Below are positions 1-64,000 of a stretch of DNA of 64,000 bases, in pieces. Location of the stretch: assembly GCA_030430025.1 (NCBI GenBank), contig JAUIGR010000011.1:1-64000 (forward strand), in the 5' to 3' direction. The notes below the pieces were generated by a model. That model saw only the letters and a program-made list of their open reading frames with translations, was not told the DNA's origin and made no database searches. Each line of letters opens with the position of its first letter. The stretch's first letter is position 1. Origin of the DNA: Gammaproteobacteria bacterium. GTDB lineage: Bacteria; Pseudomonadota; Gammaproteobacteria; Xanthomonadales; Marinicellaceae. A program made the translations under genes and the position numbers.

Positions 1-128
1 ATTTTGTTGATGATTTCGACCAGAAAGTAACAATAATTTTAACATCGCCGGTCGAAATATAACAGGTATAACAACAACATTGTATTTAATATCAATCTCT
101 TATTTGTTTTTCAGGACTGACTAATTAG
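1..128 (+). repeat. Degenerate copy of dispersed repeat family 1 (copy A')
   Basis: The stretch shares ordered blocks with the better copies at 121-338 and 2077-2396: a 'tcgaccagaaa' block, a 'ggtcgaaa' block, a 'tatttaa' block and a right terminus 'ttttcag...gactaattag' ending at 128. Its inner part is shorter than in the long copies. It abuts the next copy so that the two share the central CTAATTAG, producing a perfect 36-nt palindrome at 107-142. No gene is visible here. The assignment as a decayed copy rests on eye alignment only. Confidence 0.5.
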
Positions 129-338
129 TCAGTCCTGAAAAAGTCCTTCCTGGCCTTTTCCAGCATCGGTCAAAAAAAAGTTTCTGGAAAACTTTTTCAC
201 GTTAGCCTGAGAGCCGCATGGAAGCGGCGAATAAAAATGCATCGTGGCACCTGTTTTCTGGTCGAAAAAATGTGCAAAATTAAAGTAACTCTTTATATTT
301 AACAATAAGTTATGCATTTTTCAGGTTCGACTAATTAG
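121..338 (+). repeat. Dispersed repeat family 1, copy A (internally deleted)
   Basis: This 218-bp element starts with TAATTAGTCAG.CCTGAAAAA and ends with TTTTTCAG..CGACTAATTAG, so its ends are inverted repeats of each other. Compared with the copy at 2077-2396 it lacks about 100 bp after the left terminal hairpin. It keeps an inner hairpin (GCCGC / GCGGC around position 210-230) and a CCAGAAA/TTTCTGG-like hairpin. A 62-codon reading frame on the minus strand inside it is not preserved in the other copies and is not called a gene. It lies downstream of pepP. Confidence 0.8.
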
Positions 339-348
339 CATAAATGTC

Positions 349-379
349 AGAGACGCTTACCTACTACCCTAGCGTCTCT
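349..379 (-). terminator. Stem-loop downstream of pepP
   Basis: AGAGACGCT (349-357) pairs perfectly with AGCGTCTCT (371-379) across a 13-nt loop. It lies about 70 bp past the pepP stop on the pepP strand. There is no clear U-run after the stem on either strand, so it is either a weak or factor-assisted terminator or a 3' end stabiliser. The remaining sequence from 380 to 447 shows nothing else. Confidence 0.45.
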
Positions 380-447
380 TACCTTAATCTATATGACCCA
401 ATCAGCGTCGAGAAAAAACGACTTATCTTTTTGCGTGATAAAAAGAA

Positions 448-1755
448 TTAGCAACCTAACATACACTCCTCAATCTCTTTTATCGTCTTAGGCGCTTTAT
501 CTGATAAAACCACGGGCCCATTTTTAGTTACTTGGACATCATCTTCAATTCTGATCCCCATCCCTTTCCAGCCATCAGGCACATTGGCGTGTTCTCCAAT
601 ATAAAGTCCAGGTTCAATGGTCAGAACCATATGCTCCTCCAGCTCCACCCAGAGATCATCTACCTTGTAATCACCACAGTCATGAACATCAAGACCTAAC
701 CAATGACCAGTCATATGCATATAGAACTGCGCATACAATTTATCCTCTAACACCTCGTCCAATGATCCCTTTAACAGCTTTAAGTCCAACAAACCCTGAC
801 TCAAAGTTTTGACAGCTGCAGTATGCGGGTCATTCCAATGTTTACCTAATTTCACTTGATCTATTGCATCTAATTGAGCTTGTAGCACCACTTCATATAA
901 GTCTCTTTGTCGAACTGAAAACTGACCATTTGCAGGGAATGTTCGTGTCACATCAGAAGCATAAAAATCCACTTCAGCACCCGCATCGATTAAGACCAAA
1001 TCACCATCTTGAATTAAGCCATCATTGTTAATGTAATGAAGAATACAACCATTGTTGCCACTGCCAATGATTGGAGGATAACTTGGACATGATTGATTGG
1101 CAGTCAATTGATAAATATATTCGGCTTGTAGCTCATATTCATACATACCTGGACGACAGGCTTGCATCATCCGTACATGAGCTTTTGCAGCTAAATTTGC
1201 TGATTTTTTCAAGCACTTAATTTCATCAGAGGATTTGTACAATCGCATGTCATGAATGGCATGACTGATAGACATCAATTCATTAGGAACCGGGGATTTA
1301 TGCCATTTATTGGGCTCAATCGATTTCATCCAATGGGAAATTCTTTGATCAAAAACATCATCTTCCCCGATTTTGAATAAAATTTTTTCTCTTCCCGCCA
1401 TTAATTTAGGCATTCTTTGATCAATTTCCTTGATATTGTAAGCAACATCAAAACCTAATGACCGTACTACACCTTCCGTGCCCAACATTGGACCGTCCCA
1501 AATAATTTTCTTTGGGTCAGCTTGACGACAAAATAGAATGTGCTCCCCAGCCTCATACCCTGGACACAAAACAAGCACACCATCTGGTTCATTAAAACCA
1601 GATAAATAATAAAAATCACTGTCTTGACGATAACCATAGTATATATCGCCATTTCGCAGGTACTCAGCTCGACCCCCTAAAATAATGATACTGTTTGCAC
1701 CAGCAGTTTTCATGAGTTGCTGGCGCCTTTTTTTGTATTGTTTAGGTTTAATCAT
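448..1755 (-). CDS. pepP: Xaa-Pro aminopeptidase (aminopeptidase P)
   Basis: Cytosolic metallopeptidase (family M24B) that removes an N-terminal residue linked to proline. The 435-residue length fits bacterial PepP. The N-terminal half (about 1-165) is the creatinase/AMP-N domain, with the typical 'FYYLSGFNEPDG' block at 48-59. The C-terminal pita-bread domain carries the five expected dimanganese ligands: D257 (IDAGAE), D268 (SDVTRTFP), H351 (HMTGHWLG), E381 (TIEPGLY) and E404 (RIEDD). The start overlaps the end of the upstream alkyltransferase-like gene by 8 nt, so the two are very likely co-transcribed and translationally coupled. All catalytic residues are present, so the enzyme should be active. 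Confidence 0.95.
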   Translation of the reverse strand: MIKPKQYKKRRQQLMKTAGANSIIILGGRAEYLRNGDIYYGYRQDSDFYYLSGFNEPDGVLVLCPGYEAGEHILFCRQADPKKIIWDGPMLGTEGVVRSLGFDVAYNIKEIDQRMPKLMAGREKILFKIGEDDVFDQRISHWMKSIEPNKWHKSPVPNELMSISHAIHDMRLYKSSDEIKCLKKSANLAAKAHVRMMQACRPGMYEYELQAEYIYQLTANQSCPSYPPIIGSGNNGCILHYINNDGLIQDGDLVLIDAGAEVDFYASDVTRTFPANGQFSVRQRDLYEVVLQAQLDAIDQVKLGKHWNDPHTAAVKTLSQGLLDLKLLKGSLDEVLEDKLYAQFYMHMTGHWLGLDVHDCGDYKVDDLWVELEEHMVLTIEPGLYIGEHANVPDGWKGMGIRIEDDVQVTKNGPVVLSDKAPKTIKEIEECMLGC

Positions 1756-2074
1756 CAGTTCCTTGCCATTGGTATCGGCTTAAATCAATGCGGTTATTTA
1801 AACCTAATTCCACACCCTCTTTCAATAAACGATTGAGCTGTTCTTGATATTGAGGTAGATCTTTAGGTATCGATATTTTACCTTGGCTGTTGATAATTCG
1901 ATGCCAAGGTAGTTGATATTTTTTGCTACAAGAATGAAGCAATCTTGATACTTGCCTCGCTGCCCTCGGATTGCCTGCCATAACAGCAATTTGACCATAT
2001 GTAGCAACTTTACCCACTGGTATTTGAGCAATTAAGTTAATGATGGTCTCAGATAATGTATTTAAATGATGCAT
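1748..2074 (-). CDS. Alkyltransferase-like protein (MGMT fold, no reactive Cys)
   Basis: A 108-residue protein of the O6-methylguanine-DNA methyltransferase C-terminal domain family. The helix-turn-helix region 'IPVGKVATYGQIA' (18-30) and 'RAARQVSRLL' are intact, but the acceptor motif PCHR is PWHR (56-59): tryptophan 57 replaces the reactive cysteine. This is the hallmark of ATL proteins (E. coli YbaZ/Atl1 type), which bind O6-alkylguanine lesions and hand them to nucleotide excision repair rather than dealkylate them. It is the first gene of a two-gene unit with pepP. Its upstream region is entirely occupied by a repeat element, so the promoter must lie in or before that repeat. Confidence 0.9.
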   Translation of the reverse strand: MHHLNTLSETIINLIAQIPVGKVATYGQIAVMAGNPRAARQVSRLLHSCSKKYQLPWHRIINSQGKISIPKDLPQYQEQLNRLLKEGVELGLNNRIDLSRYQWQGTDD

Positions 2075-2076
2075 TA

Positions 2077-2396
2077 TTAATTAGTCAACCCTGAAAAAAT
2101 CCATCCAGACCTTTTTCAGATTCGGTTAAAAAGCACTTAACCGCAAAAGTGCGATTTTGCTGATGTTTTTGACTTCGCTTGAACCTAACGGCTCAAGGTG
2201 AGCACTTCCATGTGCCACGCCATCGACCAGAAAAAAGTTTCTGGGATTTTTTTTACGTTAGTCTGAGAACCACGTCATGGAAGCCGCGAATAAAAATGCA
2301 TCGTGGCGCCTGTTTTCTGGTCGAAAAAACGTACAAAATTGAAGTCACTCTTTATATTTAACAATAAGGTATGCATTTTTCAGAGTTAACTAATTA
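2077..2396 (+). repeat. Dispersed repeat family 1, copy B (full length)
   Basis: A 320-bp element filling the whole gap between the alkyltransferase-like gene and the membrane-protein gene. The left end TTAATTAGTCAACCCTGAA and the right end TTTTTCAG..TAACTAATTA are near-perfect inverted repeats of about 20 bp. The interior has several potential hairpins: GCACTT/AAGTGC near 2136-2155, CTTGA/TCAAG near 2178-2200 and CCAGAAA/TTTCTGG near 2225-2245. The right end overlaps the stop codon of the 2394-3371 gene. A 60-codon plus-strand frame inside is not kept in copies A or C. Confidence 0.85.
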
Positions 2397-3371
2397 TTCA
2401 AAAGTTTTCTTACCGCCATCCATTCCAAATTTATTTCGCCCCCAATTAATCGCTTTACTTTTCAATTCAACAAACTTCTTAGACCCCTTTTCCAATTTCG
2501 CTTCCCACTCTGGATTAGGATCTTGTCCTTCTGTCACTTTGAAAAAGACTTGCATCAATGCAGTCATAGCAAATGGATCAATCAACGCAGCCTTAATTCC
2601 CCAGGCAGTTACAACAGCCAGCACAAACGGCCAAAACCCGCCTGAATAACCTGTCAATCCTATTAACCCAGCTAAAGGACCAAACACGATGATGATTACC
2701 ACCAAAGACAGTAACCAGGTAATGATAGTCAGAAACAACGCGTTTTTCAAAAAAACCTTATAGTTTTGTGCGTAAAGTATCAATGCTTTACGAGCATCTT
2801 CCCATGGGTTCTCAGAATTATTTTTGATGTAATAAGCCAAAATGACCTCATCTACATAAGTTAATGACATATTAACCACACCATTCACAAATTTAACCAA
2901 ACCTTGCGGCAAGAAAGGTAGAAAACTCATCAGTCCAGAAAAAATTCGATTGAAAGTTTTCAGTACCCCTTTGATGATTTGATCCACTCCAAAAAGAATT
3001 GTAGATTCCTTAAAACGTTCCTTTACTATCTTTTGAGCGTATTCTATTTGACCTTTGCCCCCTGGTATGGGCTCGTTATCCAAGTGTTTAACAATAACTG
3101 CGATATGTCCAGCCTTAACCATATAAAGCAAATACTCCCTGACAAAGTACAGTATGCCACTGATGACAGAAAAACCACCTACCATGCCATAAAAAACACC
3201 CGTTTGTGAATTATCACCGACTTTTCCAAAGAGATATCCAATGCCAGCACCTGCACCTGTACCAATGATATATGCCAGTGTAATACCCATATAAATTAAA
3301 AAACGAAATATCACAAACTCTTTGGTCTTCAATAAAGCAGACATCACCTGTCCTGTCTTAAAATCCCACAT
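2394..3371 (-). CDS. Conserved integral membrane protein of unknown function
   Basis: 325 residues with hydrophobic segments at roughly 25-48, 58-80 and a C-terminal cluster at about 210-270, separated by a long amphipathic middle (about 85-205) that contains 'LMSFLPFLPQGLVKFVNG' and 'SLTYVDEVILAYYIK'. The tail is charged and probably cytoplasmic. I recognise the general type (uncharacterised multi-pass proteins annotated only as hypothetical) but no function. The start ATG is preceded by a strong GGGGGGGA ribosome-binding site. Its stop codon lies inside the terminal repeat of the element at 2077-2396, suggesting that the element inserted exactly at the gene's end. Confidence 0.8.
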   Translation of the reverse strand: MWDFKTGQVMSALLKTKEFVIFRFLIYMGITLAYIIGTGAGAGIGYLFGKVGDNSQTGVFYGMVGGFSVISGILYFVREYLLYMVKAGHIAVIVKHLDNEPIPGGKGQIEYAQKIVKERFKESTILFGVDQIIKGVLKTFNRIFSGLMSFLPFLPQGLVKFVNGVVNMSLTYVDEVILAYYIKNNSENPWEDARKALILYAQNYKVFLKNALFLTIITWLLSLVVIIIVFGPLAGLIGLTGYSGGFWPFVLAVVTAWGIKAALIDPFAMTALMQVFFKVTEGQDPNPEWEAKLEKGSKKFVELKSKAINWGRNKFGMDGGKKTFE

Positions 3372-3387
3372 TTCCCCCCCTTTGTTA

Positions 3388-3436
3388 TTTAGTCAATCCT
3401 GAAAAAGTTCATCCTAGCCTATTTTAAATTCAACTA
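3388..3436 (+). repeat. Short copy E of repeat family 1
   Basis: A solo left end (TTAGTCAATCCTGAAAAAG, then 'tcatcctagcct', then a decayed right arm ending in TTCAAC) equivalent to the first ~50 bp of the long copies. It sits in the 66-bp gap between trpS and the membrane-protein gene, on the opposite coding strand. The right arm has lost most of the pairing seen in the copy at 25052-25103. Confidence 0.6.
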
Positions 3437-3437
3437 T

Positions 3438-4442
3438 TTATACTATAGGTCGAATGCCTACAGCCTCTTTAAGTCGTTTCAAAAATGGCTGAGCGAAACT
3501 TCTGGCCTTATCCGCGCCTTTTTTCAGCTCTCTTTCTATTATAACGGGATTAATTATCAGCTCATTGTATTTTTCTCTTGGTTCAGCTAATTCTTTATTG
3601 ATTAATTCGAACAGTAATTGCTTGGCTTCACCCCATGCGATACCATTTTCATAAGCAGTGATCATTTCATCCACCTGTGACTGAGTTGCAAAGGCCTGAT
3701 AAATATCAAAAACATGAGAATCTGAAGGATCTTTAGGCTCACCAGGCTCTAAAGAATTGGTTTTAATTTTCATAATATGCTTTCTCAGCTGCTTTTCAGT
3801 TAGCCACAAAGGTATGGTATTCTGATAGCTTTTACTCATTTTTCGACCATCCAAACCAGGCAACACAGATACCTTATCATCTACTATGGTTTTGGGCATG
3901 ACAAAATGGGTCCCAAAATGATGGTTAAATCGTGCGCCGATGTCCCTGGCCATTTCTAAATGCTGTGTTTGGTCTTTTCCAACTGGCACTTCATCGGCAT
4001 TGAACATCAGAATATCCGCAGCCATCAATATAGGGTAAGAAAACAAACCCATGGTGATACCTTTATCAGGATCTGACTCTCCTTGCTCAATATTATCTGC
4101 TACTTGTGCTTTATAGGCATGAGCTCTATTCATCAGACCTTTAGAGGTCATACAAGTTAGCAGCCAAGTCAACTCAGGAATCTCCACAATATCAGATTGG
4201 CGATAAAAAACTGCTTTGTCTGTGTCTAGCCCTAAAGCCAACCAAGTAGCGGCAATTTCCTTGGTAGATTGTGCCACTCTTTCAGGTTCCCAGCATTTAA
4301 TTAGAGCATGTAAATCAGCCAAAAAGAAGAATGATTTGAATGTACTGTCTTTACTTTTCTCTATAGCGGGTTTTATGGCGCCTAAATAATTACCCAAATG
4401 AGGCGTCCCAGTAGTAGTAATTCCTGTCAATACTGTAGTCAT
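3438..4442 (-). CDS. trpS: Tryptophanyl-tRNA synthetase
   Basis: Class I aminoacyl-tRNA synthetase that charges tRNA-Trp. The HIGH-like signature reads '[12 protein letters not shown]' near the N-terminus and the KMSKS loop is intact ('[10 protein letters not shown]'). The length (334 residues from the chosen start) fits bacterial TrpS. An in-frame ATG seven codons upstream (4463) exists, but the ATG at 4442 has a strong AAGAAGG Shine-Dalgarno six bases before it, and the protein then begins MTTVLTGI as in other TrpS. It appears to be transcribed on its own ahead of the membrane-protein gene. Confidence 0.95.
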
Positions 4443-4463
4443 GGCTACCTTCTTAATATTCAA

Positions 4464-4731
4464 AAACGAACCATTTTATGACAGTGTCTATTGAATGCAA
4501 AGCTGAAATCTGAATTGCCAGTGGTTTGTTCTGTCTTAAGCATCAACTAATAGATATTGCTGTGGTGCTGAGTGATTCGAGCTTGACAAGTAAGTTATAA
4601 GTGAGGCAAACACAAAGCAGTTGTTGCTACTGGCCATAAAATGGCTAGACTCATCTGGACAGTCATGAGCAGTCGCACCCCCTATAACACAGTGCATATA
4701 CTCACCATCAAACAACAAACAATCATGCTAA
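4464..4731. other. Non-coding stretch upstream of trpS
   Basis: The sequence between trpS and the start-less reading frame at 4732 has no frame with credible codon use; a 60-codon minus-strand frame at 4536-4718 lacks a ribosome-binding site and resembles nothing I know. It should contain the trpS promoter, but no convincing -35/-10 pair stands out. Confidence 0.4.
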
Positions 4732-4929
4732 AGCAAGTTCACACTACATGACGATAAAAAGGTAACCCGACCTGAATTTAAACTGAACGAAGACAAGACC
4801 ATCAAAGCTGATTTCCTGAAAAGAAAGTTAGGTTTGGATCTCATCAAAGCCAGAGGCAATAAAGTCTTCAAAAAAGGCCGGATATATGTCCGGAAACAAT
4901 CTATCCAGCAAATAAACTTGCTATGTTAA
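4732..4929 (+). pseudogene. Start-less gene fragment of unknown family
   Basis: A 65-codon stop-to-stop frame with protein-like composition: it begins SKFTLHDDKKVTRPEF, continues through 'NEDKTIKADFLKRKLGL' and ends 'RIYVRKQSIQQINLLC'. There is no ATG, GTG or TTG in a usable position, so it looks like the 3' remnant of a gene whose 5' part was lost. It adjoins an insertion-sequence remnant at 5026-5283, consistent with damage by mobile DNA. I do not recognise the family; it could also be chance, though the lysine-rich alpha-helical composition argues for a true coding origin. Confidence 0.35.
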
Positions 4930-5025
4930 ACTTACTATGCGTTTCGCCTTAAAAAAATCGCTCACCGCCGCAACAGCGGGTAAGAAAATAAGAACAATGA
5001 AATAACTAAAAAAGCACTGGAAATA

Positions 5026-5283
5026 TCAGAGTCGTTCATATATGTCCTTGTAATTCCCTTGATTATATACAGGACGCCCAATTGGTAACGATAGCGACTT
5101 AGGCAAACACCTGAATAGATCCCTTTCTGAATCAATTCCCAAGCATTCAGCGACCAGAATCGGAGTAATCAACTCGATGTCAGGCAACTGAGGTTGCCTT
5201 TTTTGATTTAAAAAGTTGGTTTTGGGTGTTAACTGCTGTAAGTGAAACAGAATTTTGGTATCACTGATTTCTAAGTTACTCAT
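5026..5283 (-). pseudogene. IS982-family transposase, N-terminal fragment
   Basis: The 85 residues from the ATG at 5283 match the start of IS982-type DDE transposases: a block RQPQLPDIELITPILVAE followed by 'CLGIDSERDLFRCLP' and then the degenerate 'RPVYN...ERL', corresponding to the family's 'KPKLSDLE..ALTAEYLGIDSE..LF..LP' and 'RS.YNRR.R.L'. The frame stops before any catalytic DDE residue, and the sequence beyond the stop (toward 4930) shows no further transposase. Full-length members are about 280-300 residues. It is a dead relic; no terminal inverted repeats could be paired around it. Confidence 0.7.
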
Positions 5284-5491
5284 GTTGTTGCATATTTTAG
5301 ATGTAAGAACCTTAAATATACAGGCCAAAGCCTCATGAGTAACTTACTCTTTTCAAATCAATATGCACCACGGGTAACTATATACTTTATAATTGCCAAC
5401 TCTGTGATTTTTGACAAAAACAATGAGAATAATAGTCAACACTGTTATCGTTATTGTAGATCGATCCCCTCTCGTAATTACAATCTCATTC

Positions 5492-5506
5492 AAGGAGCAT
5501 AAGGAG
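5492..5506 (+). promoter_or_regulatory. Duplicated ribosome-binding site
   Basis: AAGGAGCAT occurs twice in tandem (5492-5500 and 5501-5509). The second AAGGAG is 8 nt before the ATG at 5515 and sets the start of the secreted protein gene. Confidence 0.55.
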
Positions 5507-5514
5507 CATATAGT

Positions 5515-7128
5515 ATGATTAGATATATCTGGTTGATATTGATTTTAATAACTGGTCAGTCACATGGTACCTCTCAAAAGATACCTGGAACTCAAGTGAT
5601 CATGACTATACCTCAAGGCTTTGAATTAGCACAACAATTTTCAGGCATAGAGGATCCATCAACCCAATCAGTTGTGATGATATTAAATCTTCCAATTCCT
5701 TATGAAGAAATAACCAAGGTCTTTACACAAACTGAATCATTAAAAAAGCAGCAGTTAACACTGATCGAACAAACCATTCTCAATATTGATGGTGAAATGG
5801 CCACCTTAATAAATCTCAATCAAAGTACTGCAAAAGGCGATTTTATTAAATGGGTTTTGCTTATGGGTGATGAACAAGAGTCATTAATGGTCAATGGTAT
5901 GTTTCCACTAGAACATAAACAACACTTGGAGCCTTTAATCAAGAATGTAGTGATGTCTGCCAGGTGGGATAAAAGTAAACCTACGTCAGTCCTTGATGGA
6001 ATAAACTTTATAGTTACGGAAGGTGAACACCTCAAATTCAATCAAGAAATGAAATTACAGACAATGGTCAGTTTAAATGATCCTAAAGCTGAATTTTCAG
6101 CCCCTTTAGGCACCCATGCACTGTTAGTGATTGCACAATCGTTCAGCAAACAACCTATATCAAATTTAGCCAACTTCAGTAAGAAACGTTTATATCAACA
6201 CGGTGATGAACTGACTGATATTGTGATTGAACACAGCAGTCAAGTCAGTTATGGGGGGCTGGTTGGCTATCGTATTAAAGCCAGTGCTCTTAATAACAAA
6301 ACTCAAACCAAAATGGCACTTTGGCAGGTTATATTAACTTCCAATGAAACTTATTATTTGGCAATCGGATTTACTTCTTATGATAAGAAAGATATTGATT
6401 TTACAGAGTTTGAGTCAATTTTATCCAGCTTCCAAGAAAAAGAAACCAGTCAAAACAGTAAAATATCAGTAAATTCTAAGACATCAAAAGTTGTCGAAAA
6501 TGAATTGGTCTTTTCAATTGTACCTAATGCTCCTTTTTTGTATGCAGGAGAGCGAATCAAGGGTCAATTGGTTATAATTCCAAACCTCAAGGATCAGGTG
6601 GAGACTCAACTTTTAGCAATGACAGGGCTCAAAATTTTGCCATACAAGTTTGGAGAAGAACCAACTTTTGAGAGCTTTACTCACTTTTTCTATTTTCAAT
6701 TAGACCAAGAAGGTAAACAAACCATTGGGCCTTTCTCAATTGACTTTTTAGGTACAACTTTTGTGTCAAACCAATTAGAAGTTGAGGTGGTTAAAAAAGC
6801 ACAAAACGATTCTGGTATAATTGGGATCAATCTTTTACCTCCCGAGAACCACAAAATAGATCAATTGATACAAATAGATGTGAGCTATGTTTCAGCTGAC
6901 CAAAATAGCTTGATTGATTTAAAAATCGATCCAGATTCAATATATACAATCGGGTCAACTTCAACATCCAATTCGACTTCTTATCATGACGGTCAATACG
7001 AATACAAGACAACCATATCATTCCAATTAACATGTGACCGCCCTGAAATTACAATAGATGAATCTTGGTTTCCATACTTGACTGAAGACGTATCCGTTCA
7101 GTCAAAAACAATCCAATGCCTAAAGTAG
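5515..7128 (+). CDS. Secreted multi-domain protein, BatD-like C-terminal part
   Basis: 537 residues with a Sec signal peptide (MIRYIWLILILITGQSHG, cleavage near 18-20), so exported. Two consecutive domains of similar outline (about 22-150 and 155-310) look like PsbP/DcrB-type alpha-beta modules: each opens with a strand pair such as 'VIMTIPQGFELA' or 'INFIVTEGEHLKF' and ends with a 'WD/SFQ' helix. The C-terminal 215 residues resemble an immunoglobulin-like BatD domain ('FSIVPNAPFLYAGERIKGQL', then 'FSIDFLGTTFVSNQLEVEVV'), with two cysteines near the end that may form a disulfide. No transmembrane anchor is seen. The function is unknown; the BatD comparison is tentative. It stands alone, flanked by decayed mobile DNA. 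Confidence 0.8.
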   Translation: MIRYIWLILILITGQSHGTSQKIPGTQVIMTIPQGFELAQQFSGIEDPSTQSVVMILNLPIPYEEITKVFTQTESLKKQQLTLIEQTILNIDGEMATLINLNQSTAKGDFIKWVLLMGDEQESLMVNGMFPLEHKQHLEPLIKNVVMSARWDKSKPTSVLDGINFIVTEGEHLKFNQEMKLQTMVSLNDPKAEFSAPLGTHALLVIAQSFSKQPISNLANFSKKRLYQHGDELTDIVIEHSSQVSYGGLVGYRIKASALNNKTQTKMALWQVILTSNETYYLAIGFTSYDKKDIDFTEFESILSSFQEKETSQNSKISVNSKTSKVVENELVFSIVPNAPFLYAGERIKGQLVIIPNLKDQVETQLLAMTGLKILPYKFGEEPTFESFTHFFYFQLDQEGKQTIGPFSIDFLGTTFVSNQLEVEVVKKAQNDSGIIGINLLPPENHKIDQLIQIDVSYVSADQNSLIDLKIDPDSIYTIGSTSTSNSTSYHDGQYEYKTTISFQLTCDRPEITIDESWFPYLTEDVSVQSKTIQCLK

Positions 7129-7292
7129 AATTTTTTCTAAAGATCTATAGGGAACCATTGATTATGTATAATCAGTGTGGAACACAGGTTTTCAAAACTC
7201 GGTACCCCTTTCATCAAAAGGGATCCAATATTTAGGTATATAGAGATCGAAATATAAAAACTGAATGTAGGAAATTTAAAGGATATTAAAAA

Positions 7293-7766
7293 ATGCAAGT
7301 ATGTGCAAAAGATGCTGGATTCCCATTTCGACCCGAATCCGTTACTGACGCACTCCTGATTCATTGCGGAGAAAAGGCCGCGATCGCATTCCTTGCTACT
7401 GAATTGCGCTCTGATGGCAAGTGGCACAACTGTGGTGTTGCAGTTTTTCGATCCTCCTCAGTATTACAGGTTCGTTATGGTTATCCAAATGATGAGGCAT
7501 TCCGAGGTCACAAATTATACGAGATGGGACTCAAGGATATTGATATAGCGGAAATTGAAAATAGTGATTGGCTTAGAGATGTTATAGCAATAAATACCAA
7601 GGTTTTTCCTGATTCCAAAGCAGACTTTTCTGGAGTTCTTCATTATATTTTTCCCTTCAAAGAGTCAACTCTCGAAGTTCTATGGAGACAATATGAGTTT
7701 GAGATTTCGGATAAAAGTTATCAAGAGATTGGAAAAATGCTGTCTTCATGGGTCAGCAGATACTAA
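7293..7766 (+). CDS. Hypothetical protein (orphan, accessory region)
   Basis: 157 residues, no signal peptide or membrane segment. It is rich in aromatic and acidic residues; notable blocks are 'GKWHNCGVAVFRSSSVLQV' and 'FSGVLHYIFPFKESTLEVLW', which have the look of a folded alpha-beta cytosolic protein of the kind found in integron cassettes or immunity loci. I do not recognise a family. A GGA lies 8-10 nt before the ATG. It stands alone between a secreted protein gene and a transposase remnant and may have been acquired. Confidence 0.65.
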   Translation: MQVCAKDAGFPFRPESVTDALLIHCGEKAAIAFLATELRSDGKWHNCGVAVFRSSSVLQVRYGYPNDEAFRGHKLYEMGLKDIDIAEIENSDWLRDVIAINTKVFPDSKADFSGVLHYIFPFKESTLEVLWRQYEFEISDKSYQEIGKMLSSWVSRY

Positions 7767-8053
7767 ATAAATGATAGAATAAGCTTTCGTAGAGCAAAGT
7801 GCTATCCCATGTGAGTTAAAAATTGCGTGCGCATTCCAATGACCTTCCCCAAAAACCAATTTCGGAACATGTTTCCAACCGTATATGATAGAACACTCTG
7901 GAAATATCGCTTTGAAACGCAACCATAAAGCAACTGAGTGAGCGATCAAAGACAGTCGTGATATGTAGTTGATTATAGACAGGTATGTCATTCATTATGG
8001 GCAGCTATTGTCGTTGTGTTGATTGCAAATGCTGTTTTTACATGGACTAATGC
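7767..8053. other. Non-coding or decayed spacer
   Basis: No frame with a start and ribosome-binding site is convincing. An 81-codon minus-strand frame (7746-7991) overlaps the end of the upstream gene and could be a remnant, but nothing in it is recognisable. Confidence 0.35.
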
Positions 8054-8266
8054 ATGACAGTAGCCAGAAATCGGCAAATTTGCCTGGAAGAAACACTCTA
8101 TTATCATGTCATATCTCGGTGCGTCCGCAGGGAATTTCTGTGTGGTAAAGATCTGGTCTCTGGACGTTCATTCGAATACCATCAACAGTGGCTCATTGAT
8201 CGAATTAAATATGTCACTTCTTTATTCGTCATACGAGAATCCAGGTTCAAATACCATTGGTCTTGA
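8054..8266 (+). pseudogene. REP-associated tyrosine transposase (RAYT), N-terminal fragment
   Basis: The first ~60 residues match the start of Y1/IS200-like RAYT transposases: 'MTVARNRQICLEETLYYHV' then 'ISRCVRREFLCGKD' and 'GRSFEYHQQWLIDRIK', where family members read 'YYHVISRCVRRAFLCGED...SGRSFEHRRQWL.DRI'. Alignment fails after about residue 60 and the frame closes at 70, well before the HUH pair and the catalytic tyrosine of a ~230-320-residue enzyme. It is therefore inactive. RAYTs normally mobilise REP/REPIN palindromes, which is of interest because palindromic repeats are abundant in this window; the link is only suggestive. Confidence 0.75.
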
Positions 8267-8524
8267 TGGTGATCTTTGGATTGATGAGCTCAAAGGATTT
8301 AAATCGATCGGCTATACTGCTGTTGGAACAATTGAACAACTAAAATCATATGAATAGCTAACAGATCACATCATTTTATGCTACTTCACCCTCGTGAAGC
8401 CGCTGCACTCTGCTTAAATCTCGCCCAATCCGGTTATGTTTCGGGGGGATTACGCTGTAGTTTTTTTGTTCTGTTGGTTCATATAAAAATGCTACAATGT
8501 CTATAACACCCCTTTCATATTACA
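8267..8524. other. Decayed spacer before the glycosyltransferase gene
   Basis: The tail of another frame (ending at 8357 with '...AVGTIEQLKSYE') runs across the RAYT breakpoint and may be the 3' remnant of a different gene. Downstream, a TACAAT hexamer at about 8492-8497 could be the -10 of a promoter for the next gene; its -35 is unclear. Confidence 0.3.
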
Positions 8525-10156
8525 ATGAGCAAAATACAGAAAATACTGTTTACACTGGCATATATGTTAATTATCGTTTTTGTCATTGTTATATCGACAG
8601 TACCGCCGGTTAGTAGAGATGCACAAACACACCACTTAGCACTTCCTAAAATTTGGTTGTCGGAAGGCATTTTAAGCGTGGTTCCCGAAATGGAGTTTTC
8701 CTACTACCCCCAACTGATTGACTTACTATATATTCTGCCAGTTGCTCTGGATTATGACATTGCCGCTAAGTACATTCATTTCATTTTTGCTCTGGGAACG
8801 GCTTTATTGATATTTTTATTCGTCCGAAAATATCTGAATAGCTTTTGGGGCTTGATGGGTGGTCTGATGTTTTTGACGCTACCCATTATTTTAAAATTAT
8901 CGGTCACAGTCTATGTGGATTTGGGATTGTTGTTCTTTTTTACTGCTTCATTGTTTTCCATATTGATTTGGCTGGAAAAGCCCGAAAAAATCCGCTGGTT
9001 GATTATTGCAGGTATTTCCAGTGGGTTGGCACTATCCACAAAATATAACGCCATGCTGTCGGTAACAATTCTGACACTTCTGCTTGGGTATTTTTATATT
9101 AAAATCTACAAAAATAAAGAAGATACCCAGACTCATTTTTTAAAATATTTATCTATTTTTTCCATATTGGCGATAATGGTTTTTTCTCCCTGGGCAGTTA
9201 GAAATATAAAACTTACGGGTAATCCCGTTTATCCCTTGTATGACTCGGTCTTTTCCAAATTCAGTGATACCAACCAATCAGATCAAAAAACCCTGATTTT
9301 ACCCAAACAAGAACAACTCAAACCTTTTACACTCAGGCATATTCTTTACCAGGAACCACCCCTTTACACAATGGCACTTCCGATAAGAGTCTTTTACGAA
9401 GGTCAGGATGACAAGCCACAGTATTTTGATGGCAAATTAAACCCCATGTTATTGCTGTTTTCATTGTTACTATTTATGGGGCTAAAAGGCAGTTGGCGAC
9501 ATCAGTTTTTGGCCAGCTTTGTTGTTATAACCTTGGTGTACACAATGTTTGCTACCGACATGAGAATCAGGTACATCATCACAATTGTGCCTCCAATGAT
9601 TTTACTGGCTGTTTTCGGGTTATATCATCTTAGCCAAAGACTCAAATCATCACCATCAATTGCAAGAGGTATAACCATAACAGCACTTACTATATACTTT
9701 CTGTATAACTTATCATATGCAAAGGATCTTTATTACAAAACAGATCCTTTGCCCTATATTACTGGTGAAATCAGCAGAGAAGAATATATTTCAAATCAGC
9801 TGCCCTATTATTCATTGAACCAACTTGCAAATAAAGTAGTACCAAAAGACGGAAAATTATTGGGTATATATACCGGTTTCAGACGTTACTATCTGGATGT
9901 CCCCCACACCCTTCAAAGTGAGTTGCTGGTACATCTTGCTAACAAGGTTTCCAATGCAAATGATTTAGCTACAGAACTAACTAGGAAACAAATTACACAC
10001 ATTCTAATTAGAGTAGATGTGTTCAATAACAGTTTGGCTGAAGAAAGATCAGAGGTTCACGCCGTGATTACCGATTTTTTTAACCAGAAGGTGATGCTTT
10101 TAGACTCTAAAGATAGATTCTCACTATATGAAATTAACAATGGTAACCTCCCTTAA
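8525..10156 (+). CDS. GT-C membrane glycosyltransferase (family 39 / ArnT-like)
   Basis: 543 residues with about ten transmembrane helices. The first periplasmic loop carries the acidic motif expected of polyprenyl-phosphate sugar transferases ('VSRDAQTHHLALPKIWLSEG', about residues 29-48), followed by 'YPQLIDLLYILP' and a Lys-Tyr motif 'STKYNAML' typical of the PMT/ArnT superfamily. The C-terminal ~150 residues form a soluble periplasmic domain. It probably moves a sugar from a lipid-linked donor to a protein, lipid or polymer; the acceptor cannot be told. It converges on an FkbM methyltransferase gene, which may hint at a small surface-glycan locus. No strong ribosome-binding site precedes the ATG. 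Confidence 0.8.
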   Translation: MSKIQKILFTLAYMLIIVFVIVISTVPPVSRDAQTHHLALPKIWLSEGILSVVPEMEFSYYPQLIDLLYILPVALDYDIAAKYIHFIFALGTALLIFLFVRKYLNSFWGLMGGLMFLTLPIILKLSVTVYVDLGLLFFFTASLFSILIWLEKPEKIRWLIIAGISSGLALSTKYNAMLSVTILTLLLGYFYIKIYKNKEDTQTHFLKYLSIFSILAIMVFSPWAVRNIKLTGNPVYPLYDSVFSKFSDTNQSDQKTLILPKQEQLKPFTLRHILYQEPPLYTMALPIRVFYEGQDDKPQYFDGKLNPMLLLFSLLLFMGLKGSWRHQFLASFVVITLVYTMFATDMRIRYIITIVPPMILLAVFGLYHLSQRLKSSPSIARGITITALTIYFLYNLSYAKDLYYKTDPLPYITGEISREEYISNQLPYYSLNQLANKVVPKDGKLLGIYTGFRRYYLDVPHTLQSELLVHLANKVSNANDLATELTRKQITHILIRVDVFNNSLAEERSEVHAVITDFFNQKVMLLDSKDRFSLYEINNGNLP

Positions 10157-10241
10157 ATACTGTATGATATTTGGGTAAAACCAGAAAATTAAAGACGGTT
10201 TTATGTTGAAAATGGTAAATTAATCGTAAGCTGATCTTACC

Positions 10242-11033
10242 TCAACCCTGACTGTAAGCCAAAATATTAGCATGTGGCATGTTCATTAGTTCTGAGTGAG
10301 ATATTGGTACCAATACACCTTTACCTTTGATTAATTGGACATGGCTGAATTGAGAAAATATTTCTTCAACGAATTCTTCCGGCTGTTGGTTTCTTTGTTT
10401 GATATGTTTTGAGTTCCATTCAAAAATCACTTTGATGTTCGGATTTTTTGCTATGGTTTCTTTAGCACCTCTTAACACATAAGGTTCAGCCCCTTCTGTA
10501 TCAATTTTAATTAAATCAACCTTTGTATCTGCACATATAGCATCTAATGTTTTTGTTTCTACTTGACAATGTTTCTTAGCAAGCCCAGGCTGCACAGGAG
10601 TCACAATTCTTCCTGACCCATCTCTGTGTTCATTCCATGTAAATGTTAATTCAGTGGCACAGTCATAAACCGCCAACTGATGTAGAAAAAATCTTTTAGT
10701 AAATCCGTTAATGATAATGTTTTCCTCCAATGTTTTATACACTTCAGGATTGGCTTCAATTGAAATAACACTACCATTCGGCCCAACCAAATCTCCTGCT
10801 AATAATGAAAGAAATCCAATGTTTGCGCCAACATCTACTACAACATCACCAACATTAATATATTTCTCAAAAATCCTACATAGAGCAGCTTCAATAACCC
10901 CATTATCAATTAAACTTAATGTATGAATATTTCTTGTATTTATAATTATCTTTTTCCCGAAATAAGTTTTAGTAAGTCCCATATTTCCATATAACTTTGC
11001 GAAACAAAGTGGATTTCTAGGTTGGTTTCTCAT
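10242..11033 (-). CDS. FkbM-family SAM-dependent methyltransferase
   Basis: 263 residues. The SAM-binding glycine-rich motif is 'VVDVGANIGFLSLLAG' and is followed by the acidic 'VISIEANPE' strand and the family hallmark 'LIKIDTEGAEPYVLRGA'. FkbM enzymes O-methylate sugars or natural products. The N-terminal ~55 residues extend ahead of the SAM fold. The ATG has an AAAGGA ribosome-binding site. It is transcribed convergently with the GT-C glycosyltransferase gene, and the two may act on the same glycan, which is inference from proximity only. Confidence 0.85.
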   Translation of the reverse strand: MRNQPRNPLCFAKLYGNMGLTKTYFGKKIIINTRNIHTLSLIDNGVIEAALCRIFEKYINVGDVVVDVGANIGFLSLLAGDLVGPNGSVISIEANPEVYKTLEENIIINGFTKRFFLHQLAVYDCATELTFTWNEHRDGSGRIVTPVQPGLAKKHCQVETKTLDAICADTKVDLIKIDTEGAEPYVLRGAKETIAKNPNIKVIFEWNSKHIKQRNQQPEEFVEEIFSQFSHVQLIKGKGVLVPISHSELMNMPHANILAYSQG

Positions 11034-11119
11034 TAATTTTCCTTTCTCACTTTATAGTTTAAGTAATCGCCAATATGTAGTTTTCCAAATATTTTGACAA
11101 TGACCGATACAGTGTCAAT

Positions 11120-11692
11120 TTATTGACATGAGGCCACTGGCTTTAATTGGTGTCGTTCACTCGTTTCAAAACAGTCTCCAAGCATAGAACAATAACAAGC
11201 ACTATACTTGACATTAAATCGCACTTCATTAATTTGTTCCCATAACTGTTCGTTTTCCGGGTGATATTTGAACCTAAAAAAATCCAGTGTCGACTGACCT
11301 GCCAAAACACTGTTGTTGACCGGAGAAGTTGAAAATTGTGGCAATTCTCTCACCGCCTGTGCTTTCATTAATTCAATATAGCTCAATAACTTTTCAGAAC
11401 AACAACGCTCTAATATTGGGTAAAAATGAGAATATTTCTTTCCTTGATAAGCAACTGTTACTGATTTAATCATGGCTGGTCCAATACCCGCATTCACGAC
11501 ACTGAGAATCACCTCTTTTTCATCTTTCTCATTGATATTGCCATGATCAAAGTACAATAACGGAAATGTCATGGCTTTGACCTGTTTTTCTGCCGAATCA
11601 GCCTGCAAATAGGTAGCGTAAAAAGAAGCAGCAGAAATCAAAACTGCACAAAATGCAATCACAAAATTAATCTTGTCCTGCCGACTCTTCAC
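11120..11692 (-). CDS. Membrane-anchored hypothetical protein
   Basis: 190 residues starting from a GTG. One N-terminal transmembrane helix ('INFVIAFCAVLISAASFYAT', about 8-27) anchors a periplasmic or cytosolic domain with the motif 'VVNAGIGPAMIKSV', which recurs in uncharacterised bacterial beta-sandwich proteins with the same architecture. Five cysteines in the C-terminal half, including a CC pair and 'CYCSMLGDC', suggest disulfides if exported. It lies 9 nt after arcA on the same strand and is the last gene of the paa-arcA operon. Function unknown. Confidence 0.7.
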   Translation of the reverse strand: MKSRQDKINFVIAFCAVLISAASFYATYLQADSAEKQVKAMTFPLLYFDHGNINEKDEKEVILSVVNAGIGPAMIKSVTVAYQGKKYSHFYPILERCCSEKLLSYIELMKAQAVRELPQFSTSPVNNSVLAGQSTLDFFRFKYHPENEQLWEQINEVRFNVKYSACYCSMLGDCFETSERHQLKPVASCQ

Positions 11693-11701
11693 TTACTTAA
11701 A

Positions 11702-12952
11702 CTACCAACTCACGGCTTCTCTATGCACAGGCATCGTCATACATCGACAACCACCTCCTCCCCGGGACAATTCCGAACCATCCATTGCCACTGCTACTTT
11801 TTGATCCGATTGTAACTTCACGTTCTCATTTATGATATCTTGAGCATCAATGATATCAAAACCAGCTTGGTTTAAGGCCTCTAATGTCGCATGGTTATGC
11901 TTGTAACCAATAATTTGTCCTGGAGCAAAAGTAAAAAAATTGGCACCGCTGGTCCATTGTTCACGTTCTTGATAAAATTCATTACTACCACCACAGTTAA
12001 CAAAGTTCATTTCTAGTCCAAAGTGTCTCAACGCTTTAGGTAAGCCAGAATATTCAGTAATTTTTTTGATTTGTCCCTGGCTACAAGACATATGAAACGC
12101 CTTACACTTACTCGGTCCAGTAATCAATGGAGGAAAATTCATCACCGTTTCTTGATCTAACAATGTGAAAATCATATCCAAATGTATAGTCGCTCGGATT
12201 TTTGGTAAATCAACCACCACAATATCTAATTTATCCATACCATGTGATAATTTTCGAGCAATGCGGTCAATTGCCCTGGCTGAAGTACGCTCCGAGAATC
12301 CTATCACTAATAAATCATCTCGAAAAACCAATAAATCACCGCCTTCAATGGTCACTTCTTCTTTTTGTCTTTTAGTACCGTCAAAATGAAATCCTTGGCC
12401 TGAGAGTAAATGGTGATTATTGAAAATGGCTTTAAGCAACAAAGCCTCCGTTAACCTGACCCGATGAGCCATCGAACCGATAACTGCTTTGTCATATACA
12501 CACATCACCGCATCACGTGTAAAAAAGGCATTAGGCAAAGGTGGTATGGCGTGACGGGAAGGACTGAGAAACTTTTCTAATGTATCCTTTTTCAACAACG
12601 TACCTTCAAAGAACTGACGAGAGAGTTGTGCTGCCGGCAACACCATCAAATCATCAACCAATTCGTTATGGCCATGCAGTGCACAAACTTCTTGCAACAA
12701 ATCCAGCTTGACCTTTTCATCAGTGAGCACATCTGTCAGCAGCGATGCAAACTCCAAAACATGATCAGCCACTTTATGCAAAACACCTGTTAATTGTCGA
12801 TGTTCCTCAAGGGCCAAATCTAATGTAAGGATATCATCATAAAGTACTTCAGCCGCCGTTTCAGGTGTCATATTCTCCATTTCAGGTCCTGGCTCATGAA
12901 TGATGACTGTGTTGAGTTTACCAATCTCAGAATAGTTAGAAATTTTGCCCAT
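11702..12952 (-). CDS. arcA: Arginine deiminase
   Basis: 416 residues, the usual ADI length. Converts arginine to citrulline and ammonia. The family signatures are all present: 'IHEPGPEMENMTPE' at the N-terminus, 'FFTRDAVMC', 'EGGDLLVF', 'HLDMIFTLLD' and the C-terminal nucleophile loop 'GGGGCRCMTMP', where C404 is the expected catalytic cysteine. No ornithine carbamoyltransferase, carbamate kinase or antiporter gene is nearby. Instead it begins 5 nt after paaE on the same strand, which places it in the phenylacetate operon. The placement is unusual; the protein itself looks intact. Confidence 0.93.
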   Translation of the reverse strand: MGKISNYSEIGKLNTVIIHEPGPEMENMTPETAAEVLYDDILTLDLALEEHRQLTGVLHKVADHVLEFASLLTDVLTDEKVKLDLLQEVCALHGHNELVDDLMVLPAAQLSRQFFEGTLLKKDTLEKFLSPSRHAIPPLPNAFFTRDAVMCVYDKAVIGSMAHRVRLTEALLLKAIFNNHHLLSGQGFHFDGTKRQKEEVTIEGGDLLVFRDDLLVIGFSERTSARAIDRIARKLSHGMDKLDIVVVDLPKIRATIHLDMIFTLLDQETVMNFPPLITGPSKCKAFHMSCSQGQIKKITEYSGLPKALRHFGLEMNFVNCGGSNEFYQEREQWTSGANFFTFAPGQIIGYKHNHATLEALNQAGFDIIDAQDIINENVKLQSDQKVAVAMDGSELSRGGGGCRCMTMPVHREAVSW

Positions 12953-12957
12953 CTGCG

Positions 12958-14013
12958 TTACTCATCAAAAGAGATGTGAATTTTACTGGAACGAACCACA
13001 GATTGACAGCCTAGGATATAGCCTGTCTCAAGCTCCCAATCCTCCAATGAATAATTATTAATCATTTCTACATCACCTTCTATGAGCCTACATCGACAAG
13101 TAGCACAAACCCCAGCTTTACATGAGTACGGCAAGCTCACACCAGCCATCTCTGCGGATTCAAGCAAAGTTACTTGTTCACCTGCTTTGATACCAAAATG
13201 ATGATTGGCACCATCAATAGTAACCGTAATACCAACATCTTCCTTAATGGTTTTATCAGCTAAAGATATTTCCTGTCCTTCTGACAAGAATCGTTCATTA
13301 TGAATTTTTCGCGTTGGAACACCCAAAATATCCAAAGAACGACAAACACTATCAATCATTTCTCCAGGACCACAAACAAAGTAATCAGAAACTTCAATTT
13401 GATCGAGTATATGTTCTTTAATAAACACTACTTTACCATGATCTATACGACCATGATTGAAAGGCATGTCAACTTTCTGTTGAGACAAGAAATAATGGAT
13501 ACTGAATCTATCTTGATAACGATCTTTCAATGCTGCTATTTCATCATGCAACAAAATATCTGTCGAATTCGAATTACCATAGAACAAAAGAAATTGAGCA
13601 TCCTCTGTTTGCTCTAATGTCGCATAGATCATTGCCATCACGGGAGTAATACCTGATCCTGCCGCAAAAGCCGCGTAACATCGCCCATTTTCTGGTTGTA
13701 ACGAAAAGTGACCTGATGGTGATAAAACATCGACTTGATCACCCACATGAAAATTAGTTTGTGCTGGTTCAGAAAATCGACCATTTTTGACAGCTTTAAT
13801 GAGCACTTTTACCTCATCTGTTTTGCAACTCGATGAACAAATAGAGTAACTGCGTCTCAACTCTTCTCCCTGAGACATGACTCGGAAAGTCATATGCTGA
13901 CCAGGCAAGAAAATAAACTCATTTTTTAATTCAGGAGGAATGGCTAAAGTCCAAATAACCGCATTAGGTTGTTTTTCTATGGCTGTTATAATTAATTTAT
14001 GAAACTGGTGCAT
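12958..14013 (-). CDS. paaE: Phenylacetyl-CoA 1,2-epoxidase reductase subunit PaaE
   Basis: Flavoprotein reductase that passes electrons from NADPH to the PaaAC diiron centre. Domains in order: FAD-binding barrel with 'RRSYSICSS', NAD(P)-binding domain with 'FAAGSGITPVMAM' and a C-terminal plant-type [2Fe-2S] ferredoxin whose cluster cysteines are C304, C309, C312 and C342 when counted from an ATG six codons upstream (14031). The start at 14013 (MHQFHKL) is preferred because homologues begin there. It overlaps the end of paaD by 17 nt. Intact. Confidence 0.92.
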   Translation of the reverse strand: MHQFHKLIITAIEKQPNAVIWTLAIPPELKNEFIFLPGQHMTFRVMSQGEELRRSYSICSSSCKTDEVKVLIKAVKNGRFSEPAQTNFHVGDQVDVLSPSGHFSLQPENGRCYAAFAAGSGITPVMAMIYATLEQTEDAQFLLFYGNSNSTDILLHDEIAALKDRYQDRFSIHYFLSQQKVDMPFNHGRIDHGKVVFIKEHILDQIEVSDYFVCGPGEMIDSVCRSLDILGVPTRKIHNERFLSEGQEISLADKTIKEDVGITVTIDGANHHFGIKAGEQVTLLESAEMAGVSLPYSCKAGVCATCRCRLIEGDVEMINNYSLEDWELETGYILGCQSVVRSSKIHISFDE

Positions 14014-14470
14014 GACATTTAAAATAATCAAATGGTTCTAAGCAATCCTGGCATCGATACAGCGATTTACAAGCAGTTGAGCCATATTGACTGATCAGAG
14101 TGGTATGAGTTGAATGACACAAAGGGCAAACGACATCCTGGTTTTTAGCAACAGGCGGCGCAATACCAAAAGCCTGCATTTTTTGGCGACCTGGTTCGCT
14201 AATCATATCGGTTGACCAAACAGGTGTTCGGCTGACATGAATAATGAACTGACTGATATGATGTTGCTCCATCACTGCTTTGATGTCATCTTGGATCGCG
14301 TACATAGCAGGACAACCTGAATAGGTTGGAATGATATCTATCCTCACCTGACCAGCCTTGATCGTCACGGATTGTAAAATACCCAGTTCTTTGATGCTAA
14401 TAACAGGTATTTCCGGATCTTTAACTGCCTCCAACCAAGATTCAACTTGTGTAGCACTTACTGGCATCAC
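13997..14470 (-). CDS. paaD: Phenylacetyl-CoA epoxidase maturation protein PaaD
   Basis: 157 residues of the MIP18/DUF59 family. The N-terminal half has 'DPEIPVISIKELGI' and 'TYSGCPAM', and the C-terminal half has a zinc-ribbon-like set of cysteines (CPLCHST ... C ... CQDC ... CH). In the paa system PaaD is needed for assembly or function of the iron centres of the epoxidase complex. It overlaps paaC by 4 nt and paaE by 17 nt, so translation is coupled. Confidence 0.92.
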   Translation of the reverse strand: MMPVSATQVESWLEAVKDPEIPVISIKELGILQSVTIKAGQVRIDIIPTYSGCPAMYAIQDDIKAVMEQHHISQFIIHVSRTPVWSTDMISEPGRQKMQAFGIAPPVAKNQDVVCPLCHSTHTTLISQYGSTACKSLYRCQDCLEPFDYFKCHAPVS

Positions 14471-15222
14471 CAGTCACAGCCAGGATATGCTCTTTGTAAG
14501 AATTGCATTTCTGCCAACATATAGCCCAAGTGTTCGGAGTGCTCTCCCTGCAAACCACCAGTAGCTACCCAGCCTGATTCAGGCAAAATCAACTGACACT
14601 GTATTAAATGTGACTCTACCATACTATGCCATTGCTCCCTTATACTTTCCATGTCAGCAGCAATGCCTTGTTTTTGTAGATATATCATGCCTTCATCACT
14701 TTCAAATAATTCGGAAGTATAAAACCATAGCTCATCAAGGGCTTTTTGCATTTTTTGCTGTGCTTCTTCAGTACTCATACACAAACGTTTCAACCATTCA
14801 TGACTGCGCTCATGGTGATACTGTACTTCTGTTAATGCTTTTTTAGCAACATCGGCCAAAGGCTGATAACAACTTTCAGATAACGCGCGGTACAATAGTA
14901 AACTATAACTGTCAACAAAATACTGTTTCACCATAGTGTATGCAAAATCGCCACGAGGTAATTCGGTCAGTAATGGGTTGCGAAAACCATCAACATCACG
15001 TAAAAAAGCCAAATCATCAACACTGACATCAGTTTCTGATATTTCTACAGCCAACTGATAAAACAAATTGGCATGTCCCATGATATCTAAAGAGATATTA
15101 GTTAATGCCACATCTTCTTCCAAATAAGGCCCATGTCCACACCATTCCGCTAACCGCTGGCTCATAGTCAGACTGGTGTCTGCTAATCTGAGAAAATAAT
15201 GATATAAATATTCTGCTTCCAT
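14467..15222 (-). CDS. paaC: Phenylacetyl-CoA 1,2-epoxidase structural subunit PaaC
   Basis: 251 residues with a ferritin-like four-helix fold. Motifs such as 'LADTSLTMSQRLAEWCGHGP', 'NISLDIMGHANLFYQLA' and 'YHHERSHEWLKRL' match PaaC. It is a non-catalytic paralogue of PaaA that holds the A-C heterodimer together. It shares its start with the last base of paaB and overlaps paaD by 4 nt. Confidence 0.94.
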   Translation of the reverse strand: MEAEYLYHYFLRLADTSLTMSQRLAEWCGHGPYLEEDVALTNISLDIMGHANLFYQLAVEISETDVSVDDLAFLRDVDGFRNPLLTELPRGDFAYTMVKQYFVDSYSLLLYRALSESCYQPLADVAKKALTEVQYHHERSHEWLKRLCMSTEEAQQKMQKALDELWFYTSELFESDEGMIYLQKQGIAADMESIREQWHSMVESHLIQCQLILPESGWVATGGLQGEHSEHLGYMLAEMQFLQRAYPGCDW

Positions 15223-15503
15223 TACATGTTTTCCACTTCTTTATTTAGAGGATAAAAGGTTGGATGTCTGTAGACTTTATCTTCTGCAGGGTCAAACCAT
15301 TGATGTTCCTGTGCAGGATTAGATGCTGTAATGTACTTCGCCTCAACGACCCAAATACTCACTCCTTCCTGTCGACGCGTATAGACATCACGAGCATTCA
15401 TAAGCGCCATTTTTTCATCTGATGCATGCAGTGACCCTACATGGCGATGATTCAAGCCTGCCTTGGAACGGATAAACACCTCATATAATTTACTTGACAT
15501 CAA
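15222..15503 (-). CDS. paaB: Phenylacetyl-CoA 1,2-epoxidase subunit PaaB
   Basis: 93 residues, close to the usual ~95. The sequence '[21 protein letters not shown]' and '[20 protein letters not shown]' is diagnostic of PaaB, the small subunit that bridges PaaAC dimers into the large epoxidase complex. It overlaps paaA by 4 nt. Confidence 0.94.
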
Positions 15504-16480
15504 GCAGCCTCCTCTTTTATTTTTTGTTGATTCGCTTGGTAAACTTCAACGGCATCCCTTACCCATGCACCTTCTTCATGTGCTTTAATTCGAGCTTGCA
15601 TCCGTTGATGATTACAAGGACCATGACCTTTAATGACATTCATAAACTCATCCCAATTAATCTCTCCATGATCATAACCTTGTTTGTCATCGTTCCATTT
15701 CAGCTCAGGATCAGGAATAGTTAAACCCAAGTGTTCCGCTTGTGGTACTGTAGCATCAATGAACTTTTGCCGTAAATCATCATTACTGAATCGTTTAATT
15801 TTCCATTTCATAGACTGTTCTGAATGCTTAGAATCTTTGTCACTTGGCCCAAACATCATCAAAGAAGGCCACCAAAACCGATTCAATGCTTTTTGTGCCA
15901 TTATTTTTTGCGCTTCACTGCCTCGAGCTAAAACTGTCATAATTTCATAACCCTGACGCTGATGGAAACTTTCTTCTTTACATATCCTCACCATAGAGCG
16001 TGCATAAGGTCCATAAGAAGCACGGCAAAGTGGCACTTGATTCATGATAGCCGCGCCATCAACCAGCCAGCCAATAGCACCAATATCTGCCCATGAAGTT
16101 GTAGGATAATTAAAAATGCTGGAATATTTTGCTTGGCCAGTGAGTAATTCAGTAGTTAACTGTTCTCTACTGACACCCAATGTTTCGGTCGCTGAATAAA
16201 TGTACAAACCATGGCCAGCTTCATCCTGTACTTTAGCCAACAAAATCATTTTACGTTTAAGTGTTGGCGCTCTGGTAATCCAGTTACCTTCGGGTAATTG
16301 TCCCACAATTTCTGAATGGGCATGTTGCGACATTTGTCGAATCAGTGTTTTTCTATATGCTTCAGGCATCCAGTCTCGAGGTTCAATCTTAATTTCTGCA
16401 TCTATTTTTTTCTGAAATGCATCCAAAAGCTCCTGCGGTTCTTCACTGCCCTTGGCATCAGTGAGTCCTTGAGAATACAT
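15500..16480 (-). CDS. paaA: Phenylacetyl-CoA 1,2-epoxidase catalytic subunit PaaA
   Basis: 326 residues, ferritin-like diiron monooxygenase. The iron ligands lie in '[15 protein letters not shown]' and '[15 protein letters not shown]', both intact. With PaaB, C and E it epoxidises the ring of phenylacetyl-CoA. It follows the thiolase gene by 12 nt, and an AGGA site lies before the ATG at 16480. Confidence 0.95.
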
Positions 16481-16492
16481 GGCATTGTCCTC

Positions 16493-17698
16493 CTAAACTT
16501 TTTCTAATAACATAGCCATGCCCTGGCCAACGCCAACACACATGGTACAAAGAGCCATTTTACCATTTTGACGATGTAATTGCTTAATCGCAGTCAAAAC
16601 CAGGCGGGCTCCTGACATACCCAGTGGATGCCCCAATGCGATGGCGCCACCATTAGGATTTACTCTGCAATCATCATCAGCGATACCTAACTGCCTTAAA
16701 ACTGCCAAAGCTTGTGAAGCAAAAGCTTCATTCAATTCAATCACCTCCAAATCATCTATGGTTTTAGTATATCGATTCAGTAATTTTTGTGTTGCAGGAA
16801 CTGGTCCAATACCCATCACTTCAGGTTCAACGCCAGCGACACTGGCTCCAACGAATCTTGCTAATGGCTGTAGATCATATTGTTTTACCGCAACATCAGA
16901 AGCGATGATCATCGCACACGCTCCATCATTAACACCTGAAGCATTACCTGCAGTGACTGTACCATTGGCTCTGAATGGCGTTGCCAACTTTGACAACGTT
17001 TCTAATTGAGTGTCGCCTCGTGGATGCTCATCTTTATTGACAATAATGGAATCGCCTTTGCGCTGTGGTAATATGATCGGAACAATTTCTTCATCAAATA
17101 CACCGTCAACCTGAGCTTGCGCGCATTTTTGTTGGCTTCGATAAGCAAACAAGTCTTGATCTTCCCGTGATATATGAAAACGTTCAGCTACGTTTTCTCC
17201 CGTTTCAGGCATGGACTCTGTTCCATATTGTTGTTGAAGTTTAGGATTAATAAATCGCCAGCCAATGGTGGTGTCATAAATTTCAGCATGGCGTGAAAAA
17301 GCCACAGTTGCTTTTGGCATCACAAAAGGTGCGCGTGACATCGACTCAACACCACCAGCAATCATTACATCCGCATCTCCGAAAGCAATCGTTCTGGCTG
17401 CTGTCGCTATGGCATCCATACCAGATGCACATAAGCGATTAACTGTCATACCGGCCACTGAAGTAGGCAAGCCAGCCAATAATGCAGACATTTTAGCTAC
17501 ATTACGATTATCTTCACCTGCTTGATTAGCACAACCTGCAATGACATCTTGGATAACCTCATGGGGCAAATCAGGATTACGACGCAACAATTCACCAATT
17601 GTCGTAGCCAACATATCATCAGGACGAACGGAAGATAAAACACCGCCAAAACGACCAATCGGTGTACGAACACCATCACAAATATAAACAGCTCTCAC
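16493..17698 (-). CDS. paaJ: 3-oxoadipyl-CoA / 3-oxo-5,6-dehydrosuberyl-CoA thiolase
   Basis: 401 residues of the PaaJ/PcaF thiolase type. The acyl-accepting cysteine is C90 ('NRLCASGMDA'), the catalytic histidine lies in 'GGAIALGHPLG' and the second cysteine in 'TMCVGVGQG'. The opening 'VYICDGVRTPIGRFGG' is typical of PaaJ. It carries out the thiolytic steps of phenylacetate catabolism, giving acetyl-CoA and succinyl-CoA. It overlaps paaH by 4 nt. Confidence 0.92.
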   Translation of the reverse strand: MRAVYICDGVRTPIGRFGGVLSSVRPDDMLATTIGELLRRNPDLPHEVIQDVIAGCANQAGEDNRNVAKMSALLAGLPTSVAGMTVNRLCASGMDAIATAARTIAFGDADVMIAGGVESMSRAPFVMPKATVAFSRHAEIYDTTIGWRFINPKLQQQYGTESMPETGENVAERFHISREDQDLFAYRSQQKCAQAQVDGVFDEEIVPIILPQRKGDSIIVNKDEHPRGDTQLETLSKLATPFRANGTVTAGNASGVNDGACAMIIASDVAVKQYDLQPLARFVGASVAGVEPEVMGIGPVPATQKLLNRYTKTIDDLEVIELNEAFASQALAVLRQLGIADDDCRVNPNGGAIALGHPLGMSGARLVLTAIKQLHRQNGKMALCTMCVGVGQGMAMLLEKV

Positions 17699-19191
17699 GA
17701 TTTCACCTGTATCTTATTTTGTATATAGGGTGAACGTCGATAGCGATCGTCACCAAACCACCCTTGCAAATTAGCCAAACCATCATTCACCCACTCCCAG
17801 CCCAAAGCATCTGCAAATGCCAGTAATCCCTTAGGGTAATTGACACCATGACACATGGCTAAATCGACATCGCTGGCAGAACATACACCATTGAATACAG
17901 CATCGGCAGCTTCATTAATCAGCATTACCAATGTTCGCATGACCACCATACCAGGCTGATCATCAGATAACAACACAGATTTACCTAGCAACTGAAACAA
18001 ACCAATAACAGCTTGTTTATCAACTACTGTCACATCACTGCTAAAAGTAAGATTTACTGCTTCAGCCAGCTCATAATCAAAAGACCAGTCAATCAATGCC
18101 ACTGATAATCCTGACTCAGAAAAATAAGACTGTAAATCGTCAGCTTTAGCTCCTTCGGTTAACAACACTAAACAGTTACCTATTTGTATATCATCCCCTA
18201 AGCGAACTTCAACAGCACTGTCCTCAATACCTTTAAATAATGGCTCCAGCACCCCTAAGTTAGTTGGCAAAGATATTTGTTCAGGAGCTTGGCATGCATG
18301 TTCATAAAGTGATTCCGCAACTGGTAATTCCAGATCATAACGATAAAAACCACGCCCTGACTTTTTCCCTAATGTTCCAGCATGAACCATTTCAGCTTGA
18401 ATCAAGGAAGGTTTGAAACGAGGATCATTATACATGGCTTGATAAACGGACTGGCTGACACTGTAATTGACATCGATACCTATCAAATCCATCAAGGTAA
18501 ATGGCCCCATTTTGAATCCAGCAACTTTAGTCATTACAGCATCAAAAAAATGAGGTGAAGCCAACTGCTCTTGCATCATTTTTAATGGCTCACCATAAAA
18601 CGAACGCGCTACACGATTAACAATAAACCCAGGGGTAGAACTAGCTACTACTGGCACCTTACCCCAAGATTGACATAAATTCTGTCCCATTTTAATGTAC
18701 TTTGGGTCTGTTAATAATCCACTAACCACTTCAACCAGCTTCATTACTGGAGCAGGATTAAAGAAATGCAACCCGAAAAGCCTTTCTGGCGTTTTCAAAT
18801 GTGCTGCGATGGCTGTAATCGACAAAGAAGAAGTATTGGATGTCAATAATGTATTACTTGAACATATTCTTTCAAGCTTATGAAATAGTTGTCTTTTAAT
18901 ATCCAAATTCTCAACAATAGCCTCTATGACTAAATCAGCATCAGCCAAAGCTTCTAGTTCATTAACTACTTCAATTTTTTCAATTAAGTCGATTTTTTCC
19001 TGAGCAGCGATTTTTCCACGTAATACTCGTTTATCAAGCCGATCTGACATCATGACCAATGCGTTTTTTGCAGCTGATTCATCGACATCAAACAGTTTAA
19101 CTAGATGTCCATGAGCAGCTGCCACCTCGCAAATACCGATACCCATGGTACCTGCCCCAATGACAGCAATTTGATTGATTTGACCCAACAT
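17695..19191 (-). CDS. paaH: 3-hydroxyadipyl-CoA dehydrogenase PaaH
   Basis: About 498 residues from the ATG at 19191 (MLGQINQIAVIGAGTMG); an in-frame longer start at 19257 would overlap paaG and is not favoured. NAD-binding motif 'VIGAGTMGIGICEVAAAHG', catalytic region 'LLTSNTSSLSITAIA' and 'LFGLHFFNPAPVMKLVEVV', followed by two 3HCDH C-terminal domains (second one ending in 'CHGVNYPKGLLAFADALG'). It oxidises 3-hydroxyadipyl-CoA in the lower phenylacetate pathway. One base separates it from the paaG stop. Confidence 0.92.
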   Translation of the reverse strand: MLGQINQIAVIGAGTMGIGICEVAAAHGHLVKLFDVDESAAKNALVMMSDRLDKRVLRGKIAAQEKIDLIEKIEVVNELEALADADLVIEAIVENLDIKRQLFHKLERICSSNTLLTSNTSSLSITAIAAHLKTPERLFGLHFFNPAPVMKLVEVVSGLLTDPKYIKMGQNLCQSWGKVPVVASSTPGFIVNRVARSFYGEPLKMMQEQLASPHFFDAVMTKVAGFKMGPFTLMDLIGIDVNYSVSQSVYQAMYNDPRFKPSLIQAEMVHAGTLGKKSGRGFYRYDLELPVAESLYEHACQAPEQISLPTNLGVLEPLFKGIEDSAVEVRLGDDIQIGNCLVLLTEGAKADDLQSYFSESGLSVALIDWSFDYELAEAVNLTFSSDVTVVDKQAVIGLFQLLGKSVLLSDDQPGMVVMRTLVMLINEAADAVFNGVCSASDVDLAMCHGVNYPKGLLAFADALGWEWVNDGLANLQGWFGDDRYRRSPYIQNKIQVKS

Positions 19192-19192
19192 T

Positions 19193-19990
19193 TTAATGAC
19201 CTTTGAACTCTGGTTTTCTCTTTTCCAAAAATGCCGATACACCTTCAGAGAAGTCATGACTTAAACCACATACGCGCTGTACATCACGTTCCCTATCTAA
19301 GTGAACACCATAATCATTTCTAAATGACTCATCCATAATGTTTTTGATAAACGAAAGTGCTCGAGTAGGTCGATTGGCTAAAGTCGCTACCATATCATTA
19401 ACCACTGAATTAAAATCCTCATCTGCGACAGCCTGGTAGATCATTCCCCATGATTCAGCTTGCTCGGCAGTGATGGGAGTTCCAAGCATGGTAATTGCTT
19501 TGGCCCTGGCCAAACCAATGAGTTTAGGAAGCAGCCATGTTCCATTACAATCAGGAATTAAACCGATAGAAGAAAAAGCTTGGATAAATTGAGCCGACTG
19601 TTTGGCAATCACAACATCACAATTCAAAGCAATATTAGCGCCAGCACCAGCAGCCACTCCATTAACAGCACATACCACAGGTGCGTGTATACTTTTCAAT
19701 ATGCGCAAGTTTTTATTATAACCCTGCTCCAATTTGTCACCCAAATCCATAGATTCATGGCCTGTTCGAGTTCCCAGGTCTTGACCAGCGCAAAATCCTC
19801 GGCCTTCACCTGTTAACAAAACACAACGAATATCAGACTGATCAGCAATGTGATTGAGGACCAAAAACAACTCATCATGCATCAAATCATTGAAAGCATT
19901 AAGCTTCTCAGGTCTACACAATACCACACTAGCCACATGATCTTTAATACTGAATTTCAGTGTTTGCAAACCGTCCCAAGAATCAGTCAT
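19193..19990 (-). CDS. paaG: 1,2-epoxyphenylacetyl-CoA isomerase PaaG
   Basis: 265 residues, crotonase fold. The oxyanion-hole sequence 'GRGFCAGQDLG' and 'VNGVAAGAGANIALNCD' are typical of PaaG, which turns the ring epoxide into the oxepin form. It is the first gene of the operon: a TATAAT box lies upstream and AAGGGG is 5 nt before the ATG. A second crotonase (PaaF) is not present in the window. Confidence 0.92.
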   Translation of the reverse strand: MTDSWDGLQTLKFSIKDHVASVVLCRPEKLNAFNDLMHDELFLVLNHIADQSDIRCVLLTGEGRGFCAGQDLGTRTGHESMDLGDKLEQGYNKNLRILKSIHAPVVCAVNGVAAGAGANIALNCDVVIAKQSAQFIQAFSSIGLIPDCNGTWLLPKLIGLARAKAITMLGTPITAEQAESWGMIYQAVADEDFNSVVNDMVATLANRPTRALSFIKNIMDESFRNDYGVHLDRERDVQRVCGLSHDFSEGVSAFLEKRKPEFKGH

Positions 19991-20023
19991 AGCGTCCCCT
20001 TCGATTGAATTTCAAAGCCAGAC

Positions 20024-20050
20024 ATTATACTGTATCTTAAAAACAAAATA
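20024..20050 (-). promoter_or_regulatory. Putative promoter of the paa-arcA operon
   Basis: Read on the minus strand there is a perfect TATAAT (20024-20029) with a weak TTATTT -35 about 16 nt upstream. The start of paaG follows at 19990, with AAGGGG as ribosome-binding site. No PaaX/PaaR-like operator could be identified by eye. Confidence 0.5.
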
Positions 20051-20059
20051 AGCTTCTTT

Positions 20060-20310
20060 AGCGGCCACTACTCTATATGAGGAACCATTGCATAAACAAT
20101 GACACAAGATAAAAAGTCTAAAATCTTAAATTTCTGCGTCAACAAACTTTGCAATAGTTGACGGCCTATACGGTTTTTATTCTTTGGCTTCTTGCCTGCA
20201 GCAAACCACCAAGGAAACAAACTTGGCCTATTACATCCATTTGCTTCCTTGAACTTTAAGATTTTATCTCTTTTTCTCAACGATTAAGAATGAGGCAATA
20301 GTCTATGAAA
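20060..20310 (-). repeat. Dispersed repeat family 2, long copy with 70-codon frame
   Basis: The 324-bp gap between paaG and rimK is filled by this element. About 48 bp of it (near 20235-20281, minus strand) are nearly identical to 34338-34387. It holds a 70-codon frame from a TTG at 20280 to 20068 that begins MRKRDKILKFKEANGC and includes 'SLFPWWFAAGKKPKNKNRIG'. The first 15 codons are kept in the second copy with conservative changes, but the second copy then stops. It may be a small mobile element remnant, a decayed gene or a coincidentally open frame. A CATTG/CAATG hairpin lies near its left end. Confidence 0.6.
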
Positions 20311-20314
20311 ATGT

Positions 20315-21220
20315 TTAGCCTTTACCTCGAGTACGAGTTTTGTGAGGCTTAGCATTATTTTCGATGAATTCAATAATCAAGCCAGCCACATCTTTTCCTG
20401 TTGCTTTTTCTATTCCTTCTAGCCCAGGAGATGAATTAACTTCCATCACCACAGGCCCTCGTTCGGCCCTTAACAAATCCACTCCCGCTACATTCAAACC
20501 CATAATTTGAGCTGCTCTGATGGCCGTTTTACGTTCAGTTGGTGTTAACTTAACCAAAGTGGCCGAACCGCCACGATGAAGGTTTGATCTGAACTCACCT
20601 TCCTTAGCTTGGCGTTTCATAGCAGCAACCACTTTACCACCTACTACCAAGCATCTGATGTCTGCTCCACCCGCTTCTTTGATATATTCCTGAACCATAA
20701 TGTTGGCATTGAGACCTAAAAAAGCTTCAATCACGCTTTCTGCAGCTTTTTTGGTCTCTGCAAGAACCACTCCAATACCTTGAGTTCCTTCTAATAGCTT
20801 AATGACTAAAGGAGCTCCCCCCACCATTTTAATCAAATCAGGAATATCATCAGGCGAATTAGCAAAACCAGTGACTGGCATTCCTATTCCTTTTCTCGAC
20901 AATAGCTGCAAAGATCGTAATTTATCCCTTGATCGTGTAACAGCCACTGACTCATTAAGCGGAAATACACCCATCATCTCTAACTGCCTTAATACAGCAG
21001 TACCGTAAAACGTTACTGAAGCACCTATTCTAGGGATTACTGCATCAAAATCTTTGATATCTTCTCCCTTATAATGCAACGAAGGTTTATTAGATGAAAT
21101 ATTCATGTAACACCTCAACGAATCGACAACCCTCACTTGATGCCCCTTTTTTTCAGCTGCTTCGACCAATCGTTTAGTTGAATATAAACTGGGACCTCTT
21201 GATAATATAATGATGTTCAT
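20315..21220 (-). CDS. rimK: RimK-family ATP-grasp alpha-L-glutamate ligase
   Basis: 301 residues, same length as E. coli RimK. ATP-grasp features: '[16 protein letters not shown]', the ATP-binding loop '[18 protein letters not shown]', '[19 protein letters not shown]' and the metal-binding '[14 protein letters not shown]'. RimK adds glutamates to the C-terminus of ribosomal protein S6 or makes poly-alpha-glutamate. It overlaps the upstream retropepsin-like gene by 4 nt, a pairing seen in other gammaproteobacteria. Confidence 0.93.
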
Positions 21221-21648
21221 GATGCAATGATTCCTTGAATGTGAGCTTGAGATGGATGAACAGTAATGTCTTTCATTCCTTCACGTCCTAACAGCATACG
21301 AAATTTCATAACTGATCGATCTGCTAATGTCAGTTCAATAGGCCATAGTTTATCACCAATACGTAGTTTAGTTTTAACTACTAGACGATGAGTTGCATGG
21401 CCTCCTGAACTTTTGACAGTTCTTTCATCAACCAATGGTGCCTCACAACAAACCTCCTGATCACTATCTTGCTTAGGCAGTGTCCAAAACCGCACCCAAG
21501 TTTGGTTTTTTTTTTCGAATAATTCATGTCTTAAACAGTGAATGGCACTTGTTTTTGCGCCAGTATCAACTTTAATATGAATTTTTCGTATGCCTATTTC
21601 AGGCAAGGCACCCCACTCTTTCCAACCAACAGACAATACTCTTTTCAT
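21217..21648 (-). CDS. RimB-like retropepsin-fold protease (RimK partner)
   Basis: 143 residues of the family often labelled ATP-dependent zinc protease (PF05618). The retropepsin-like active-site motif is '[13 protein letters not shown]' (about 26-38), and the second signature 'RMLLGREGM' is present. Such proteins are encoded next to rimK and are proposed to trim or regulate S6 glutamylation. First gene of a two-gene operon, divergent from the BNR-repeat protein. Confidence 0.88.
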
Positions 21649-21767
21649 TCAAAAATACCAAAATTATTGACAACAATAACCACTACCCTGATATGACTTT
21701 TTCATAGGCACTGATGTGACTTTTGTGTTACGGTGTCGTTTCCTAAAAAGATAGAGAATAACATCAC

Positions 21768-24700
21768 ATGAAATCACTCGCAATGGCTTTATTGATTGCC
21801 TTGACTACTCTCATTCTACCAATCGAAGCCAAAACCAATACAGATGTAAACGACACACATCCTTTAGCTGATATTTCACTAAGAAACATTGGACCAGCGA
21901 TGATATCCGGCAGAATATCTGATTTCGCCTTTCATCCAAGCAAAAAACATGAGTTTCTGGTTGCCACTGCTTCTGGTAATTTATGGCGTACGCGTAACAA
22001 TACCATTACTTGGGAACCTCTTTTTGAACATCAAGGTTCCTATTCAATTGGAGTCGTAGAGCTGGATCCTAATGACCCTTATACCATTTGGGTAGGCACT
22101 GGTGAAAATAATGCGCAACGATCTGTTGCTTTTGGTGATGGTATTTACAAATCAACAGATGATGGCAAAAGTTGGAAAAACATGGGTTTAAAGGACTCAG
22201 AACATATATCACAAATCTGGATTGATCCCACTGACTCCAATACCGTGATTGTAGCATCTCAAGGACCACTTTGGCGTGCTGGTGGCGACCGTGGATTATT
22301 TAAAACCACTGATGGTGGTGAAAACTGGGAAAATATCCTTGAAATCAGCAAACACACTGGTATTAATGAATTTGTCATTGATCAACAAAATACTGATGTG
22401 ATTGTTGCATCAAGTTATCAACGCATACGGCACCAATGGACTTTAATCAATGGCGGTATGGAAAGCGCTATTCATCGCTCAACTAATGGTGGAAAAACAT
22501 GGACTAAGATCAGTCAAGGTTTGCCCAAAGACAACATGGGTCGTATTGGACTGGCTGCTATCGGTAAAACGATCTTTGCAGTAATTGAATCTAACCCCGA
22601 AGAACAAGGCATTTACCGATCGGATGACTTTGGTCAAAATTGGCATAAAAGATCAAGTTATATGCCTAACAGTCCCCAATATTATAATGAACTGATCATT
22701 GACCCCAACAATCCTGAACGCATATATTCAATCAATACATTCACCAATGTATCGGAAGATGGTGGAACAACATGGACTCCTTTGTCAATTGACTTTCGTC
22801 ATGTTGATGATCATGCATTATGGATAGATCCAGATAATTCAAGTCACCTTTATATTGGTGGTGATGGAGGTATTTATGAATCCTATGATCGAGGCACAAC
22901 ATGGCGACATGTACGAAACTTACCTATTGCTCAGTTTTATCGAATCACACCAGATAATGCAAAACCATTTTATAATGTATGTGGGGGCACGCAAGATAAC
23001 AACTCCTTATGTGCACCTTCTCGAACAGCTGATATACATGGGGTTGAAAACTCTGATTGGGACATCATTCTACCTGGTGATGGCTATGAAGCTCAAATAG
23101 ATCCACAAGATCCAAACACTGTATATGCCCAATATCAATATGGTGGCTTAGCCAGGGTTGACCGTCGAACAGATGAGCGACTTTACATCACACCTCACCC
23201 AGAAAGTGGTGAACAACAATATAATTGGAACTGGAATACACCTCTTTTAATTTCACCACACAATCGTTTTCAATTGTTTTACGGCGCAGAATACTTATTT
23301 CAGTCTGACGATCGAGGCAATTCTTGGCGCAAAATAAGTCCCAACCTAACACGCCAAATTGACCGCAATAAACTCAAAATCATGGATCGAGTATGGAGTG
23401 TCGATTCCATCGCGAAAAATACATCAACATCTCGTTTTGGTGCATTAATAGGAATATCTGAAAGTCCCATCACCCAAGGTATCATCGTTACAGGTTCAGA
23501 TGATGGTCAAATCAGTGTCACCAGTGATGGAGGTAAAAACTGGCAAATGTACACCAAATTCAAAGGCGTGCCCGAAATGACTTATGTATCTGACGTTCTG
23601 ACATCTAATCATAATGACGATGTCATTTATGCCACTTTTGATAACCACAAGCAAGGTGATTTCAAACCCTATATCATGCAATCGAATAACAGGGGTAAAA
23701 GCTGGCACTCCATCACTGGCAACTTACCTAAAAGAGGCTTTGTCCATACCATCGTAGAAGACCATGTTGATTCTAACTTACTGTTTGTTGGCACTGAATT
23801 TGGTGTACATTTCACACAAGATGGTGGAAAAAACTGGCACCAACTCAAAAAATTACCAACCATTGCCGTTAGAGACTTGGAAATTCAACAACGTGAAAAC
23901 GACTTAGTCATAGGCACCTTTGGGCGTGGTATCTATATATTAGACGATTACCGAGCATTGCATAGCGATCAATCACAACTTATCGAAAAAACAGCTACTC
24001 TATTTCCAATCAGGGATCAATGGTTGTACATCGAAGGTTCTCAATACGATAACCGAGAAAAGGGATCATCTGGTAGTGACTTCTTTACTGCCCAAAACCC
24101 AAAATATGGTGCTAATTTCCGCTATTACCTCAATGAAAGCTTTGAATCAAAGAGAAAACAACGCCGACAAATCGAAATCGAGAAAGAAAAAACAGGAGTG
24201 GACACACCCTATCCATCATGGGATCAATTACGCGCCGAAGATATCGAACAGACACCTATAGTTTATGCTGAAATAAAAGATAACCAAGGTGCTGTAGTAA
24301 CTCGTATAGAAGCCAAAACGTCCAAAGGTCTGCATCAATTAAACTGGAATATGCGATACCCAGCTCCTGACCAGGTTCAATTAAGTAAACCCAGTTTCGT
24401 ACCTTATTGGATTTCCGATCCAGTTGGACCTCTTGCCACACCCGGTCAATACAGTGTCACATTATACAAACGTCAAAACGACGTACTTACTGCGATCACT
24501 GAACCACAGTTTTTTCAGCTCAAGTCAATGGCCAATAGCCCAGAAATCACAACGCAACCAGATCACTTACTGGCTTTTCAATCACAACTCTCCGAGCTGC
24601 AACGCGCAGTTAACAGCGCAAGCTCACAAGTTGATGAATTCAATAACCGCATCAAACATTTAAAAGCCGCTTTACTATTGACTAATCAGGCAGGGGATAA

Positions 24701-25025
24701 ACAAGCACAACAATTGCGTCACATTGAATTAAGCATCTATGACTTAGCAGTAAAATTAACTGGAGACAAAACCGTAGCCAGTCGACAAGAAGCCACATCA
24801 TGGTCCATTGCTAACCGGGTCGGTAACTTATTTTCCGATACTATGAGTTCTCAATCTGATGCAACAATTAATCACAAAAAGTCCCTAGCGATAGCAGAAA
24901 AGGAGTTCCAAACAATATTAAAAGATCTGCAAAATATCAGCAAGGAATTATCTGATTTTGAAACTGAAATGGAAACCCTTGGCGCTCCTTGGACACCCGG
25001 AAGAGAAACTAGTTGGAACAAATAA
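21768..25025 (+). CDS. Secreted BNR/Asp-box repeat protein (sortilin-like propeller)
   Basis: 1,085 residues with a Sec signal peptide (about 1-21, ending 'LPIEA'). At least ten Asp-box repeats of form S-x-D-x-G-x-x-W are visible between about 100 and 690, for example 'KSTDDGKSWKNM', 'KTTDGGENWENI', 'RSTNGGKTWTKI', 'QSDDRGNSWRKI' and 'TQDGGKNWHQL', which would build one or two beta-propellers like the Vps10/sortilin or exo-glycosidase folds. The C-terminal third has a beta domain ('GLHQLNWNMRYPAP') and then a coiled-coil-rich tail (about 925-1070). Family members are called glycosyl hydrolases but lack shown activity; a surface binding or peptidase-associated role is equally possible. Monocistronic, ending at a strong terminator. 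Confidence 0.85.
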   Translation: MKSLAMALLIALTTLILPIEAKTNTDVNDTHPLADISLRNIGPAMISGRISDFAFHPSKKHEFLVATASGNLWRTRNNTITWEPLFEHQGSYSIGVVELDPNDPYTIWVGTGENNAQRSVAFGDGIYKSTDDGKSWKNMGLKDSEHISQIWIDPTDSNTVIVASQGPLWRAGGDRGLFKTTDGGENWENILEISKHTGINEFVIDQQNTDVIVASSYQRIRHQWTLINGGMESAIHRSTNGGKTWTKISQGLPKDNMGRIGLAAIGKTIFAVIESNPEEQGIYRSDDFGQNWHKRSSYMPNSPQYYNELIIDPNNPERIYSINTFTNVSEDGGTTWTPLSIDFRHVDDHALWIDPDNSSHLYIGGDGGIYESYDRGTTWRHVRNLPIAQFYRITPDNAKPFYNVCGGTQDNNSLCAPSRTADIHGVENSDWDIILPGDGYEAQIDPQDPNTVYAQYQYGGLARVDRRTDERLYITPHPESGEQQYNWNWNTPLLISPHNRFQLFYGAEYLFQSDDRGNSWRKISPNLTRQIDRNKLKIMDRVWSVDSIAKNTSTSRFGALIGISESPITQGIIVTGSDDGQISVTSDGGKNWQMYTKFKGVPEMTYVSDVLTSNHNDDVIYATFDNHKQGDFKPYIMQSNNRGKSWHSITGNLPKRGFVHTIVEDHVDSNLLFVGTEFGVHFTQDGGKNWHQLKKLPTIAVRDLEIQQRENDLVIGTFGRGIYILDDYRALHSDQSQLIEKTATLFPIRDQWLYIEGSQYDNREKGSSGSDFFTAQNPKYGANFRYYLNESFESKRKQRRQIEIEKEKTGVDTPYPSWDQLRAEDIEQTPIVYAEIKDNQGAVVTRIEAKTSKGLHQLNWNMRYPAPDQVQLSKPSFVPYWISDPVGPLATPGQYSVTLYKRQNDVLTAITEPQFFQLKSMANSPEITTQPDHLLAFQSQLSELQRAVNSASSQVDEFNNRIKHLKAALLLTNQAGDKQAQQLRHIELSIYDLAVKLTGDKTVASRQEATSWSIANRVGNLFSDTMSSQSDATINHKKSLAIAEKEFQTILKDLQNISKELSDFETEMETLGAPWTPGRETSWNK

Positions 25026-25051
25026 TCACTCTAATACAACAAAAGTGTTAT

Positions 25052-25103
25052 TTAGCCAAACCTGAAAAGGCCAGGATAGACTTTTTCAGGGTTGACTAAT
25101 TAA
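25052..25103 (-). repeat. Minimal copy D of repeat family 1
   Basis: 52 bp equal to the left end of the long copies in inverse orientation: 'TTAGCCAAACCTGAAAAGG', a short centre 'ccaggatag', then 'ACTTTTTCAGGGTTGACTA'. The two halves pair into a hairpin of about 18 bp. It shows that the left terminal unit of the family can exist alone. Confidence 0.75.
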
Positions 25104-25116
25104 AAACTTCAGTTTA

Positions 25117-25155
25117 GTCATACACATAGATCAGAGGTCTATGTGTATGACTTTT
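25117..25155 (+). terminator. Bidirectional rho-independent terminator
   Basis: A perfect 14-bp stem (25117-25130 with 25138-25151) and a 7-nt loop, followed on the plus strand by TTTT. It separates the convergent BNR-repeat and nuclease genes, and with A-rich sequence on the other side it can work for both. Confidence 0.8.
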
Positions 25156-25228
25156 GATGATACAAATTGAACACAAAATCGACTGAATAAACCGAGATAA
25201 ACGCAACTCATCCAGTTATCTGTCACTA

Positions 25229-27985
25229 TTATTCAAAACCATCCTTGAAAATCAAATCTGTATCTGAAACAGTAAAATACATCACCAATCCATCATGATC
25301 CGATGCACGAAGACCCAAACCATTACCAACATCGGTATCGAAGTCTACATGTGCATCAGCATTACCACGACCATATTCAATTTTTTCAAAACTGATCAAG
25401 GCTTCATCATTCAAAATAGCATTATCTAACACCTGTGCTGAACCCTGATATACATAGGAATACTGATCATCGGCAGGTAAAGACTGTACGGCTTGAGTCA
25501 ATGGATTTCCTGAGAACAATGGTGCGGTCCATAAAGTATTTTCTTCCTCAATGGCATTGCCATCTATCTGACCTAATACATCAACATAGCCATCTGTAAA
25601 CTGAAAGGCATTAAAATCGCCCACAACAACGACCGGCTCATCCGGATTTTCATTTTGAATAGTTGCCACAATATCAGCCACTGCATTTGCTTGAGTCAAA
25701 CGTTTCAAGCGCACACGTTCACCATCTTGAGCATCATCAATATTACTTCGAGAACGCAAGTGTACGGCTAACAAATGAATATCTAAACTGAAATTATTAT
25801 TAAGTTCAACCTGAGCAGATAATTGCAAAGGGGGTCTATCATGTAGTAATGATTGATCAAACTCAAAGACTGTGTCTTTACCGTGTTGTATCACATCAAT
25901 CATACTGACATTATCTCGATACATAAAAGCTATGTCTTTACCACTGGGATCATTACCTTCTACCAAATTAATTGAATAGAGAACACCACTATCTGAGTGA
26001 ATTCTATCTGCCAATGCTGTCAGTGTATTGATATTTTCAACTTCTTGCACAGTCAAAATCATCGGTGCTTTCAGTGTGGCAACAATATATTCAGACAACT
26101 TTGCTAGATGATCCTGATATTCCTGGGTCGTTGGGATATCTTCGTAAGGCGCATCAGAATCATCGACATCATTGTACAAATTATACAAATTCAATGAACC
26201 GATTGTCACTTCATCAGCTTGAGCATCAGCGACAGCACCAGGAATGATATTTTCAGTTAAAACGTCCAAACTTTTAGGCCAAATCTCATATTCACCAAAA
26301 TCAAAACCCAAAATGCCCTCAATCGCGATTTCAGAACCTGCTGAATAGGTATTCAAAGGTAGAGTCAAAGCATCGATATCCACTTGCATTAATTCAGGGT
26401 TACCGTCAAATGTTGGAATAGGATCACCTCCACCAGGATATTCAACGCCCTTCTCACGAAATGCACGTTCTGCGCCTGCCCTGACGATCAAATCTGCTGC
26501 ATTAGCGCCAAAATATGAAGCAAAAGCAGAACTAATGAACCCTTGTGGCATGTCAATCAGCATCCCTTCCATACATTCATATTTAGCCATTTGTTGATCT
26601 GTACTACACACAGCAACAACTGGATCATTAGGTGGAAATGAATCGTCAAACGTGATGGCTGTCGGTAATGGATTGCCAGAAGAGTTAACAGTAATCATGC
26701 TGCCAAAGCCAATTTGTGTTGATTCAAAAAATTCTGCCACATCACCTGTAACATCAATACTGTCACCTTCTGCCACAGTCGGATTGCCACCAGTATAAAC
26801 AAAAATAGCATTCGATGTATCGGCATCGGCATCATCTCGATTATCTGGAGTTTGCATAAAAAAGCCATTCGAACTTAAAGCCGTGACAATATTATTTTCA
26901 GTAGTTACTGTCATATCTACATAAGGCGATATCAGGCCGTTACCTTGGATTTCGAATATTTCTACTAAAGGTGGTGGTGAAATAACTGTAAAGCTGAATT
27001 GGTAGTTAGCTGACATATTATCGACATTACCATCCAAATCTGTAATCTCATTGGCTACAACAGTTACCTGACAAACAGCACTTTGTGGCAAATCTGAAGA
27101 TGGCTCCAATATCAACTGGTTAACGTCCATTGCAGGTAAACCGCTGAATAGTATAGGGGCTCCACAATCAATGGTTACTGCTGATGCTGTGGCATCAACA
27201 TTCTCAGAAAAGTTGATGATAATATTACTATCTACTGAGACACCAATCTCCATATCTGTAGGATTAGTCGTTGTAACAAACGGTGGGTTATCGCCACCTC
27301 CTATATCACCACTGATCACTAGCTGATCAAAAGCAAATTCCTCATTCGCTGAGTCAAAAGTCGCGGTGATTAAAATATCTAATGAAGTACCTAAAACTGG
27401 GATATCAAAATCAAATGATTGCATCGCTATATCTAATCGTCCTGTACCATCAACAAAATCAGCAAGACCATCACAATTGGCATCCAGAGCTAATGGCTCA
27501 TTAAAAACATCTCCATGATCTTCATAGCTAAAACATATACCATCTGTATAACCACCACCATCTACTTGGTATTGAATAACAATCCCATCAGCGGAGTCGT
27601 ACGCATTGCCCCCGGGTGGATTGGCATTACCGGCTGCAAACAAACCTCTAAAATTCAAATTTTCATATCCACTGATAACTATCCCTGTCAATTCAAGGGT
27701 TTGACTAGTGTTACCATTACCTCCGTCATCATCCAGATCCTCACCAGCCCAAAAAAATGTATTCCCATAACCACTATAAGCACCCGATACATTGGCGATG
27801 TTAGAACCATCGGTCCGTCCCCAGTGATCACTGACTCCATCATTAAACTCGGTAGATGATACATAACGAATACCATTACCATCTGTTTCAAAATCTTCTG
27901 ACCAAAAATCGACAGCCAGAACCTGACCTGTTAATAAAACACCTAATAAAGAAACTTCAATCAATTGTTTTTTATTCATATACAT
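25229..27985 (-). CDS. ExeM/NucH-type extracellular endonuclease
   Basis: 918 residues with a Sec signal peptide (to about 25, 'LLTGQVLA'). Order: an N-terminal beta-sandwich with calcium-site-like acidic loops (about 26-230), an Ig-like SbsA/Big_5 domain (about 235-335, 'TTTNPTDMEIGVSVDSNIII'), an OB-fold/lamin-like region (about 340-570) and an endonuclease/exonuclease/phosphatase domain (about 590-900) with 'LTVQEVENINTL', 'LAVHLRSRS', 'VVVVGDFNAF' and 'ASDHDGLV'. It should degrade extracellular DNA. The protein ends in DLIFKDGFE, a short tail seen on other secreted proteins in related bacteria. A second ATG at 27979 has better spacing to GAG. Monocistronic. Confidence 0.88.
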   Translation of the reverse strand: MYMNKKQLIEVSLLGVLLTGQVLAVDFWSEDFETDGNGIRYVSSTEFNDGVSDHWGRTDGSNIANVSGAYSGYGNTFFWAGEDLDDDGGNGNTSQTLELTGIVISGYENLNFRGLFAAGNANPPGGNAYDSADGIVIQYQVDGGGYTDGICFSYEDHGDVFNEPLALDANCDGLADFVDGTGRLDIAMQSFDFDIPVLGTSLDILITATFDSANEEFAFDQLVISGDIGGGDNPPFVTTTNPTDMEIGVSVDSNIIINFSENVDATASAVTIDCGAPILFSGLPAMDVNQLILEPSSDLPQSAVCQVTVVANEITDLDGNVDNMSANYQFSFTVISPPPLVEIFEIQGNGLISPYVDMTVTTENNIVTALSSNGFFMQTPDNRDDADADTSNAIFVYTGGNPTVAEGDSIDVTGDVAEFFESTQIGFGSMITVNSSGNPLPTAITFDDSFPPNDPVVAVCSTDQQMAKYECMEGMLIDMPQGFISSAFASYFGANAADLIVRAGAERAFREKGVEYPGGGDPIPTFDGNPELMQVDIDALTLPLNTYSAGSEIAIEGILGFDFGEYEIWPKSLDVLTENIIPGAVADAQADEVTIGSLNLYNLYNDVDDSDAPYEDIPTTQEYQDHLAKLSEYIVATLKAPMILTVQEVENINTLTALADRIHSDSGVLYSINLVEGNDPSGKDIAFMYRDNVSMIDVIQHGKDTVFEFDQSLLHDRPPLQLSAQVELNNNFSLDIHLLAVHLRSRSNIDDAQDGERVRLKRLTQANAVADIVATIQNENPDEPVVVVGDFNAFQFTDGYVDVLGQIDGNAIEEENTLWTAPLFSGNPLTQAVQSLPADDQYSYVYQGSAQVLDNAILNDEALISFEKIEYGRGNADAHVDFDTDVGNGLGLRASDHDGLVMYFTVSDTDLIFKDGFE

Positions 27986-28003
27986 CTCACACTTCGAATA
28001 TTA

Positions 28004-28042
28004 ATCTCCCCCGTAGAATGTGGTTCAAAAACCGTGGGAGAT
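28004..28042. other. Inverted repeat between nuclease and channel genes
   Basis: ATCTCCC (28004-28010) pairs with GGGAGAT (28036-28042) around a 25-nt interior. It lies just upstream of the nuclease start on its 5' side and could be an operator or a leader hairpin. No known regulator site is recognised. Confidence 0.3.
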
Positions 28043-28229
28043 CCTATCATCTGTATGTGACAGTTTGATCAAAAACCAACTAAAAGCAGAATGGTAATAT
28101 CATTTATTTTGATAAAATCAAACGCTGGGATTTATTACTATGTTATAGAAAACAGACAAAACAATTTTAAAAATTCAATCAAGACCCCACTTAACATCAT
28201 CTGTATGATTGTTTTACCCGACACAAATT

Positions 28230-29489
28230 ATGAAAAATTATATTCAACTCTGGCTGACTGAATTTGACCTCGACCTGTCACCGATTCAAATAGCTTTGGT
28301 CATGGTGGCTGTGATTGCACTCACATCGATTATCATCCACTTACTTTTTCATAGGGTAATGGTGAAGGTAGTGGATAGAATGACACGCCAATCCAGACGT
28401 ATTTGGAGAGTGGTATTATTTGAAGAAAAACTCTTTAGTCGATTGGCTCTAACTGTACAAGGTGTCATTATATTCATCCAAATCAATTTATGGCTGGAAT
28501 CAAACAACCTCTTATTCACTTGGTTACATACCTTAACACTATTGTGGATTACGCTGTTCTTACTATTAACCATGTTCTCCCTCACTGATGCTTTAGGGTA
28601 TATAGTTAAAGAAAATAAGCGTACGCATAACTTACCAATCAAAGGTTTCCTACAAGCATTAAAACTCATATTCACATTAGTAGCAATTATCTTTATGATC
28701 GCGGTTGTGGTTAATAAATCACCCATTTTGATTATTAGTGGACTGGGTGCTATGACTGCCGTATCCATGCTTGTTTTTAAAGATCCTATTATGGGTTTTG
28801 TGGCTGGCATTCAATTATCAGCGAATGATATGTTACGTATTGGCGACTGGTTAGAAATGCCCAGCTATGGTGCTGATGGTGATGTGATTGAAATTGGATT
28901 AACTACCGTTAAAGTACAAAACTGGGATAAAACCATCACCACCATACCAACTTATGCCCTAATTTCCGACTCGTTTAAAAACTGGCAGGGCATGACCCAG
29001 TCAGGTGGACGAAGAATCAAACGAGCTATCTATATTGATGCCACCAGTATTAAGTTCATGGATAGTGACTTAACAGAACGACTCAATCAAGCCAATCTAC
29101 TTGCACCTTACCTAAAACAAAAAAGCAAGGAAATTGAAGTTTATAATAAACAACATCAATTCAATATGAAACTCAAAATCAATGGCAGGAGGTTAACAAA
29201 TATTGGTACATTACGGGCTTACTTAGTTAATATGTTAAAAAACCACCCTGGTATTCGGCAAGACATGACTTTGCTAGTACGTCAACTAGCGGCTGAAAAT
29301 CAGGGTATTCCTATACAAATCTATGCTTTCACTGGTACCACTAATTGGATTGAATATGAAAACATTCAAAGTGATATTTTTGATCATATATATGCAGTTA
29401 TTGACGATTTTGATTTACGGATTCACCAATCACCTGGTAGTGCCGACATCCGATATTTGATTACACAAAGACTGAGTACCGGAGATTGA
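28230..29489 (+). CDS. Mechanosensitive ion channel, YbdG-like MscS family
   Basis: About 419 residues from the ATG at 28230; an in-frame TTG seven codons upstream is less likely. The N-terminal half has four to five transmembrane segments; the pore-lining TM3 region reads 'LIISGLGAMTAVSMLVFKDP' and the MscS beta domain 'LRIGDWLEMPSYGADGDVIE' with 'VQNWDKTITTIPTYALISDS'. The insert and C-terminal domain match E. coli YbdG more than MscS. It should open on hypo-osmotic stress in the inner membrane. Confidence 0.9.
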   Translation: MKNYIQLWLTEFDLDLSPIQIALVMVAVIALTSIIIHLLFHRVMVKVVDRMTRQSRRIWRVVLFEEKLFSRLALTVQGVIIFIQINLWLESNNLLFTWLHTLTLLWITLFLLLTMFSLTDALGYIVKENKRTHNLPIKGFLQALKLIFTLVAIIFMIAVVVNKSPILIISGLGAMTAVSMLVFKDPIMGFVAGIQLSANDMLRIGDWLEMPSYGADGDVIEIGLTTVKVQNWDKTITTIPTYALISDSFKNWQGMTQSGGRRIKRAIYIDATSIKFMDSDLTERLNQANLLAPYLKQKSKEIEVYNKQHQFNMKLKINGRRLTNIGTLRAYLVNMLKNHPGIRQDMTLLVRQLAAENQGIPIQIYAFTGTTNWIEYENIQSDIFDHIYAVIDDFDLRIHQSPGSADIRYLITQRLSTGD

Positions 29490-29553
29490 TAACCAAATAT
29501 CCATCCCAACCTATCAATTCAACAGCAGAAAGGTATGGCGTTGCTTAAGTGTC

Positions 29554-32148
29554 TTAATGAAGCTGTATTAACTTTTGATAAAATTGTTTCAAAATAGGAT
29601 ATTCGTTAGGTTTATGTTCCCAATAATCCTCTACCTGCTCTTTATATATGGCAATATCCGATTCATTTCGAATGACGATAGCCGTGTATAACCTCAGAAA
29701 TGGCGAATATATTTCAAGTGCCTCGTTAAACGTAATGTTTTCAGAGCATGATTCATACTGCTTAACATATTGCATGGCCTTTTCAGGTTGGTTTTGATAG
29801 TTCGCTAAAAATACGTTAGCCCTAGGCAAATCACAAGTTCTATCATTTAAATTGTCCGCATCAACCTGTTCAAGCAAAGTTAAAGCCTGTTGAGTTTGGC
29901 CTAGCTCAAAATGCAAATTAGTTAAAAATAGAATCGCATTGTTGAGCCTCGGATGTTGACCATCACTGATCGCATAATAAGTATCATAAGCATCCTGACC
30001 ACGCTTCAGCGCCATATCAATATTTCCTGCATATACCCAAGTAAGTGCCAGAGTATATTCTATCAATGCTTTTATCTCGAAAGGTTCATCGAAATGAGTA
30101 TTCAGTATATCAACTGCCTGCTCTCTATAGAAGGCAGCTGTTGCATATTGATGTTGTATTAAATAGGAATATCCTCTCATATTCAATGCTTTAGCTAAAT
30201 CCAAAAAATTAACGGTATTTTGGGCCGTGATCTCCGATTGCATTTGATCTATATATTCGTCTGCCAGATCGTAGTAACCATTATGTATAGCGACATAAGC
30301 CATATCATTAATACTCCCCACTAACTCATCATAGCTTAGGCCTGACTCTCTCATATATTGAAGTCCTGCTGATGTCGTCTCAAGTGCCTCCTCTGGTCGT
30401 TTTAAGTTAATTAATGGGCTGAATTTAGACCGATAAAAACGACCCAATAAATGTTTATTTACTGGCTGTTCACCTTCTGCAATGTTGATTCCTTTATCTA
30501 AGTATTCCAATGCTTTTTCATATTGCTCCATGTTGAAAAAAGCAAGTGCTGCACTAATCAAAAAATTTTGACAATGCACATTTGATTGAGAAAATTGATC
30601 AATACATTCCTGATAGTATTGATCGACAATATTTAAAACCTCAGCATACTCACTAGTGGTATTAAAAACATTCATGAACAACTGAAGAATTTTGTACTTA
30701 TTGGCAGGGTCATCAGCAAGATCAGTATCAATCGTCTTTACACCTTCCTTTAATAAGTCATAGGCAGAAAGTTGTGATTGAGCAACATGAGGACTGGCAT
30801 TCTTAAAGATATTCTGTAAAAACTCCGATATCTTATTCGCTCGAACCGCCTCAGCCAGTGCCGTCTGCTTCTCATGCTCCGCAATCTGTCTTTGTTGATT
30901 CGCCTCTTGTGCCTTATCAAGTGAAAACAAAGTCGACGCAATCAGAATCACAAAAGTTAATACAATCGCAACAGCACTCGTCCTATGACGTTGTGACCAC
31001 TTATATACCCCATATAACATATGGGGCTTACGAGCCATAACCGGCCGATTGTCTATAATGTTCTGTAAATCTTGAGCAAACGCCCCAACCGTCTCATACC
31101 TCTCATGGGCCTCAGAGAATAAACTCTTCCTCAAAACATTTTCTAAATCTCCCTGGATCCGAGAGGCAGGTATGTCATCCAATGACGATATCGGCTTATA
31201 CTTCTCAGTATCACGCTGATTGACCTTAAGAATCTTCCCACTAAGACGACTTTGTTCACTCTCAAAATAATCACCATTGTGTGGAAACGGATGGTACCCA
31301 GTGATGATCTCATAGGCAATCACACCTAATGAAAAAAGATCACTTTGGGCGGTAACAGGCAATCCTCTTATCTGCTCCGGACTGGCATACTGCCGAGTCA
31401 TGATTTGTGTCGCCGTTTGAGAAAAATGATCCTCGTTAATCAACTTCGCTATACCAAAATCAATCAATTTAACATCACCAGAATCATTAACCAGAATATT
31501 TTCAGGCTTTAAATCACGGTGCAGTATCAGTTGATTATGTGCAAAAGATACAGCTCGAGATGCTTGAATAATCAGTGCAATACGTTCCTTTAATCTCAGC
31601 TTGTGATCTTGACAGTAGGCTGCAATCGTTTTCCCTTTAACATACTCCATAACCAAATACGGTCGCTTATCAGAAGATGTCCCTCCATCAAGCAAATGCG
31701 CTATATTCGGATGGTTCAGTTGAGCTAGAATTTGTCGTTCATTCTCAAAACGCTGTTGAACCGCCTCATCAATATGTTGGTAGGAAAGTTTAAGCGCCAC
31801 CTCTTGATCAAAAACACCATCATTCCGTCGTGCCAAAAATACCTGGCCCATCCCTCCATGGCCTATTGACTTCACTATCTTGTAAGGACCAATCTGTTGA
31901 CCAATATGTTCAGCTTGCAACTCTTCAGGGTCCGCTCGAACTTCTGAAATATAACGATCAGCCTGACCTATTAATAGTTCACTGGTATCAGAATTGTTAA
32001 TCAGTTGCAGTAAAAATCCATACTGCTTGTCAGTCAGTTTCCTTTCTGAACTCAGCTCATCTAATGCCAATAACCTTTCATCCATAGGTAAATCAGCAAG
32101 TTCCTCAAAGCATCCTTCAACTATATGAATGTCACTCTCTGATAGCAA
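29554..32148 (-). CDS. Membrane Ser/Thr protein kinase with TPR sensor domain
   Basis: 864 residues read from a TTG start that has AAAGGGG spaced 6 nt before it; the nearest upstream ATG runs into a stop. Kinase domain about 87-365: glycine loop 'SIGHGGMGQVFLA', catalytic K120, HRD loop 'ILHRDLKPENILV' (H210-R211-D212) and DFG (230-232), all intact. A single transmembrane helix follows (about 391-410), then a coiled coil and a C-terminal array of TPR-like helix pairs to the end. This is the Hanks-type kinase plus TPR layout common in gammaproteobacteria, often beside an ECF sigma factor; none is adjacent here. Substrate unknown. Confidence 0.9.
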   Translation of the reverse strand: MLSESDIHIVEGCFEELADLPMDERLLALDELSSERKLTDKQYGFLLQLINNSDTSELLIGQADRYISEVRADPEELQAEHIGQQIGPYKIVKSIGHGGMGQVFLARRNDGVFDQEVALKLSYQHIDEAVQQRFENERQILAQLNHPNIAHLLDGGTSSDKRPYLVMEYVKGKTIAAYCQDHKLRLKERIALIIQASRAVSFAHNQLILHRDLKPENILVNDSGDVKLIDFGIAKLINEDHFSQTATQIMTRQYASPEQIRGLPVTAQSDLFSLGVIAYEIITGYHPFPHNGDYFESEQSRLSGKILKVNQRDTEKYKPISSLDDIPASRIQGDLENVLRKSLFSEAHERYETVGAFAQDLQNIIDNRPVMARKPHMLYGVYKWSQRHRTSAVAIVLTFVILIASTLFSLDKAQEANQQRQIAEHEKQTALAEAVRANKISEFLQNIFKNASPHVAQSQLSAYDLLKEGVKTIDTDLADDPANKYKILQLFMNVFNTTSEYAEVLNIVDQYYQECIDQFSQSNVHCQNFLISAALAFFNMEQYEKALEYLDKGINIAEGEQPVNKHLLGRFYRSKFSPLINLKRPEEALETTSAGLQYMRESGLSYDELVGSINDMAYVAIHNGYYDLADEYIDQMQSEITAQNTVNFLDLAKALNMRGYSYLIQHQYATAAFYREQAVDILNTHFDEPFEIKALIEYTLALTWVYAGNIDMALKRGQDAYDTYYAISDGQHPRLNNAILFLTNLHFELGQTQQALTLLEQVDADNLNDRTCDLPRANVFLANYQNQPEKAMQYVKQYESCSENITFNEALEIYSPFLRLYTAIVIRNESDIAIYKEQVEDYWEHKPNEYPILKQFYQKLIQLH

Positions 32149-32299
32149 CTTATACCCCTTTCATCTCATAACTGATTATATACCTAACTTTGCGAGTATA
32201 TGTTTTCTTCTGGTAAGGTCTAAATATATTAGACACTTTTTTGACTCTCAAAAAATCTTTATTCATGAGCCGCTGGTGCCACATTACCACCATTTAATG

Positions 32300-32330
32300 C
32301 ACGTTACCACCACCATTTAACGTGTTTTTT
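32300..32330 (+). terminator. Terminator-like hairpin, plus strand
   Basis: CACGTTA (32300-32306) pairs with TAACGTG (32318-32324) across an 11-nt loop and is followed by TTTTTT (32325-32330). No plus-strand gene ends here, so it may shield the region from antisense transcription or belong to an unseen small RNA. A partial direct repeat ('ttaccaccatttaa') flanks it. The rest of 32149-32425 has no gene. Confidence 0.45.
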
Positions 32331-32403
32331 ACTGGAAGTTGATAGATGTTAGAACATAACAAGGCCCTAAAGCATTGTACTTAATGTGTTTAATGGAAGT
32401 TAT

Positions 32404-32419
32404 GGTACATCCTTGTACC
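32404..32419 (-). other. Hairpin just after the tmRNA 3' end
   Basis: GGTACA/TGTACC with a 4-nt loop, 6 nt past the CCA of ssrA on its strand. It probably lies in the 3' trailer of the precursor and could stop transcription or guide 3' processing; there is no U-run. Confidence 0.35.
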
Positions 32420-32425
32420 TAGTAT

Positions 32426-32777
32426 TGGTGGAGACGGCGGGAATCGAACCCGCGTCCGCAAATCCTCTGCTTGAGGCTCTACATGCTTAGATTTGGTTTT
32501 TATCTTATGCTAATAACTCCACCAATCGGGATTTATAAGCACCAGCTTGGAATTAATTTAGCCGGCTGCATCCAAACAGTACAGACAGCGATCTTGCTGG
32601 TTATGACGGACATTCCAAACACGCAAGAAAGCTTGGGTGCCCGTTAGCAATTAAGCTGCTAAAGCGTAGTTATCGTCGTTTGCAACTATAACTTTGACAC
32701 AGATATTTACGAGGTTTATGTCTCCCTCGGCATGCACCTACAAGTTTCGCAACCCACGTCGAAGCCAGGTCGTCCCC
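32426..32777 (-). ncRNA. ssrA: Transfer-messenger RNA (tmRNA)
   Basis: One-piece tmRNA of about 352 nt. The 5' end GGGGACGACC and 3' end CGTCTCCACCA (on the minus strand) pair into a seven-base acceptor stem, and the T-arm reads CGGGTTCGATTCCCG. The tag frame lies at 32651-32683 on the minus strand: resume codon GCA, then AAC GAC GAT AAC TAC GCT TTA GCA GCT TAA, giving the tag ANDDNYALAA. It rescues stalled ribosomes with SmpB. The CCA end is encoded. Confidence 0.97.
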
Positions 32778-32793
32778 TTGTTCGGTTAAAACA

Positions 32794-32821
32794 AATATAT
32801 GATTGGATTCATATATTTCAA
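32794..32821 (-). promoter_or_regulatory. ssrA promoter (sigma-70 type)
   Basis: On the minus strand TTGAAA (32816-32821) and TATATT (32794-32799) are separated by 16 nt, about 16 nt before the mature 5' end, which fits a precursor later trimmed by RNase P. Confidence 0.65.
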
Positions 32822-33071
32822 GTTTTTAATTCTAACATTGATTATCAAGATAACAAGTGAATTTAGCCCTCAGATATTCCAATATCTATTGGAACAATAT
32901 CGGTCATTAACTGCCCTCTTCTCTCAGATTGATCGCACTTTTTTCTGTCACTTTAAAATCTGGATTTTGAACAATTAAATAATGAAACAAGATATGACTG
33001 TTTTGTGATGGTTACCTCTTTGAGATTTAAAAATTTGTATTCTACAGTTTGTACTGACAACCCTTAACTTT
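32822..33071. other. Intergenic region between ssrA and the YcaQ-like gene
   Basis: AT-rich sequence with no credible frame. Neither strand shows a clear terminator for the YcaQ-like gene. Confidence 0.3.
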
Positions 33072-34250
33072 TCAAAATAATGTATCATATTTAGGTGGAA
33101 CTAGTATACCAACACAACCCTGGAATTTACAAAATAGGTTCAAAGCCTTATTGAGTGCTTGATTGACTTCTTCTTGCTCAAAAGGGTGTGATTCAAAATG
33201 TAATGACTTGACTTCCAGCTGCTGATCTTTTCGGTGTGTTTTGCAATCGATTCTTCCTATGAATTCCCCTCGATACAATAGTGGCAAACTGAAATAACCA
33301 TACTTTCTTTTAGGTTGAGGCAAGTAACATTCAACCTGATAGTCAAAGGCAAACAATGATTTAAGTCGTTCTCGTTGTATTACACAATTATCAAAAGGTG
33401 ATAAAATTAATAAGCGGTTGTTCAAACGTGGCATGCGACGATCTAAAGCGCCCTGCTCAATGAAATAAATTTGACCATCATTCAACTTTAGCTCATCAAG
33501 TAAACCTTCTGCTAATCTTTGATCAACTATATTTTTCATTGCCTGACGAAGGACGTGGTTACGACGCTGATAGGTCAAACCTTTTAAACTAACGGCGCCA
33601 TGGCATCGCAATTGCTGAGCAAATAAATGTTCAGCGAGTTCATTGGTTGTTGGTATTGAAGTATTAACATGATCTGGTAATACGCGCTCTGTTAAATCAT
33701 ATGTTTTTTGGAAACCTTCACGATCACAGACCATTAAATCGCCTTGCATATATAATTGTTCCAGCGCCTTTTTGGTAGGTTTCCAATCCCACCATCCTGA
33801 ACTTTTTATTGACCTGCCATCAGCATCACGAGAACGCAATGGTCCATCAATGCGAATCCGTTCTAAAAGTTCAGCCATCAATTTCTTGTCAGGATCTTTA
33901 AACCAATGAACTTGGCCATTTTTAATAGCATGCTTATAAGGTAGAGAATAACGGAAATCGGTTATTGGTAAAAACGCTGCAGCATGTGACCAATATTCAA
34001 AAATATCACCTTTGATTAGTAAATCTTGCAACATGTCTTTCTTGAATCCAGGGACCCTCGTCTTTATGACATGATGGTGTGCTCTTTCTACTACAGAAAT
34101 ACTGTCAATCTGGATATAACCTAAATAACTGATGGCCTGATATGTTCCCGTTAATCCGCGTCCAAAAGGTTGAGACTGTAAAAGTCCTTGTGCATTCAAT
34201 GCCAAGCGTTTCAATCGGGATTGATCTTTTGAAGTCTTTATTTTAATCAT
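33072..34250 (-). CDS. YcaQ-type winged-helix DNA glycosylase
   Basis: 392 residues of the HTH_42/DUF1006 family to which E. coli YcaQ (AlkX) belongs; these unhook DNA interstrand crosslinks and remove alkylated bases. The diagnostic segment 'LGYIQIDSISVVERAHHHV' is near residue 48 and carries the single QID of the catalytic QxD-type motif; further signatures are 'FEYWSHAAAFLPI' and 'RLLILSPFDNCVIQRERL'. Monocistronic. The alkylation theme is shared with the ATL gene at 1748, although they are far apart. Confidence 0.88.
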   Translation of the reverse strand: MIKIKTSKDQSRLKRLALNAQGLLQSQPFGRGLTGTYQAISYLGYIQIDSISVVERAHHHVIKTRVPGFKKDMLQDLLIKGDIFEYWSHAAAFLPITDFRYSLPYKHAIKNGQVHWFKDPDKKLMAELLERIRIDGPLRSRDADGRSIKSSGWWDWKPTKKALEQLYMQGDLMVCDREGFQKTYDLTERVLPDHVNTSIPTTNELAEHLFAQQLRCHGAVSLKGLTYQRRNHVLRQAMKNIVDQRLAEGLLDELKLNDGQIYFIEQGALDRRMPRLNNRLLILSPFDNCVIQRERLKSLFAFDYQVECYLPQPKRKYGYFSLPLLYRGEFIGRIDCKTHRKDQQLEVKSLHFESHPFEQEEVNQALNKALNLFCKFQGCVGILVPPKYDTLF

Positions 34251-34305
34251 ACTGACTCCACTTATATCACGAACTTAAATAAAGAAAAGCATTGTGGTAA
34301 ATATT

Positions 34306-34402
34306 ATTAGAGACCATTTTGCGTCACTCTGAATCATTGAGAAAAAGAGATAAAATCTTAAAGTTCAAAGAAGCAAATAAATGTAAATAGTCTCTATTAG
34401 CA
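34306..34402 (+). repeat. Dispersed repeat family 2, short copy
   Basis: A ~95-bp element with imperfect terminal inverted repeats (ATTAGAGACCATTT near 34306 and AAATAGTCTCTATTAG near 34386). Its middle (34338-34387) is almost identical to part of the element at 20060-20310 in the opposite orientation. The short frame starts TTG and reads MRKRDKILKFKEANKCK before a stop, so the first 15 residues match the other copy. Confidence 0.6.
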
Positions 34403-34475
34403 AAATTAATGATTGATAATCTAAAAAGTTCGCTTATATAGCAAACCAATAAAAACATGATGACAATTTAACCAA

Positions 34476-34880
34476 TCATTGAGGCTTACTTCTTATTTTC
34501 TGAAAGCCATGAATCACCAAGTTTAACCAAGCTAAAATAATAAAACTACCACCCACAGGCGTCAACCAGGAAAATATGGTTTGACCCACGAAAACAAGCA
34601 ACAAAAGTCCACCACAAAATAATAATACGCCGACAGTTAAAACCAAAGCAGCTGATCGAATCCAAAAACTATCTTGTAAGTGACTAGAAAGCCAAATCAG
34701 TAATAATGAATGTATCATCATATACAGCAGTGCTTGTTCAAACAAAACATATAGCTTAGTCCCCTTTTCCAAATCTAAAGTATGGCTACCCATAGCACCC
34801 AGAACCACAGCAGCCAATCCATAGATTGCAGCAATGACCAAATAAATATGCGCTTTACTCAGCGTGTTCACTGTCCTCAT
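34476..34880 (-). CDS. DUF423 family membrane protein (YgdD-like)
   Basis: 134 residues with four transmembrane helices. The N-terminal 'AAIYGLAAVVLGAMGSHTL' and 'FEQALLYMMIHSLLLI' are the DUF423 signature, and the last helix carries 'WLTPVGGSFIILAWLNL'. Function unknown. It overlaps the DUF4340 gene by 26 nt and closes the ABC transporter operon. Confidence 0.88.
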   Translation of the reverse strand: MRTVNTLSKAHIYLVIAAIYGLAAVVLGAMGSHTLDLEKGTKLYVLFEQALLYMMIHSLLLIWLSSHLQDSFWIRSAALVLTVGVLLFCGGLLLLVFVGQTIFSWLTPVGGSFIILAWLNLVIHGFQKIRSKPQ

Positions 34881-35820
34881 TGACTATCGGCTCGACAAAC
34901 TCAGCTAAAGATTTATTCAGTGCATCAAACTTATATTTTGGGACTTTAAACATCCAGTCTTTGTATTTTTCAATATTAACAGTAGCCCAAAAAACATCTT
35001 CACCATCCTTTTGATAAAGGGTGACTGTAACATCTTGACCATTGGTTAGTTGGTAGTTAGCTGTAATCACTGCTGACTCCTTTTCTAAATTAAGAGGTAA
35101 GGCCTCATCAATGGTAAAACGAGACAAACCACCAGCAAATTGGGACGCATGAACGTCCACCTTTAATTGTTGACCTTCTTTAACATTAACAACAGTCAAT
35201 AATCCACTTTCAACATTTCTTTCAACGATGATAGGGTCTTCTTTTCCATTATCAATTTCAACACGTACAATATCATCGGGTGAATAGTTAAAAATTGTTT
35301 TCAACTGCCAATCATCTTTCATGAAATTAACTTGATCTATATCAGTAACCAACCAAGATTGATCATCACCATCTAAACGAGCAAAAGCAGTTCCTTGACT
35401 ATTGCCCTTCTTCCCTAAATATAATGAGGCTATAGTGCGATCCTGTGCTAGCAACGTTACTTTTAAACCATTACTAGCATCTAACTCCAAGCGAGTATGA
35501 TTTGCAGGATTATTTGTTTTAGCCTCAATTTTTTTTGCAGACATCAGCGCATTTATTAACTGCATCATTGGCGCTGTATCTGCATAAAATCCGTTCTTAA
35601 TAAACCAAACATTCCCTTGTTTCATTAGGTCAACACGCTCTTCTCCTTTAACAATTTCAATAGCATTTAGTTCATTAACCACTCCTTCTTCTTGGAGTAT
35701 CGGTACAAACCAGTTAGATTCATTATTTTCATAAGCTGACTTCTCAGAATAAACCACATAATAAGTCAACGCTGCCAACATAATGACAAATCCAATTAAA
35801 ATTTTAAAATGATTATTCAT
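34855..35820 (-). CDS. DUF4340 domain protein
   Basis: About 321 residues from the ATG at 35820, which has AAAGGAG upstream and overlaps the GldG-like gene by 8 nt; a longer frame to 35868 would overlap further and is not favoured. One N-terminal transmembrane helix ('ILIGFVIMLAALTYYVV') and a periplasmic beta-rich domain with two DUF4340 repeats, 'LVTDIDQVNFMKDDWQLKTI' in the middle. These proteins regularly follow GldA/F/G-like ABC genes and probably work with that complex. Confidence 0.85.
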   Translation of the reverse strand: MNNHFKILIGFVIMLAALTYYVVYSEKSAYENNESNWFVPILQEEGVVNELNAIEIVKGEERVDLMKQGNVWFIKNGFYADTAPMMQLINALMSAKKIEAKTNNPANHTRLELDASNGLKVTLLAQDRTIASLYLGKKGNSQGTAFARLDGDDQSWLVTDIDQVNFMKDDWQLKTIFNYSPDDIVRVEIDNGKEDPIIVERNVESGLLTVVNVKEGQQLKVDVHASQFAGGLSRFTIDEALPLNLEKESAVITANYQLTNGQDVTVTLYQKDGEDVFWATVNIEKYKDWMFKVPKYKFDALNKSLAEFVEPIVNEDSEHAE

Positions 35821-37657
35821 ATCGACGCTCCTTTCTTTTAGAACCTCGCCAAGAGAGAAAGACAGCAAAAAATGTGAGTAACAAGGGAATCAAAGCGATA
35901 TTAATAAACTTCAATCGACTGCCCAAAGCCTCTATGTCTTTATTCAGATTCCTTTTCACTTCTCGTAAGTTTTTACGGACTTGTAATTTTTCTTGTTTAA
36001 AACGATTGATTTCTTGCTGTTGTTCTTTGCTTAAAATTAACTGATTTTCTTGGCCTTTACTGCGTTGTAATTCATTGAGTTTTTGCTCTGTTTCGCGTAA
36101 ACGTTGCATCAGTTGGTTTTCAGATTCTCTGTATTTTTGCTCACTGGCTCTTTGAATTTCCTCGACCTTATCAAACGATCTAGCAGAAGTACCCCTGGCC
36201 CGAATTTGGATCAAATCAGCCGAACCACTCAGGTTATCGAGTAAATTCATGACAAATGAGCCATTATCAGCAAAATGACTGTAAATTTGGCGTCCAAAGA
36301 AATTTTGAGCACGAACCCAAAATTGATCAAATAACATATCTACATCAGCAATGACAACCACTTGTGGGTTTGCCTGCGAAGCAATGGCCTCCTTACCTTC
36401 AATCCCTTCAGGGAAAGCCGAATTAATTTGTCCCAACAGCCTAGCTGCAATGATGTGTGAACCCGCATCAGCACTGAAATCATTTAACAAAGGTGTCGGA
36501 TTGTATAACATCACCATAGGTTGAGCATCTGTCAACATTGATTGATCAGAACTAGTAATCAGAGGCAATAAACGACTCTTATCTGCTACCAATGAACCAG
36601 CAATAGCTGTATTCAAAATATTCAATTCATTCAATACAATATCTTCTTTGTTAAAGTTCTCCTGCTCCCAAGAATTAATAGCCAAATGTCTGATCGGTTG
36701 TCCTTGTGGGGATTGAATTTGTACAGAATGCTTGACATCAGTCACTACTTTTGTTGTATCAAAACCAACACCCCAAGCAGCTAATAACTGAGCGGCATTA
36801 GAGGAACGATCTGCTTGAATTTGGACCATGGGGTTTTGCGAATCAGCTGGTATTTGTTCAGACTGAGCCATTGGATCAACAAACAATAACAGTCGCCCTC
36901 CTTCCATAACAAATTGATCAACAGCAAATAAAGTAGCATCAGACAAATGTTTGGGGTGCACCAGCATCAATAAATCCACACCTTCAATAGTTGTACTATC
37001 TGTTGGAATCGCTTTAATTTCATAAGACTCTTTTAGTTGTTCAAAAATAATTTGACCAGGTGCTTGTTGCATGGTTTGCTGATCAAATGACCCCAACAAA
37101 GGCAAGTCAGTCATTACACCAATAATTTTCTTTTCAGGATGGTTAAGATTATGAACCAACTGCATGATGTCATACTCTAAAAAAGCCTCCCTTCCAGGTT
37201 GTAAAAATGGTAAGACTTCAACCTGATCCAAAGCATTCGTTCCTGCTACACCAAAAAATACATTTTCTCCACCTTCTCCTACAGGTAAAGCTTGTAAACC
37301 ATATTGAGAAGCTTGATCCTCTTCCTCGGAAAAGCTAATAGGATCAATAATAGAAATTTTCAACTTACCAGATCCGTAACGCTCTAATTCTTCCAAAAAA
37401 TCAGCCACTCTATGGTAGTAAGTTCTCAAAACAGGAATGTCTTGAGTGGCTTGATCTGAAAAAAACAGTCGTAAATGCACTTGTTCATCAATATTCTTTA
37501 AAATATTTTTGGTACCATCACTTAATGTGAATAAATCATTTTCCGTTAAATCAACTCGCAACCGAGAAAATAAACCACTTTGACTTATAATAATAGCGCT
37601 GAACAAGAAAACCACAGCCAGTAATAACAATTGAATTGTGTGTCTTTGAGTCTTCAT
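35813..37657 (-). CDS. GldG-like ABC transporter auxiliary protein
   Basis: 614 residues. N-terminal transmembrane helix (about 10-28), a large periplasmic domain with the GldG/IFT52-like fold ('RLRVDLTENDLFTLSDGTKN', 'VDLLMLVHPKHLSDATLFAV', 'GRLLLFVDPMA'), a coiled-coil region (about 505-590, rich in E, Q, K and R) and a C-terminal transmembrane helix ('LIPLLLTFFAVFLSW'). In Flavobacteria GldG pairs with GldA and GldF; outside that phylum such genes belong to uncharacterised exporters. Here it lies 2 nt after the permease gene. Confidence 0.85.
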   Translation of the reverse strand: MKTQRHTIQLLLLAVVFLFSAIIISQSGLFSRLRVDLTENDLFTLSDGTKNILKNIDEQVHLRLFFSDQATQDIPVLRTYYHRVADFLEELERYGSGKLKISIIDPISFSEEEDQASQYGLQALPVGEGGENVFFGVAGTNALDQVEVLPFLQPGREAFLEYDIMQLVHNLNHPEKKIIGVMTDLPLLGSFDQQTMQQAPGQIIFEQLKESYEIKAIPTDSTTIEGVDLLMLVHPKHLSDATLFAVDQFVMEGGRLLLFVDPMAQSEQIPADSQNPMVQIQADRSSNAAQLLAAWGVGFDTTKVVTDVKHSVQIQSPQGQPIRHLAINSWEQENFNKEDIVLNELNILNTAIAGSLVADKSRLLPLITSSDQSMLTDAQPMVMLYNPTPLLNDFSADAGSHIIAARLLGQINSAFPEGIEGKEAIASQANPQVVVIADVDMLFDQFWVRAQNFFGRQIYSHFADNGSFVMNLLDNLSGSADLIQIRARGTSARSFDKVEEIQRASEQKYRESENQLMQRLRETEQKLNELQRSKGQENQLILSKEQQQEINRFKQEKLQVRKNLREVKRNLNKDIEALGSRLKFINIALIPLLLTFFAVFLSWRGSKRKERRYE

Positions 37658-37659
37658 TT

Positions 37660-38394
37660 TTAATTTCCCTTTTTCATATCAATCACAATACGTGTAGCAT
37701 AAAGCCAGATAGCTATCATCATAGCAAAATAACAAATGTCGCCTAAGTCTAAAACACCTTTAGTGATTGATTCAAAATGAGTTAAAAAACTGGTTGAAGC
37801 TACAGCATCAACAATCATCTGAGGTACAAACATCTTAAAAAAGTTCAATACCAGAGGAAACCCAGCTAACAAAAACAAAAAACAAATTACCACAGTCAAA
37901 ATAAAAGCGATCACTTGATTCTTTGTAGCTGCAGAAATACAACTACCGATGGCTAAAAAACCACCAGCAAGTAACAAACTACCAAAGTAACTGGCAATGA
38001 TTAATCCATTATCTGGATCACCTAGATAATTGATTGAGATCACCATAGGAAAAGTCAAAACCAAAGCCAAAGCAATAAACAACCAAGCTGCCAAAAACTT
38101 ACCTATTACCCAATCGACTTTCTTAACAGGCAGCGTCATTAATAATTCAATATTGCCGCTGTTTCTCTCTTCAGACCAGAGCCGCATGGCCACAGCAGGA
38201 ACCAAAAATAAATACAACCAGGGATGAAAATTAAAAAACGGCAGCAAATCAGCCTGCCCTCGCTCATACAAATTACCGAGGTAAAAGGCAAAAACACCAC
38301 TCATGATTAGAAAAATAACAATAAAAACATACGCTATAGGGGTAGCAAAATAACTTCTCAGCTCACGTTTCACTATTGCCTTAACCGTGCTCAT
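37660..38394 (-). CDS. ABC transporter permease (GldF-like)
   Basis: 244 residues with six transmembrane segments. The N-terminal 'IVKRELRSYFATPIAYVFIV' and 'LFLVPAVAMRLWSEERNSGN' are typical of ABC-2 permeases next to GldG-like genes. It overlaps the ATPase gene by 4 nt and should form the membrane channel of the complex. Confidence 0.88.
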   Translation of the reverse strand: MSTVKAIVKRELRSYFATPIAYVFIVIFLIMSGVFAFYLGNLYERGQADLLPFFNFHPWLYLFLVPAVAMRLWSEERNSGNIELLMTLPVKKVDWVIGKFLAAWLFIALALVLTFPMVISINYLGDPDNGLIIASYFGSLLLAGGFLAIGSCISAATKNQVIAFILTVVICFLFLLAGFPLVLNFFKMFVPQMIVDAVASTSFLTHFESITKGVLDLGDICYFAMMIAIWLYATRIVIDMKKGN

Positions 38395-39332
38395 TTCACT
38401 ACCTCCCTTTCCTTACTATCTTGTGTAATGTTACGGAAGACTTCGTCCAATCGGCCTGCTTCCATCTTCAAGCTGTCTACAGAAACTGATTTATTCTTTA
38501 AGAAAGTACTCACCTCGTCAAAAATATACAACCCCTGACTAGGAAAAACTGTAGTTTCTTTCAATCGAGAATCATAAGTTACATCACGAACAAAATCTAA
38601 CTCTTTGATTTCATTCAAAAGTGCAGTATTCAAATTAGATACAAATGTAACAGCATGGTTATAGCTCGACATTTTTTCCATTTCACCAGGTGTATTATCT
38701 GCAACCAACTGCCCTCCGGCGATGATGATAGCTCGGTCACAAACAGCTTGTACCTCTTCCAGTATGTGAGTTGATAAAACGATTGTTTTCTCTTTCGACA
38801 TATCAGTAATCAATTCACGAACCTGGTGCTTCTGATTTGGGTCCAGACCATCAGTGGGTTCATCCATAATCAATACTTCAGGATCATGTATAATTGCCTG
38901 AGCCAAACCTACTCGACGCTTAAAACCCTTTGATAAAGTCTCAATTCGTTGATAAAAAACATTAGCCAAGTTGACTCGATCGATCACAAAGTCAACAGCT
39001 GCTTTCTGTTGATTTGAGGGAATGCCGCGCATGCTAGTAATAAAATATAAAAACGCACCAACTTCCATCTCCCCATAACTGGGAGCACCCTCTGGTAAGT
39101 ATCCGATTTTTTGTTTACATAATAATGGCGCTTCTAATACATCCGTACCACATACTTTAATGCTTCCCGAGGTAGGTTCTAGAAAACCAGTGATCATTTT
39201 CATGGTAGTTGATTTACCGGCACCATTAGGGCCTAGGAATCCCAAAACCTGGCCTTTTTGGGCAGTGAATGTTAAGTCATCTACCGCAGTAAAGTGTCCA
39301 AACTGCTTCGTTAAGTTCAAGCATTCAATCAT
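38391..39332 (-). CDS. ABC transporter ATP-binding protein (GldA-like)
   Basis: 313 residues. Walker A 'FLGPNGAGKSTTMKM', Q-loop region, signature 'LSKGFKRRVGLAQAI', Walker B 'VLIMDEPTDGLDPNQ' and H-loop 'LSTHILEEV' are intact. The C-terminal ~85 residues form the accessory domain usual in ABC-2 exporters. First gene of the operon ATPase - permease - GldG - DUF4340 - DUF423; the cargo is unknown. Confidence 0.92.
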   Translation of the reverse strand: MIECLNLTKQFGHFTAVDDLTFTAQKGQVLGFLGPNGAGKSTTMKMITGFLEPTSGSIKVCGTDVLEAPLLCKQKIGYLPEGAPSYGEMEVGAFLYFITSMRGIPSNQQKAAVDFVIDRVNLANVFYQRIETLSKGFKRRVGLAQAIIHDPEVLIMDEPTDGLDPNQKHQVRELITDMSKEKTIVLSTHILEEVQAVCDRAIIIAGGQLVADNTPGEMEKMSSYNHAVTFVSNLNTALLNEIKELDFVRDVTYDSRLKETTVFPSQGLYIFDEVSTFLKNKSVSVDSLKMEAGRLDEVFRNITQDSKEREVVK

Positions 39333-39492
39333 AGCTTACTTCTCATTGTTAGACTTCAAGTTGGGCAAAAATAATAACAATCATAAATAAAAAATCAACA
39401 ATTTTATGATCAACCCTCTTTCAATTTATTGAGTAACGGTGTACTCTTTTGCGCTGCCTGTGACATCAAATAAAAAGAAACGTTCCCCAAAA

Positions 39493-40536
39493 ATGAATAT
39501 ACTAACTAAATTACCTGATGGACTACTCAATTTAAAAGCTAATGAACTCCATCAAATGTTAAATGACCACACGTTAATCCACCTACAAGGTATCATTGAT
39601 CGTCCTTTATTTATTTCTCTTCTACAACATGGTAATGAAACTACAGGTTGGGAAGCGCTCAAAGTTTTTTTAAATAACTACATTGGAAAACTGCCACGCA
39701 GTTTGATTATATATTTTGGTAATTTAGAAGCTGCTCGGTATAATCTAAGACTGCTAGATGGACAACCTGATTTTAATCGATGCTGGCCAGGACAATACCA
39801 AATAAAAAATGAAACTGCTATGCAATTGGCCAAAATTACTCAAGCAGTTCAATCTATGAATCCTTTTGCTAGTATTGATATCCATAATAATACCGGGCGT
39901 AATCCACATTATGCTGGGATTAATAAATTAACCCCTCAGTTCATTAACCTCGCTTCCCTATTTTCAGACACTATTATTCATTTCACAAGCCCAGATGGTA
40001 TTCAATCAGGTGCCTTTGCATCATTTTGTCCGTCAGTTACTATTGAATGTGGAATGACTGGTACAGCAGATGGCTTGGAACAAACCATTACCTTTCTCAA
40101 TAACCTCATCCACTTACCAAATCTCAATGATGTACCAGGAGTGGCTGAACACCAAGAAGTATTGAATATCTTCTCAACTGTTAAAATCAAACCTGATATT
40201 CCTTTTACAATAGCTGAAGAAACACCCAACGCACAGTTTGTGATTGAAAAGGATTTAGACCGTCACAACTTCCATATGCTACCAAAAGGAACACCTTTTG
40301 GGTACTTGGTACAAGGCTATCAAGAAATGCCCTTGATAGTGACAGATCAAATTGGACAAGACATTACTGATCACTATTTTGACATTCAAAATCAATCCGT
40401 TATATTAAAACAAAATGTTATGCCAGCGATGATCACACAAAGTGAGCGTGCAATCAAACTAGATTGCCTATGTTATCTGATGAGACCATTCAAAAGAGAA
40501 CATAAATCTGAACAGTTTTTAAGGAAAACATCATGA
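39493..40536 (+). CDS. Zinc carboxypeptidase / aspartoacylase-like (M14 family) protein
   Basis: About 347 residues from the ATG at 39493; an in-frame GTG at 39439 would add 18 residues. The zinc site of the succinylglutamate desuccinylase/aspartoacylase family is visible: 'LLQHGNETTGWEAL' (His and Glu ligands) and 'SIDIHNNTGRNPHY' (third His). The later 'VTIECGMTGTADG' holds a likely catalytic glutamate. Such enzymes cut amide bonds of N-acyl amino acids or small peptides; the exact substrate is unknown. It overlaps the SDR gene by 4 nt, so the two form an operon. Confidence 0.82.
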   Translation: MNILTKLPDGLLNLKANELHQMLNDHTLIHLQGIIDRPLFISLLQHGNETTGWEALKVFLNNYIGKLPRSLIIYFGNLEAARYNLRLLDGQPDFNRCWPGQYQIKNETAMQLAKITQAVQSMNPFASIDIHNNTGRNPHYAGINKLTPQFINLASLFSDTIIHFTSPDGIQSGAFASFCPSVTIECGMTGTADGLEQTITFLNNLIHLPNLNDVPGVAEHQEVLNIFSTVKIKPDIPFTIAEETPNAQFVIEKDLDRHNFHMLPKGTPFGYLVQGYQEMPLIVTDQIGQDITDHYFDIQNQSVILKQNVMPAMITQSERAIKLDCLCYLMRPFKREHKSEQFLRKTS

Positions 40537-41303
40537 AATTATCTGAAACCAAAGCACTCATTACAGGTGGCGCCTCAGGCCTTGGATTTGCGTGTGCTGA
40601 ACATATTGTAAAACATGGCGGAGTCGTCACTATACTGGACGTCAACAAATCAGCAGGTCAAGAAGCCATATCTCAACTCGATACTGATCATGCCCAATTT
40701 ATTCAGGCTGATGTGACCTCAGAACAAGAGATCGAACAAGCCAGTAGAACAGCCAAAAAGTTTAATGGAGGTCTTAATGTAACCATTAACTGTGCTGGTA
40801 TTTTGGCTGCAGGGCGAGTTCTAGGACGTGAACGCTCCATGGCACTAAGTGACTTCAACACGGCTATTCAAGTTAACCTGGCTGGTAGTTTTAATGTTGC
40901 CAAATCAACTGCTTTTTTGATGCAGGACAATAAAAAAGATGCCGATGGACAAACTGGAGTCATCATCAACACTGCCTCCATTGCAGCCTATGAAGGTCAA
41001 ATTGGACAAGCCGCATACTCTGCATCAAAAGCTGGCATTATTGGTATGACTTTACCAATGGCAAGAGAATTGACTCGTTTTGGAATTCGTGTCATGACCA
41101 TCGCACCAGGTGTGTTTATGACTCCAATGGTTGCCGGTATGCCAGATGATATCAAAGCAGCATTGGGTGCAGCTGTCCCTTTTCCTTCGCGTCTAGGTGA
41201 CCCTAAAGAATTTGCTTATACTGTTCACCACATTATTGAGAATACGTACTTAAATGGCTCAGTAATTCGGCTCGATGGTGCCATTCGTTTACAAGCCAAA
41301 TAA
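40533..41303 (+). CDS. Short-chain dehydrogenase (3-hydroxyacyl-CoA dehydrogenase type 2-like)
   Basis: 256 residues, classical SDR. Cofactor motif 'LITGGASGLGFACAEHI', 'NCAGI', catalytic Ser in 'INTASIAAYEGQIGQ', and 'YSASKAG' with the catalytic Tyr and Lys. The acidic 'ILDVNKSAG' favours NAD+. The overall pattern ('MTIAPGVFMTPMVAGMP') resembles bacterial relatives of human HSD17B10, acting on short branched or straight 3-hydroxyacyl-CoA. Second gene of the operon with the M14-like protein. Confidence 0.85.
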   Translation: MKLSETKALITGGASGLGFACAEHIVKHGGVVTILDVNKSAGQEAISQLDTDHAQFIQADVTSEQEIEQASRTAKKFNGGLNVTINCAGILAAGRVLGRERSMALSDFNTAIQVNLAGSFNVAKSTAFLMQDNKKDADGQTGVIINTASIAAYEGQIGQAAYSASKAGIIGMTLPMARELTRFGIRVMTIAPGVFMTPMVAGMPDDIKAALGAAVPFPSRLGDPKEFAYTVHHIIENTYLNGSVIRLDGAIRLQAK

Positions 41304-41424
41304 ATCTCATGATGCATCATGTTAGTGATAATCAAAAAAACCGATTAAGACATGTCATTATTTAAATTAGACATTATTTAGTTTAACTGAGACAATTGTT
41401 TTCAAATTTAATTAGGAGTTTTCA

Positions 41425-41886
41425 ATGAATATAGGTATCAATGAACAAGACCGTTCAGTCATCACACAAGGGTTGAGTGAATTATTGGCTGATAGCTACA
41501 CATTATACTTAAAAACACACAACTACCACTGGAATGTAACAGGTCCACAATTTACAACACTGCATCAACTATTTGAAGGACAATATACAGAACTAGCTAG
41601 CGCTGTTGACATCATTGCTGAGCGTATCCGTTCATTAGGCGCTTTTGCACCAGGGTCGTATTCAGCTTTTAGTCAACTAACAGCCATTAAAGAAGAGACA
41701 GGTCACCCATCTGCCAAAGAAATGATTGAAAATTTATTGAATGCGCATGAAACAATTGCTGCCCGATGTCGTACCTTATTAGAAAATACTGCGCTAGATA
41801 CAGATCATGTTAGTGGTGATTTACTAACACAACGTATGGAAGTACATGAAAAAACAGCATGGATGCTACGCTCACTACTTGACTGA
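41425..41886 (+). CDS. dps: Dps-family ferritin-like DNA protection protein
   Basis: 153 residues. The ferroxidase residues occur in 'LKTHNYHWNVTGPQF' and 'LHQLFEGQYTELASAVDIIAERIR', as in Dps. It should form a 12-mer that oxidises and stores iron with hydrogen peroxide and may coat DNA. An AGGAG site lies 8 nt before the ATG. The upstream ~120 bp are AT-rich; no clear OxyR site could be read. It ends at a good terminator. Confidence 0.92.
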   Translation: MNIGINEQDRSVITQGLSELLADSYTLYLKTHNYHWNVTGPQFTTLHQLFEGQYTELASAVDIIAERIRSLGAFAPGSYSAFSQLTAIKEETGHPSAKEMIENLLNAHETIAARCRTLLENTALDTDHVSGDLLTQRMEVHEKTAWMLRSLLD

Positions 41887-41914
41887 TTTCCTTTTTATAA
41901 ACTATCCTCACGTT

Positions 41915-41951
41915 AAAGCTGCATTGGAGTCAACTTCAAAGCAGCTTTTTT
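41915..41951 (+). terminator. Terminator between dps and trmL
   Basis: AAAGCTGC (41915-41922) pairs with GCAGCTTT (41941-41948) over an 18-nt loop, followed by a T-run that reaches the trmL stop codon (41950-41952). It can end the dps transcript; the facing strand has AAA before the stem, so it may serve both genes. Confidence 0.75.
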
Positions 41952-42411
41952 ATACCATGTTTTTAAAACCAGTTTGTAACAAAGCATGATAAAGAACCAA
42001 AGCAGCAGTGTTTGATAAATTCAAGCTACGAGAACCAGGTTTCATTGGAACCCGAATATTTTGGCAACTATCAGACTGCAACACAGCATCAGGTAACCCC
42101 CTCGTTTCTGGACCAAATAAAAGACAATCATTAGGCTGATATTCAACTTGGTAATGGCAGTTTTTGGCTTTAGTGGTCAAAGCAAAAATATGGTTAAATG
42201 ATGAAGCTGCCAGAAAATCATTAAAATTTTCATGATGTTCAATATCAGCCCATTCATGATAATCAAGGCCAGCACGTCTCAAAGCCTTTACTTCCATATT
42301 AAATCCAAGCGGATGAATTAAATGCAATTGGCTGCCTGTATTAGCACACAAACGAATGATGTTACCTGTATTTGGTGGAATTTCTGGCTCATATAAAGCA
42401 AAATGAAACAT
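41950..42411 (-). CDS. trmL: tRNA (cytidine/uridine-34-2'-O)-methyltransferase TrmL
   Basis: 153 residues, SPOUT fold. Signatures: 'FALYEPEIPPNTGNIIRLCA', 'LHLIHPLGF', 'LLFGPETRGLP' and the knot region 'IRVPMKPGSRSLNLSNTAAL'. It methylates the wobble base of tRNA-Leu isoacceptors. Monocistronic. Confidence 0.94.
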   Translation of the reverse strand: MFHFALYEPEIPPNTGNIIRLCANTGSQLHLIHPLGFNMEVKALRRAGLDYHEWADIEHHENFNDFLAASSFNHIFALTTKAKNCHYQVEYQPNDCLLFGPETRGLPDAVLQSDSCQNIRVPMKPGSRSLNLSNTAALVLYHALLQTGFKNMV

Positions 42412-42534
42412 ACCGTTTACAATTTATAAAACGATCATTGTAGTGCAATATAATTATCGTTGAAAGACAGCTGTTACAATTACGTGATAAAGACCTTTTC
42501 CCTAAAAATAGCCAGTCAAGTTTAATAACGCGCT

Positions 42535-42858
42535 TTAATCAGTTGAACCTGAAAAACAAATAACTTATTGTTAAATATGAAGAGTTACTTCAATCGTGCG
42601 CATTTTTCGATCAAAAAAAACAGGTAACTCGATACATTTTTATTCGCCGCTTCCATGCGGCTCTCAGGCCTTACCAAACGTCAAAAAGTTTTCCAGAAAT
42701 TTTTTCTGGTCGACGGTGTAGCACATGGAAGCGCCACCTTGAGCGGTCAGGTTCAAGTGAGGTCAAAAAATATAAGCAAAATCGCACTTTTACGGTTAAG
42801 TATTGTTTGAGTGAACCTGAAAAAGGCCAGGATGGACTTTTTCAGAGTTGACTAATTA
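42535..42858 (-). repeat. Dispersed repeat family 1, copy C (full length, inverted)
   Basis: 324 bp in the opposite orientation to copies A and B. Its ends are TTAATCAGTTGAACCTGAAA and TTTTTCAGAGTTGACTAATTA minus one base, inverted repeats of each other. It keeps the GCCGC..GCGGC hairpin (rebuilt at 42654-42668), the CTTGA/TCAAG hairpin and the CCAGAAA/TTTCTGG-type hairpin seen in the other copies. It lies between trmL and the acetyltransferase gene. Confidence 0.85.
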
Positions 42859-43163
42859 TCTACTTTCTAATACTCGACAACTACCAGATAGGGCATCAGA
42901 TAAATAAAAATAATCTAAAAAAAATATTTTTTTATGACCTTTTAATGTGAAAAATTTCGATAGTCTCCGTAACTATCAAGATATATACCCTTAATTGGCT
43001 ATGAAATTTTAAATAATTGCTCGCTTGATATAAAAACAAACACAAAATATGTTTATTATTTCAGTGAACACCTCTACTAGTACTAGAAATCAGATGATTG
43101 ATTACTAGAACTCGTAAAGGTAAATAAATATTAAGACTACTAACATTGAACAGTAAAACCGAT
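42859..43163. other. AT-rich leader of the acetyltransferase gene
   Basis: No gene is visible. A small hairpin GATAGT/ACTATC (42959-42964 with 42972-42977) could be an operator. The AT-richness (runs such as 'aaaaaaaatattttttta' near 42918) suggests a promoter zone. Confidence 0.35.
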
Positions 43164-43646
43164 ATGAATATAAAACTAAAAATTAAACAGCTAGATCAGA
43201 ACGATTTAAATTTAATCAATTCTCTGCATGACTGTTTCTCAAATGAATTCAATGATCCTCAGAGTGATCAAATAAATAAACCAAGTTCTGAATATATGAG
43301 AGGACTCCTTCGTAATGATACATTCATATCAATCGTTGCCAAAGATAATCAAAAATTGATAGGCGGACTAGTTGCCTATGAACTCAAACAATTTACGCAA
43401 GAAGGTAGTGAAATTTATGTTTATGAAATAGCTGTCGCAAAAGAATACCGAAGAAAAGGCGTGGCCACAGCTTTAGTTAGTCATTTAAGAGCTATTGCCA
43501 AAGACAGGGATGCCTGTGTCATATTAGCTCAAGCCGATTATGTTGATGAATCAGTTGATCAACCGCACTCTTCGCAGCAAATTCAGGAAGAAGAAATCTT
43601 TTTTGGCATATCAGAAATAGACAAGAAAGAACAACAGATTCACTAA
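43164..43646 (+). CDS. GNAT acetyltransferase related to aminoglycoside AAC(3)-I
   Basis: 160 residues from the ATG at 43164 (a TTG at 43146 is also in frame). The central region is clearly AAC(3)-I-like: 'DTFISIVAKDNQKLIGGLVA', 'YELKQFTQEGSEIYVYEIAV' and the acetyl-CoA loop 'EYRRKGVATALVSHLRAIA'. The C-terminal strand pair that normally reads 'QADYGDDPA.ALYTKLG.REDV.HFDI' is here 'QADYVDESVDQPHSSQQ' then 'IQEEEIFFGI', followed by about ten extra residues. The ALYTKLG helix is thus lost without a frameshift. Resistance to gentamicin-type drugs is possible but doubtful. Confidence 0.8.
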   Translation: MNIKLKIKQLDQNDLNLINSLHDCFSNEFNDPQSDQINKPSSEYMRGLLRNDTFISIVAKDNQKLIGGLVAYELKQFTQEGSEIYVYEIAVAKEYRRKGVATALVSHLRAIAKDRDACVILAQADYVDESVDQPHSSQQIQEEEIFFGISEIDKKEQQIH

Positions 43647-43916
43647 ATTATTTCCACAAATAAATGCTGTATTTGCTACTGACTAAAACTCAAAGACAGA
43701 ATGATTGTTCTAGCTCTGAATTGATGATAAACAAAAACATCTTCAATCTTTCGACAAAACTAAGCAAGTTTATAACCATAGCATTCCTGTCAATCAGTCA
43801 GTAAAATAGGTAGTACTCTTTGAACAGCTATTAAGTAAGCGCTGAAACAGTTTTGTAGTTATTTCATTCGCTTTGGCGTATTTAGTTTTTAAAAATCATT
43901 TCCACACTAATTCAAT
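43647..43916. other. Intergenic region before ubiA
   Basis: 270 bp with no credible frame. It should hold the ubiA promoter; no clear box pair was found. Confidence 0.3.
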
Positions 43917-44789
43917 ATGAATGTAATTCAAAAAAATAAGATTTGGCCTTATGTTCAATTAATGCGGTTGGATCGTCCAATAGGTACTCTACTTTTGTTA
44001 TGGCCAACATGGTGGGCCTTATGGACAGCTTCAGAAGGTGTGCCAAATTGGCAACATTGGTTGATTTTTACAGTAGGTGTGTTTTTGATGCGAGCAGCAG
44101 GGTGTGTTATTAATGACATCCTAGACCGTAAATTCGATGGTTATGTCAAACGCACGCTTAATAGGCCTTTGCCACAAAACATGATTTCTGTTAATCAAGC
44201 ATGGGGGCTATTTACCTCATTGTTAGTGTTAGCATCCTGCCTGCTATTTTTTCTCAATAATTTATTAACTATTTATCTGGCTTTAGCTGCTGCATTTTTT
44301 GCGGTAACTTATCCATTGATGAAAAGGTTGATCTATTTGCCTCAAGTTTATTTAGGTATAGCTTTTTCCTTTTCTATACCAATGGCCTATGCCGAAATAA
44401 CAAATGGCATACCGAAAACCGCATGGCTGTTGTTTATAGCCAATATTTTATGGACGACTGCTTATGATACGATTTATGCAATGATTGATCGTAAAGATGA
44501 TATGCGTATTGGCATTAAATCCACCGCCATTTTGTTTGGTGACCTCGATAAAATCATCATTGGAATTTTGCAGACAATGACTGTATTTGCTTTACTCTTA
44601 TTTGGCATACAATCACAAATGACCATCGCATATTACACTGCAATAATTTTTGCGTTATGCTTGTTTATTCATCAGCAATTTCAAATTGCAAAACGTGATG
44701 AGAAGCGCTGTTTCATCGCGTTTCTCCAGAACAATTGGATAGGCATAATGATATTTTTAGGAATTTTTTTTCATTACCTCTTGAAATAA
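43917..44789 (+). CDS. ubiA: 4-hydroxybenzoate polyprenyltransferase
   Basis: 290 residues, eight to nine transmembrane helices. First aspartate-rich motif 'INDILDRKFDGYVKRTLNRP' and second 'YDTIYAMIDRKDDMRIG' bind the magnesium-diphosphate; the N-terminal 'LMRLDRPIGTLLLLWPTWWA' is typical of UbiA. It attaches the polyprenyl tail in ubiquinone synthesis in the inner membrane. No ubiC is nearby. Its last codons and stop double as the -35 of the next gene's heat-shock promoter. Confidence 0.94.
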   Translation: MNVIQKNKIWPYVQLMRLDRPIGTLLLLWPTWWALWTASEGVPNWQHWLIFTVGVFLMRAAGCVINDILDRKFDGYVKRTLNRPLPQNMISVNQAWGLFTSLLVLASCLLFFLNNLLTIYLALAAAFFAVTYPLMKRLIYLPQVYLGIAFSFSIPMAYAEITNGIPKTAWLLFIANILWTTAYDTIYAMIDRKDDMRIGIKSTAILFGDLDKIIIGILQTMTVFALLLFGIQSQMTIAYYTAIIFALCLFIHQQFQIAKRDEKRCFIAFLQNNWIGIMIFLGIFFHYLLK

Positions 44790-44807
44790 ATCGCTTGTCC
44801 CCTACAT
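44780..44807 (+). promoter_or_regulatory. RpoH (sigma-32) promoter of the Hsp20 gene
   Basis: CTTGAAA (44780-44786), a 12-nt spacer and CCCCTACAT (44799-44807) match the sigma-32 consensus CTTGAAA - N11-15 - CCCCATNT. The -35 overlaps the last two codons and stop of ubiA. Transcription would begin near 44815, giving a ~95-nt leader before the Hsp20 ATG. Confidence 0.75.
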
Positions 44808-44850
44808 AGGCTATAACGATGAGCTGCCGACAGGGGTTCATTTTTAAAGT

Positions 44851-44910
44851 AACTGGTCTGGCAAATTGCAGACCCTAACAGTTTATCTTGCTAAACATCA
44901 GGAGATTAAT
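44851..44910 (+). promoter_or_regulatory. ROSE-like RNA thermometer in the Hsp20 leader
   Basis: The leader has a GGTCTG/CAGACC hairpin (44855-44860 with 44869-44874), then TTGCT (44888-44892) that can pair with AGGAG (44900-44904), the ribosome-binding site, across a 7-nt loop. TTGCT opposite the Shine-Dalgarno, with a G-G mismatch in the middle, is the conserved core of ROSE thermometers found before ibpA-type genes. Heat would melt this and free the ribosome-binding site. A competing hairpin GTTTA/TAAAC (44881-44896) also exists. Inferred by eye from pairing. Confidence 0.5.
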
Positions 44911-45375
44911 ATGAACTTTGATTTAACACCATTATTCCGTACATCCGTAGGCTTTGATCGCATGGCTCAGCTTCTTGACCAAGCAAACCGCATTGATCAA
45001 ACACCAAGCTATCCTCCATATAATATAGAGTCAATGGATGAAAACATTTATCGCATCACTTTAGCTGTGGCCGGTTTTGGAGAAAACGATTTAGAAATCA
45101 CTTCAGAACAAAATACATTGACAGTAAAAGGTAAAAAAGAAAGTGAAGTTCAAGGTCAATTTATTCACCGTGGCATCGCCAATCGATCATTTGAACGGCG
45201 TTTTCAACTGGCTGACCATGTCAAAGTAAAAGACGCGACCATGAACAATGGTTTGTTGCATATCGAGCTGGAACGTGAAATACCAGAAGCAATGAAACCT
45301 AAAACTATCGCCATTAACGGTAACAAAAAAGCGCTTGAGCAGAAACCTCAAGTGGTCAAAAACAATGTAGCTTAA
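44911..45375 (+). CDS. Small heat-shock protein, Hsp20/IbpA type
   Basis: 154 residues from the ATG at 44911, which follows CAGGAG; an upstream in-frame TTG (44866) is not favoured. The N-terminal 'MNFDLTPLFRTSVGFDRMAQ' is typical of IbpA/HspH. The alpha-crystallin domain (about 30-125) has 'NIYRITLAVAGFGENDLEIT' and the 'GLLHIELEREIPEAMKP' signature with the I-x-I-like tail reduced to 'TIAINGN'. It should hold unfolded proteins as an ATP-independent chaperone. Expression is likely controlled by both RpoH and an RNA thermometer. Confidence 0.9.
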   Translation: MNFDLTPLFRTSVGFDRMAQLLDQANRIDQTPSYPPYNIESMDENIYRITLAVAGFGENDLEITSEQNTLTVKGKKESEVQGQFIHRGIANRSFERRFQLADHVKVKDATMNNGLLHIELEREIPEAMKPKTIAINGNKKALEQKPQVVKNNVA

Positions 45376-45389
45376 AATAATACAGCGAG

Positions 45390-45432
45390 CCACCTATGTG
45401 AACTCTTTATTTATATAGGTGGTCCTTATTTT
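45390..45432 (+). terminator. Terminator after the Hsp20 gene
   Basis: CCACCTAT (45390-45397) pairs with ATAGGTGG (45415-45422) over a 17-nt loop, followed by 'TCCTTATTTT'. It ends Hsp20 and may also face the convergent rodZ gene. Confidence 0.7.
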
Positions 45433-45472
45433 ATTAGGAGAGTCAATCAAGATTGCTACTACTTAGCTCTTC

Positions 45473-46414
45473 TCAAGATTCCGACTCTTGAAGCAATGGC
45501 CAATGCAGTTTAGCGATATTTTTATCGATATGTGGTGCTAAATCCACAACATTGCCGTTGATCTTTATTTGCAATTTATCTGCATTACCAATACGTATAT
45601 CCATAGGCTCATCAGATTCGTAATAACGCAAACCTGGACCAATCAAATCATAAATGATCTTTTCACCTGCATCAGTTTTGATTGATACCCATACTTGTTC
45701 CTGCAAATCAAGTTCAATAACAAACCGCGAGTTTGGAACACTAATATCCGCTGTTTTACTACTGTCTTGGTTTTCATTAATAGCTGACTCTAAACCATTA
45801 TTATTAGTATCAATATTCGACTTCTCAAGTGACTCTTTGTCTATAAGATCGTCTATATCTGTATTTATATCATCTAACGGTTCATCAATATTTCGTGTTC
45901 CATCTTCTGATGAACTATTGACACCAATATCTTGAACTGGTGGGATTATTGATGAATAAGTCACAGCCCTATCATCAGATAATATATTTGATTCTGGCGA
46001 CAGTTGAAATAAATGCCACTTATCCCAAACAAAGTAACCACTCAAAATCACAGCACTTAGCAGAGTTGTACCGATAACATAGCGACCATAGTGATTGGTC
46101 TTTATTCTCACTTTAGAAATAGATTTAGGCAAAAAAGCATCCGGTCTTTGAACATTTTGATGTTGTAGAATTTGACCTGGGATCTGCGCTAAAACTATAG
46201 AGGGATCCAAACCTAACACTTTGCAATAGTTAATAACATGACCACGAACAAATGGAGCTGATCCTACTTTATTAAAACAACCCTGCTCTATATTGTTCAC
46301 CACGTTTAGGCTGACTTTTATTGTATCGGCAACATGCTGTGAGGATAGCCCCTGACCCTTACGATATGAAGCCAGTTGATCAAGTTTTATTTGTTGGGGA
46401 TCGATGTTTTTCAT
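45473..46414 (-). CDS. rodZ: Cytoskeleton protein RodZ
   Basis: 313 residues. N-terminal helix-turn-helix of the RodZ type (about 12-80, 'YRKGQGLSSQHVADTIKVSL'), one transmembrane helix (about 112-130) and a C-terminal beta domain (DUF4115, about 235-305, 'DLQEQVWVSIKTDAGEKI'). A low-complexity acidic linker joins them. RodZ links MreB to the cell wall machinery. It is the last gene of the ndk-rlmN-pilF-rodZ group. Confidence 0.92.
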   Translation of the reverse strand: MKNIDPQQIKLDQLASYRKGQGLSSQHVADTIKVSLNVVNNIEQGCFNKVGSAPFVRGHVINYCKVLGLDPSIVLAQIPGQILQHQNVQRPDAFLPKSISKVRIKTNHYGRYVIGTTLLSAVILSGYFVWDKWHLFQLSPESNILSDDRAVTYSSIIPPVQDIGVNSSSEDGTRNIDEPLDDINTDIDDLIDKESLEKSNIDTNNNGLESAINENQDSSKTADISVPNSRFVIELDLQEQVWVSIKTDAGEKIIYDLIGPGLRYYESDEPMDIRIGNADKLQIKINGNVVDLAPHIDKNIAKLHWPLLQESES

Positions 46415-46426
46415 TATTCACTCGTT

Positions 46427-47158
46427 TTAATTTTTAACTTGTCTTAATTGCGTCAAATAGTAATTAGCCGCTTTCTTGTTCCCTATTTTTGTTTCTATTT
46501 CATAACCAACCTTTAACATATGTTCATCTAATTTGGCCACACTCTGTAATCTTTGCAAAAATGCACGTGCTTTCATGTTATTATTTTTTGCAGCAGAAAT
46601 AATAACCATGTTGTAAAGAGATATGGGTAATTTTGGATTAATGCTCAATGCTTTCCTTAAATGCTCTTCTGCTTGATCATGTTGCCCTCCTCGTACCAAG
46701 CACACACCCGCATTTTCATGCGCAGTTTCTGGTGTTTTATAAAATGGATTAGCAATGGTCCTTCGATAATACTTCACTGCCTCGATGTACTCGCCTTTTT
46801 GACACAGATAAGTACCATAATTATTCAAGATGGTTGGATCTGAGGGTGCGTATTTTACAGATAACTTATAATGCCTCTCTGCCTCTATTGTGGCATTCAT
46901 CGTTTGATAGACTGTGGCAATGGCAGAATGAGCAATCGCTAATTTAGGGTTATAACGTAATGCTTTTTTTAACTTATCCAAAGCCGTGTCATAATCGCCA
47001 CGTTCAAAGTAGGCTACTCCCATACGTACATTGAGCATTTCTTTACTGTTATTGTCAACTTTTTCAATATCCGATTCTTCATAACTCTGTCTGGCTGGAT
47101 TCGAACCACACCCAAACAAAGCTAATAAACAAAAAGTCACAAAAAACACTTTTTTCAT
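46427..47158 (-). CDS. pilF: Type IV pilus biogenesis lipoprotein PilF/PilW
   Basis: 243 residues with a lipobox (ALFGCGSN, Cys17), so an outer-membrane lipoprotein. The mature part is built of about six TPR repeats ('RMGVAYFERGDYDTALDKLK', 'AYNYGTYLCQKG' type). PilF guides PilQ secretin assembly. It overlaps rlmN by 4 nt and precedes rodZ by 12 nt, the canonical gammaproteobacterial order. Confidence 0.92.
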   Translation of the reverse strand: MKKVFFVTFCLLALFGCGSNPARQSYEESDIEKVDNNSKEMLNVRMGVAYFERGDYDTALDKLKKALRYNPKLAIAHSAIATVYQTMNATIEAERHYKLSVKYAPSDPTILNNYGTYLCQKGEYIEAVKYYRRTIANPFYKTPETAHENAGVCLVRGGQHDQAEEHLRKALSINPKLPISLYNMVIISAAKNNNMKARAFLQRLQSVAKLDEHMLKVGYEIETKIGNKKAANYYLTQLRQVKN

Positions 47159-48252
47159 ACCAACTCCATAGCGAGTCTATTTTCCTGAGTTGAACGACGT
47201 GTTCTATCCATAAATTCACCTGCCAACTGGCCACAGGCCGCAGCTATATCGTCACCTCGTGTCTTCCTCACTGTCGTAATATAACCAGAAGACATACAAA
47301 TTTGTTTGAAGCGCTCGATATTCTCAATCTTAGATTTTTTAAAAGAACTTCCAGGAAAAGGGTTAAATGGGATCAAATTAATTTTACTGGGGATATGTGA
47401 TAGCAACTTAACTAAAGCACGAGCATGTTCTTCTTGATCATTAACCCCATCAATCAAAGTATATTCCCATGTGATTCTGGATTTTTTCTTGTCTTTAACA
47501 AAATTCGAACAGGAATCTAGTAACATCTTAATGTTATATTTTTTATTTAGTGGCACCAATTTATTTCTTAACTCATCAAAAGGTGCATGCAATGATATAG
47601 CTAAAGACACATCAGCATCTCGAGCTAACTGATCTATTTTAGGAACCATCCCGGCGCTACTCACCGTCACCCGCCTGTTCGCAAAACCAAACCCCAAATC
47701 ATCCCTCATAATATTCAATGCAGGCAATACGTTATTGTAGTTAGCTAAAGGCTCACCCATACCCATCATCACTACATTAGTGATTTTACGGTTTTTGTTA
47801 TGATGGTCTAATCGTTTAGAGGCTAACCAAACTTGTGCGATAATTTCGGCAGTGCTCAAATGGCGATTAAATCCTTGAGCTCCTGTAGCACAAAAAGTAC
47901 AATTGAGAGAACAACCTACTTGAGATGACACACATAAAGTGCCTCTGGTATCTTCAGGTATATAGACCATTTCTATGGCATTAATATCATCAACCTTCAA
48001 AAGCCATTTCACTGTTCCATCAATTGACTTTTGCTCACTAATCAAGTCAGGAACAGTTATTTTATAATCTGTTTGTAGACGAGCTCTCAATGCTTTGCTG
48101 AAATTGCTAAATTTATCAAAGTCAAGAGATTGTTCTCCATATATCCATTTCATTAATTGAGATGCACGAAATCGCTGTTCACCCAAATTGGTAAACAACG
48201 CCTCTAAGCCAGCTCGATCATAATCAAGCAAATTGGTTGATAGATTAAACAA
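47155..48252 (-). CDS. rlmN: Dual-specificity 23S rRNA/tRNA adenine-C2 methyltransferase RlmN
   Basis: 365 residues. Radical-SAM cluster motif C114-x3-C118-x2-C121 in 'VGCSLNCTFCATGAQG', and the C-terminal methyl-carrying cysteine at about 340 ('DIAAACGQLAG'). Further signatures are 'GMGEPLANYNN' and 'ISLHAPFDELR'. It methylates A2503 of 23S rRNA and A37 of some tRNAs. It follows ndk by 4 nt. Confidence 0.95.
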   Translation of the reverse strand: MFNLSTNLLDYDRAGLEALFTNLGEQRFRASQLMKWIYGEQSLDFDKFSNFSKALRARLQTDYKITVPDLISEQKSIDGTVKWLLKVDDINAIEMVYIPEDTRGTLCVSSQVGCSLNCTFCATGAQGFNRHLSTAEIIAQVWLASKRLDHHNKNRKITNVVMMGMGEPLANYNNVLPALNIMRDDLGFGFANRRVTVSSAGMVPKIDQLARDADVSLAISLHAPFDELRNKLVPLNKKYNIKMLLDSCSNFVKDKKKSRITWEYTLIDGVNDQEEHARALVKLLSHIPSKINLIPFNPFPGSSFKKSKIENIERFKQICMSSGYITTVRKTRGDDIAAACGQLAGEFMDRTRRSTQENRLAMELV

Positions 48253-48256
48253 AAAA

Positions 48257-48676
48257 TTAACTCAATTCTATCGCTGAAAAAAAGTAAGCAATTTCTCCAG
48301 CGGCGGTCTCTGGTGCATCAGATCCATGAACAGCATTAGCATCGATACTTTCAGCAAAATCAGCACGAATAGTTCCTGCCTTTGCTTCTTTAGGATTTGT
48401 TGCTCCCATGATTTCACGATTTTTCAAAATCGCACCCTCTCCTTCTAGCACTTGAATCATTACAGGGCCAGAAGTCATGAACTCAACCAAATCTCTAAAA
48501 AATGGACGTTCTTTGTGAACTGCATAGAAACCTTCTGCCTCCGATTGGCTCAAATGTTTCATTTTTGCAGCAACGATTTTTAGACCCTTGTCTTCAAACC
48601 GCTGATAAATCTTTCCTATAACGTTTTTAGCAACCGCATCAGGTTTGATGATTGATAAAGTTCTTTCTGTTGACAT
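48257..48676 (-). CDS. ndk: Nucleoside diphosphate kinase
   Basis: 139 residues. The active-site histidine is H117 in '[20 protein letters not shown]'. It balances nucleoside triphosphates. First gene of the ndk-rlmN-pilF-rodZ operon; its 312-bp upstream region is very AT-rich and is shared with the divergent tetR-fad operon. Confidence 0.95.
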
Positions 48677-48912
48677 TCTTTTACTCCAAAGAGGAATTTA
48701 TTTCAAGAAATTTTCTTTAAAATCTGAGATTTACAAGAAAGTTTAAATTTAAATTTTAACTTTAATCATCTGACTTCATAGAGACAAGTGAATAAATTAA
48801 AGTTAAAAAAGCCCGAATTGTATCAATTTATTCTTCAAAACGAAACAGCCAAATCTTAACAAAGCCTTATTAAACAAAGTTCTTCTTCCTCATATGGTTG
48901 TCTTCAATTGTA

Positions 48913-48928
48913 TCAAACGAACGTTTGA
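48913..48928 (+). promoter_or_regulatory. PsrA-like operator
   Basis: The 16-bp palindrome TCAAACG-AA-CGTTTGA contains CAAAC-N4-GTTTG, which matches the G/CAAAC-N2-4-GTTTG/C site of the fatty-acid regulator PsrA. It lies about 60 bp before the TetR gene and upstream of the putative -35, so autoregulation of the tetR-fad operon is likely. Confidence 0.6.
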
Positions 48929-48959
48929 ATTGCTTTGATCGAAGCAATTAGATTACAAT
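48928..48959 (+). promoter_or_regulatory. Promoter with a second palindrome, tetR-fad operon
   Basis: AATTGCTT (48928-48935) and AAGCAATT (48942-48949) form an inverted repeat directly after the PsrA-like operator. TTGCTT (48930-48935) and TACAAT (48954-48959) with an 18-bp gap make a plausible -35/-10 pair. The palindrome covers the -35. Confidence 0.5.
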
Positions 48960-48988
48960 GCCAGCATATTTGATTTTGTCATTTTTTA

Positions 48989-49609
48989 ATGAGCACATTA
49001 TCTACCAAAGAACGCATTCTCAACACCACCGAACAATTGATAGCTGATAAAGGATTTTCTGGCATTTCCATTAGGAAAATTAGTCATGCAGCTCAAACCA
49101 ACTTAGCAGCTATTAATTATCATTTTGGTAATAAGCAACAGCTAATCAATGCCGTGCTGGAAAGGAGGTTGAACAATTTATTTGACATCAGGCAAAAAAT
49201 GCTGAATGACCTCAATCAAGGTAAAAAGAAAGCTTGTGTACTTGAACAAGTATTACACGCTTTTATTGCCCCTGCTTTGTACATGATCAATGATAAAAAT
49301 CAGGGAGGCAAAACATTCATGCTAGTATTAGCAAGAGCTTATGCTGAACAAGGTGAATACTTGCATCAGTTAATGACCACGCGATACACGAATACCATCA
49401 AGAAATTTGCTGATGCCATCCATCGTTCTGTGCCTCATTTGGACAAGGAAACCGTTTTTTGGCGTTTCCATTTTATTATTGGTTCATTAACTTATGCCAT
49501 GAGCGACTTTGGAGCCTCCAGTATATCAAAACAAATGTCCGAATCTGATTACTTTAATAGATCTGTTGATGAATTAATCCAATTTGCAGTGCAAGCATTA
49601 CAAGCCTGA
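48989..49609 (+). CDS. TetR-family regulator, PsrA-like, of fatty-acid degradation
   Basis: 206 residues. The N-terminal helix-turn-helix ('STKERILNTTEQLIADKGFS', 'ISIRKISHAAQTNLAAINYH') and the C-terminal DUF1956-type domain fit PsrA-like regulators. It is the first gene of an operon whose other members are fadE-, fadB- and fadA-like, and a matching palindrome lies in its promoter, so it probably represses the operon until a long-chain acyl-CoA or fatty acid releases it. Its TGA overlaps the next ATG by one base. Confidence 0.85.
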   Translation: MSTLSTKERILNTTEQLIADKGFSGISIRKISHAAQTNLAAINYHFGNKQQLINAVLERRLNNLFDIRQKMLNDLNQGKKKACVLEQVLHAFIAPALYMINDKNQGGKTFMLVLARAYAEQGEYLHQLMTTRYTNTIKKFADAIHRSVPHLDKETVFWRFHFIIGSLTYAMSDFGASSISKQMSESDYFNRSVDELIQFAVQALQA

Positions 49610-51942
49610 TGTTGACCTACTTCACTACTTTATTTGTATTGAGCGTTACATCGGCTTTTTATAGATGGCCTTTTTGGCTATTATCCTGTTTATGGTTCAT
49701 CACACCATTTGTATTTTATAAACTGAAATTCATCACTAATACACAAGGAATTATCACATTATTTCTTATGCTCAATATAATGGCACTGATCAATATCAGA
49801 CCCATTAGACGCTGGTTAGTGACCATCCCAATTTTGCAAATATTTAATAACAAAGACAGTAATAGCTGGGCTAAATTCAAACGCATTGATAGTGGTTGGT
49901 TAGCCACAGACTTTGAAAAAAAACTGTTTAATGGCCAACCTGACTTCAAAGTCCATTTTCAAGATAACAAAATCAATACCGCTGGTATACAAAAATTAAT
50001 CAAAACATTCAAGAAACAATGGCCTCTTGAAAATAAATCTTTTGCTGAACAACTAAAGGAATTACATTGGCAAGGTTTAATGCTACCTACAACATATGGC
50101 GGTTATGGGCTCAATGTTGGACAATTGTCTGCCTTTATACAACACGTCGCTGAACATGAACCACTGTTAGGTGCTGCCTTAGGCATTCTTAACTGCGAAT
50201 CTGTCATTACATTAATCAATCAACACGGTTCAAATGAACAAAAAAAACATTGGCTACCCGCTTTTGCCTCAGGAAAAAAACAGGCTTTCTTAACACCAAC
50301 ATTTCTTTATGAATTACTTGAGAATAATCAATCTTCAATAGAAGGCCGGATTGACCTGATAACCGAAAATGGTCAAACAACACCTGGAATACGTTTGAGT
50401 TTTGATGATGTCATTTTACTAGGCACTCAGGAATCAAATATTTTCTATTTGGCTATTCGTGTTACTGACTTCACTAACGAACTCAGCAATAAAACACAAC
50501 TGGGTACTGCTTTGTGTCTTTTTGATGTTGACAATGATCGAATCAAAATCAAAAAAGGGAATGCGACCTTCAAAGGTCTTTTGCAGTATTTTCAACTCCG
50601 TGGAGATAACATCTTTATTCCCTTAACTCAAATCATAGGAGGATTTGGTTCAGTTAATCAGGGAATTAAACAACTTTATCAGCTTCAAGCCTTTGCTGCA
50701 GGTTTATGGCCAGCAGCTGTCTCTCTGCCCGTACATAAAAATGCCACATTAATTTCTTGGTACTTCGCTCACATTAAGAAACAAAATAGTCGTGCTCTAC
50801 TCGATTACAAACTAGTAAAAAAACAACTGAACCAATTATTTTCTCACAGCTACCGCCTCCAATTACTCAACAAAATGAGCATGGCAAATGAAGGTCATAC
50901 ACTGAGCTACAGTCACATATTATTTAAAAATACGATATTAGATACATCAATGAACCAATTAAATTGGCTACGCACAATTTTAGGTTCCCACGCGCATAAT
51001 ATCAAAAGCCAGAACAACCTCAATCAATACTTTAGAATCAAACATTTAAGCATGGAACTAGATGGAGATAGTTATCAAATTAATCAATTACCGTTAATGA
51101 AAAAAGTGGCATTGTCAGCACATCCTTATTACGCTCAAGAAATCGAACTGATGGCCTCTAAAGAAATTAATCATAAAGCATTAGACCGTCTATTATTTAA
51201 ACACGGAGGACTGATCTGTCACCAATTAGCCAAAGTTTGGGTTCATGCCATTCGTACTTCGTGGTTGGGACGTTGGTTCTGGAAAAAAAGCAAATACCAA
51301 AATTTTGTCAAAAGAATGACTGCCAGTTACGCTCTTATTGCAGATATAGCACTTTTGAAATGGTCTATAAAAAGTCAATCAAATACAGAATTCACGGGGT
51401 TCTTAGCAAACTGTAACCAACAACTGGTATTATTGATGGGTCTTATCTCTGAACATACCCAGAACAATAATGATGCAAAAACTAATTTTTTATTAAAACT
51501 TTCATTAAAAGATTGTTTTTATTTGACTCAAAAATCTTTGAATCAAACTATTAACAGTGCTTTTTCTCGATTCACTGCCTTAATATTAAAAATTATCATT
51601 TTTCCTTTTGGCAAACCGTTTCATCGAGCAAGTTTTTCTTCCGAATTCAGTGGCAACTTAGCAACAGATGAAGAGCTGATTGGACAAGAGCATAGCATGT
51701 TGCATCAAATAGCCAAAGCTTCACAACAATTAAGGGAAGTACAAGCCACAGAAACAGCTGTCAAAAATGCCACAGGTATGGCTTTAACCACCAAAAATCA
51801 CCAAGTCTTAATTAACCGAACATTAGCAGCGGGGATTATCAGCGTGGAACAGGCTGAACGACTGCGCTCAGCCTATAGTGCCATACTCGACATACAGTTA
51901 ATAAACCATTTTGGAAATCATAATGAAAACCAAAAAAATTAG
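49609..51942 (+). CDS. fadE: Divergent FadE-type acyl-CoA dehydrogenase
   Basis: 777 residues with two or three N-terminal hydrophobic helices, as in the membrane-linked FadE of E. coli (814 residues). The family opening 'MLPTTYGGYGLNVGQLSAF' and 'NQHGSNEQKKHWLPAFASGK' are kept. The usual flavin/substrate segment 'FALTGPLAGSDAG' is replaced by 'AFLTPTFLYELLENN', and the glycine-rich 'GGKGIIMGPNN.LGR' and 'VEGANIL' blocks are eroded to 'ILGSHAHNIKSQNN' and 'ELDGDSYQ'. It may be a low-activity, differently specific or structural homologue. It lies between tetR and fadB in one operon, and the C-terminal FadE domain (about 520-770) is recognisable ('LATDEELIGQEHSMLHQIAK'). Confidence 0.75.
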   Translation: MLTYFTTLFVLSVTSAFYRWPFWLLSCLWFITPFVFYKLKFITNTQGIITLFLMLNIMALINIRPIRRWLVTIPILQIFNNKDSNSWAKFKRIDSGWLATDFEKKLFNGQPDFKVHFQDNKINTAGIQKLIKTFKKQWPLENKSFAEQLKELHWQGLMLPTTYGGYGLNVGQLSAFIQHVAEHEPLLGAALGILNCESVITLINQHGSNEQKKHWLPAFASGKKQAFLTPTFLYELLENNQSSIEGRIDLITENGQTTPGIRLSFDDVILLGTQESNIFYLAIRVTDFTNELSNKTQLGTALCLFDVDNDRIKIKKGNATFKGLLQYFQLRGDNIFIPLTQIIGGFGSVNQGIKQLYQLQAFAAGLWPAAVSLPVHKNATLISWYFAHIKKQNSRALLDYKLVKKQLNQLFSHSYRLQLLNKMSMANEGHTLSYSHILFKNTILDTSMNQLNWLRTILGSHAHNIKSQNNLNQYFRIKHLSMELDGDSYQINQLPLMKKVALSAHPYYAQEIELMASKEINHKALDRLLFKHGGLICHQLAKVWVHAIRTSWLGRWFWKKSKYQNFVKRMTASYALIADIALLKWSIKSQSNTEFTGFLANCNQQLVLLMGLISEHTQNNNDAKTNFLLKLSLKDCFYLTQKSLNQTINSAFSRFTALILKIIIFPFGKPFHRASFSSEFSGNLATDEELIGQEHSMLHQIAKASQQLREVQATETAVKNATGMALTTKNHQVLINRTLAAGIISVEQAERLRSAYSAILDIQLINHFGNHNENQKN

Positions 51943-54289
51943 AAAAGTCGCCATTCTTGGCGCAGGAGTAATGGGATCTCAAATAGCCGCTCATTTTGCC
52001 AATGCGGGTATTGCCACACTCCTTTTTGATCTGGCATCAACCGAAGGTCCGAAAAACAGCATCGCCACCAAAGCATTGGTATCGTTAAAAAAACTAAAAC
52101 CAACACCTTTGGGTTCAGCCAATGTACTGGGCTTAATCGAAGCTGTCAATTATCAACAAGATCTGGACAAACTTAAACAAGCTGATTTGATCATTGAAGC
52201 AGTGGCTGAACGCATAGATATCAAAAAATCGGTCTATGAAATGATTGAACCCTATTTACACAAAGATGTCATTTTCACTACCAACACCTCAGGGTTGAGC
52301 ATCAGTGAATTAGCGTCAGTCTTACCTGAATCAATAAAGCATAGATTCTGTGGAGTTCATTTTTTTAACCCACCACGCTACATGCATTTAGTCGAAATTA
52401 TCCCGACTGCTCATACTGATCAAAGCATTTTAGCCAATTTGGAAGTCATTTTAACAACTGTTGTTGGTAAAGGAGTGATCATTGCTAAAGACACTCCAAA
52501 TTTCATTGCTAACCGCATTGGCGTTTTTTCAATTATTTCCACCATGCACCATGGAGCCGCTTTCAATTTACCCTTTGAAACTATTGACGCCTTGACTGGT
52601 GTGTTGATTGGGCGTCCTAAGTCAGCCACCTTCAGAACTGCTGATGTAGTCGGTTTGGATACTCTCGCACACACTATTACCACCATGAAAAATGGTCTGC
52701 CAAACGACCCATGGTTACCACATTTTGAACACCCCGATTGGATGACCGCTCTGATAGAAAAAGGCGCATTAGGGCAAAAAACGGGTGCTGGTGTTTACCT
52801 TAAAAAAGGTAAAGAAATCTTAGTTCTTGATAGTAAAACCGGTGAGTACCGACAGCAGAATGCTGACATTGATCTTCGAGTTTTAGACATCTTGAAAAAA
52901 AGCAAACCGCAAGAGCGATTGCTGCAATTACAGGCACTAAAAGATTCTCCACAAGCTCAGTTTTTGTGGTCAATCTATCGAGATCTATTCCATTATTGTG
53001 CGATCCACTTAGCTGATATCGCTGACAGTGCTCGTGATATTGATTTAGCTATTCGTTGGGGTTTTGGTTACACCCAAGGACCATTTGAAACATGGCAGGT
53101 TGCTGGTTGGAATAACATCACAGCCTTGATTCAACAAGATATCAGTAATGGTTTGTCCATGGCCAACATCAATCTACCCAACTGGGTGAATAGTATCGAA
53201 GGAGTCCATACCCAAGCGGGTTCATACTCAGCATCCAAAGGTATCTATAAACCTCGTTCAGCTGCTGAAGTGTATCAAAGACAACTATTTCCTGATTGCT
53301 TGATTTCAGAACGGGCTAGCTATGGCGAAACCATCTTTGAAGATGACGAATTCAGAATGTGGCACCAAAATGATGGCATCGCCATCGCCTCATTTAAAAC
53401 CAAAAAACACATCATCTCCCAAGGCGTTCTGGCAGGCATCCAAAAAGCCATTACCATTGCTGAACAAGATTACAAAGGCTTAGTTATTTGGCAAACAGAA
53501 GAGCCTTTCACTTTAGGTGCTAACTTAGCACCCGCTGCCATGGCGATTGCTAATGGCCAAGTTGATAAAGTAACTGCTTTAGTTAACACTTTTCAACAGA
53601 CTTCTCAAGCGCTGCGTTTTTCATCGGTACCAACCATTTTGGCAACACGTGGTATGACCTTAGGTGGAGGTTGTGAATTTTCCATGCATGCTACAGGGGT
53701 AGTCGCAGCATTCGAAACTTACATTGGTTTAGTTGAAGCAGGCGTTGGCTTGTTACCTGCGGGTGGCGGACTTAAAGAAATCGTTCGTCGTACAGCATCA
53801 GAATCTTTTGGTAAAGACCTCTACCCTATGTTAGAACACTACTTCAAGAAAGTGGCCATGGCGTCTGTCGCTGGTAGTGCCAAGGAAGCTATCGACTGGG
53901 GATTTTTGAAAACTAACACTGATGTAGTATTCAACGTTTACGAACTGCTTTATGTTGCTAAAGCTAAAGTCACCTTCTTACATAAAACAGGTTATATTGG
54001 ACCAATAGAAGAACAAAACATACGTGTTGCAGGTATGCCAGCCATTGCCAATATGGAAATGATATTAACTAACATGTTAGAAGGTCACATGATATCACCA
54101 CATGATTATGAAATCGCCAAGCGCATTGCGATTGTTATGGCGGGTGGTTACATCGATGCCGACTCATTGGTCACAGAACAATACCTGTTAGACCTAGAAC
54201 GTAAATACTTTATGGAATTGATACAAATGCCCAAAACATTAGCTCGTATCGAACATACCTTAAAAACTGGCAAACCTTTGCGTAACTAA
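51923..54289 (+). CDS. 3-hydroxyacyl-CoA dehydrogenase / enoyl-CoA hydratase (FadN-type fusion)
   Basis: 788 residues from the ATG at 51923 (a TTG at 51911 is also in frame). Two 3-hydroxyacyl-CoA dehydrogenase modules come first: 'VAILGAGVMGSQIAAHFANA', 'TNTSGLSISELA', 'FCGVHFFNPPRYMHLVE' (about 1-290), then a linker, and a C-terminal enoyl-CoA hydratase (about 480-700) with 'RGMTLGGGCEFSMHATG' and 'LVEAGVGLLPAGGG', the likely catalytic glutamate lying there. The order dehydrogenase-hydratase is the reverse of E. coli FadB and matches FadN/Bacillus-type fusions. Part of the tetR-fadE-fadB-fadA operon; 19-nt overlap with fadE. Confidence 0.92.
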   Translation: MKTKKIRKVAILGAGVMGSQIAAHFANAGIATLLFDLASTEGPKNSIATKALVSLKKLKPTPLGSANVLGLIEAVNYQQDLDKLKQADLIIEAVAERIDIKKSVYEMIEPYLHKDVIFTTNTSGLSISELASVLPESIKHRFCGVHFFNPPRYMHLVEIIPTAHTDQSILANLEVILTTVVGKGVIIAKDTPNFIANRIGVFSIISTMHHGAAFNLPFETIDALTGVLIGRPKSATFRTADVVGLDTLAHTITTMKNGLPNDPWLPHFEHPDWMTALIEKGALGQKTGAGVYLKKGKEILVLDSKTGEYRQQNADIDLRVLDILKKSKPQERLLQLQALKDSPQAQFLWSIYRDLFHYCAIHLADIADSARDIDLAIRWGFGYTQGPFETWQVAGWNNITALIQQDISNGLSMANINLPNWVNSIEGVHTQAGSYSASKGIYKPRSAAEVYQRQLFPDCLISERASYGETIFEDDEFRMWHQNDGIAIASFKTKKHIISQGVLAGIQKAITIAEQDYKGLVIWQTEEPFTLGANLAPAAMAIANGQVDKVTALVNTFQQTSQALRFSSVPTILATRGMTLGGGCEFSMHATGVVAAFETYIGLVEAGVGLLPAGGGLKEIVRRTASESFGKDLYPMLEHYFKKVAMASVAGSAKEAIDWGFLKTNTDVVFNVYELLYVAKAKVTFLHKTGYIGPIEEQNIRVAGMPAIANMEMILTNMLEGHMISPHDYEIAKRIAIVMAGGYIDADSLVTEQYLLDLERKYFMELIQMPKTLARIEHTLKTGKPLRN

Positions 54290-54301
54290 TAGGAGACCAA
54301 C

Positions 54302-55486
54302 ATGAAACCTGTATACATCGTAGAAGCCGTCAGAACACCGATTGGAAAAGCGCCTCGTGGCATGTTCAACAAAACTCGTCCTGACGATTTATTGGCCTGT
54401 TGTTTGAAGACTATCATAAGTCGTAACCCCTCTTTTGACCCACAAAATATTGGCGATGTGGTCATTGGTTGTGCTATGCCAGAGGCTGAACAAGGGATGA
54501 ACGTAGCACGAATCGCTGCTTTACTCGCTGGCCTACCTGAATCAGTGCCCGCCATGACTATCAATCGCTTTTGCTCTTCTGGTATTCAAGCAGTGGCCAT
54601 CGCAGCCCAACAAATCGCCACAGGTCAAATGGATGCAGCGATTGCTGGTGGCACAGAAAGCATGAGTATGGTACCCATGATGGGACATAAAATTGCCATG
54701 AACCCTGCGGTTTTCCAAGATGATCAAGTAGCCATTGCCTATGGCATGGGCATCACTGCAGAAAAAGTCGCAGAACAATGGAAAATCAATCGCCATGCAC
54801 AAGATGAATTTGCAGCTAAATCTCATGAAAAAGCTTTGAAGGCTATCGAGCAAGGTTACTTTAATGATGAAATCATTGATTATAAAATTACTTCATCAGA
54901 ACCAAACTTAAGTACAGGAGAAGTAATTATATCAACCCGTATAGTTAATACTGATGAAGGTCCAAGACCTGGCTCAACTCCTGAGACGCTGTCAAAGTTA
55001 CGTCCTGTTTTCCGTTTGGATGGTTCTGTGACTGCAGGTAATTCATCACAAATGTCTGATGGTGCTGGCGCTTTGCTATTATGCAATGAAGATGTACTGA
55101 AACGTGATAATTTAACACCCATTGCAATTTTCCACGGTTTCTCGGTAGCCGGTGTACCTCCTGAGATTATGGGTATTGGTCCGATCAAAGCCATTCCTAA
55201 AGTGCTATCACTCACTGGTATCAAGCAGAATGATCTGGATTGGATTGAATTGAATGAAGCTTTTGCCGCCCAATCATTAGCGGTAATTGATGAATTAGAG
55301 CTCAACCCAGAAAAAGTCAACCCTAATGGAGGAGCCATTGCGCTGGGTCATCCTTTGGGAGCCACTGGTGCTTGTCGTGCTGCTACGGCAATCCATGGTT
55401 TGCGCCGAACTGGCGGCAAATACGGGATGATCACGATGTGTATTGGCACAGGCATGGGCGCAGCAGGCATCATTGAGGCATTATAA
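54302..55486 (+). CDS. fadA: Acetyl-CoA acyltransferase (3-ketoacyl-CoA thiolase)
   Basis: 394 residues. Nucleophile C91 in 'INRFCSSGIQAV', catalytic histidine in 'GGAIALGHPLGATG' and the second cysteine in 'ITMCIGTGMG'. It performs the final thiolytic step of beta-oxidation and follows fadB after 12 nt with AGGAG before the ATG. Last gene of the fad operon. Confidence 0.94.
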   Translation: MKPVYIVEAVRTPIGKAPRGMFNKTRPDDLLACCLKTIISRNPSFDPQNIGDVVIGCAMPEAEQGMNVARIAALLAGLPESVPAMTINRFCSSGIQAVAIAAQQIATGQMDAAIAGGTESMSMVPMMGHKIAMNPAVFQDDQVAIAYGMGITAEKVAEQWKINRHAQDEFAAKSHEKALKAIEQGYFNDEIIDYKITSSEPNLSTGEVIISTRIVNTDEGPRPGSTPETLSKLRPVFRLDGSVTAGNSSQMSDGAGALLLCNEDVLKRDNLTPIAIFHGFSVAGVPPEIMGIGPIKAIPKVLSLTGIKQNDLDWIELNEAFAAQSLAVIDELELNPEKVNPNGGAIALGHPLGATGACRAATAIHGLRRTGGKYGMITMCIGTGMGAAGIIEAL

Positions 55487-55493
55487 AGGATCA

Positions 55494-55530
55494 ATTCTGG
55501 AACAAGTCTATTCTGAACTTGTTCCAGAAT
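55494..55530. terminator. Strong stem-loop between fadA and the helicase gene
   Basis: ATTCTGGAACAAGT (55494-55507) pairs perfectly with ACTTGTTCCAGAAT (55517-55530) over a 9-nt loop. It lies 8 nt past fadA, converging on the helicase gene. There is no U-run, so it could be a 3' stabilising stem or a rho-assisted terminator. Confidence 0.6.
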
Positions 55531-55556
55531 CCATCTAATGCACTTTCATTTGAGCA

Positions 55557-58500
55557 TCACATTGGTTCAAATATTTCTTTCCAGCTCTCATTTTTCAATA
55601 TATCATTAATTGATCTTTGGCTCCAAATCCCCTGGGCTAAGTGCTGTTTTTGTTGTTGCATCTGGTAAATTTTTTGCTCAACCGTACCTTTGGTAATGAG
55701 TTGATAGATAAAAACATGCTTATCTTGTCCAATTCTGTGTGCCCGATCTGCTGCTTGCAATTCAGCGGCTGGATTCCACCAGGGGTCAAACTGAATGACG
55801 GTATCTGCCGCAGTCAGATTCAAACCAACACCCCCGGCTTTAAGACTAATCAAAAACAAATCCGCCTCACCTGACTGAAATTGTGCCACAAGTTTCGGAC
55901 GTTGTGATGCTGGCGTTTTCCCTGTCAACTGCAAACAACGAATGTTTTTAACCCTTAAAGATTCTTCAATCAAGTCTAAGGCTCTAGTAAAAGAAGAAAA
56001 AAGTAAAATTCGCCGACCAGACTCAACCATCTCAGGAACCACAGAATTTAACCAATCTATTTTGACAGAAGGTACCGACTCAGCTGAACTCAATTGCAAC
56101 ATACCAGGATGACAACAAATCTGTCGCAAACGCAATAAAGCATTACCAATTATAAATTGGCGATTACCACCTGCTTGTAGAACTTCCTTTATTTCATCAA
56201 CCATAGTCATACGAATGGATTCATATAAATTTTGTTGCTTCTCTCCCAAGCTAAGTAAAGTCATCATTTCTGATTTTGTAGGCAATTCTTTTGCCACCTC
56301 CGCCTTGCACCTCCTCAACATCAATACTTCAACTCTCTTCTGTAAAGCTTGAAGTCGTTCAGCATCATGCTCTTTCTCTATAGGTAATTGATATAAGTTT
56401 TTGAATTGTCTATAACTACCTAAAAAGCCAGGCATGAGAAAATCAAACAATGACCACAACTCTCCCAAATGATTTTCAATGGGTGTGCCTGATAAACAGA
56501 CACGAAAATCACTATTGAGGCCCTTCACTACTCTGGCGTTTAATGTTTTTCGATTTTTTATCGCTTGTGCTTCGTCAAGAATAACAGCATGAAAATGTTT
56601 ATTCTTAAACTGCTCAATATGCCTAGTTAAAGTACCATATGAAATAATGAAAACATCGTGGTGTTGGTTGTGAGTCTGATTTTCTCGCACCTCCTTACCT
56701 GTCAATGGAATAATACTGAGCTCTGGTGTAAACTGTTGAGACTCTGCCAACCAGTTATTCACTAAACTGGTCGGAGTGACAATCAATGCAGGGTACTTTA
56801 ACTCTCCATTGTTTTTTATTATCAAAAGATGAACAAGTATTTGTATGGTTTTCCCCAGCCCCATTTCATCAGCTAATAGACCTCCCAAGTGATGTCGCTG
56901 TAAAAATTGCAACCAGGCTACTCCTGTCAATTGATAATTTCTTAATCTTGCTGTAAAACCTTTAGGAACTATCACTTCAGAAAGTGATGTCACTTTCGCC
57001 AAAGATTCAGCCTTATCAAGAAACCAAAAATCTCCTTTCCACTGCCTTTTATCTGATAAAGATGGTACTGTGGCTTGTAATTGATTCAAACGCAATAGTT
57101 GATTATTAGCTAATCGTAACTTATCAGTTTTGCTAAGCACAGTAACATCATGAAGCTCACTTAATACTTCTAAAACTTGTTTAACGGTTTGATGCTCAAG
57201 ACTAATATACTGACCACTGTCCAAGCATAAGGTTAACTCATGGTCAGCAGGGCAATAATCACTTGCTTGCAAAGCCTTAACCAAATAAGGCAATAAATTA
57301 ACTGGTTTACCATCTATCGTAACACCTAAGTCAAGATCAAACCATGATTGGGATGGCTGACCTGTTACATTAACATACCATGCATTCGCCTTTTTCTTAT
57401 TAAGCTTAAAACCATCATCAAACTCAACCCGCCAACCATACTCTTTAAGTAATAATAACAAAGGTGCATGAACAGTTAAATCCTCACCTAAACTTCTGTC
57501 ATTGACATCAAAAGAATGAGCTATTGGAAATTCATAACAAGAATGGATAGAGGGTAATTTTTCGATCTGAACACACCATGAGGCCACTTGATCAAGCAAA
57601 TCATCGGCAATGATATTGCCATGGAGTAAATCAACCAGTTCAAAATATTGATCACCTTGATAAAAACCAATTTTGGCCCAATGAAAACGAAACACCTCAG
57701 TTTGCCAACTGAATACCTGTTCATGACTACTAATTCTAATTACTGGCGTTAAGTCCTGACTTAACCATTCTATTTTTTTTGAATGTGAGTTTTTAACCTG
57801 GTAAATATAATCATAATTGACAGATACATACCACCCGGCTATCAATCGAATTCCTTTGGGTTCACTGACTACTTGATGTTTAATGTGTGGCCGATAACTT
57901 GCCCGCCACATTAACCGTCCCGTAGATTGAATAGCATGCAGTAAATATCCATCACCATCCTGTAGTATAAAAGAAGTCACATCATCCAAACCCTTTTGGG
58001 TTTCCAATAGGCTGAAAATTTGCTGATCAGTTAAACTCAAAAACTTAGGTTTATGTTGATGCTTAAATAAACCACTGGCCAGATCTGCTTTAACTACATA
58101 TTGTTCATCTTGCGTAAGATAAGCTTTATGGATTGAAATACACCATTGTTCATTGTCAGTTTGTGTTAATAAATAGATAATACGATGTCGTGCCATATTA
58201 GGAAACGGATCATGGTGTTGCCTTTGCAACCAGTGTATAAATGCCAAACGAAAATCTTGCCTTTGCTTTAACTGATTGGTGAATGGGGGTAATTGATCTA
58301 ACTTTGCCTTACAAAGAATGGTCAAAACTGCCAAATGTATACAAGGTTTTTGTAGCTCACAGCTACAATCACCAATCACTGCTTTCTTTATCGGCCACTG
58401 TAACTGAGTATGACTAACATTATGCCAGTGTAAATGACTTGTTTGTGATGCCTCGTTATATTGCCAACGGTACTTTTCTGTTAGACAAAAACACAAAGCC

Positions 58501-58577
58501 TGATAAATTTGCTGCTCATCAAAGTATTGCTCTATCTGACCTTTAGGCCCTTTGAAAGCTAATGGATACTTATTCAC
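55557..58577 (-). CDS. SNF2-family helicase with SWIM zinc finger
   Basis: 1,006 residues, read from a GTG. The N-terminal part (about 60-100) has a SWIM-like zinc motif ('IGDCSCELQKPCIHLAVLTI', CxCx6CxH). The C-terminal half is an SNF2 ATPase: 'LLADEMGLGKTIQIL' (Walker A), 'VILDEAQAIKNR' (DExx), 'CLSGTPIENHLGELWS' and 'QFDPWWNPAAELQAADRAHR' with 'IGQ' (motifs V and VI). It belongs to the bacterial RapA/HepA-like remodellers of unknown target. It begins 79 nt after the NRPS gene on the same strand. Confidence 0.9.
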   Translation of the reverse strand: MNKYPLAFKGPKGQIEQYFDEQQIYQALCFCLTEKYRWQYNEASQTSHLHWHNVSHTQLQWPIKKAVIGDCSCELQKPCIHLAVLTILCKAKLDQLPPFTNQLKQRQDFRLAFIHWLQRQHHDPFPNMARHRIIYLLTQTDNEQWCISIHKAYLTQDEQYVVKADLASGLFKHQHKPKFLSLTDQQIFSLLETQKGLDDVTSFILQDGDGYLLHAIQSTGRLMWRASYRPHIKHQVVSEPKGIRLIAGWYVSVNYDYIYQVKNSHSKKIEWLSQDLTPVIRISSHEQVFSWQTEVFRFHWAKIGFYQGDQYFELVDLLHGNIIADDLLDQVASWCVQIEKLPSIHSCYEFPIAHSFDVNDRSLGEDLTVHAPLLLLLKEYGWRVEFDDGFKLNKKKANAWYVNVTGQPSQSWFDLDLGVTIDGKPVNLLPYLVKALQASDYCPADHELTLCLDSGQYISLEHQTVKQVLEVLSELHDVTVLSKTDKLRLANNQLLRLNQLQATVPSLSDKRQWKGDFWFLDKAESLAKVTSLSEVIVPKGFTARLRNYQLTGVAWLQFLQRHHLGGLLADEMGLGKTIQILVHLLIIKNNGELKYPALIVTPTSLVNNWLAESQQFTPELSIIPLTGKEVRENQTHNQHHDVFIISYGTLTRHIEQFKNKHFHAVILDEAQAIKNRKTLNARVVKGLNSDFRVCLSGTPIENHLGELWSLFDFLMPGFLGSYRQFKNLYQLPIEKEHDAERLQALQKRVEVLMLRRCKAEVAKELPTKSEMMTLLSLGEKQQNLYESIRMTMVDEIKEVLQAGGNRQFIIGNALLRLRQICCHPGMLQLSSAESVPSVKIDWLNSVVPEMVESGRRILLFSSFTRALDLIEESLRVKNIRCLQLTGKTPASQRPKLVAQFQSGEADLFLISLKAGGVGLNLTAADTVIQFDPWWNPAAELQAADRAHRIGQDKHVFIYQLITKGTVEQKIYQMQQQKQHLAQGIWSQRSINDILKNESWKEIFEPM

Positions 58578-58656
58578 AAAGCTCAGCCGCTACACAAAGT
58601 AACTTATTATAACGACTTTCTTAATATCTCTTTAAACAAATGCTTTTTTATGAATT

Positions 58657-61600
58657 TTACGTCAAACATCGATCCACTTTATCAATATCAGAATCAGCCA
58701 TAATCCTTGCTAGGTATTTTTGATAATACAAGTTCATTTCAGGAAATAGTATTCCAGCTTTATCACTCAATATTGTTGATGTTTTATCAGAATTTACTTT
58801 TGGGACAATCCAATTTTTTGGTAGATCTTGCTTGGTTTTTAGCAATTCCGATATCTCCTGAGAATCAAAATCAATGAATGATACTATAGGTAATAATTGA
58901 CTTGCTGAGAATTTTTTAGCTTCATTTAGCCACTCTATTAGCGACACCTTTTTATACTTCTTGTCATTATTTTCAAATATTGCATTTAATGAGTCACTAT
59001 TACTATTAATTAGATGAAATACATTGTTATCAAGATTTTCATCAAGTGACAATTGCACTAATGAGTCAGCCACATAGTCAACCGGTGTGAAAGGCATCTT
59101 GAGCTCATCAAAATACATACCCATTTCATGACAACTTACTAATAGTTTAGTTAACCACTGACTATTTGGCATTTTTCCTGATTGTTTGTCACCAGTCACT
59201 AAACCAATACGATAAATTTGCGTTGGAACACCTATATCCATTGCATTTTTTATGACTTTTTCTGCAACCCATTTAGATCCACTGTACCCAGATGAATAGT
59301 CATGTAGCTCGTTATCAATACAATCAACTTCATATCTTAGTGATTCGCACTTTGGACTAAAAACGCCTATAGTCGAAACATAGATTATTTTTTTGAGTTT
59401 GTGGGTAGTGGCCAATTTGATGACTTCCTTGGCAGACCCGACATTAGGTTTTTCTAAATATTCATACGAAGAGTGATGATCCATTTTCGCTGCCACATGA
59501 TATATATGGCTCACTTTATTCGCTAACATGTCATAAATATACTCATTAATTTTTAAATTCTCACACGAAAGATCACCTAATACGACATTGATACGCTCTT
59601 TAAATTTGTTCTTATATAAACCATATGCTTTTAGATTATTGATGATTCTCGATCTCCCCTCTTCATCACTATTAGATCTTGTCAAACAATAAATATTGGC
59701 ATCCGTTTCTTCCAATAGTTTTAACAATACATAACCCCCAAGGAATCCAGTAGCACCGGTGAGAAATATATTAGTTGGTTTGGCAGGCAATTTATTGTTT
59801 AAGATGCTCATATCATCGATATCAATATCAATGTCTAACTCAGATAAATTGATTTGTTTTTCATATTTAATACTACCTCCTTTAGTCTCAAGGATATGAT
59901 CAGCTAACTTTTCTATAGTTGGATTACTAAACAGCCCTTTGATAGATAAAGAGTAGCCATATTCATTATTGATTTCACTGACAATTTTTACAGCATTCAA
60001 ACTGTGGCCACCTATGTGAAATAAATTTGCATCAACACTTATTTCATCTATCTCAAGAATTTTTTTCCATATCAAATATATATTATTTTCTATTTCATTC
60101 TTTGGTTTCTTTAATTGATTATGATTAACTAATCTATGATCCGGATCAGGTAGCTTTGAAAGATCAACTTTTCCGTTGATTGTCATAGGAAATTTTTCAA
60201 CTGTAACCCAAATAGATGGCACCATATATAATGGTAGATTTTTAGATAAATATGAACCAAGTTCATTAAAATTACATTCATGACTTTGAGGACATACGTA
60301 TGCCACGAGTTGACTTACTCCTTGAATTTCTTTACCTATTATTAAACTATCACGTACATTCTTGTGTTTGTTTAAGTGAAACCTGATCTCTTCGGGCTCT
60401 ATCCTATATCCTCTGATTTTAAGTTGGTTATCTATTCGATTAATGTATTCAATATCACCAGTCGGCATCCACCTTCCATAATCTCCTGTTTTATAAATCA
60501 ATTCATCATCACTAAAAGGGCTTTTTTTAAACTTTTCTTTAGTTAACTTCTCATTATTTAGATACCCTTTGGCCAAACCAATTCCTCCAATCCACATTTC
60601 CCCTATAACACTAATTGGAACAAGTTTCATAAATTCATCCAATATGTATGTTTTTACATTATTAATTGGCCTGCCAATAGGTATACTTTCAGCATATACA
60701 AGACTTTCTTTAACTTGATAAATGGTTGAACCGACACTTGCTTCTGTAAGTCCATATCCATTAAATAGAGTTGTATATTTAGAAACTTTTTGCCCCAAGT
60801 CGTAATTTAACTTCTCACCTACACAAAGTATTTTCTGTATTTTAGGTAACACAGTTATAGGGATATCTTTAAGATACGATGGAGTGAGCTGAACCAAGGA
60901 TATTTGATTTAACTCAATAAATTCAACAAAATTAGACATATCATATTTTTCTTTTTCAGGAATAATATGAATTGTGGAACCTGACAACAGCGCTGGAAAC
61001 AACTCCGATAAAGAAGCATCAAATGAGCAAGAAGCAAACTGTAAAACATTGTCATTAACTGTTACACTCAATTCTCTTATTAATGAGAATACCATATTAA
61101 TGAACCCATTATGCTTCACCACAACTCCTTTCGGATAACCGGTTGTTCCTGAAGTATAAATTATATAAGCAACACTATCAGGCAATAATGACCCGCTTAT
61201 ATTTGAAGTTGGGTGATTTTTACTTTGTTCAATAACTTGATTCAAATTAATGTGGGGAACATCCTTAAATGCTTTCTGAACATTCAATTCAATTTGGTCA
61301 TGAATTAAGTGTTTAATATCTGTATTTTCAAGAATATATCGGATTCTAACTAAAGAAGTTTCAGGATCTATGGGAAGATAAACACAACCCGATTTCAAGA
61401 TACCTAACATTGCTATAATCCATCTTTCAGTTCTTTGGACTAAAATGCATATGATATCACCTGTTTTTATCTTTATTTCATCACGGAGATAATGTGCAAA
61501 TTGATTTGCTAGAGAGTTTAGATCCCCATACGTTATTGCTTCGGTTCTATATCTAACAGCAATCTTTTTCGGACACTTTTCTACCTGTTTTTCAAATACT

Positions 61601-64000
61601 TTATCAATTGTATGATTACAGAACTCTTTTCTAACTTTACCTTGAGAAAGTCGCAGAATTAAACTCTTTTGATTGTCAGTTAAGGCATCTATATCTTTAA
61701 TATCTGAAAAAGGATACTCTAAGATATTCACTAGTATGTTGATATAGCTTTCGATGATATTATCAATATCTATATTATCTAAAATATTGGTAGAGCGAGA
61801 GATATTTACGTGGAACATATCACCATAATCTATAACTTCTAAGCTCATATCAACTTGACCAGTCATTTGAGGTATATCATAACGCTCAACTTTCATCTTG
61901 TAAGTATCTGATATATAATCCAATACATTGTCATTCATATCTAAGTAATTAAATACTATCCCACTTAGAGAATGATGATCTTCACTGTCCATTGCTATAT
62001 TTTTAGCTATTTCTGAATATGGATATTCTCTGTGTTTTAATGTTTCGAACACCACCTTTCTTGCTTGCTTAAAAAAATCAATAACTCTGGTATTTGGATG
62101 GACAGAGTATAATATTGGTAAAAGATTTACGTAATATCCAATTGATTCCTTATATTTATCGATACTACTTCTATTCGACACTGCTAAATCAATAGAAATA
62201 TTTTGACCACCACCGTATTTGTATAATAAAACAGCAAGTGAAGACATCATAATAACAGATTCTTTTACTCCATATTTTGCAGAAAATCTTTTCACTTTAT
62301 GACAAACTGACTCGTCTAACTCAATGCGTTTATTGACAAATTCAACTTTGTCAAAGCCCACAATACTTTTCTTTTTTTTACAAAAAAGTCGATTTATCTT
62401 GTCTTTAGTTTTTTCCCTCCAATACTTTTGTAGTTTTGTTCCCTTTTCCGAATTTAACATACTATTCTGATAACGAATAAATTCAAAATATTCGCTATCT
62501 GTTTTTTTGTTTTTTATTGGCTTATTATGATTAAAAGAAAAATAATGAAAAAATAAATCCTTTAATATAATTTTCATACTATCTGCATCACAAATAATAT
62601 GATGGGCCACTAGCATTATGATGTGCTCATCAAGAAAACGATTAGAATAAACATTCATCCGTAAAAGTGGCCCCTTACTTAAAATGAAAGGACTTTTTGA
62701 ATCCTCAACTATTTTTGAATAAATGCCAGTATTATCATAATCAGATACGTCAATTGAGTTATATTCAAAACTTAGTTTTTCATTAATAAGTTGTTGAACC
62801 GGTCCATTTAATCCATCTTTATATACTGTTCTCAAAATAGGTCTATCACGAAGAATAAAGCTTAATGATTTTTTGAGTACTTTATGGTCAATTTTTTCTT
62901 TAACTTTGAATGATGATATGACATTATACGCTGAGCTCTTAGGTTCAAGCTTATGCAAAAACCATAACCCTTTCTGACCTTCAGACAATGAAAATTCATC
63001 CCCAACATTTATAACAGCATTTCTATTTTGTTTCGCAGAGTTTTTTAGTTCTGATTCATCTTTCACTACCGCATTACACACTCTGTAATCAGCAATATAA
63101 TTTGCCAAATCGCCAATCGTATCAAACTCCCATAATAAATCAGGATTCAGTTCCATATTCTCTTTTTCAGAAATCCTTGCAATAATTTCGATACTGTTAA
63201 TAGAGTCAATTCCATACGCACTAAGTTTTTTTTGAGTATTGATGTTTTTTATCTCAATCTGCGTGATTTCAGCAATAATTCGAATAATATCTTGCTCAAT
63301 TTGCTGAACGATTGTTTTATCAATGTCATTGCTGCCAATCCTTGTCACTCTATTATCAACTTCCTGGTCTAACTCTCGAACTATTTTATTGTGAGAAACA
63401 ACATCAGGATTATGATCCTCACCAAACATATTTTTTTCAATTTTCCCAATACTATCACTATAGGTGTTAACTCTGAATGCAATATCTTCAGTATTTCTCC
63501 ACAACTGATGAACCGTTTGTAATTTCAGAGCATCCAAAAGGATACAATCATATTTGGCTTTGGCCCATAATGAAGCACTGCGATATTCAATTGAACCTGT
63601 CTTTTGATAAAAATAATTAGATGCTGCTTGAAGAAATGTATAACAAACTAAATTACCAATATGCATCTTAGCCGTATGCTCATGATCTGCCTGACCACCA
63701 AAGACTGTTGCATTATCCTCCCAAAATGAATAAACATGATCTGAATCATTTTTTAAACAAGCTGCTAAATCAGGTGCTTCATAATGTTTTATTAAGAAAT
63801 CTTTAAATATTTCATCTTCAGCCTGTTTAAGAGCCCCTAAAAACATAGTCAAAGCTTCAGTAGGCCCTTCAAATATACGCATCAATCTAGTATCTCTAAA
63901 TATTTGTGGCACCTCACTGGTTTCAATGTAACCTCGTCCACCTAATAATTGCATAAGATGATCTGTCGCACGATAAAAAGATTCTGGCCCAATGACCTTA
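58657..64000 (-). CDS. Hybrid acyl-CoA dehydrogenase / NRPS with terminal reductase (partial, 5' end beyond window)
   Basis: The frame runs to the window edge, so the protein is longer. Numbering from the first ATG at 63954 (15 more codons, KVIGPESFYRATDHL, lie before it): the C-terminal part of an acyl-CoA dehydrogenase domain (1-195, 'RGYIETSEVPQIFRDTRLMR'), a carrier domain (215-290, Ser251 in 'AYGIDSINSIEI'), a condensation domain (about 318-740; core HHIICDA at 451-457), an adenylation domain (about 775-1270; A3 'YTSGTTGYPKG', A5 'NGYGLTEAS', A7 'YKTGDYG', A8 'IDNQLKIRGYRIEPEE'), a second carrier (Ser1318 in GGHSL) and a thioester reductase (about 1395-1765; 'FLTGATGFLGGYV', 'YSGSKWVAEK'). 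It should make an N-acyl amino aldehyde or alcohol. Confidence 0.9.
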   Translation of the reverse strand, partial: KVIGPESFYRATDHLMQLLGGRGYIETSEVPQIFRDTRLMRIFEGPTEALTMFLGALKQAEDEIFKDFLIKHYEAPDLAACLKNDSDHVYSFWEDNATVFGGQADHEHTAKMHIGNLVCYTFLQAASNYFYQKTGSIEYRSASLWAKAKYDCILLDALKLQTVHQLWRNTEDIAFRVNTYSDSIGKIEKNMFGEDHNPDVVSHNKIVRELDQEVDNRVTRIGSNDIDKTIVQQIEQDIIRIIAEITQIEIKNINTQKKLSAYGIDSINSIEIIARISEKENMELNPDLLWEFDTIGDLANYIADYRVCNAVVKDESELKNSAKQNRNAVINVGDEFSLSEGQKGLWFLHKLEPKSSAYNVISSFKVKEKIDHKVLKKSLSFILRDRPILRTVYKDGLNGPVQQLINEKLSFEYNSIDVSDYDNTGIYSKIVEDSKSPFILSKGPLLRMNVYSNRFLDEHIIMLVAHHIICDADSMKIILKDLFFHYFSFNHNKPIKNKKTDSEYFEFIRYQNSMLNSEKGTKLQKYWREKTKDKINRLFCKKKKSIVGFDKVEFVNKRIELDESVCHKVKRFSAKYGVKESVIMMSSLAVLLYKYGGGQNISIDLAVSNRSSIDKYKESIGYYVNLLPILYSVHPNTRVIDFFKQARKVVFETLKHREYPYSEIAKNIAMDSEDHHSLSGIVFNYLDMNDNVLDYISDTYKMKVERYDIPQMTGQVDMSLEVIDYGDMFHVNISRSTNILDNIDIDNIIESYINILVNILEYPFSDIKDIDALTDNQKSLILRLSQGKVRKEFCNHTIDKVFEKQVEKCPKKIAVRYRTEAITYGDLNSLANQFAHYLRDEIKIKTGDIICILVQRTERWIIAMLGILKSGCVYLPIDPETSLVRIRYILENTDIKHLIHDQIELNVQKAFKDVPHINLNQVIEQSKNHPTSNISGSLLPDSVAYIIYTSGTTGYPKGVVVKHNGFINMVFSLIRELSVTVNDNVLQFASCSFDASLSELFPALLSGSTIHIIPEKEKYDMSNFVEFIELNQISLVQLTPSYLKDIPITVLPKIQKILCVGEKLNYDLGQKVSKYTTLFNGYGLTEASVGSTIYQVKESLVYAESIPIGRPINNVKTYILDEFMKLVPISVIGEMWIGGIGLAKGYLNNEKLTKEKFKKSPFSDDELIYKTGDYGRWMPTGDIEYINRIDNQLKIRGYRIEPEEIRFHLNKHKNVRDSLIIGKEIQGVSQLVAYVCPQSHECNFNELGSYLSKNLPLYMVPSIWVTVEKFPMTINGKVDLSKLPDPDHRLVNHNQLKKPKNEIENNIYLIWKKILEIDEISVDANLFHIGGHSLNAVKIVSEINNEYGYSLSIKGLFSNPTIEKLADHILETKGGSIKYEKQINLSELDIDIDIDDMSILNNKLPAKPTNIFLTGATGFLGGYVLLKLLEETDANIYCLTRSNSDEEGRSRIINNLKAYGLYKNKFKERINVVLGDLSCENLKINEYIYDMLANKVSHIYHVAAKMDHHSSYEYLEKPNVGSAKEVIKLATTHKLKKIIYVSTIGVFSPKCESLRYEVDCIDNELHDYSSGYSGSKWVAEKVIKNAMDIGVPTQIYRIGLVTGDKQSGKMPNSQWLTKLLVSCHEMGMYFDELKMPFTPVDYVADSLVQLSLDENLDNNVFHLINSNSDSLNAIFENNDKKYKKVSLIEWLNEAKKFSASQLLPIVSFIDFDSQEISELLKTKQDLPKNWIVPKVNSDKTSTILSDKAGILFPEMNLYYQKYLARIMADSDIDKVDRCLT

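Follow-up and report, generated by a model that had tools for sequence, protein, structure and literature searches.

Organization of the putative synthetase gene

At the right end of the window (the whole stretch of 64,000 nucleotides that was analysed) a minus-strand open reading frame of 1780 aa (58657..63999) runs off the window edge. Its own contig, C58, extends to 71677, i.e. 7.7 kb beyond the window, and reading past the edge recovers the missing start: the complete gene (58657-66777) is a single open frame encoding 2706 aa. An ATG at 66777 is preceded just upstream by AAGGGGGAG, a good ribosome-binding site, and for this reason it was chosen over a TTG ten codons further upstream, which is the first start codon of the open frame. 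Neither a frameshift nor a stop was found at 63000-64000, where a separate start might have divided the protein, and the frame is unbroken up to the ATG. The 124 bases before the gene start contain one site resembling a terminator and one resembling a promoter, but over the whole region such sites are not clearly more frequent than in shuffled sequences.

Pfam matches and motifs give the full protein the domain order FAAL–ACAD–ACP–C–A–PCP–R, that is, acyl-AMP ligase, acyl-CoA dehydrogenase, acyl carrier, condensation, adenylation, peptidyl carrier and thioester reductase domains. Pfam applied to the window part alone finds the tail of Acyl-CoA_dh_1, followed by one carrier, Condensation, AMP-binding together with its C-terminal part, another carrier and finally NAD_binding_4. 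The initial annotation, made from this part, had read an ACAD-carrier-C-A-carrier-reductase series in one polypeptide, which is borne out by the Pfam order, by scores over NCBIfam cut-offs and by the continuous frame. It had also guessed that an acyl-AMP ligase would occupy the unseen start, and the extension along contig C58 does reveal such a domain (AMP-binding plus AMP-dom_DIP2-like, with PDB relatives) together with the complete ACAD. The conserved carrier serines and the Tyr and Lys of the R domain are present on direct reading. In residues of the full protein, the Pfam spans are 621-980 for the three ACAD domains, about 1157-1228 for the first carrier, 1260-1707 for Condensation, 1728-2203 for AMP-binding and its C-terminal part, 2236-2295 for the second carrier and 2339-2572 for NAD_binding_4. 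The features are as follows, all in window numbering.

58657..64000, minus: part of the synthetase gene within the window; the 5' end of the complete gene is at 66777 on contig C58
65038-66777 (contig, wholly outside the window), minus: FAAL, residues 1-580; Pfam AMP-binding and AMP-dom_DIP2-like; PDB 7r7g, 3kxw
63358-64977 (contig; 63358..64000 within the window, the larger part outside), minus: ACAD with C-terminal helical extension, residues 601-1140; Pfam N, M and C domains, ACAD9 and VLCAD matches
63073..63330, minus: acyl carrier domain with GIDS, serine 1192; PP-binding (two stretches), ACP_SdgA_C below cut-off, motif
61648..63015, minus: condensation domain, HHIICDA at 1392-1398; Pfam Condensation 2.5e-70, PDB 7kw2 1.2e-23
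60163..61596, minus: amino-acid adenylation domain with the usual motifs; TIGR01733 374 bits against a cut-off of 317; LgrA, TycA and GrsA structures
59878..60105, minus: peptidyl carrier domain with GGHSL; PP-binding, best stretch 2236-2295, motif
58660..59790, minus: terminal thioester reductase with GATGFLG, VSTIG and YSGSK; TIGR01746 over cut-off; MxaA R, mycobacterial Nrp R and AusA R; motifs

The catalytic motifs of the FAAL, ACAD, carrier, C, A and R domains are assigned here the functions customary for them.

An assembly artefact, in which a chimeric contig joins a loading unit to an NRPS module, is extremely improbable. The genome is a draft of 114 contigs and the two halves of the gene differ in G+C content (0.357 and 0.312), as such a chimera might; yet the 8.1-kb frame is continuous across the junction, third-position G+C is alike in both halves and the C domain lies at a normal distance behind the carrier.

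The loading half

Behind the N-terminal AMP-binding domain, AMP-dom_DIP2-like is matched over its cut-off at residues 453-563. Fifteen PDB sequences match the domain at E values up to 1e-60, including 7r7e/f/g, 3kxw, FadD23, FadD28 and FadD32. The best are 7r7g (E 1e-168, residues 8-563, listed as 'Polyketide synthase') and 3kxw (E 2.2e-146, residues 7-564), followed by FadD23, FadD32 and other AMP ligases; the remaining matches are one fatty acyl-adenylate ligase and several entries that carry the name 'Acyl-CoA synthase'. We take 7r7e/f/g, 3kxw and the 'Acyl-CoA synthase' entries to be FAAL-type structures. With AMP ligases as its nearest solved relatives, the domain is predicted to be a FAAL rather than a CoA ligase. 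The adenylation loops of the whole protein read YTSGSTGDPKG and YTSGTTGYPKG.

The solved relatives of the ACAD domain are ACAD9 and VLCAD, and its candidate catalytic glutamate, Glu970 in EGPTE, is kept in 81 of 82 aligned rows. The model of a relative's ACAD (locus L027, 46% identical; mean pLDDT 92.8) aligns with VLCAD in Foldseek over nearly its whole length (TM 0.82 by query, 527 columns). Judged from this model, the helical stretch that follows the ACAD appears to resemble the C-terminal domain of the very-long-chain enzymes, an extension that would be compatible with a long acyl substrate. In the VIA alignment, ordinary-length ACADs come out on top (about residues 6-382), and long matches to VLCAD and ACAD9 are absent among the 50 rows listed, whereas they are present in Foldseek. 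VIA further aligns the ACAD core with PigA, AnaB and ColB1, flavoproteins whose substrates are carrier-bound. The acyl carrier motif GIDS follows at 1189, and FAAL, ACAD (with Glu970) and carrier thus stand in one frame in the order expected of a loading unit.

The domain has a long branch and no supported neighbour in the ACAD tree; its end branch is the second longest of 82 rows (1.35, against a median of 0.2). This tree does not include locus L035, one of the 79 described below, whose ACAD is divided between two frames. The branch length would suit a domain that no longer desaturates, either having become structural or persisting as a remnant of a FAAL-ACAD-ACP unit in an ancestor, and so would the unusual Glu736, found in 1 of 82 rows where 63 carry Pro. 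In that case the product would be a saturated N-acyl amino aldehyde or alcohol. The retention of the catalytic Glu970 and of the most conserved motifs argues against this possibility, which is considered unlikely.

The NRPS module and terminal reductase

In the C-A-PCP-R half, the A domain and the thioester reductase score over curated NCBIfam cut-offs (TIGR01746, 239.2 bits against 213.35 for the latter), and Condensation and PP-binding are detected in Pfam. Condensation domains usually carry the motif HHxxxDG; here it is HHIICDA, i.e. HHxxxDA, and the domain is divergent, with about 25% identity to its best matches in the plasmid collection. Its solved relative is a PCP-C didomain (PDB 7kw2).

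The A domain shows FDAS, NGYGLTE, YKTGD, KIRGYRIE and NGK on direct reading, and its solved relatives are linear gramicidin synthase (LgrA), gramicidin synthetase 1 (GrsA) and TycA. The selectivity residues, read by hand at the presumed GrsA positions as D-A-S-Q-L-V-G-V-G-K, gave no confident match to a known code. The PCP motif GGHSL is at 2256. In the R domain, aligned with MxaA R, the Rossmann glycines (GATGFLG, 2341) are followed by VSTIG and by the Tyr-xxx-Lys pair in YSGSK (2498); solved relatives are MxaA R (2.3e-44), mycobacterial Nrp R and AusA R. Taken together, domains and motifs support the initial proposal of a desaturase-type ACAD, the addition of one amino acid and a reductive release.

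With the 1780 aa within the window as query, the protein falls well short of two characterized families, the AusA equivalog (NF047350, 619.8 bits against 2500) and the myxochelin MxcG equivalog (NF038078, 514.2 bits against 2300).

Occurrence of the FAAL–ACAD front end

A scan of species genomes confirmed 115 related stretches. The best 80 were kept, corresponding to 79 distinct loci, and 35 weaker stretches were left out; the counts that follow refer to these best 80 of 115. Of the 79 loci, 46 are cyanobacterial, 19 pseudomonadotal and 14 from other groups. Domains were called with single-sequence queries from our own protein plus one ketosynthase from L024, and contig ends may cut frames; carriers are for these reasons probably undercounted.

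FAAL and ACAD share a frame in 65 of the 79 loci (34 of the 65 being cyanobacterial) and are separate in 14, suggesting that the two domains act as a unit. A carrier was detected behind the ACAD in 38 of the 65 fused frames. These fusions, from cyanobacteria and other groups (L027-L105), share the in-frame order FAAL-ACAD with our protein, with ACAD identities that reach 48% in the best segment. They differ in what follows: a ketosynthase occurs somewhere in 40 of the 65 fused loci and a C domain somewhere in 14, whereas within the fused frames themselves three contain a ketosynthase, two an R domain (L049 and L054) and none of the 65 a C domain. One of the 14 unfused loci, L097 from Sorangium, lacks FAAL in the frame that joins ACAD and C.

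The two frames with R, in Planktothrix paucivesiculata (L054) and in cyanobacterium FACHB-502 (L049), resemble our protein in joining the FAAL-ACAD front to R in one chain and differ in having no C-A-PCP module. Our own queries detect a carrier in L054 and none in L049. The product of such an enzyme should be a 2-enal rather than an amino aldehyde. With R at the end of the FAAL-ACAD frame, L054:8165-13180 and L049:7855-12975 are the nearest simpler relatives seen.

By identity, the best matches to the ACAD unit are cyanobacterial and burkholderial. In Gloeocapsa (plasmid collection) a FAAL-ACAD unit opens a polyketide cluster, with a TonB receptor alongside. In two cyanobacterial clusters (L025:6440-16563 and L058:3155-11545) FAAL-ACAD is accompanied by a carrier, a C-T protein and another ACAD encoded separately, the latter suggesting two desaturation steps. 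The Burkholderia loci L082, L086-L089, L093 and L102, as well as L026:7568-19151, have a FAAL-ACAD gene, with a carrier match in some; that of L026 has as neighbours a pair of KAS III-like genes, another ligase gene and a gene for an MBL-fold protein, forming an unfamiliar lipid cluster.

Genomic context and origin

The FAAL-ACAD unit was found in 1 of 33 genomes of the family, our own counted, and the whole ACAD-ACP stretch was matched in our own genome only among 61 searched. In a full-length search of 369 genomes of the class, with two candidates scored per genome, the matches listed were our own and one other, at 30% over residues 1262-2602. ACAD-profile searches (up to three candidates scored per genome) listed matches in 2 of 369 and 2 of 398 genomes, our own being one in each case; the frames in the two other genomes are 1292 and 1784 aa long. 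The gene has a G+C content of 0.333, against 0.384 in the window to its left and 0.397 in the right flank, and it contains the only condensation-domain match in the genome.

No biosynthetic, exporter or resistance gene lies beside the synthetase among the genes listed from 54302 to 71677, in agreement with the initial remark that no transporter is in view; the SNF2 helicase named as its neighbour is indeed encoded downstream. On the upstream side are genes encoding a sulfur transferase and an MBL-fold protein, as well as a divergent ArsR-type regulator together with genes of the cytochrome bd type (the subunit I match is below cut-off). Since it is restricted to 1 of 33 genomes, is lower in G+C, harbors the genome's only detected C domain and has no biosynthetic neighbours, the gene was probably acquired by horizontal transfer and probably works alone. 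An empty site was sought by comparing the window genes from 43146 on and five right-flank genes with the other genomes of the genus. The SNF2 gene, present in 18 of 18 genus genomes (our own counted), is the only gene shared in the flanks of 14 of the 17 others, some of them short contigs, and hence there is no conserved site for comparison.

A single PPTase-superfamily protein (203 aa) is encoded in the genome and is a candidate to prime the carriers. Some A domains need an MbtH protein; no match to one was found in the genome.

Some other features of the region were recorded. The sulfur transferase and MBL-fold genes (contig C58 66902-68175; L003:12902-14175) are two adjacent genes whose products NCBIfam unites in a single protein (Blh), and the ArsR gene beside this pair matches BigR below its cut-off. 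Genes in the window at 11702-19990 resemble those for phenylacetate degradation and fatty-acid oxidation, as judged from the first residues of their translations. The fatty-acid genes of the window matched 13 records, none of them from A. baumannii although the collection contains whole chromosomes of that species, and Acinetobacter was accordingly rejected as the host. Ranked by coverage times identity, the top matches of the genome's partial 16S are Legionella adelaidensis and Methylomagnum, at 84.7%; some partial matches come to about 87%, and a single record at 99% or more matches over 37 bases. A tmRNA gene (32426-32777, minus) is the only Rfam match of the window at the gathering threshold.

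Comparison with known systems

The closest published pathway appears to be that of rotihibin (rth) in Streptomyces scabies. According to the available text of its description, the FAAL RthH, the ACADs RthI and RthJ and the ACP RthK are proposed to supply a 2-decenoyl starter, and a reductase domain in the last NRPS module accounts for the asparaginol end (PMC8552735). The logic of a FAAL, ACAD and ACP starter passed to an NRPS with a terminal reductase is thus shared. As far as that text goes, rotihibin differs in using separate proteins, a pentamodular NRPS with a unimodular partner, and MbtH and transporter genes (PMC8552735), whereas our gene encodes one chain with one module. Without separate FAAL, ACAD and ACP genes or a multimodular NRPS ending in R, our gene would work by analogy like the rotihibin system without being a member of it.

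Daptomycin-group lipopeptides are released by a thioesterase, and the systems of this group have many modules and, except for a FAAL-ACAD fusion in enduracidin, separate proteins, unlike our gene. Their initiation is similar: in friulimicin (LipA/LipB), taromycin, laspartomycin and enduracidin (Orf45), FAAL, ACAD and ACP provide an unsaturated acyl starter to a C domain, as outlined in the accessible part of a 2021 review (PMC9113097). For pathways with an unsaturated lipid, ACAD-family genes are described there as located between those of the FAAL and the ACP, the role of LipB as shown by disruption and Orf45 as the fused FAAL-ACAD; the same part states that no mechanistic studies of lipopeptide-pathway ACADs had been reported (PMC9113097). 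The present synthetase would offer an in-cis test of whether such ACADs act on carrier-bound acyl chains.

Other systems share single aspects. Mutanoclumpin (mcg) synthesis in Streptococcus mutans starts with loading by a FAAL and ends with aldehyde release by R, and it differs in being a PKS-NRPS hybrid of several modules; an ACAD is not mentioned in the available text (PMC12403116). The aureusimine synthetase AusA is the best NCBIfam match to the NRPS part and also ends in R, the score lying far below cut-off as given above; to our knowledge, AusA involves no lipid loading.

The one-chain, one-module layout looks rare. The parts are no oddity: FAAL-ACAD fusions recur, and the rotihibin cluster combines the same kinds of enzyme. 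A one-chain FAAL–ACAD–ACP–C–A–PCP–R protein was not named in the literature titles and abstract beginnings searched, which mostly do not cover subscription journals. Because the same logic has been published, as far as the available text shows, for rotihibin over separate proteins (PMC8552735), novelty rests on the layout: what looks new is a rotihibin-like logic in one module and one chain, built on a recurrent FAAL-ACAD front end.

Predicted activity and product

Our preferred reading, with a probability of roughly 70%, is that the gene encodes a self-contained, one-polypeptide synthetase of a lipo-amino-aldehyde (or alcohol), probably acquired by horizontal transfer. As predicted from sequence, the FAAL would adenylate a free fatty acid and load it on the adjacent ACP. 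The ACAD would remove two hydrogens from the acyl-ACP, most likely at C2-C3, passing the electrons to the flavoprotein chain of the cell. The C domain would transfer the enoyl group to an amino acid loaded on the PCP by the A domain, and R, with NAD(P)H as cofactor, would set free the N-(2-enoyl) amino aldehyde, which might be further reduced to the alcohol. On the best reading, then, the product would be this aldehyde or the corresponding amino alcohol, fatty acid and amino acid being left general and the position of the double bond being predicted likewise. Several points weigh against this proposal: the divergent C domain with HHxxxDA in place of HHxxxDG, the lack of an MbtH match in the genome whereas the rotihibin cluster has such a gene, the lack of an exporter or resistance gene alongside, A-domain selectivity residues that fit no code known to us, and an ACAD fold modelled on a 46%-identical relative.

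Everything chemically required to make a lipidated, reduced amino acid seems to be contained in one chain of 2706 residues, so that expression of this gene alone could be enough to identify the product directly. If correctly predicted, the N-(2-enoyl) amino aldehyde would be a small lipid carrying both a Michael acceptor and an aldehyde group. A bolder version, which we regard as rather unlikely, is that a complete pathway carried on one gene moved between phyla as a unit, or that a C-A-PCP module slipped between carrier and R of a cyanobacterial-type FAAL-ACAD-T-R enzyme, and that the resulting N-(2-enoyl) amino aldehydes, reactive at two sites, form a new class, plausibly of protease inhibitors.

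The aldehyde may instead be a mere intermediate that cyclises or is modified further by the products of genes at other loci, in the manner of pyrazine, fragin or mutanoclumpin chemistry. Aldehydes released by R domains commonly react further, to judge from the accessible portions of three reports (PMC7586950, PMC12403116, PMC11659414); in these, a minimal NRPS with R yields an aldehyde (PMC7586950), and it is suggested that reduction of such an aldehyde to the alcohol might rely on an enzyme from outside the cluster (PMC11659414). In the present case an N-acyl cap should block simple amine-aldehyde dimerisation to pyrazines. On the other side, tailoring genes are absent among the genes listed beside the synthetase. 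This alternative is rather unlikely, and direct formation of the lipo-amino-aldehyde or alcohol remains the preferred reading.

The recurrence of ligase, carrier, NRPS and R in isonitrile pathways raises the alternative of a copper- or metal-scavenging lipopeptide of that kind, which is very improbable. Mycobacterial Nrp R ranks among the best R matches, and the first-listed plasmid match of the C domain is a Halotia NRPS encoded behind a ligase, a TauD-type dioxygenase, an FcoT thioesterase and an ACP. Neither a dioxygenase nor an FcoT thioesterase is found among the genes listed from 54302 to 71677, so that an nrp-type cluster is not recognizable there; identity to the Halotia C domain is only 25%, and own-protein queries find no R in the Halotia NRPS. 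The mycobacterial nrp (Rv0101) system resembles ours in pairing a ligase (FadD10) with an NRPS, in the available text of its description (PMC9600254), and differs in its separate genes and isonitrile chemistry. The Halotia branconii cluster, located on a plasmid (L141:1858-15365), comprises a TonB receptor, ligase, TauD-type dioxygenase, FcoT-family thioesterase, ACP and NRPS genes. This arrangement presumably resembles that of isonitrile lipopeptide clusters; we know of no ACAD in the isonitrile lipopeptide pathway, nor of a fused one in the mycobacterial nrp system.
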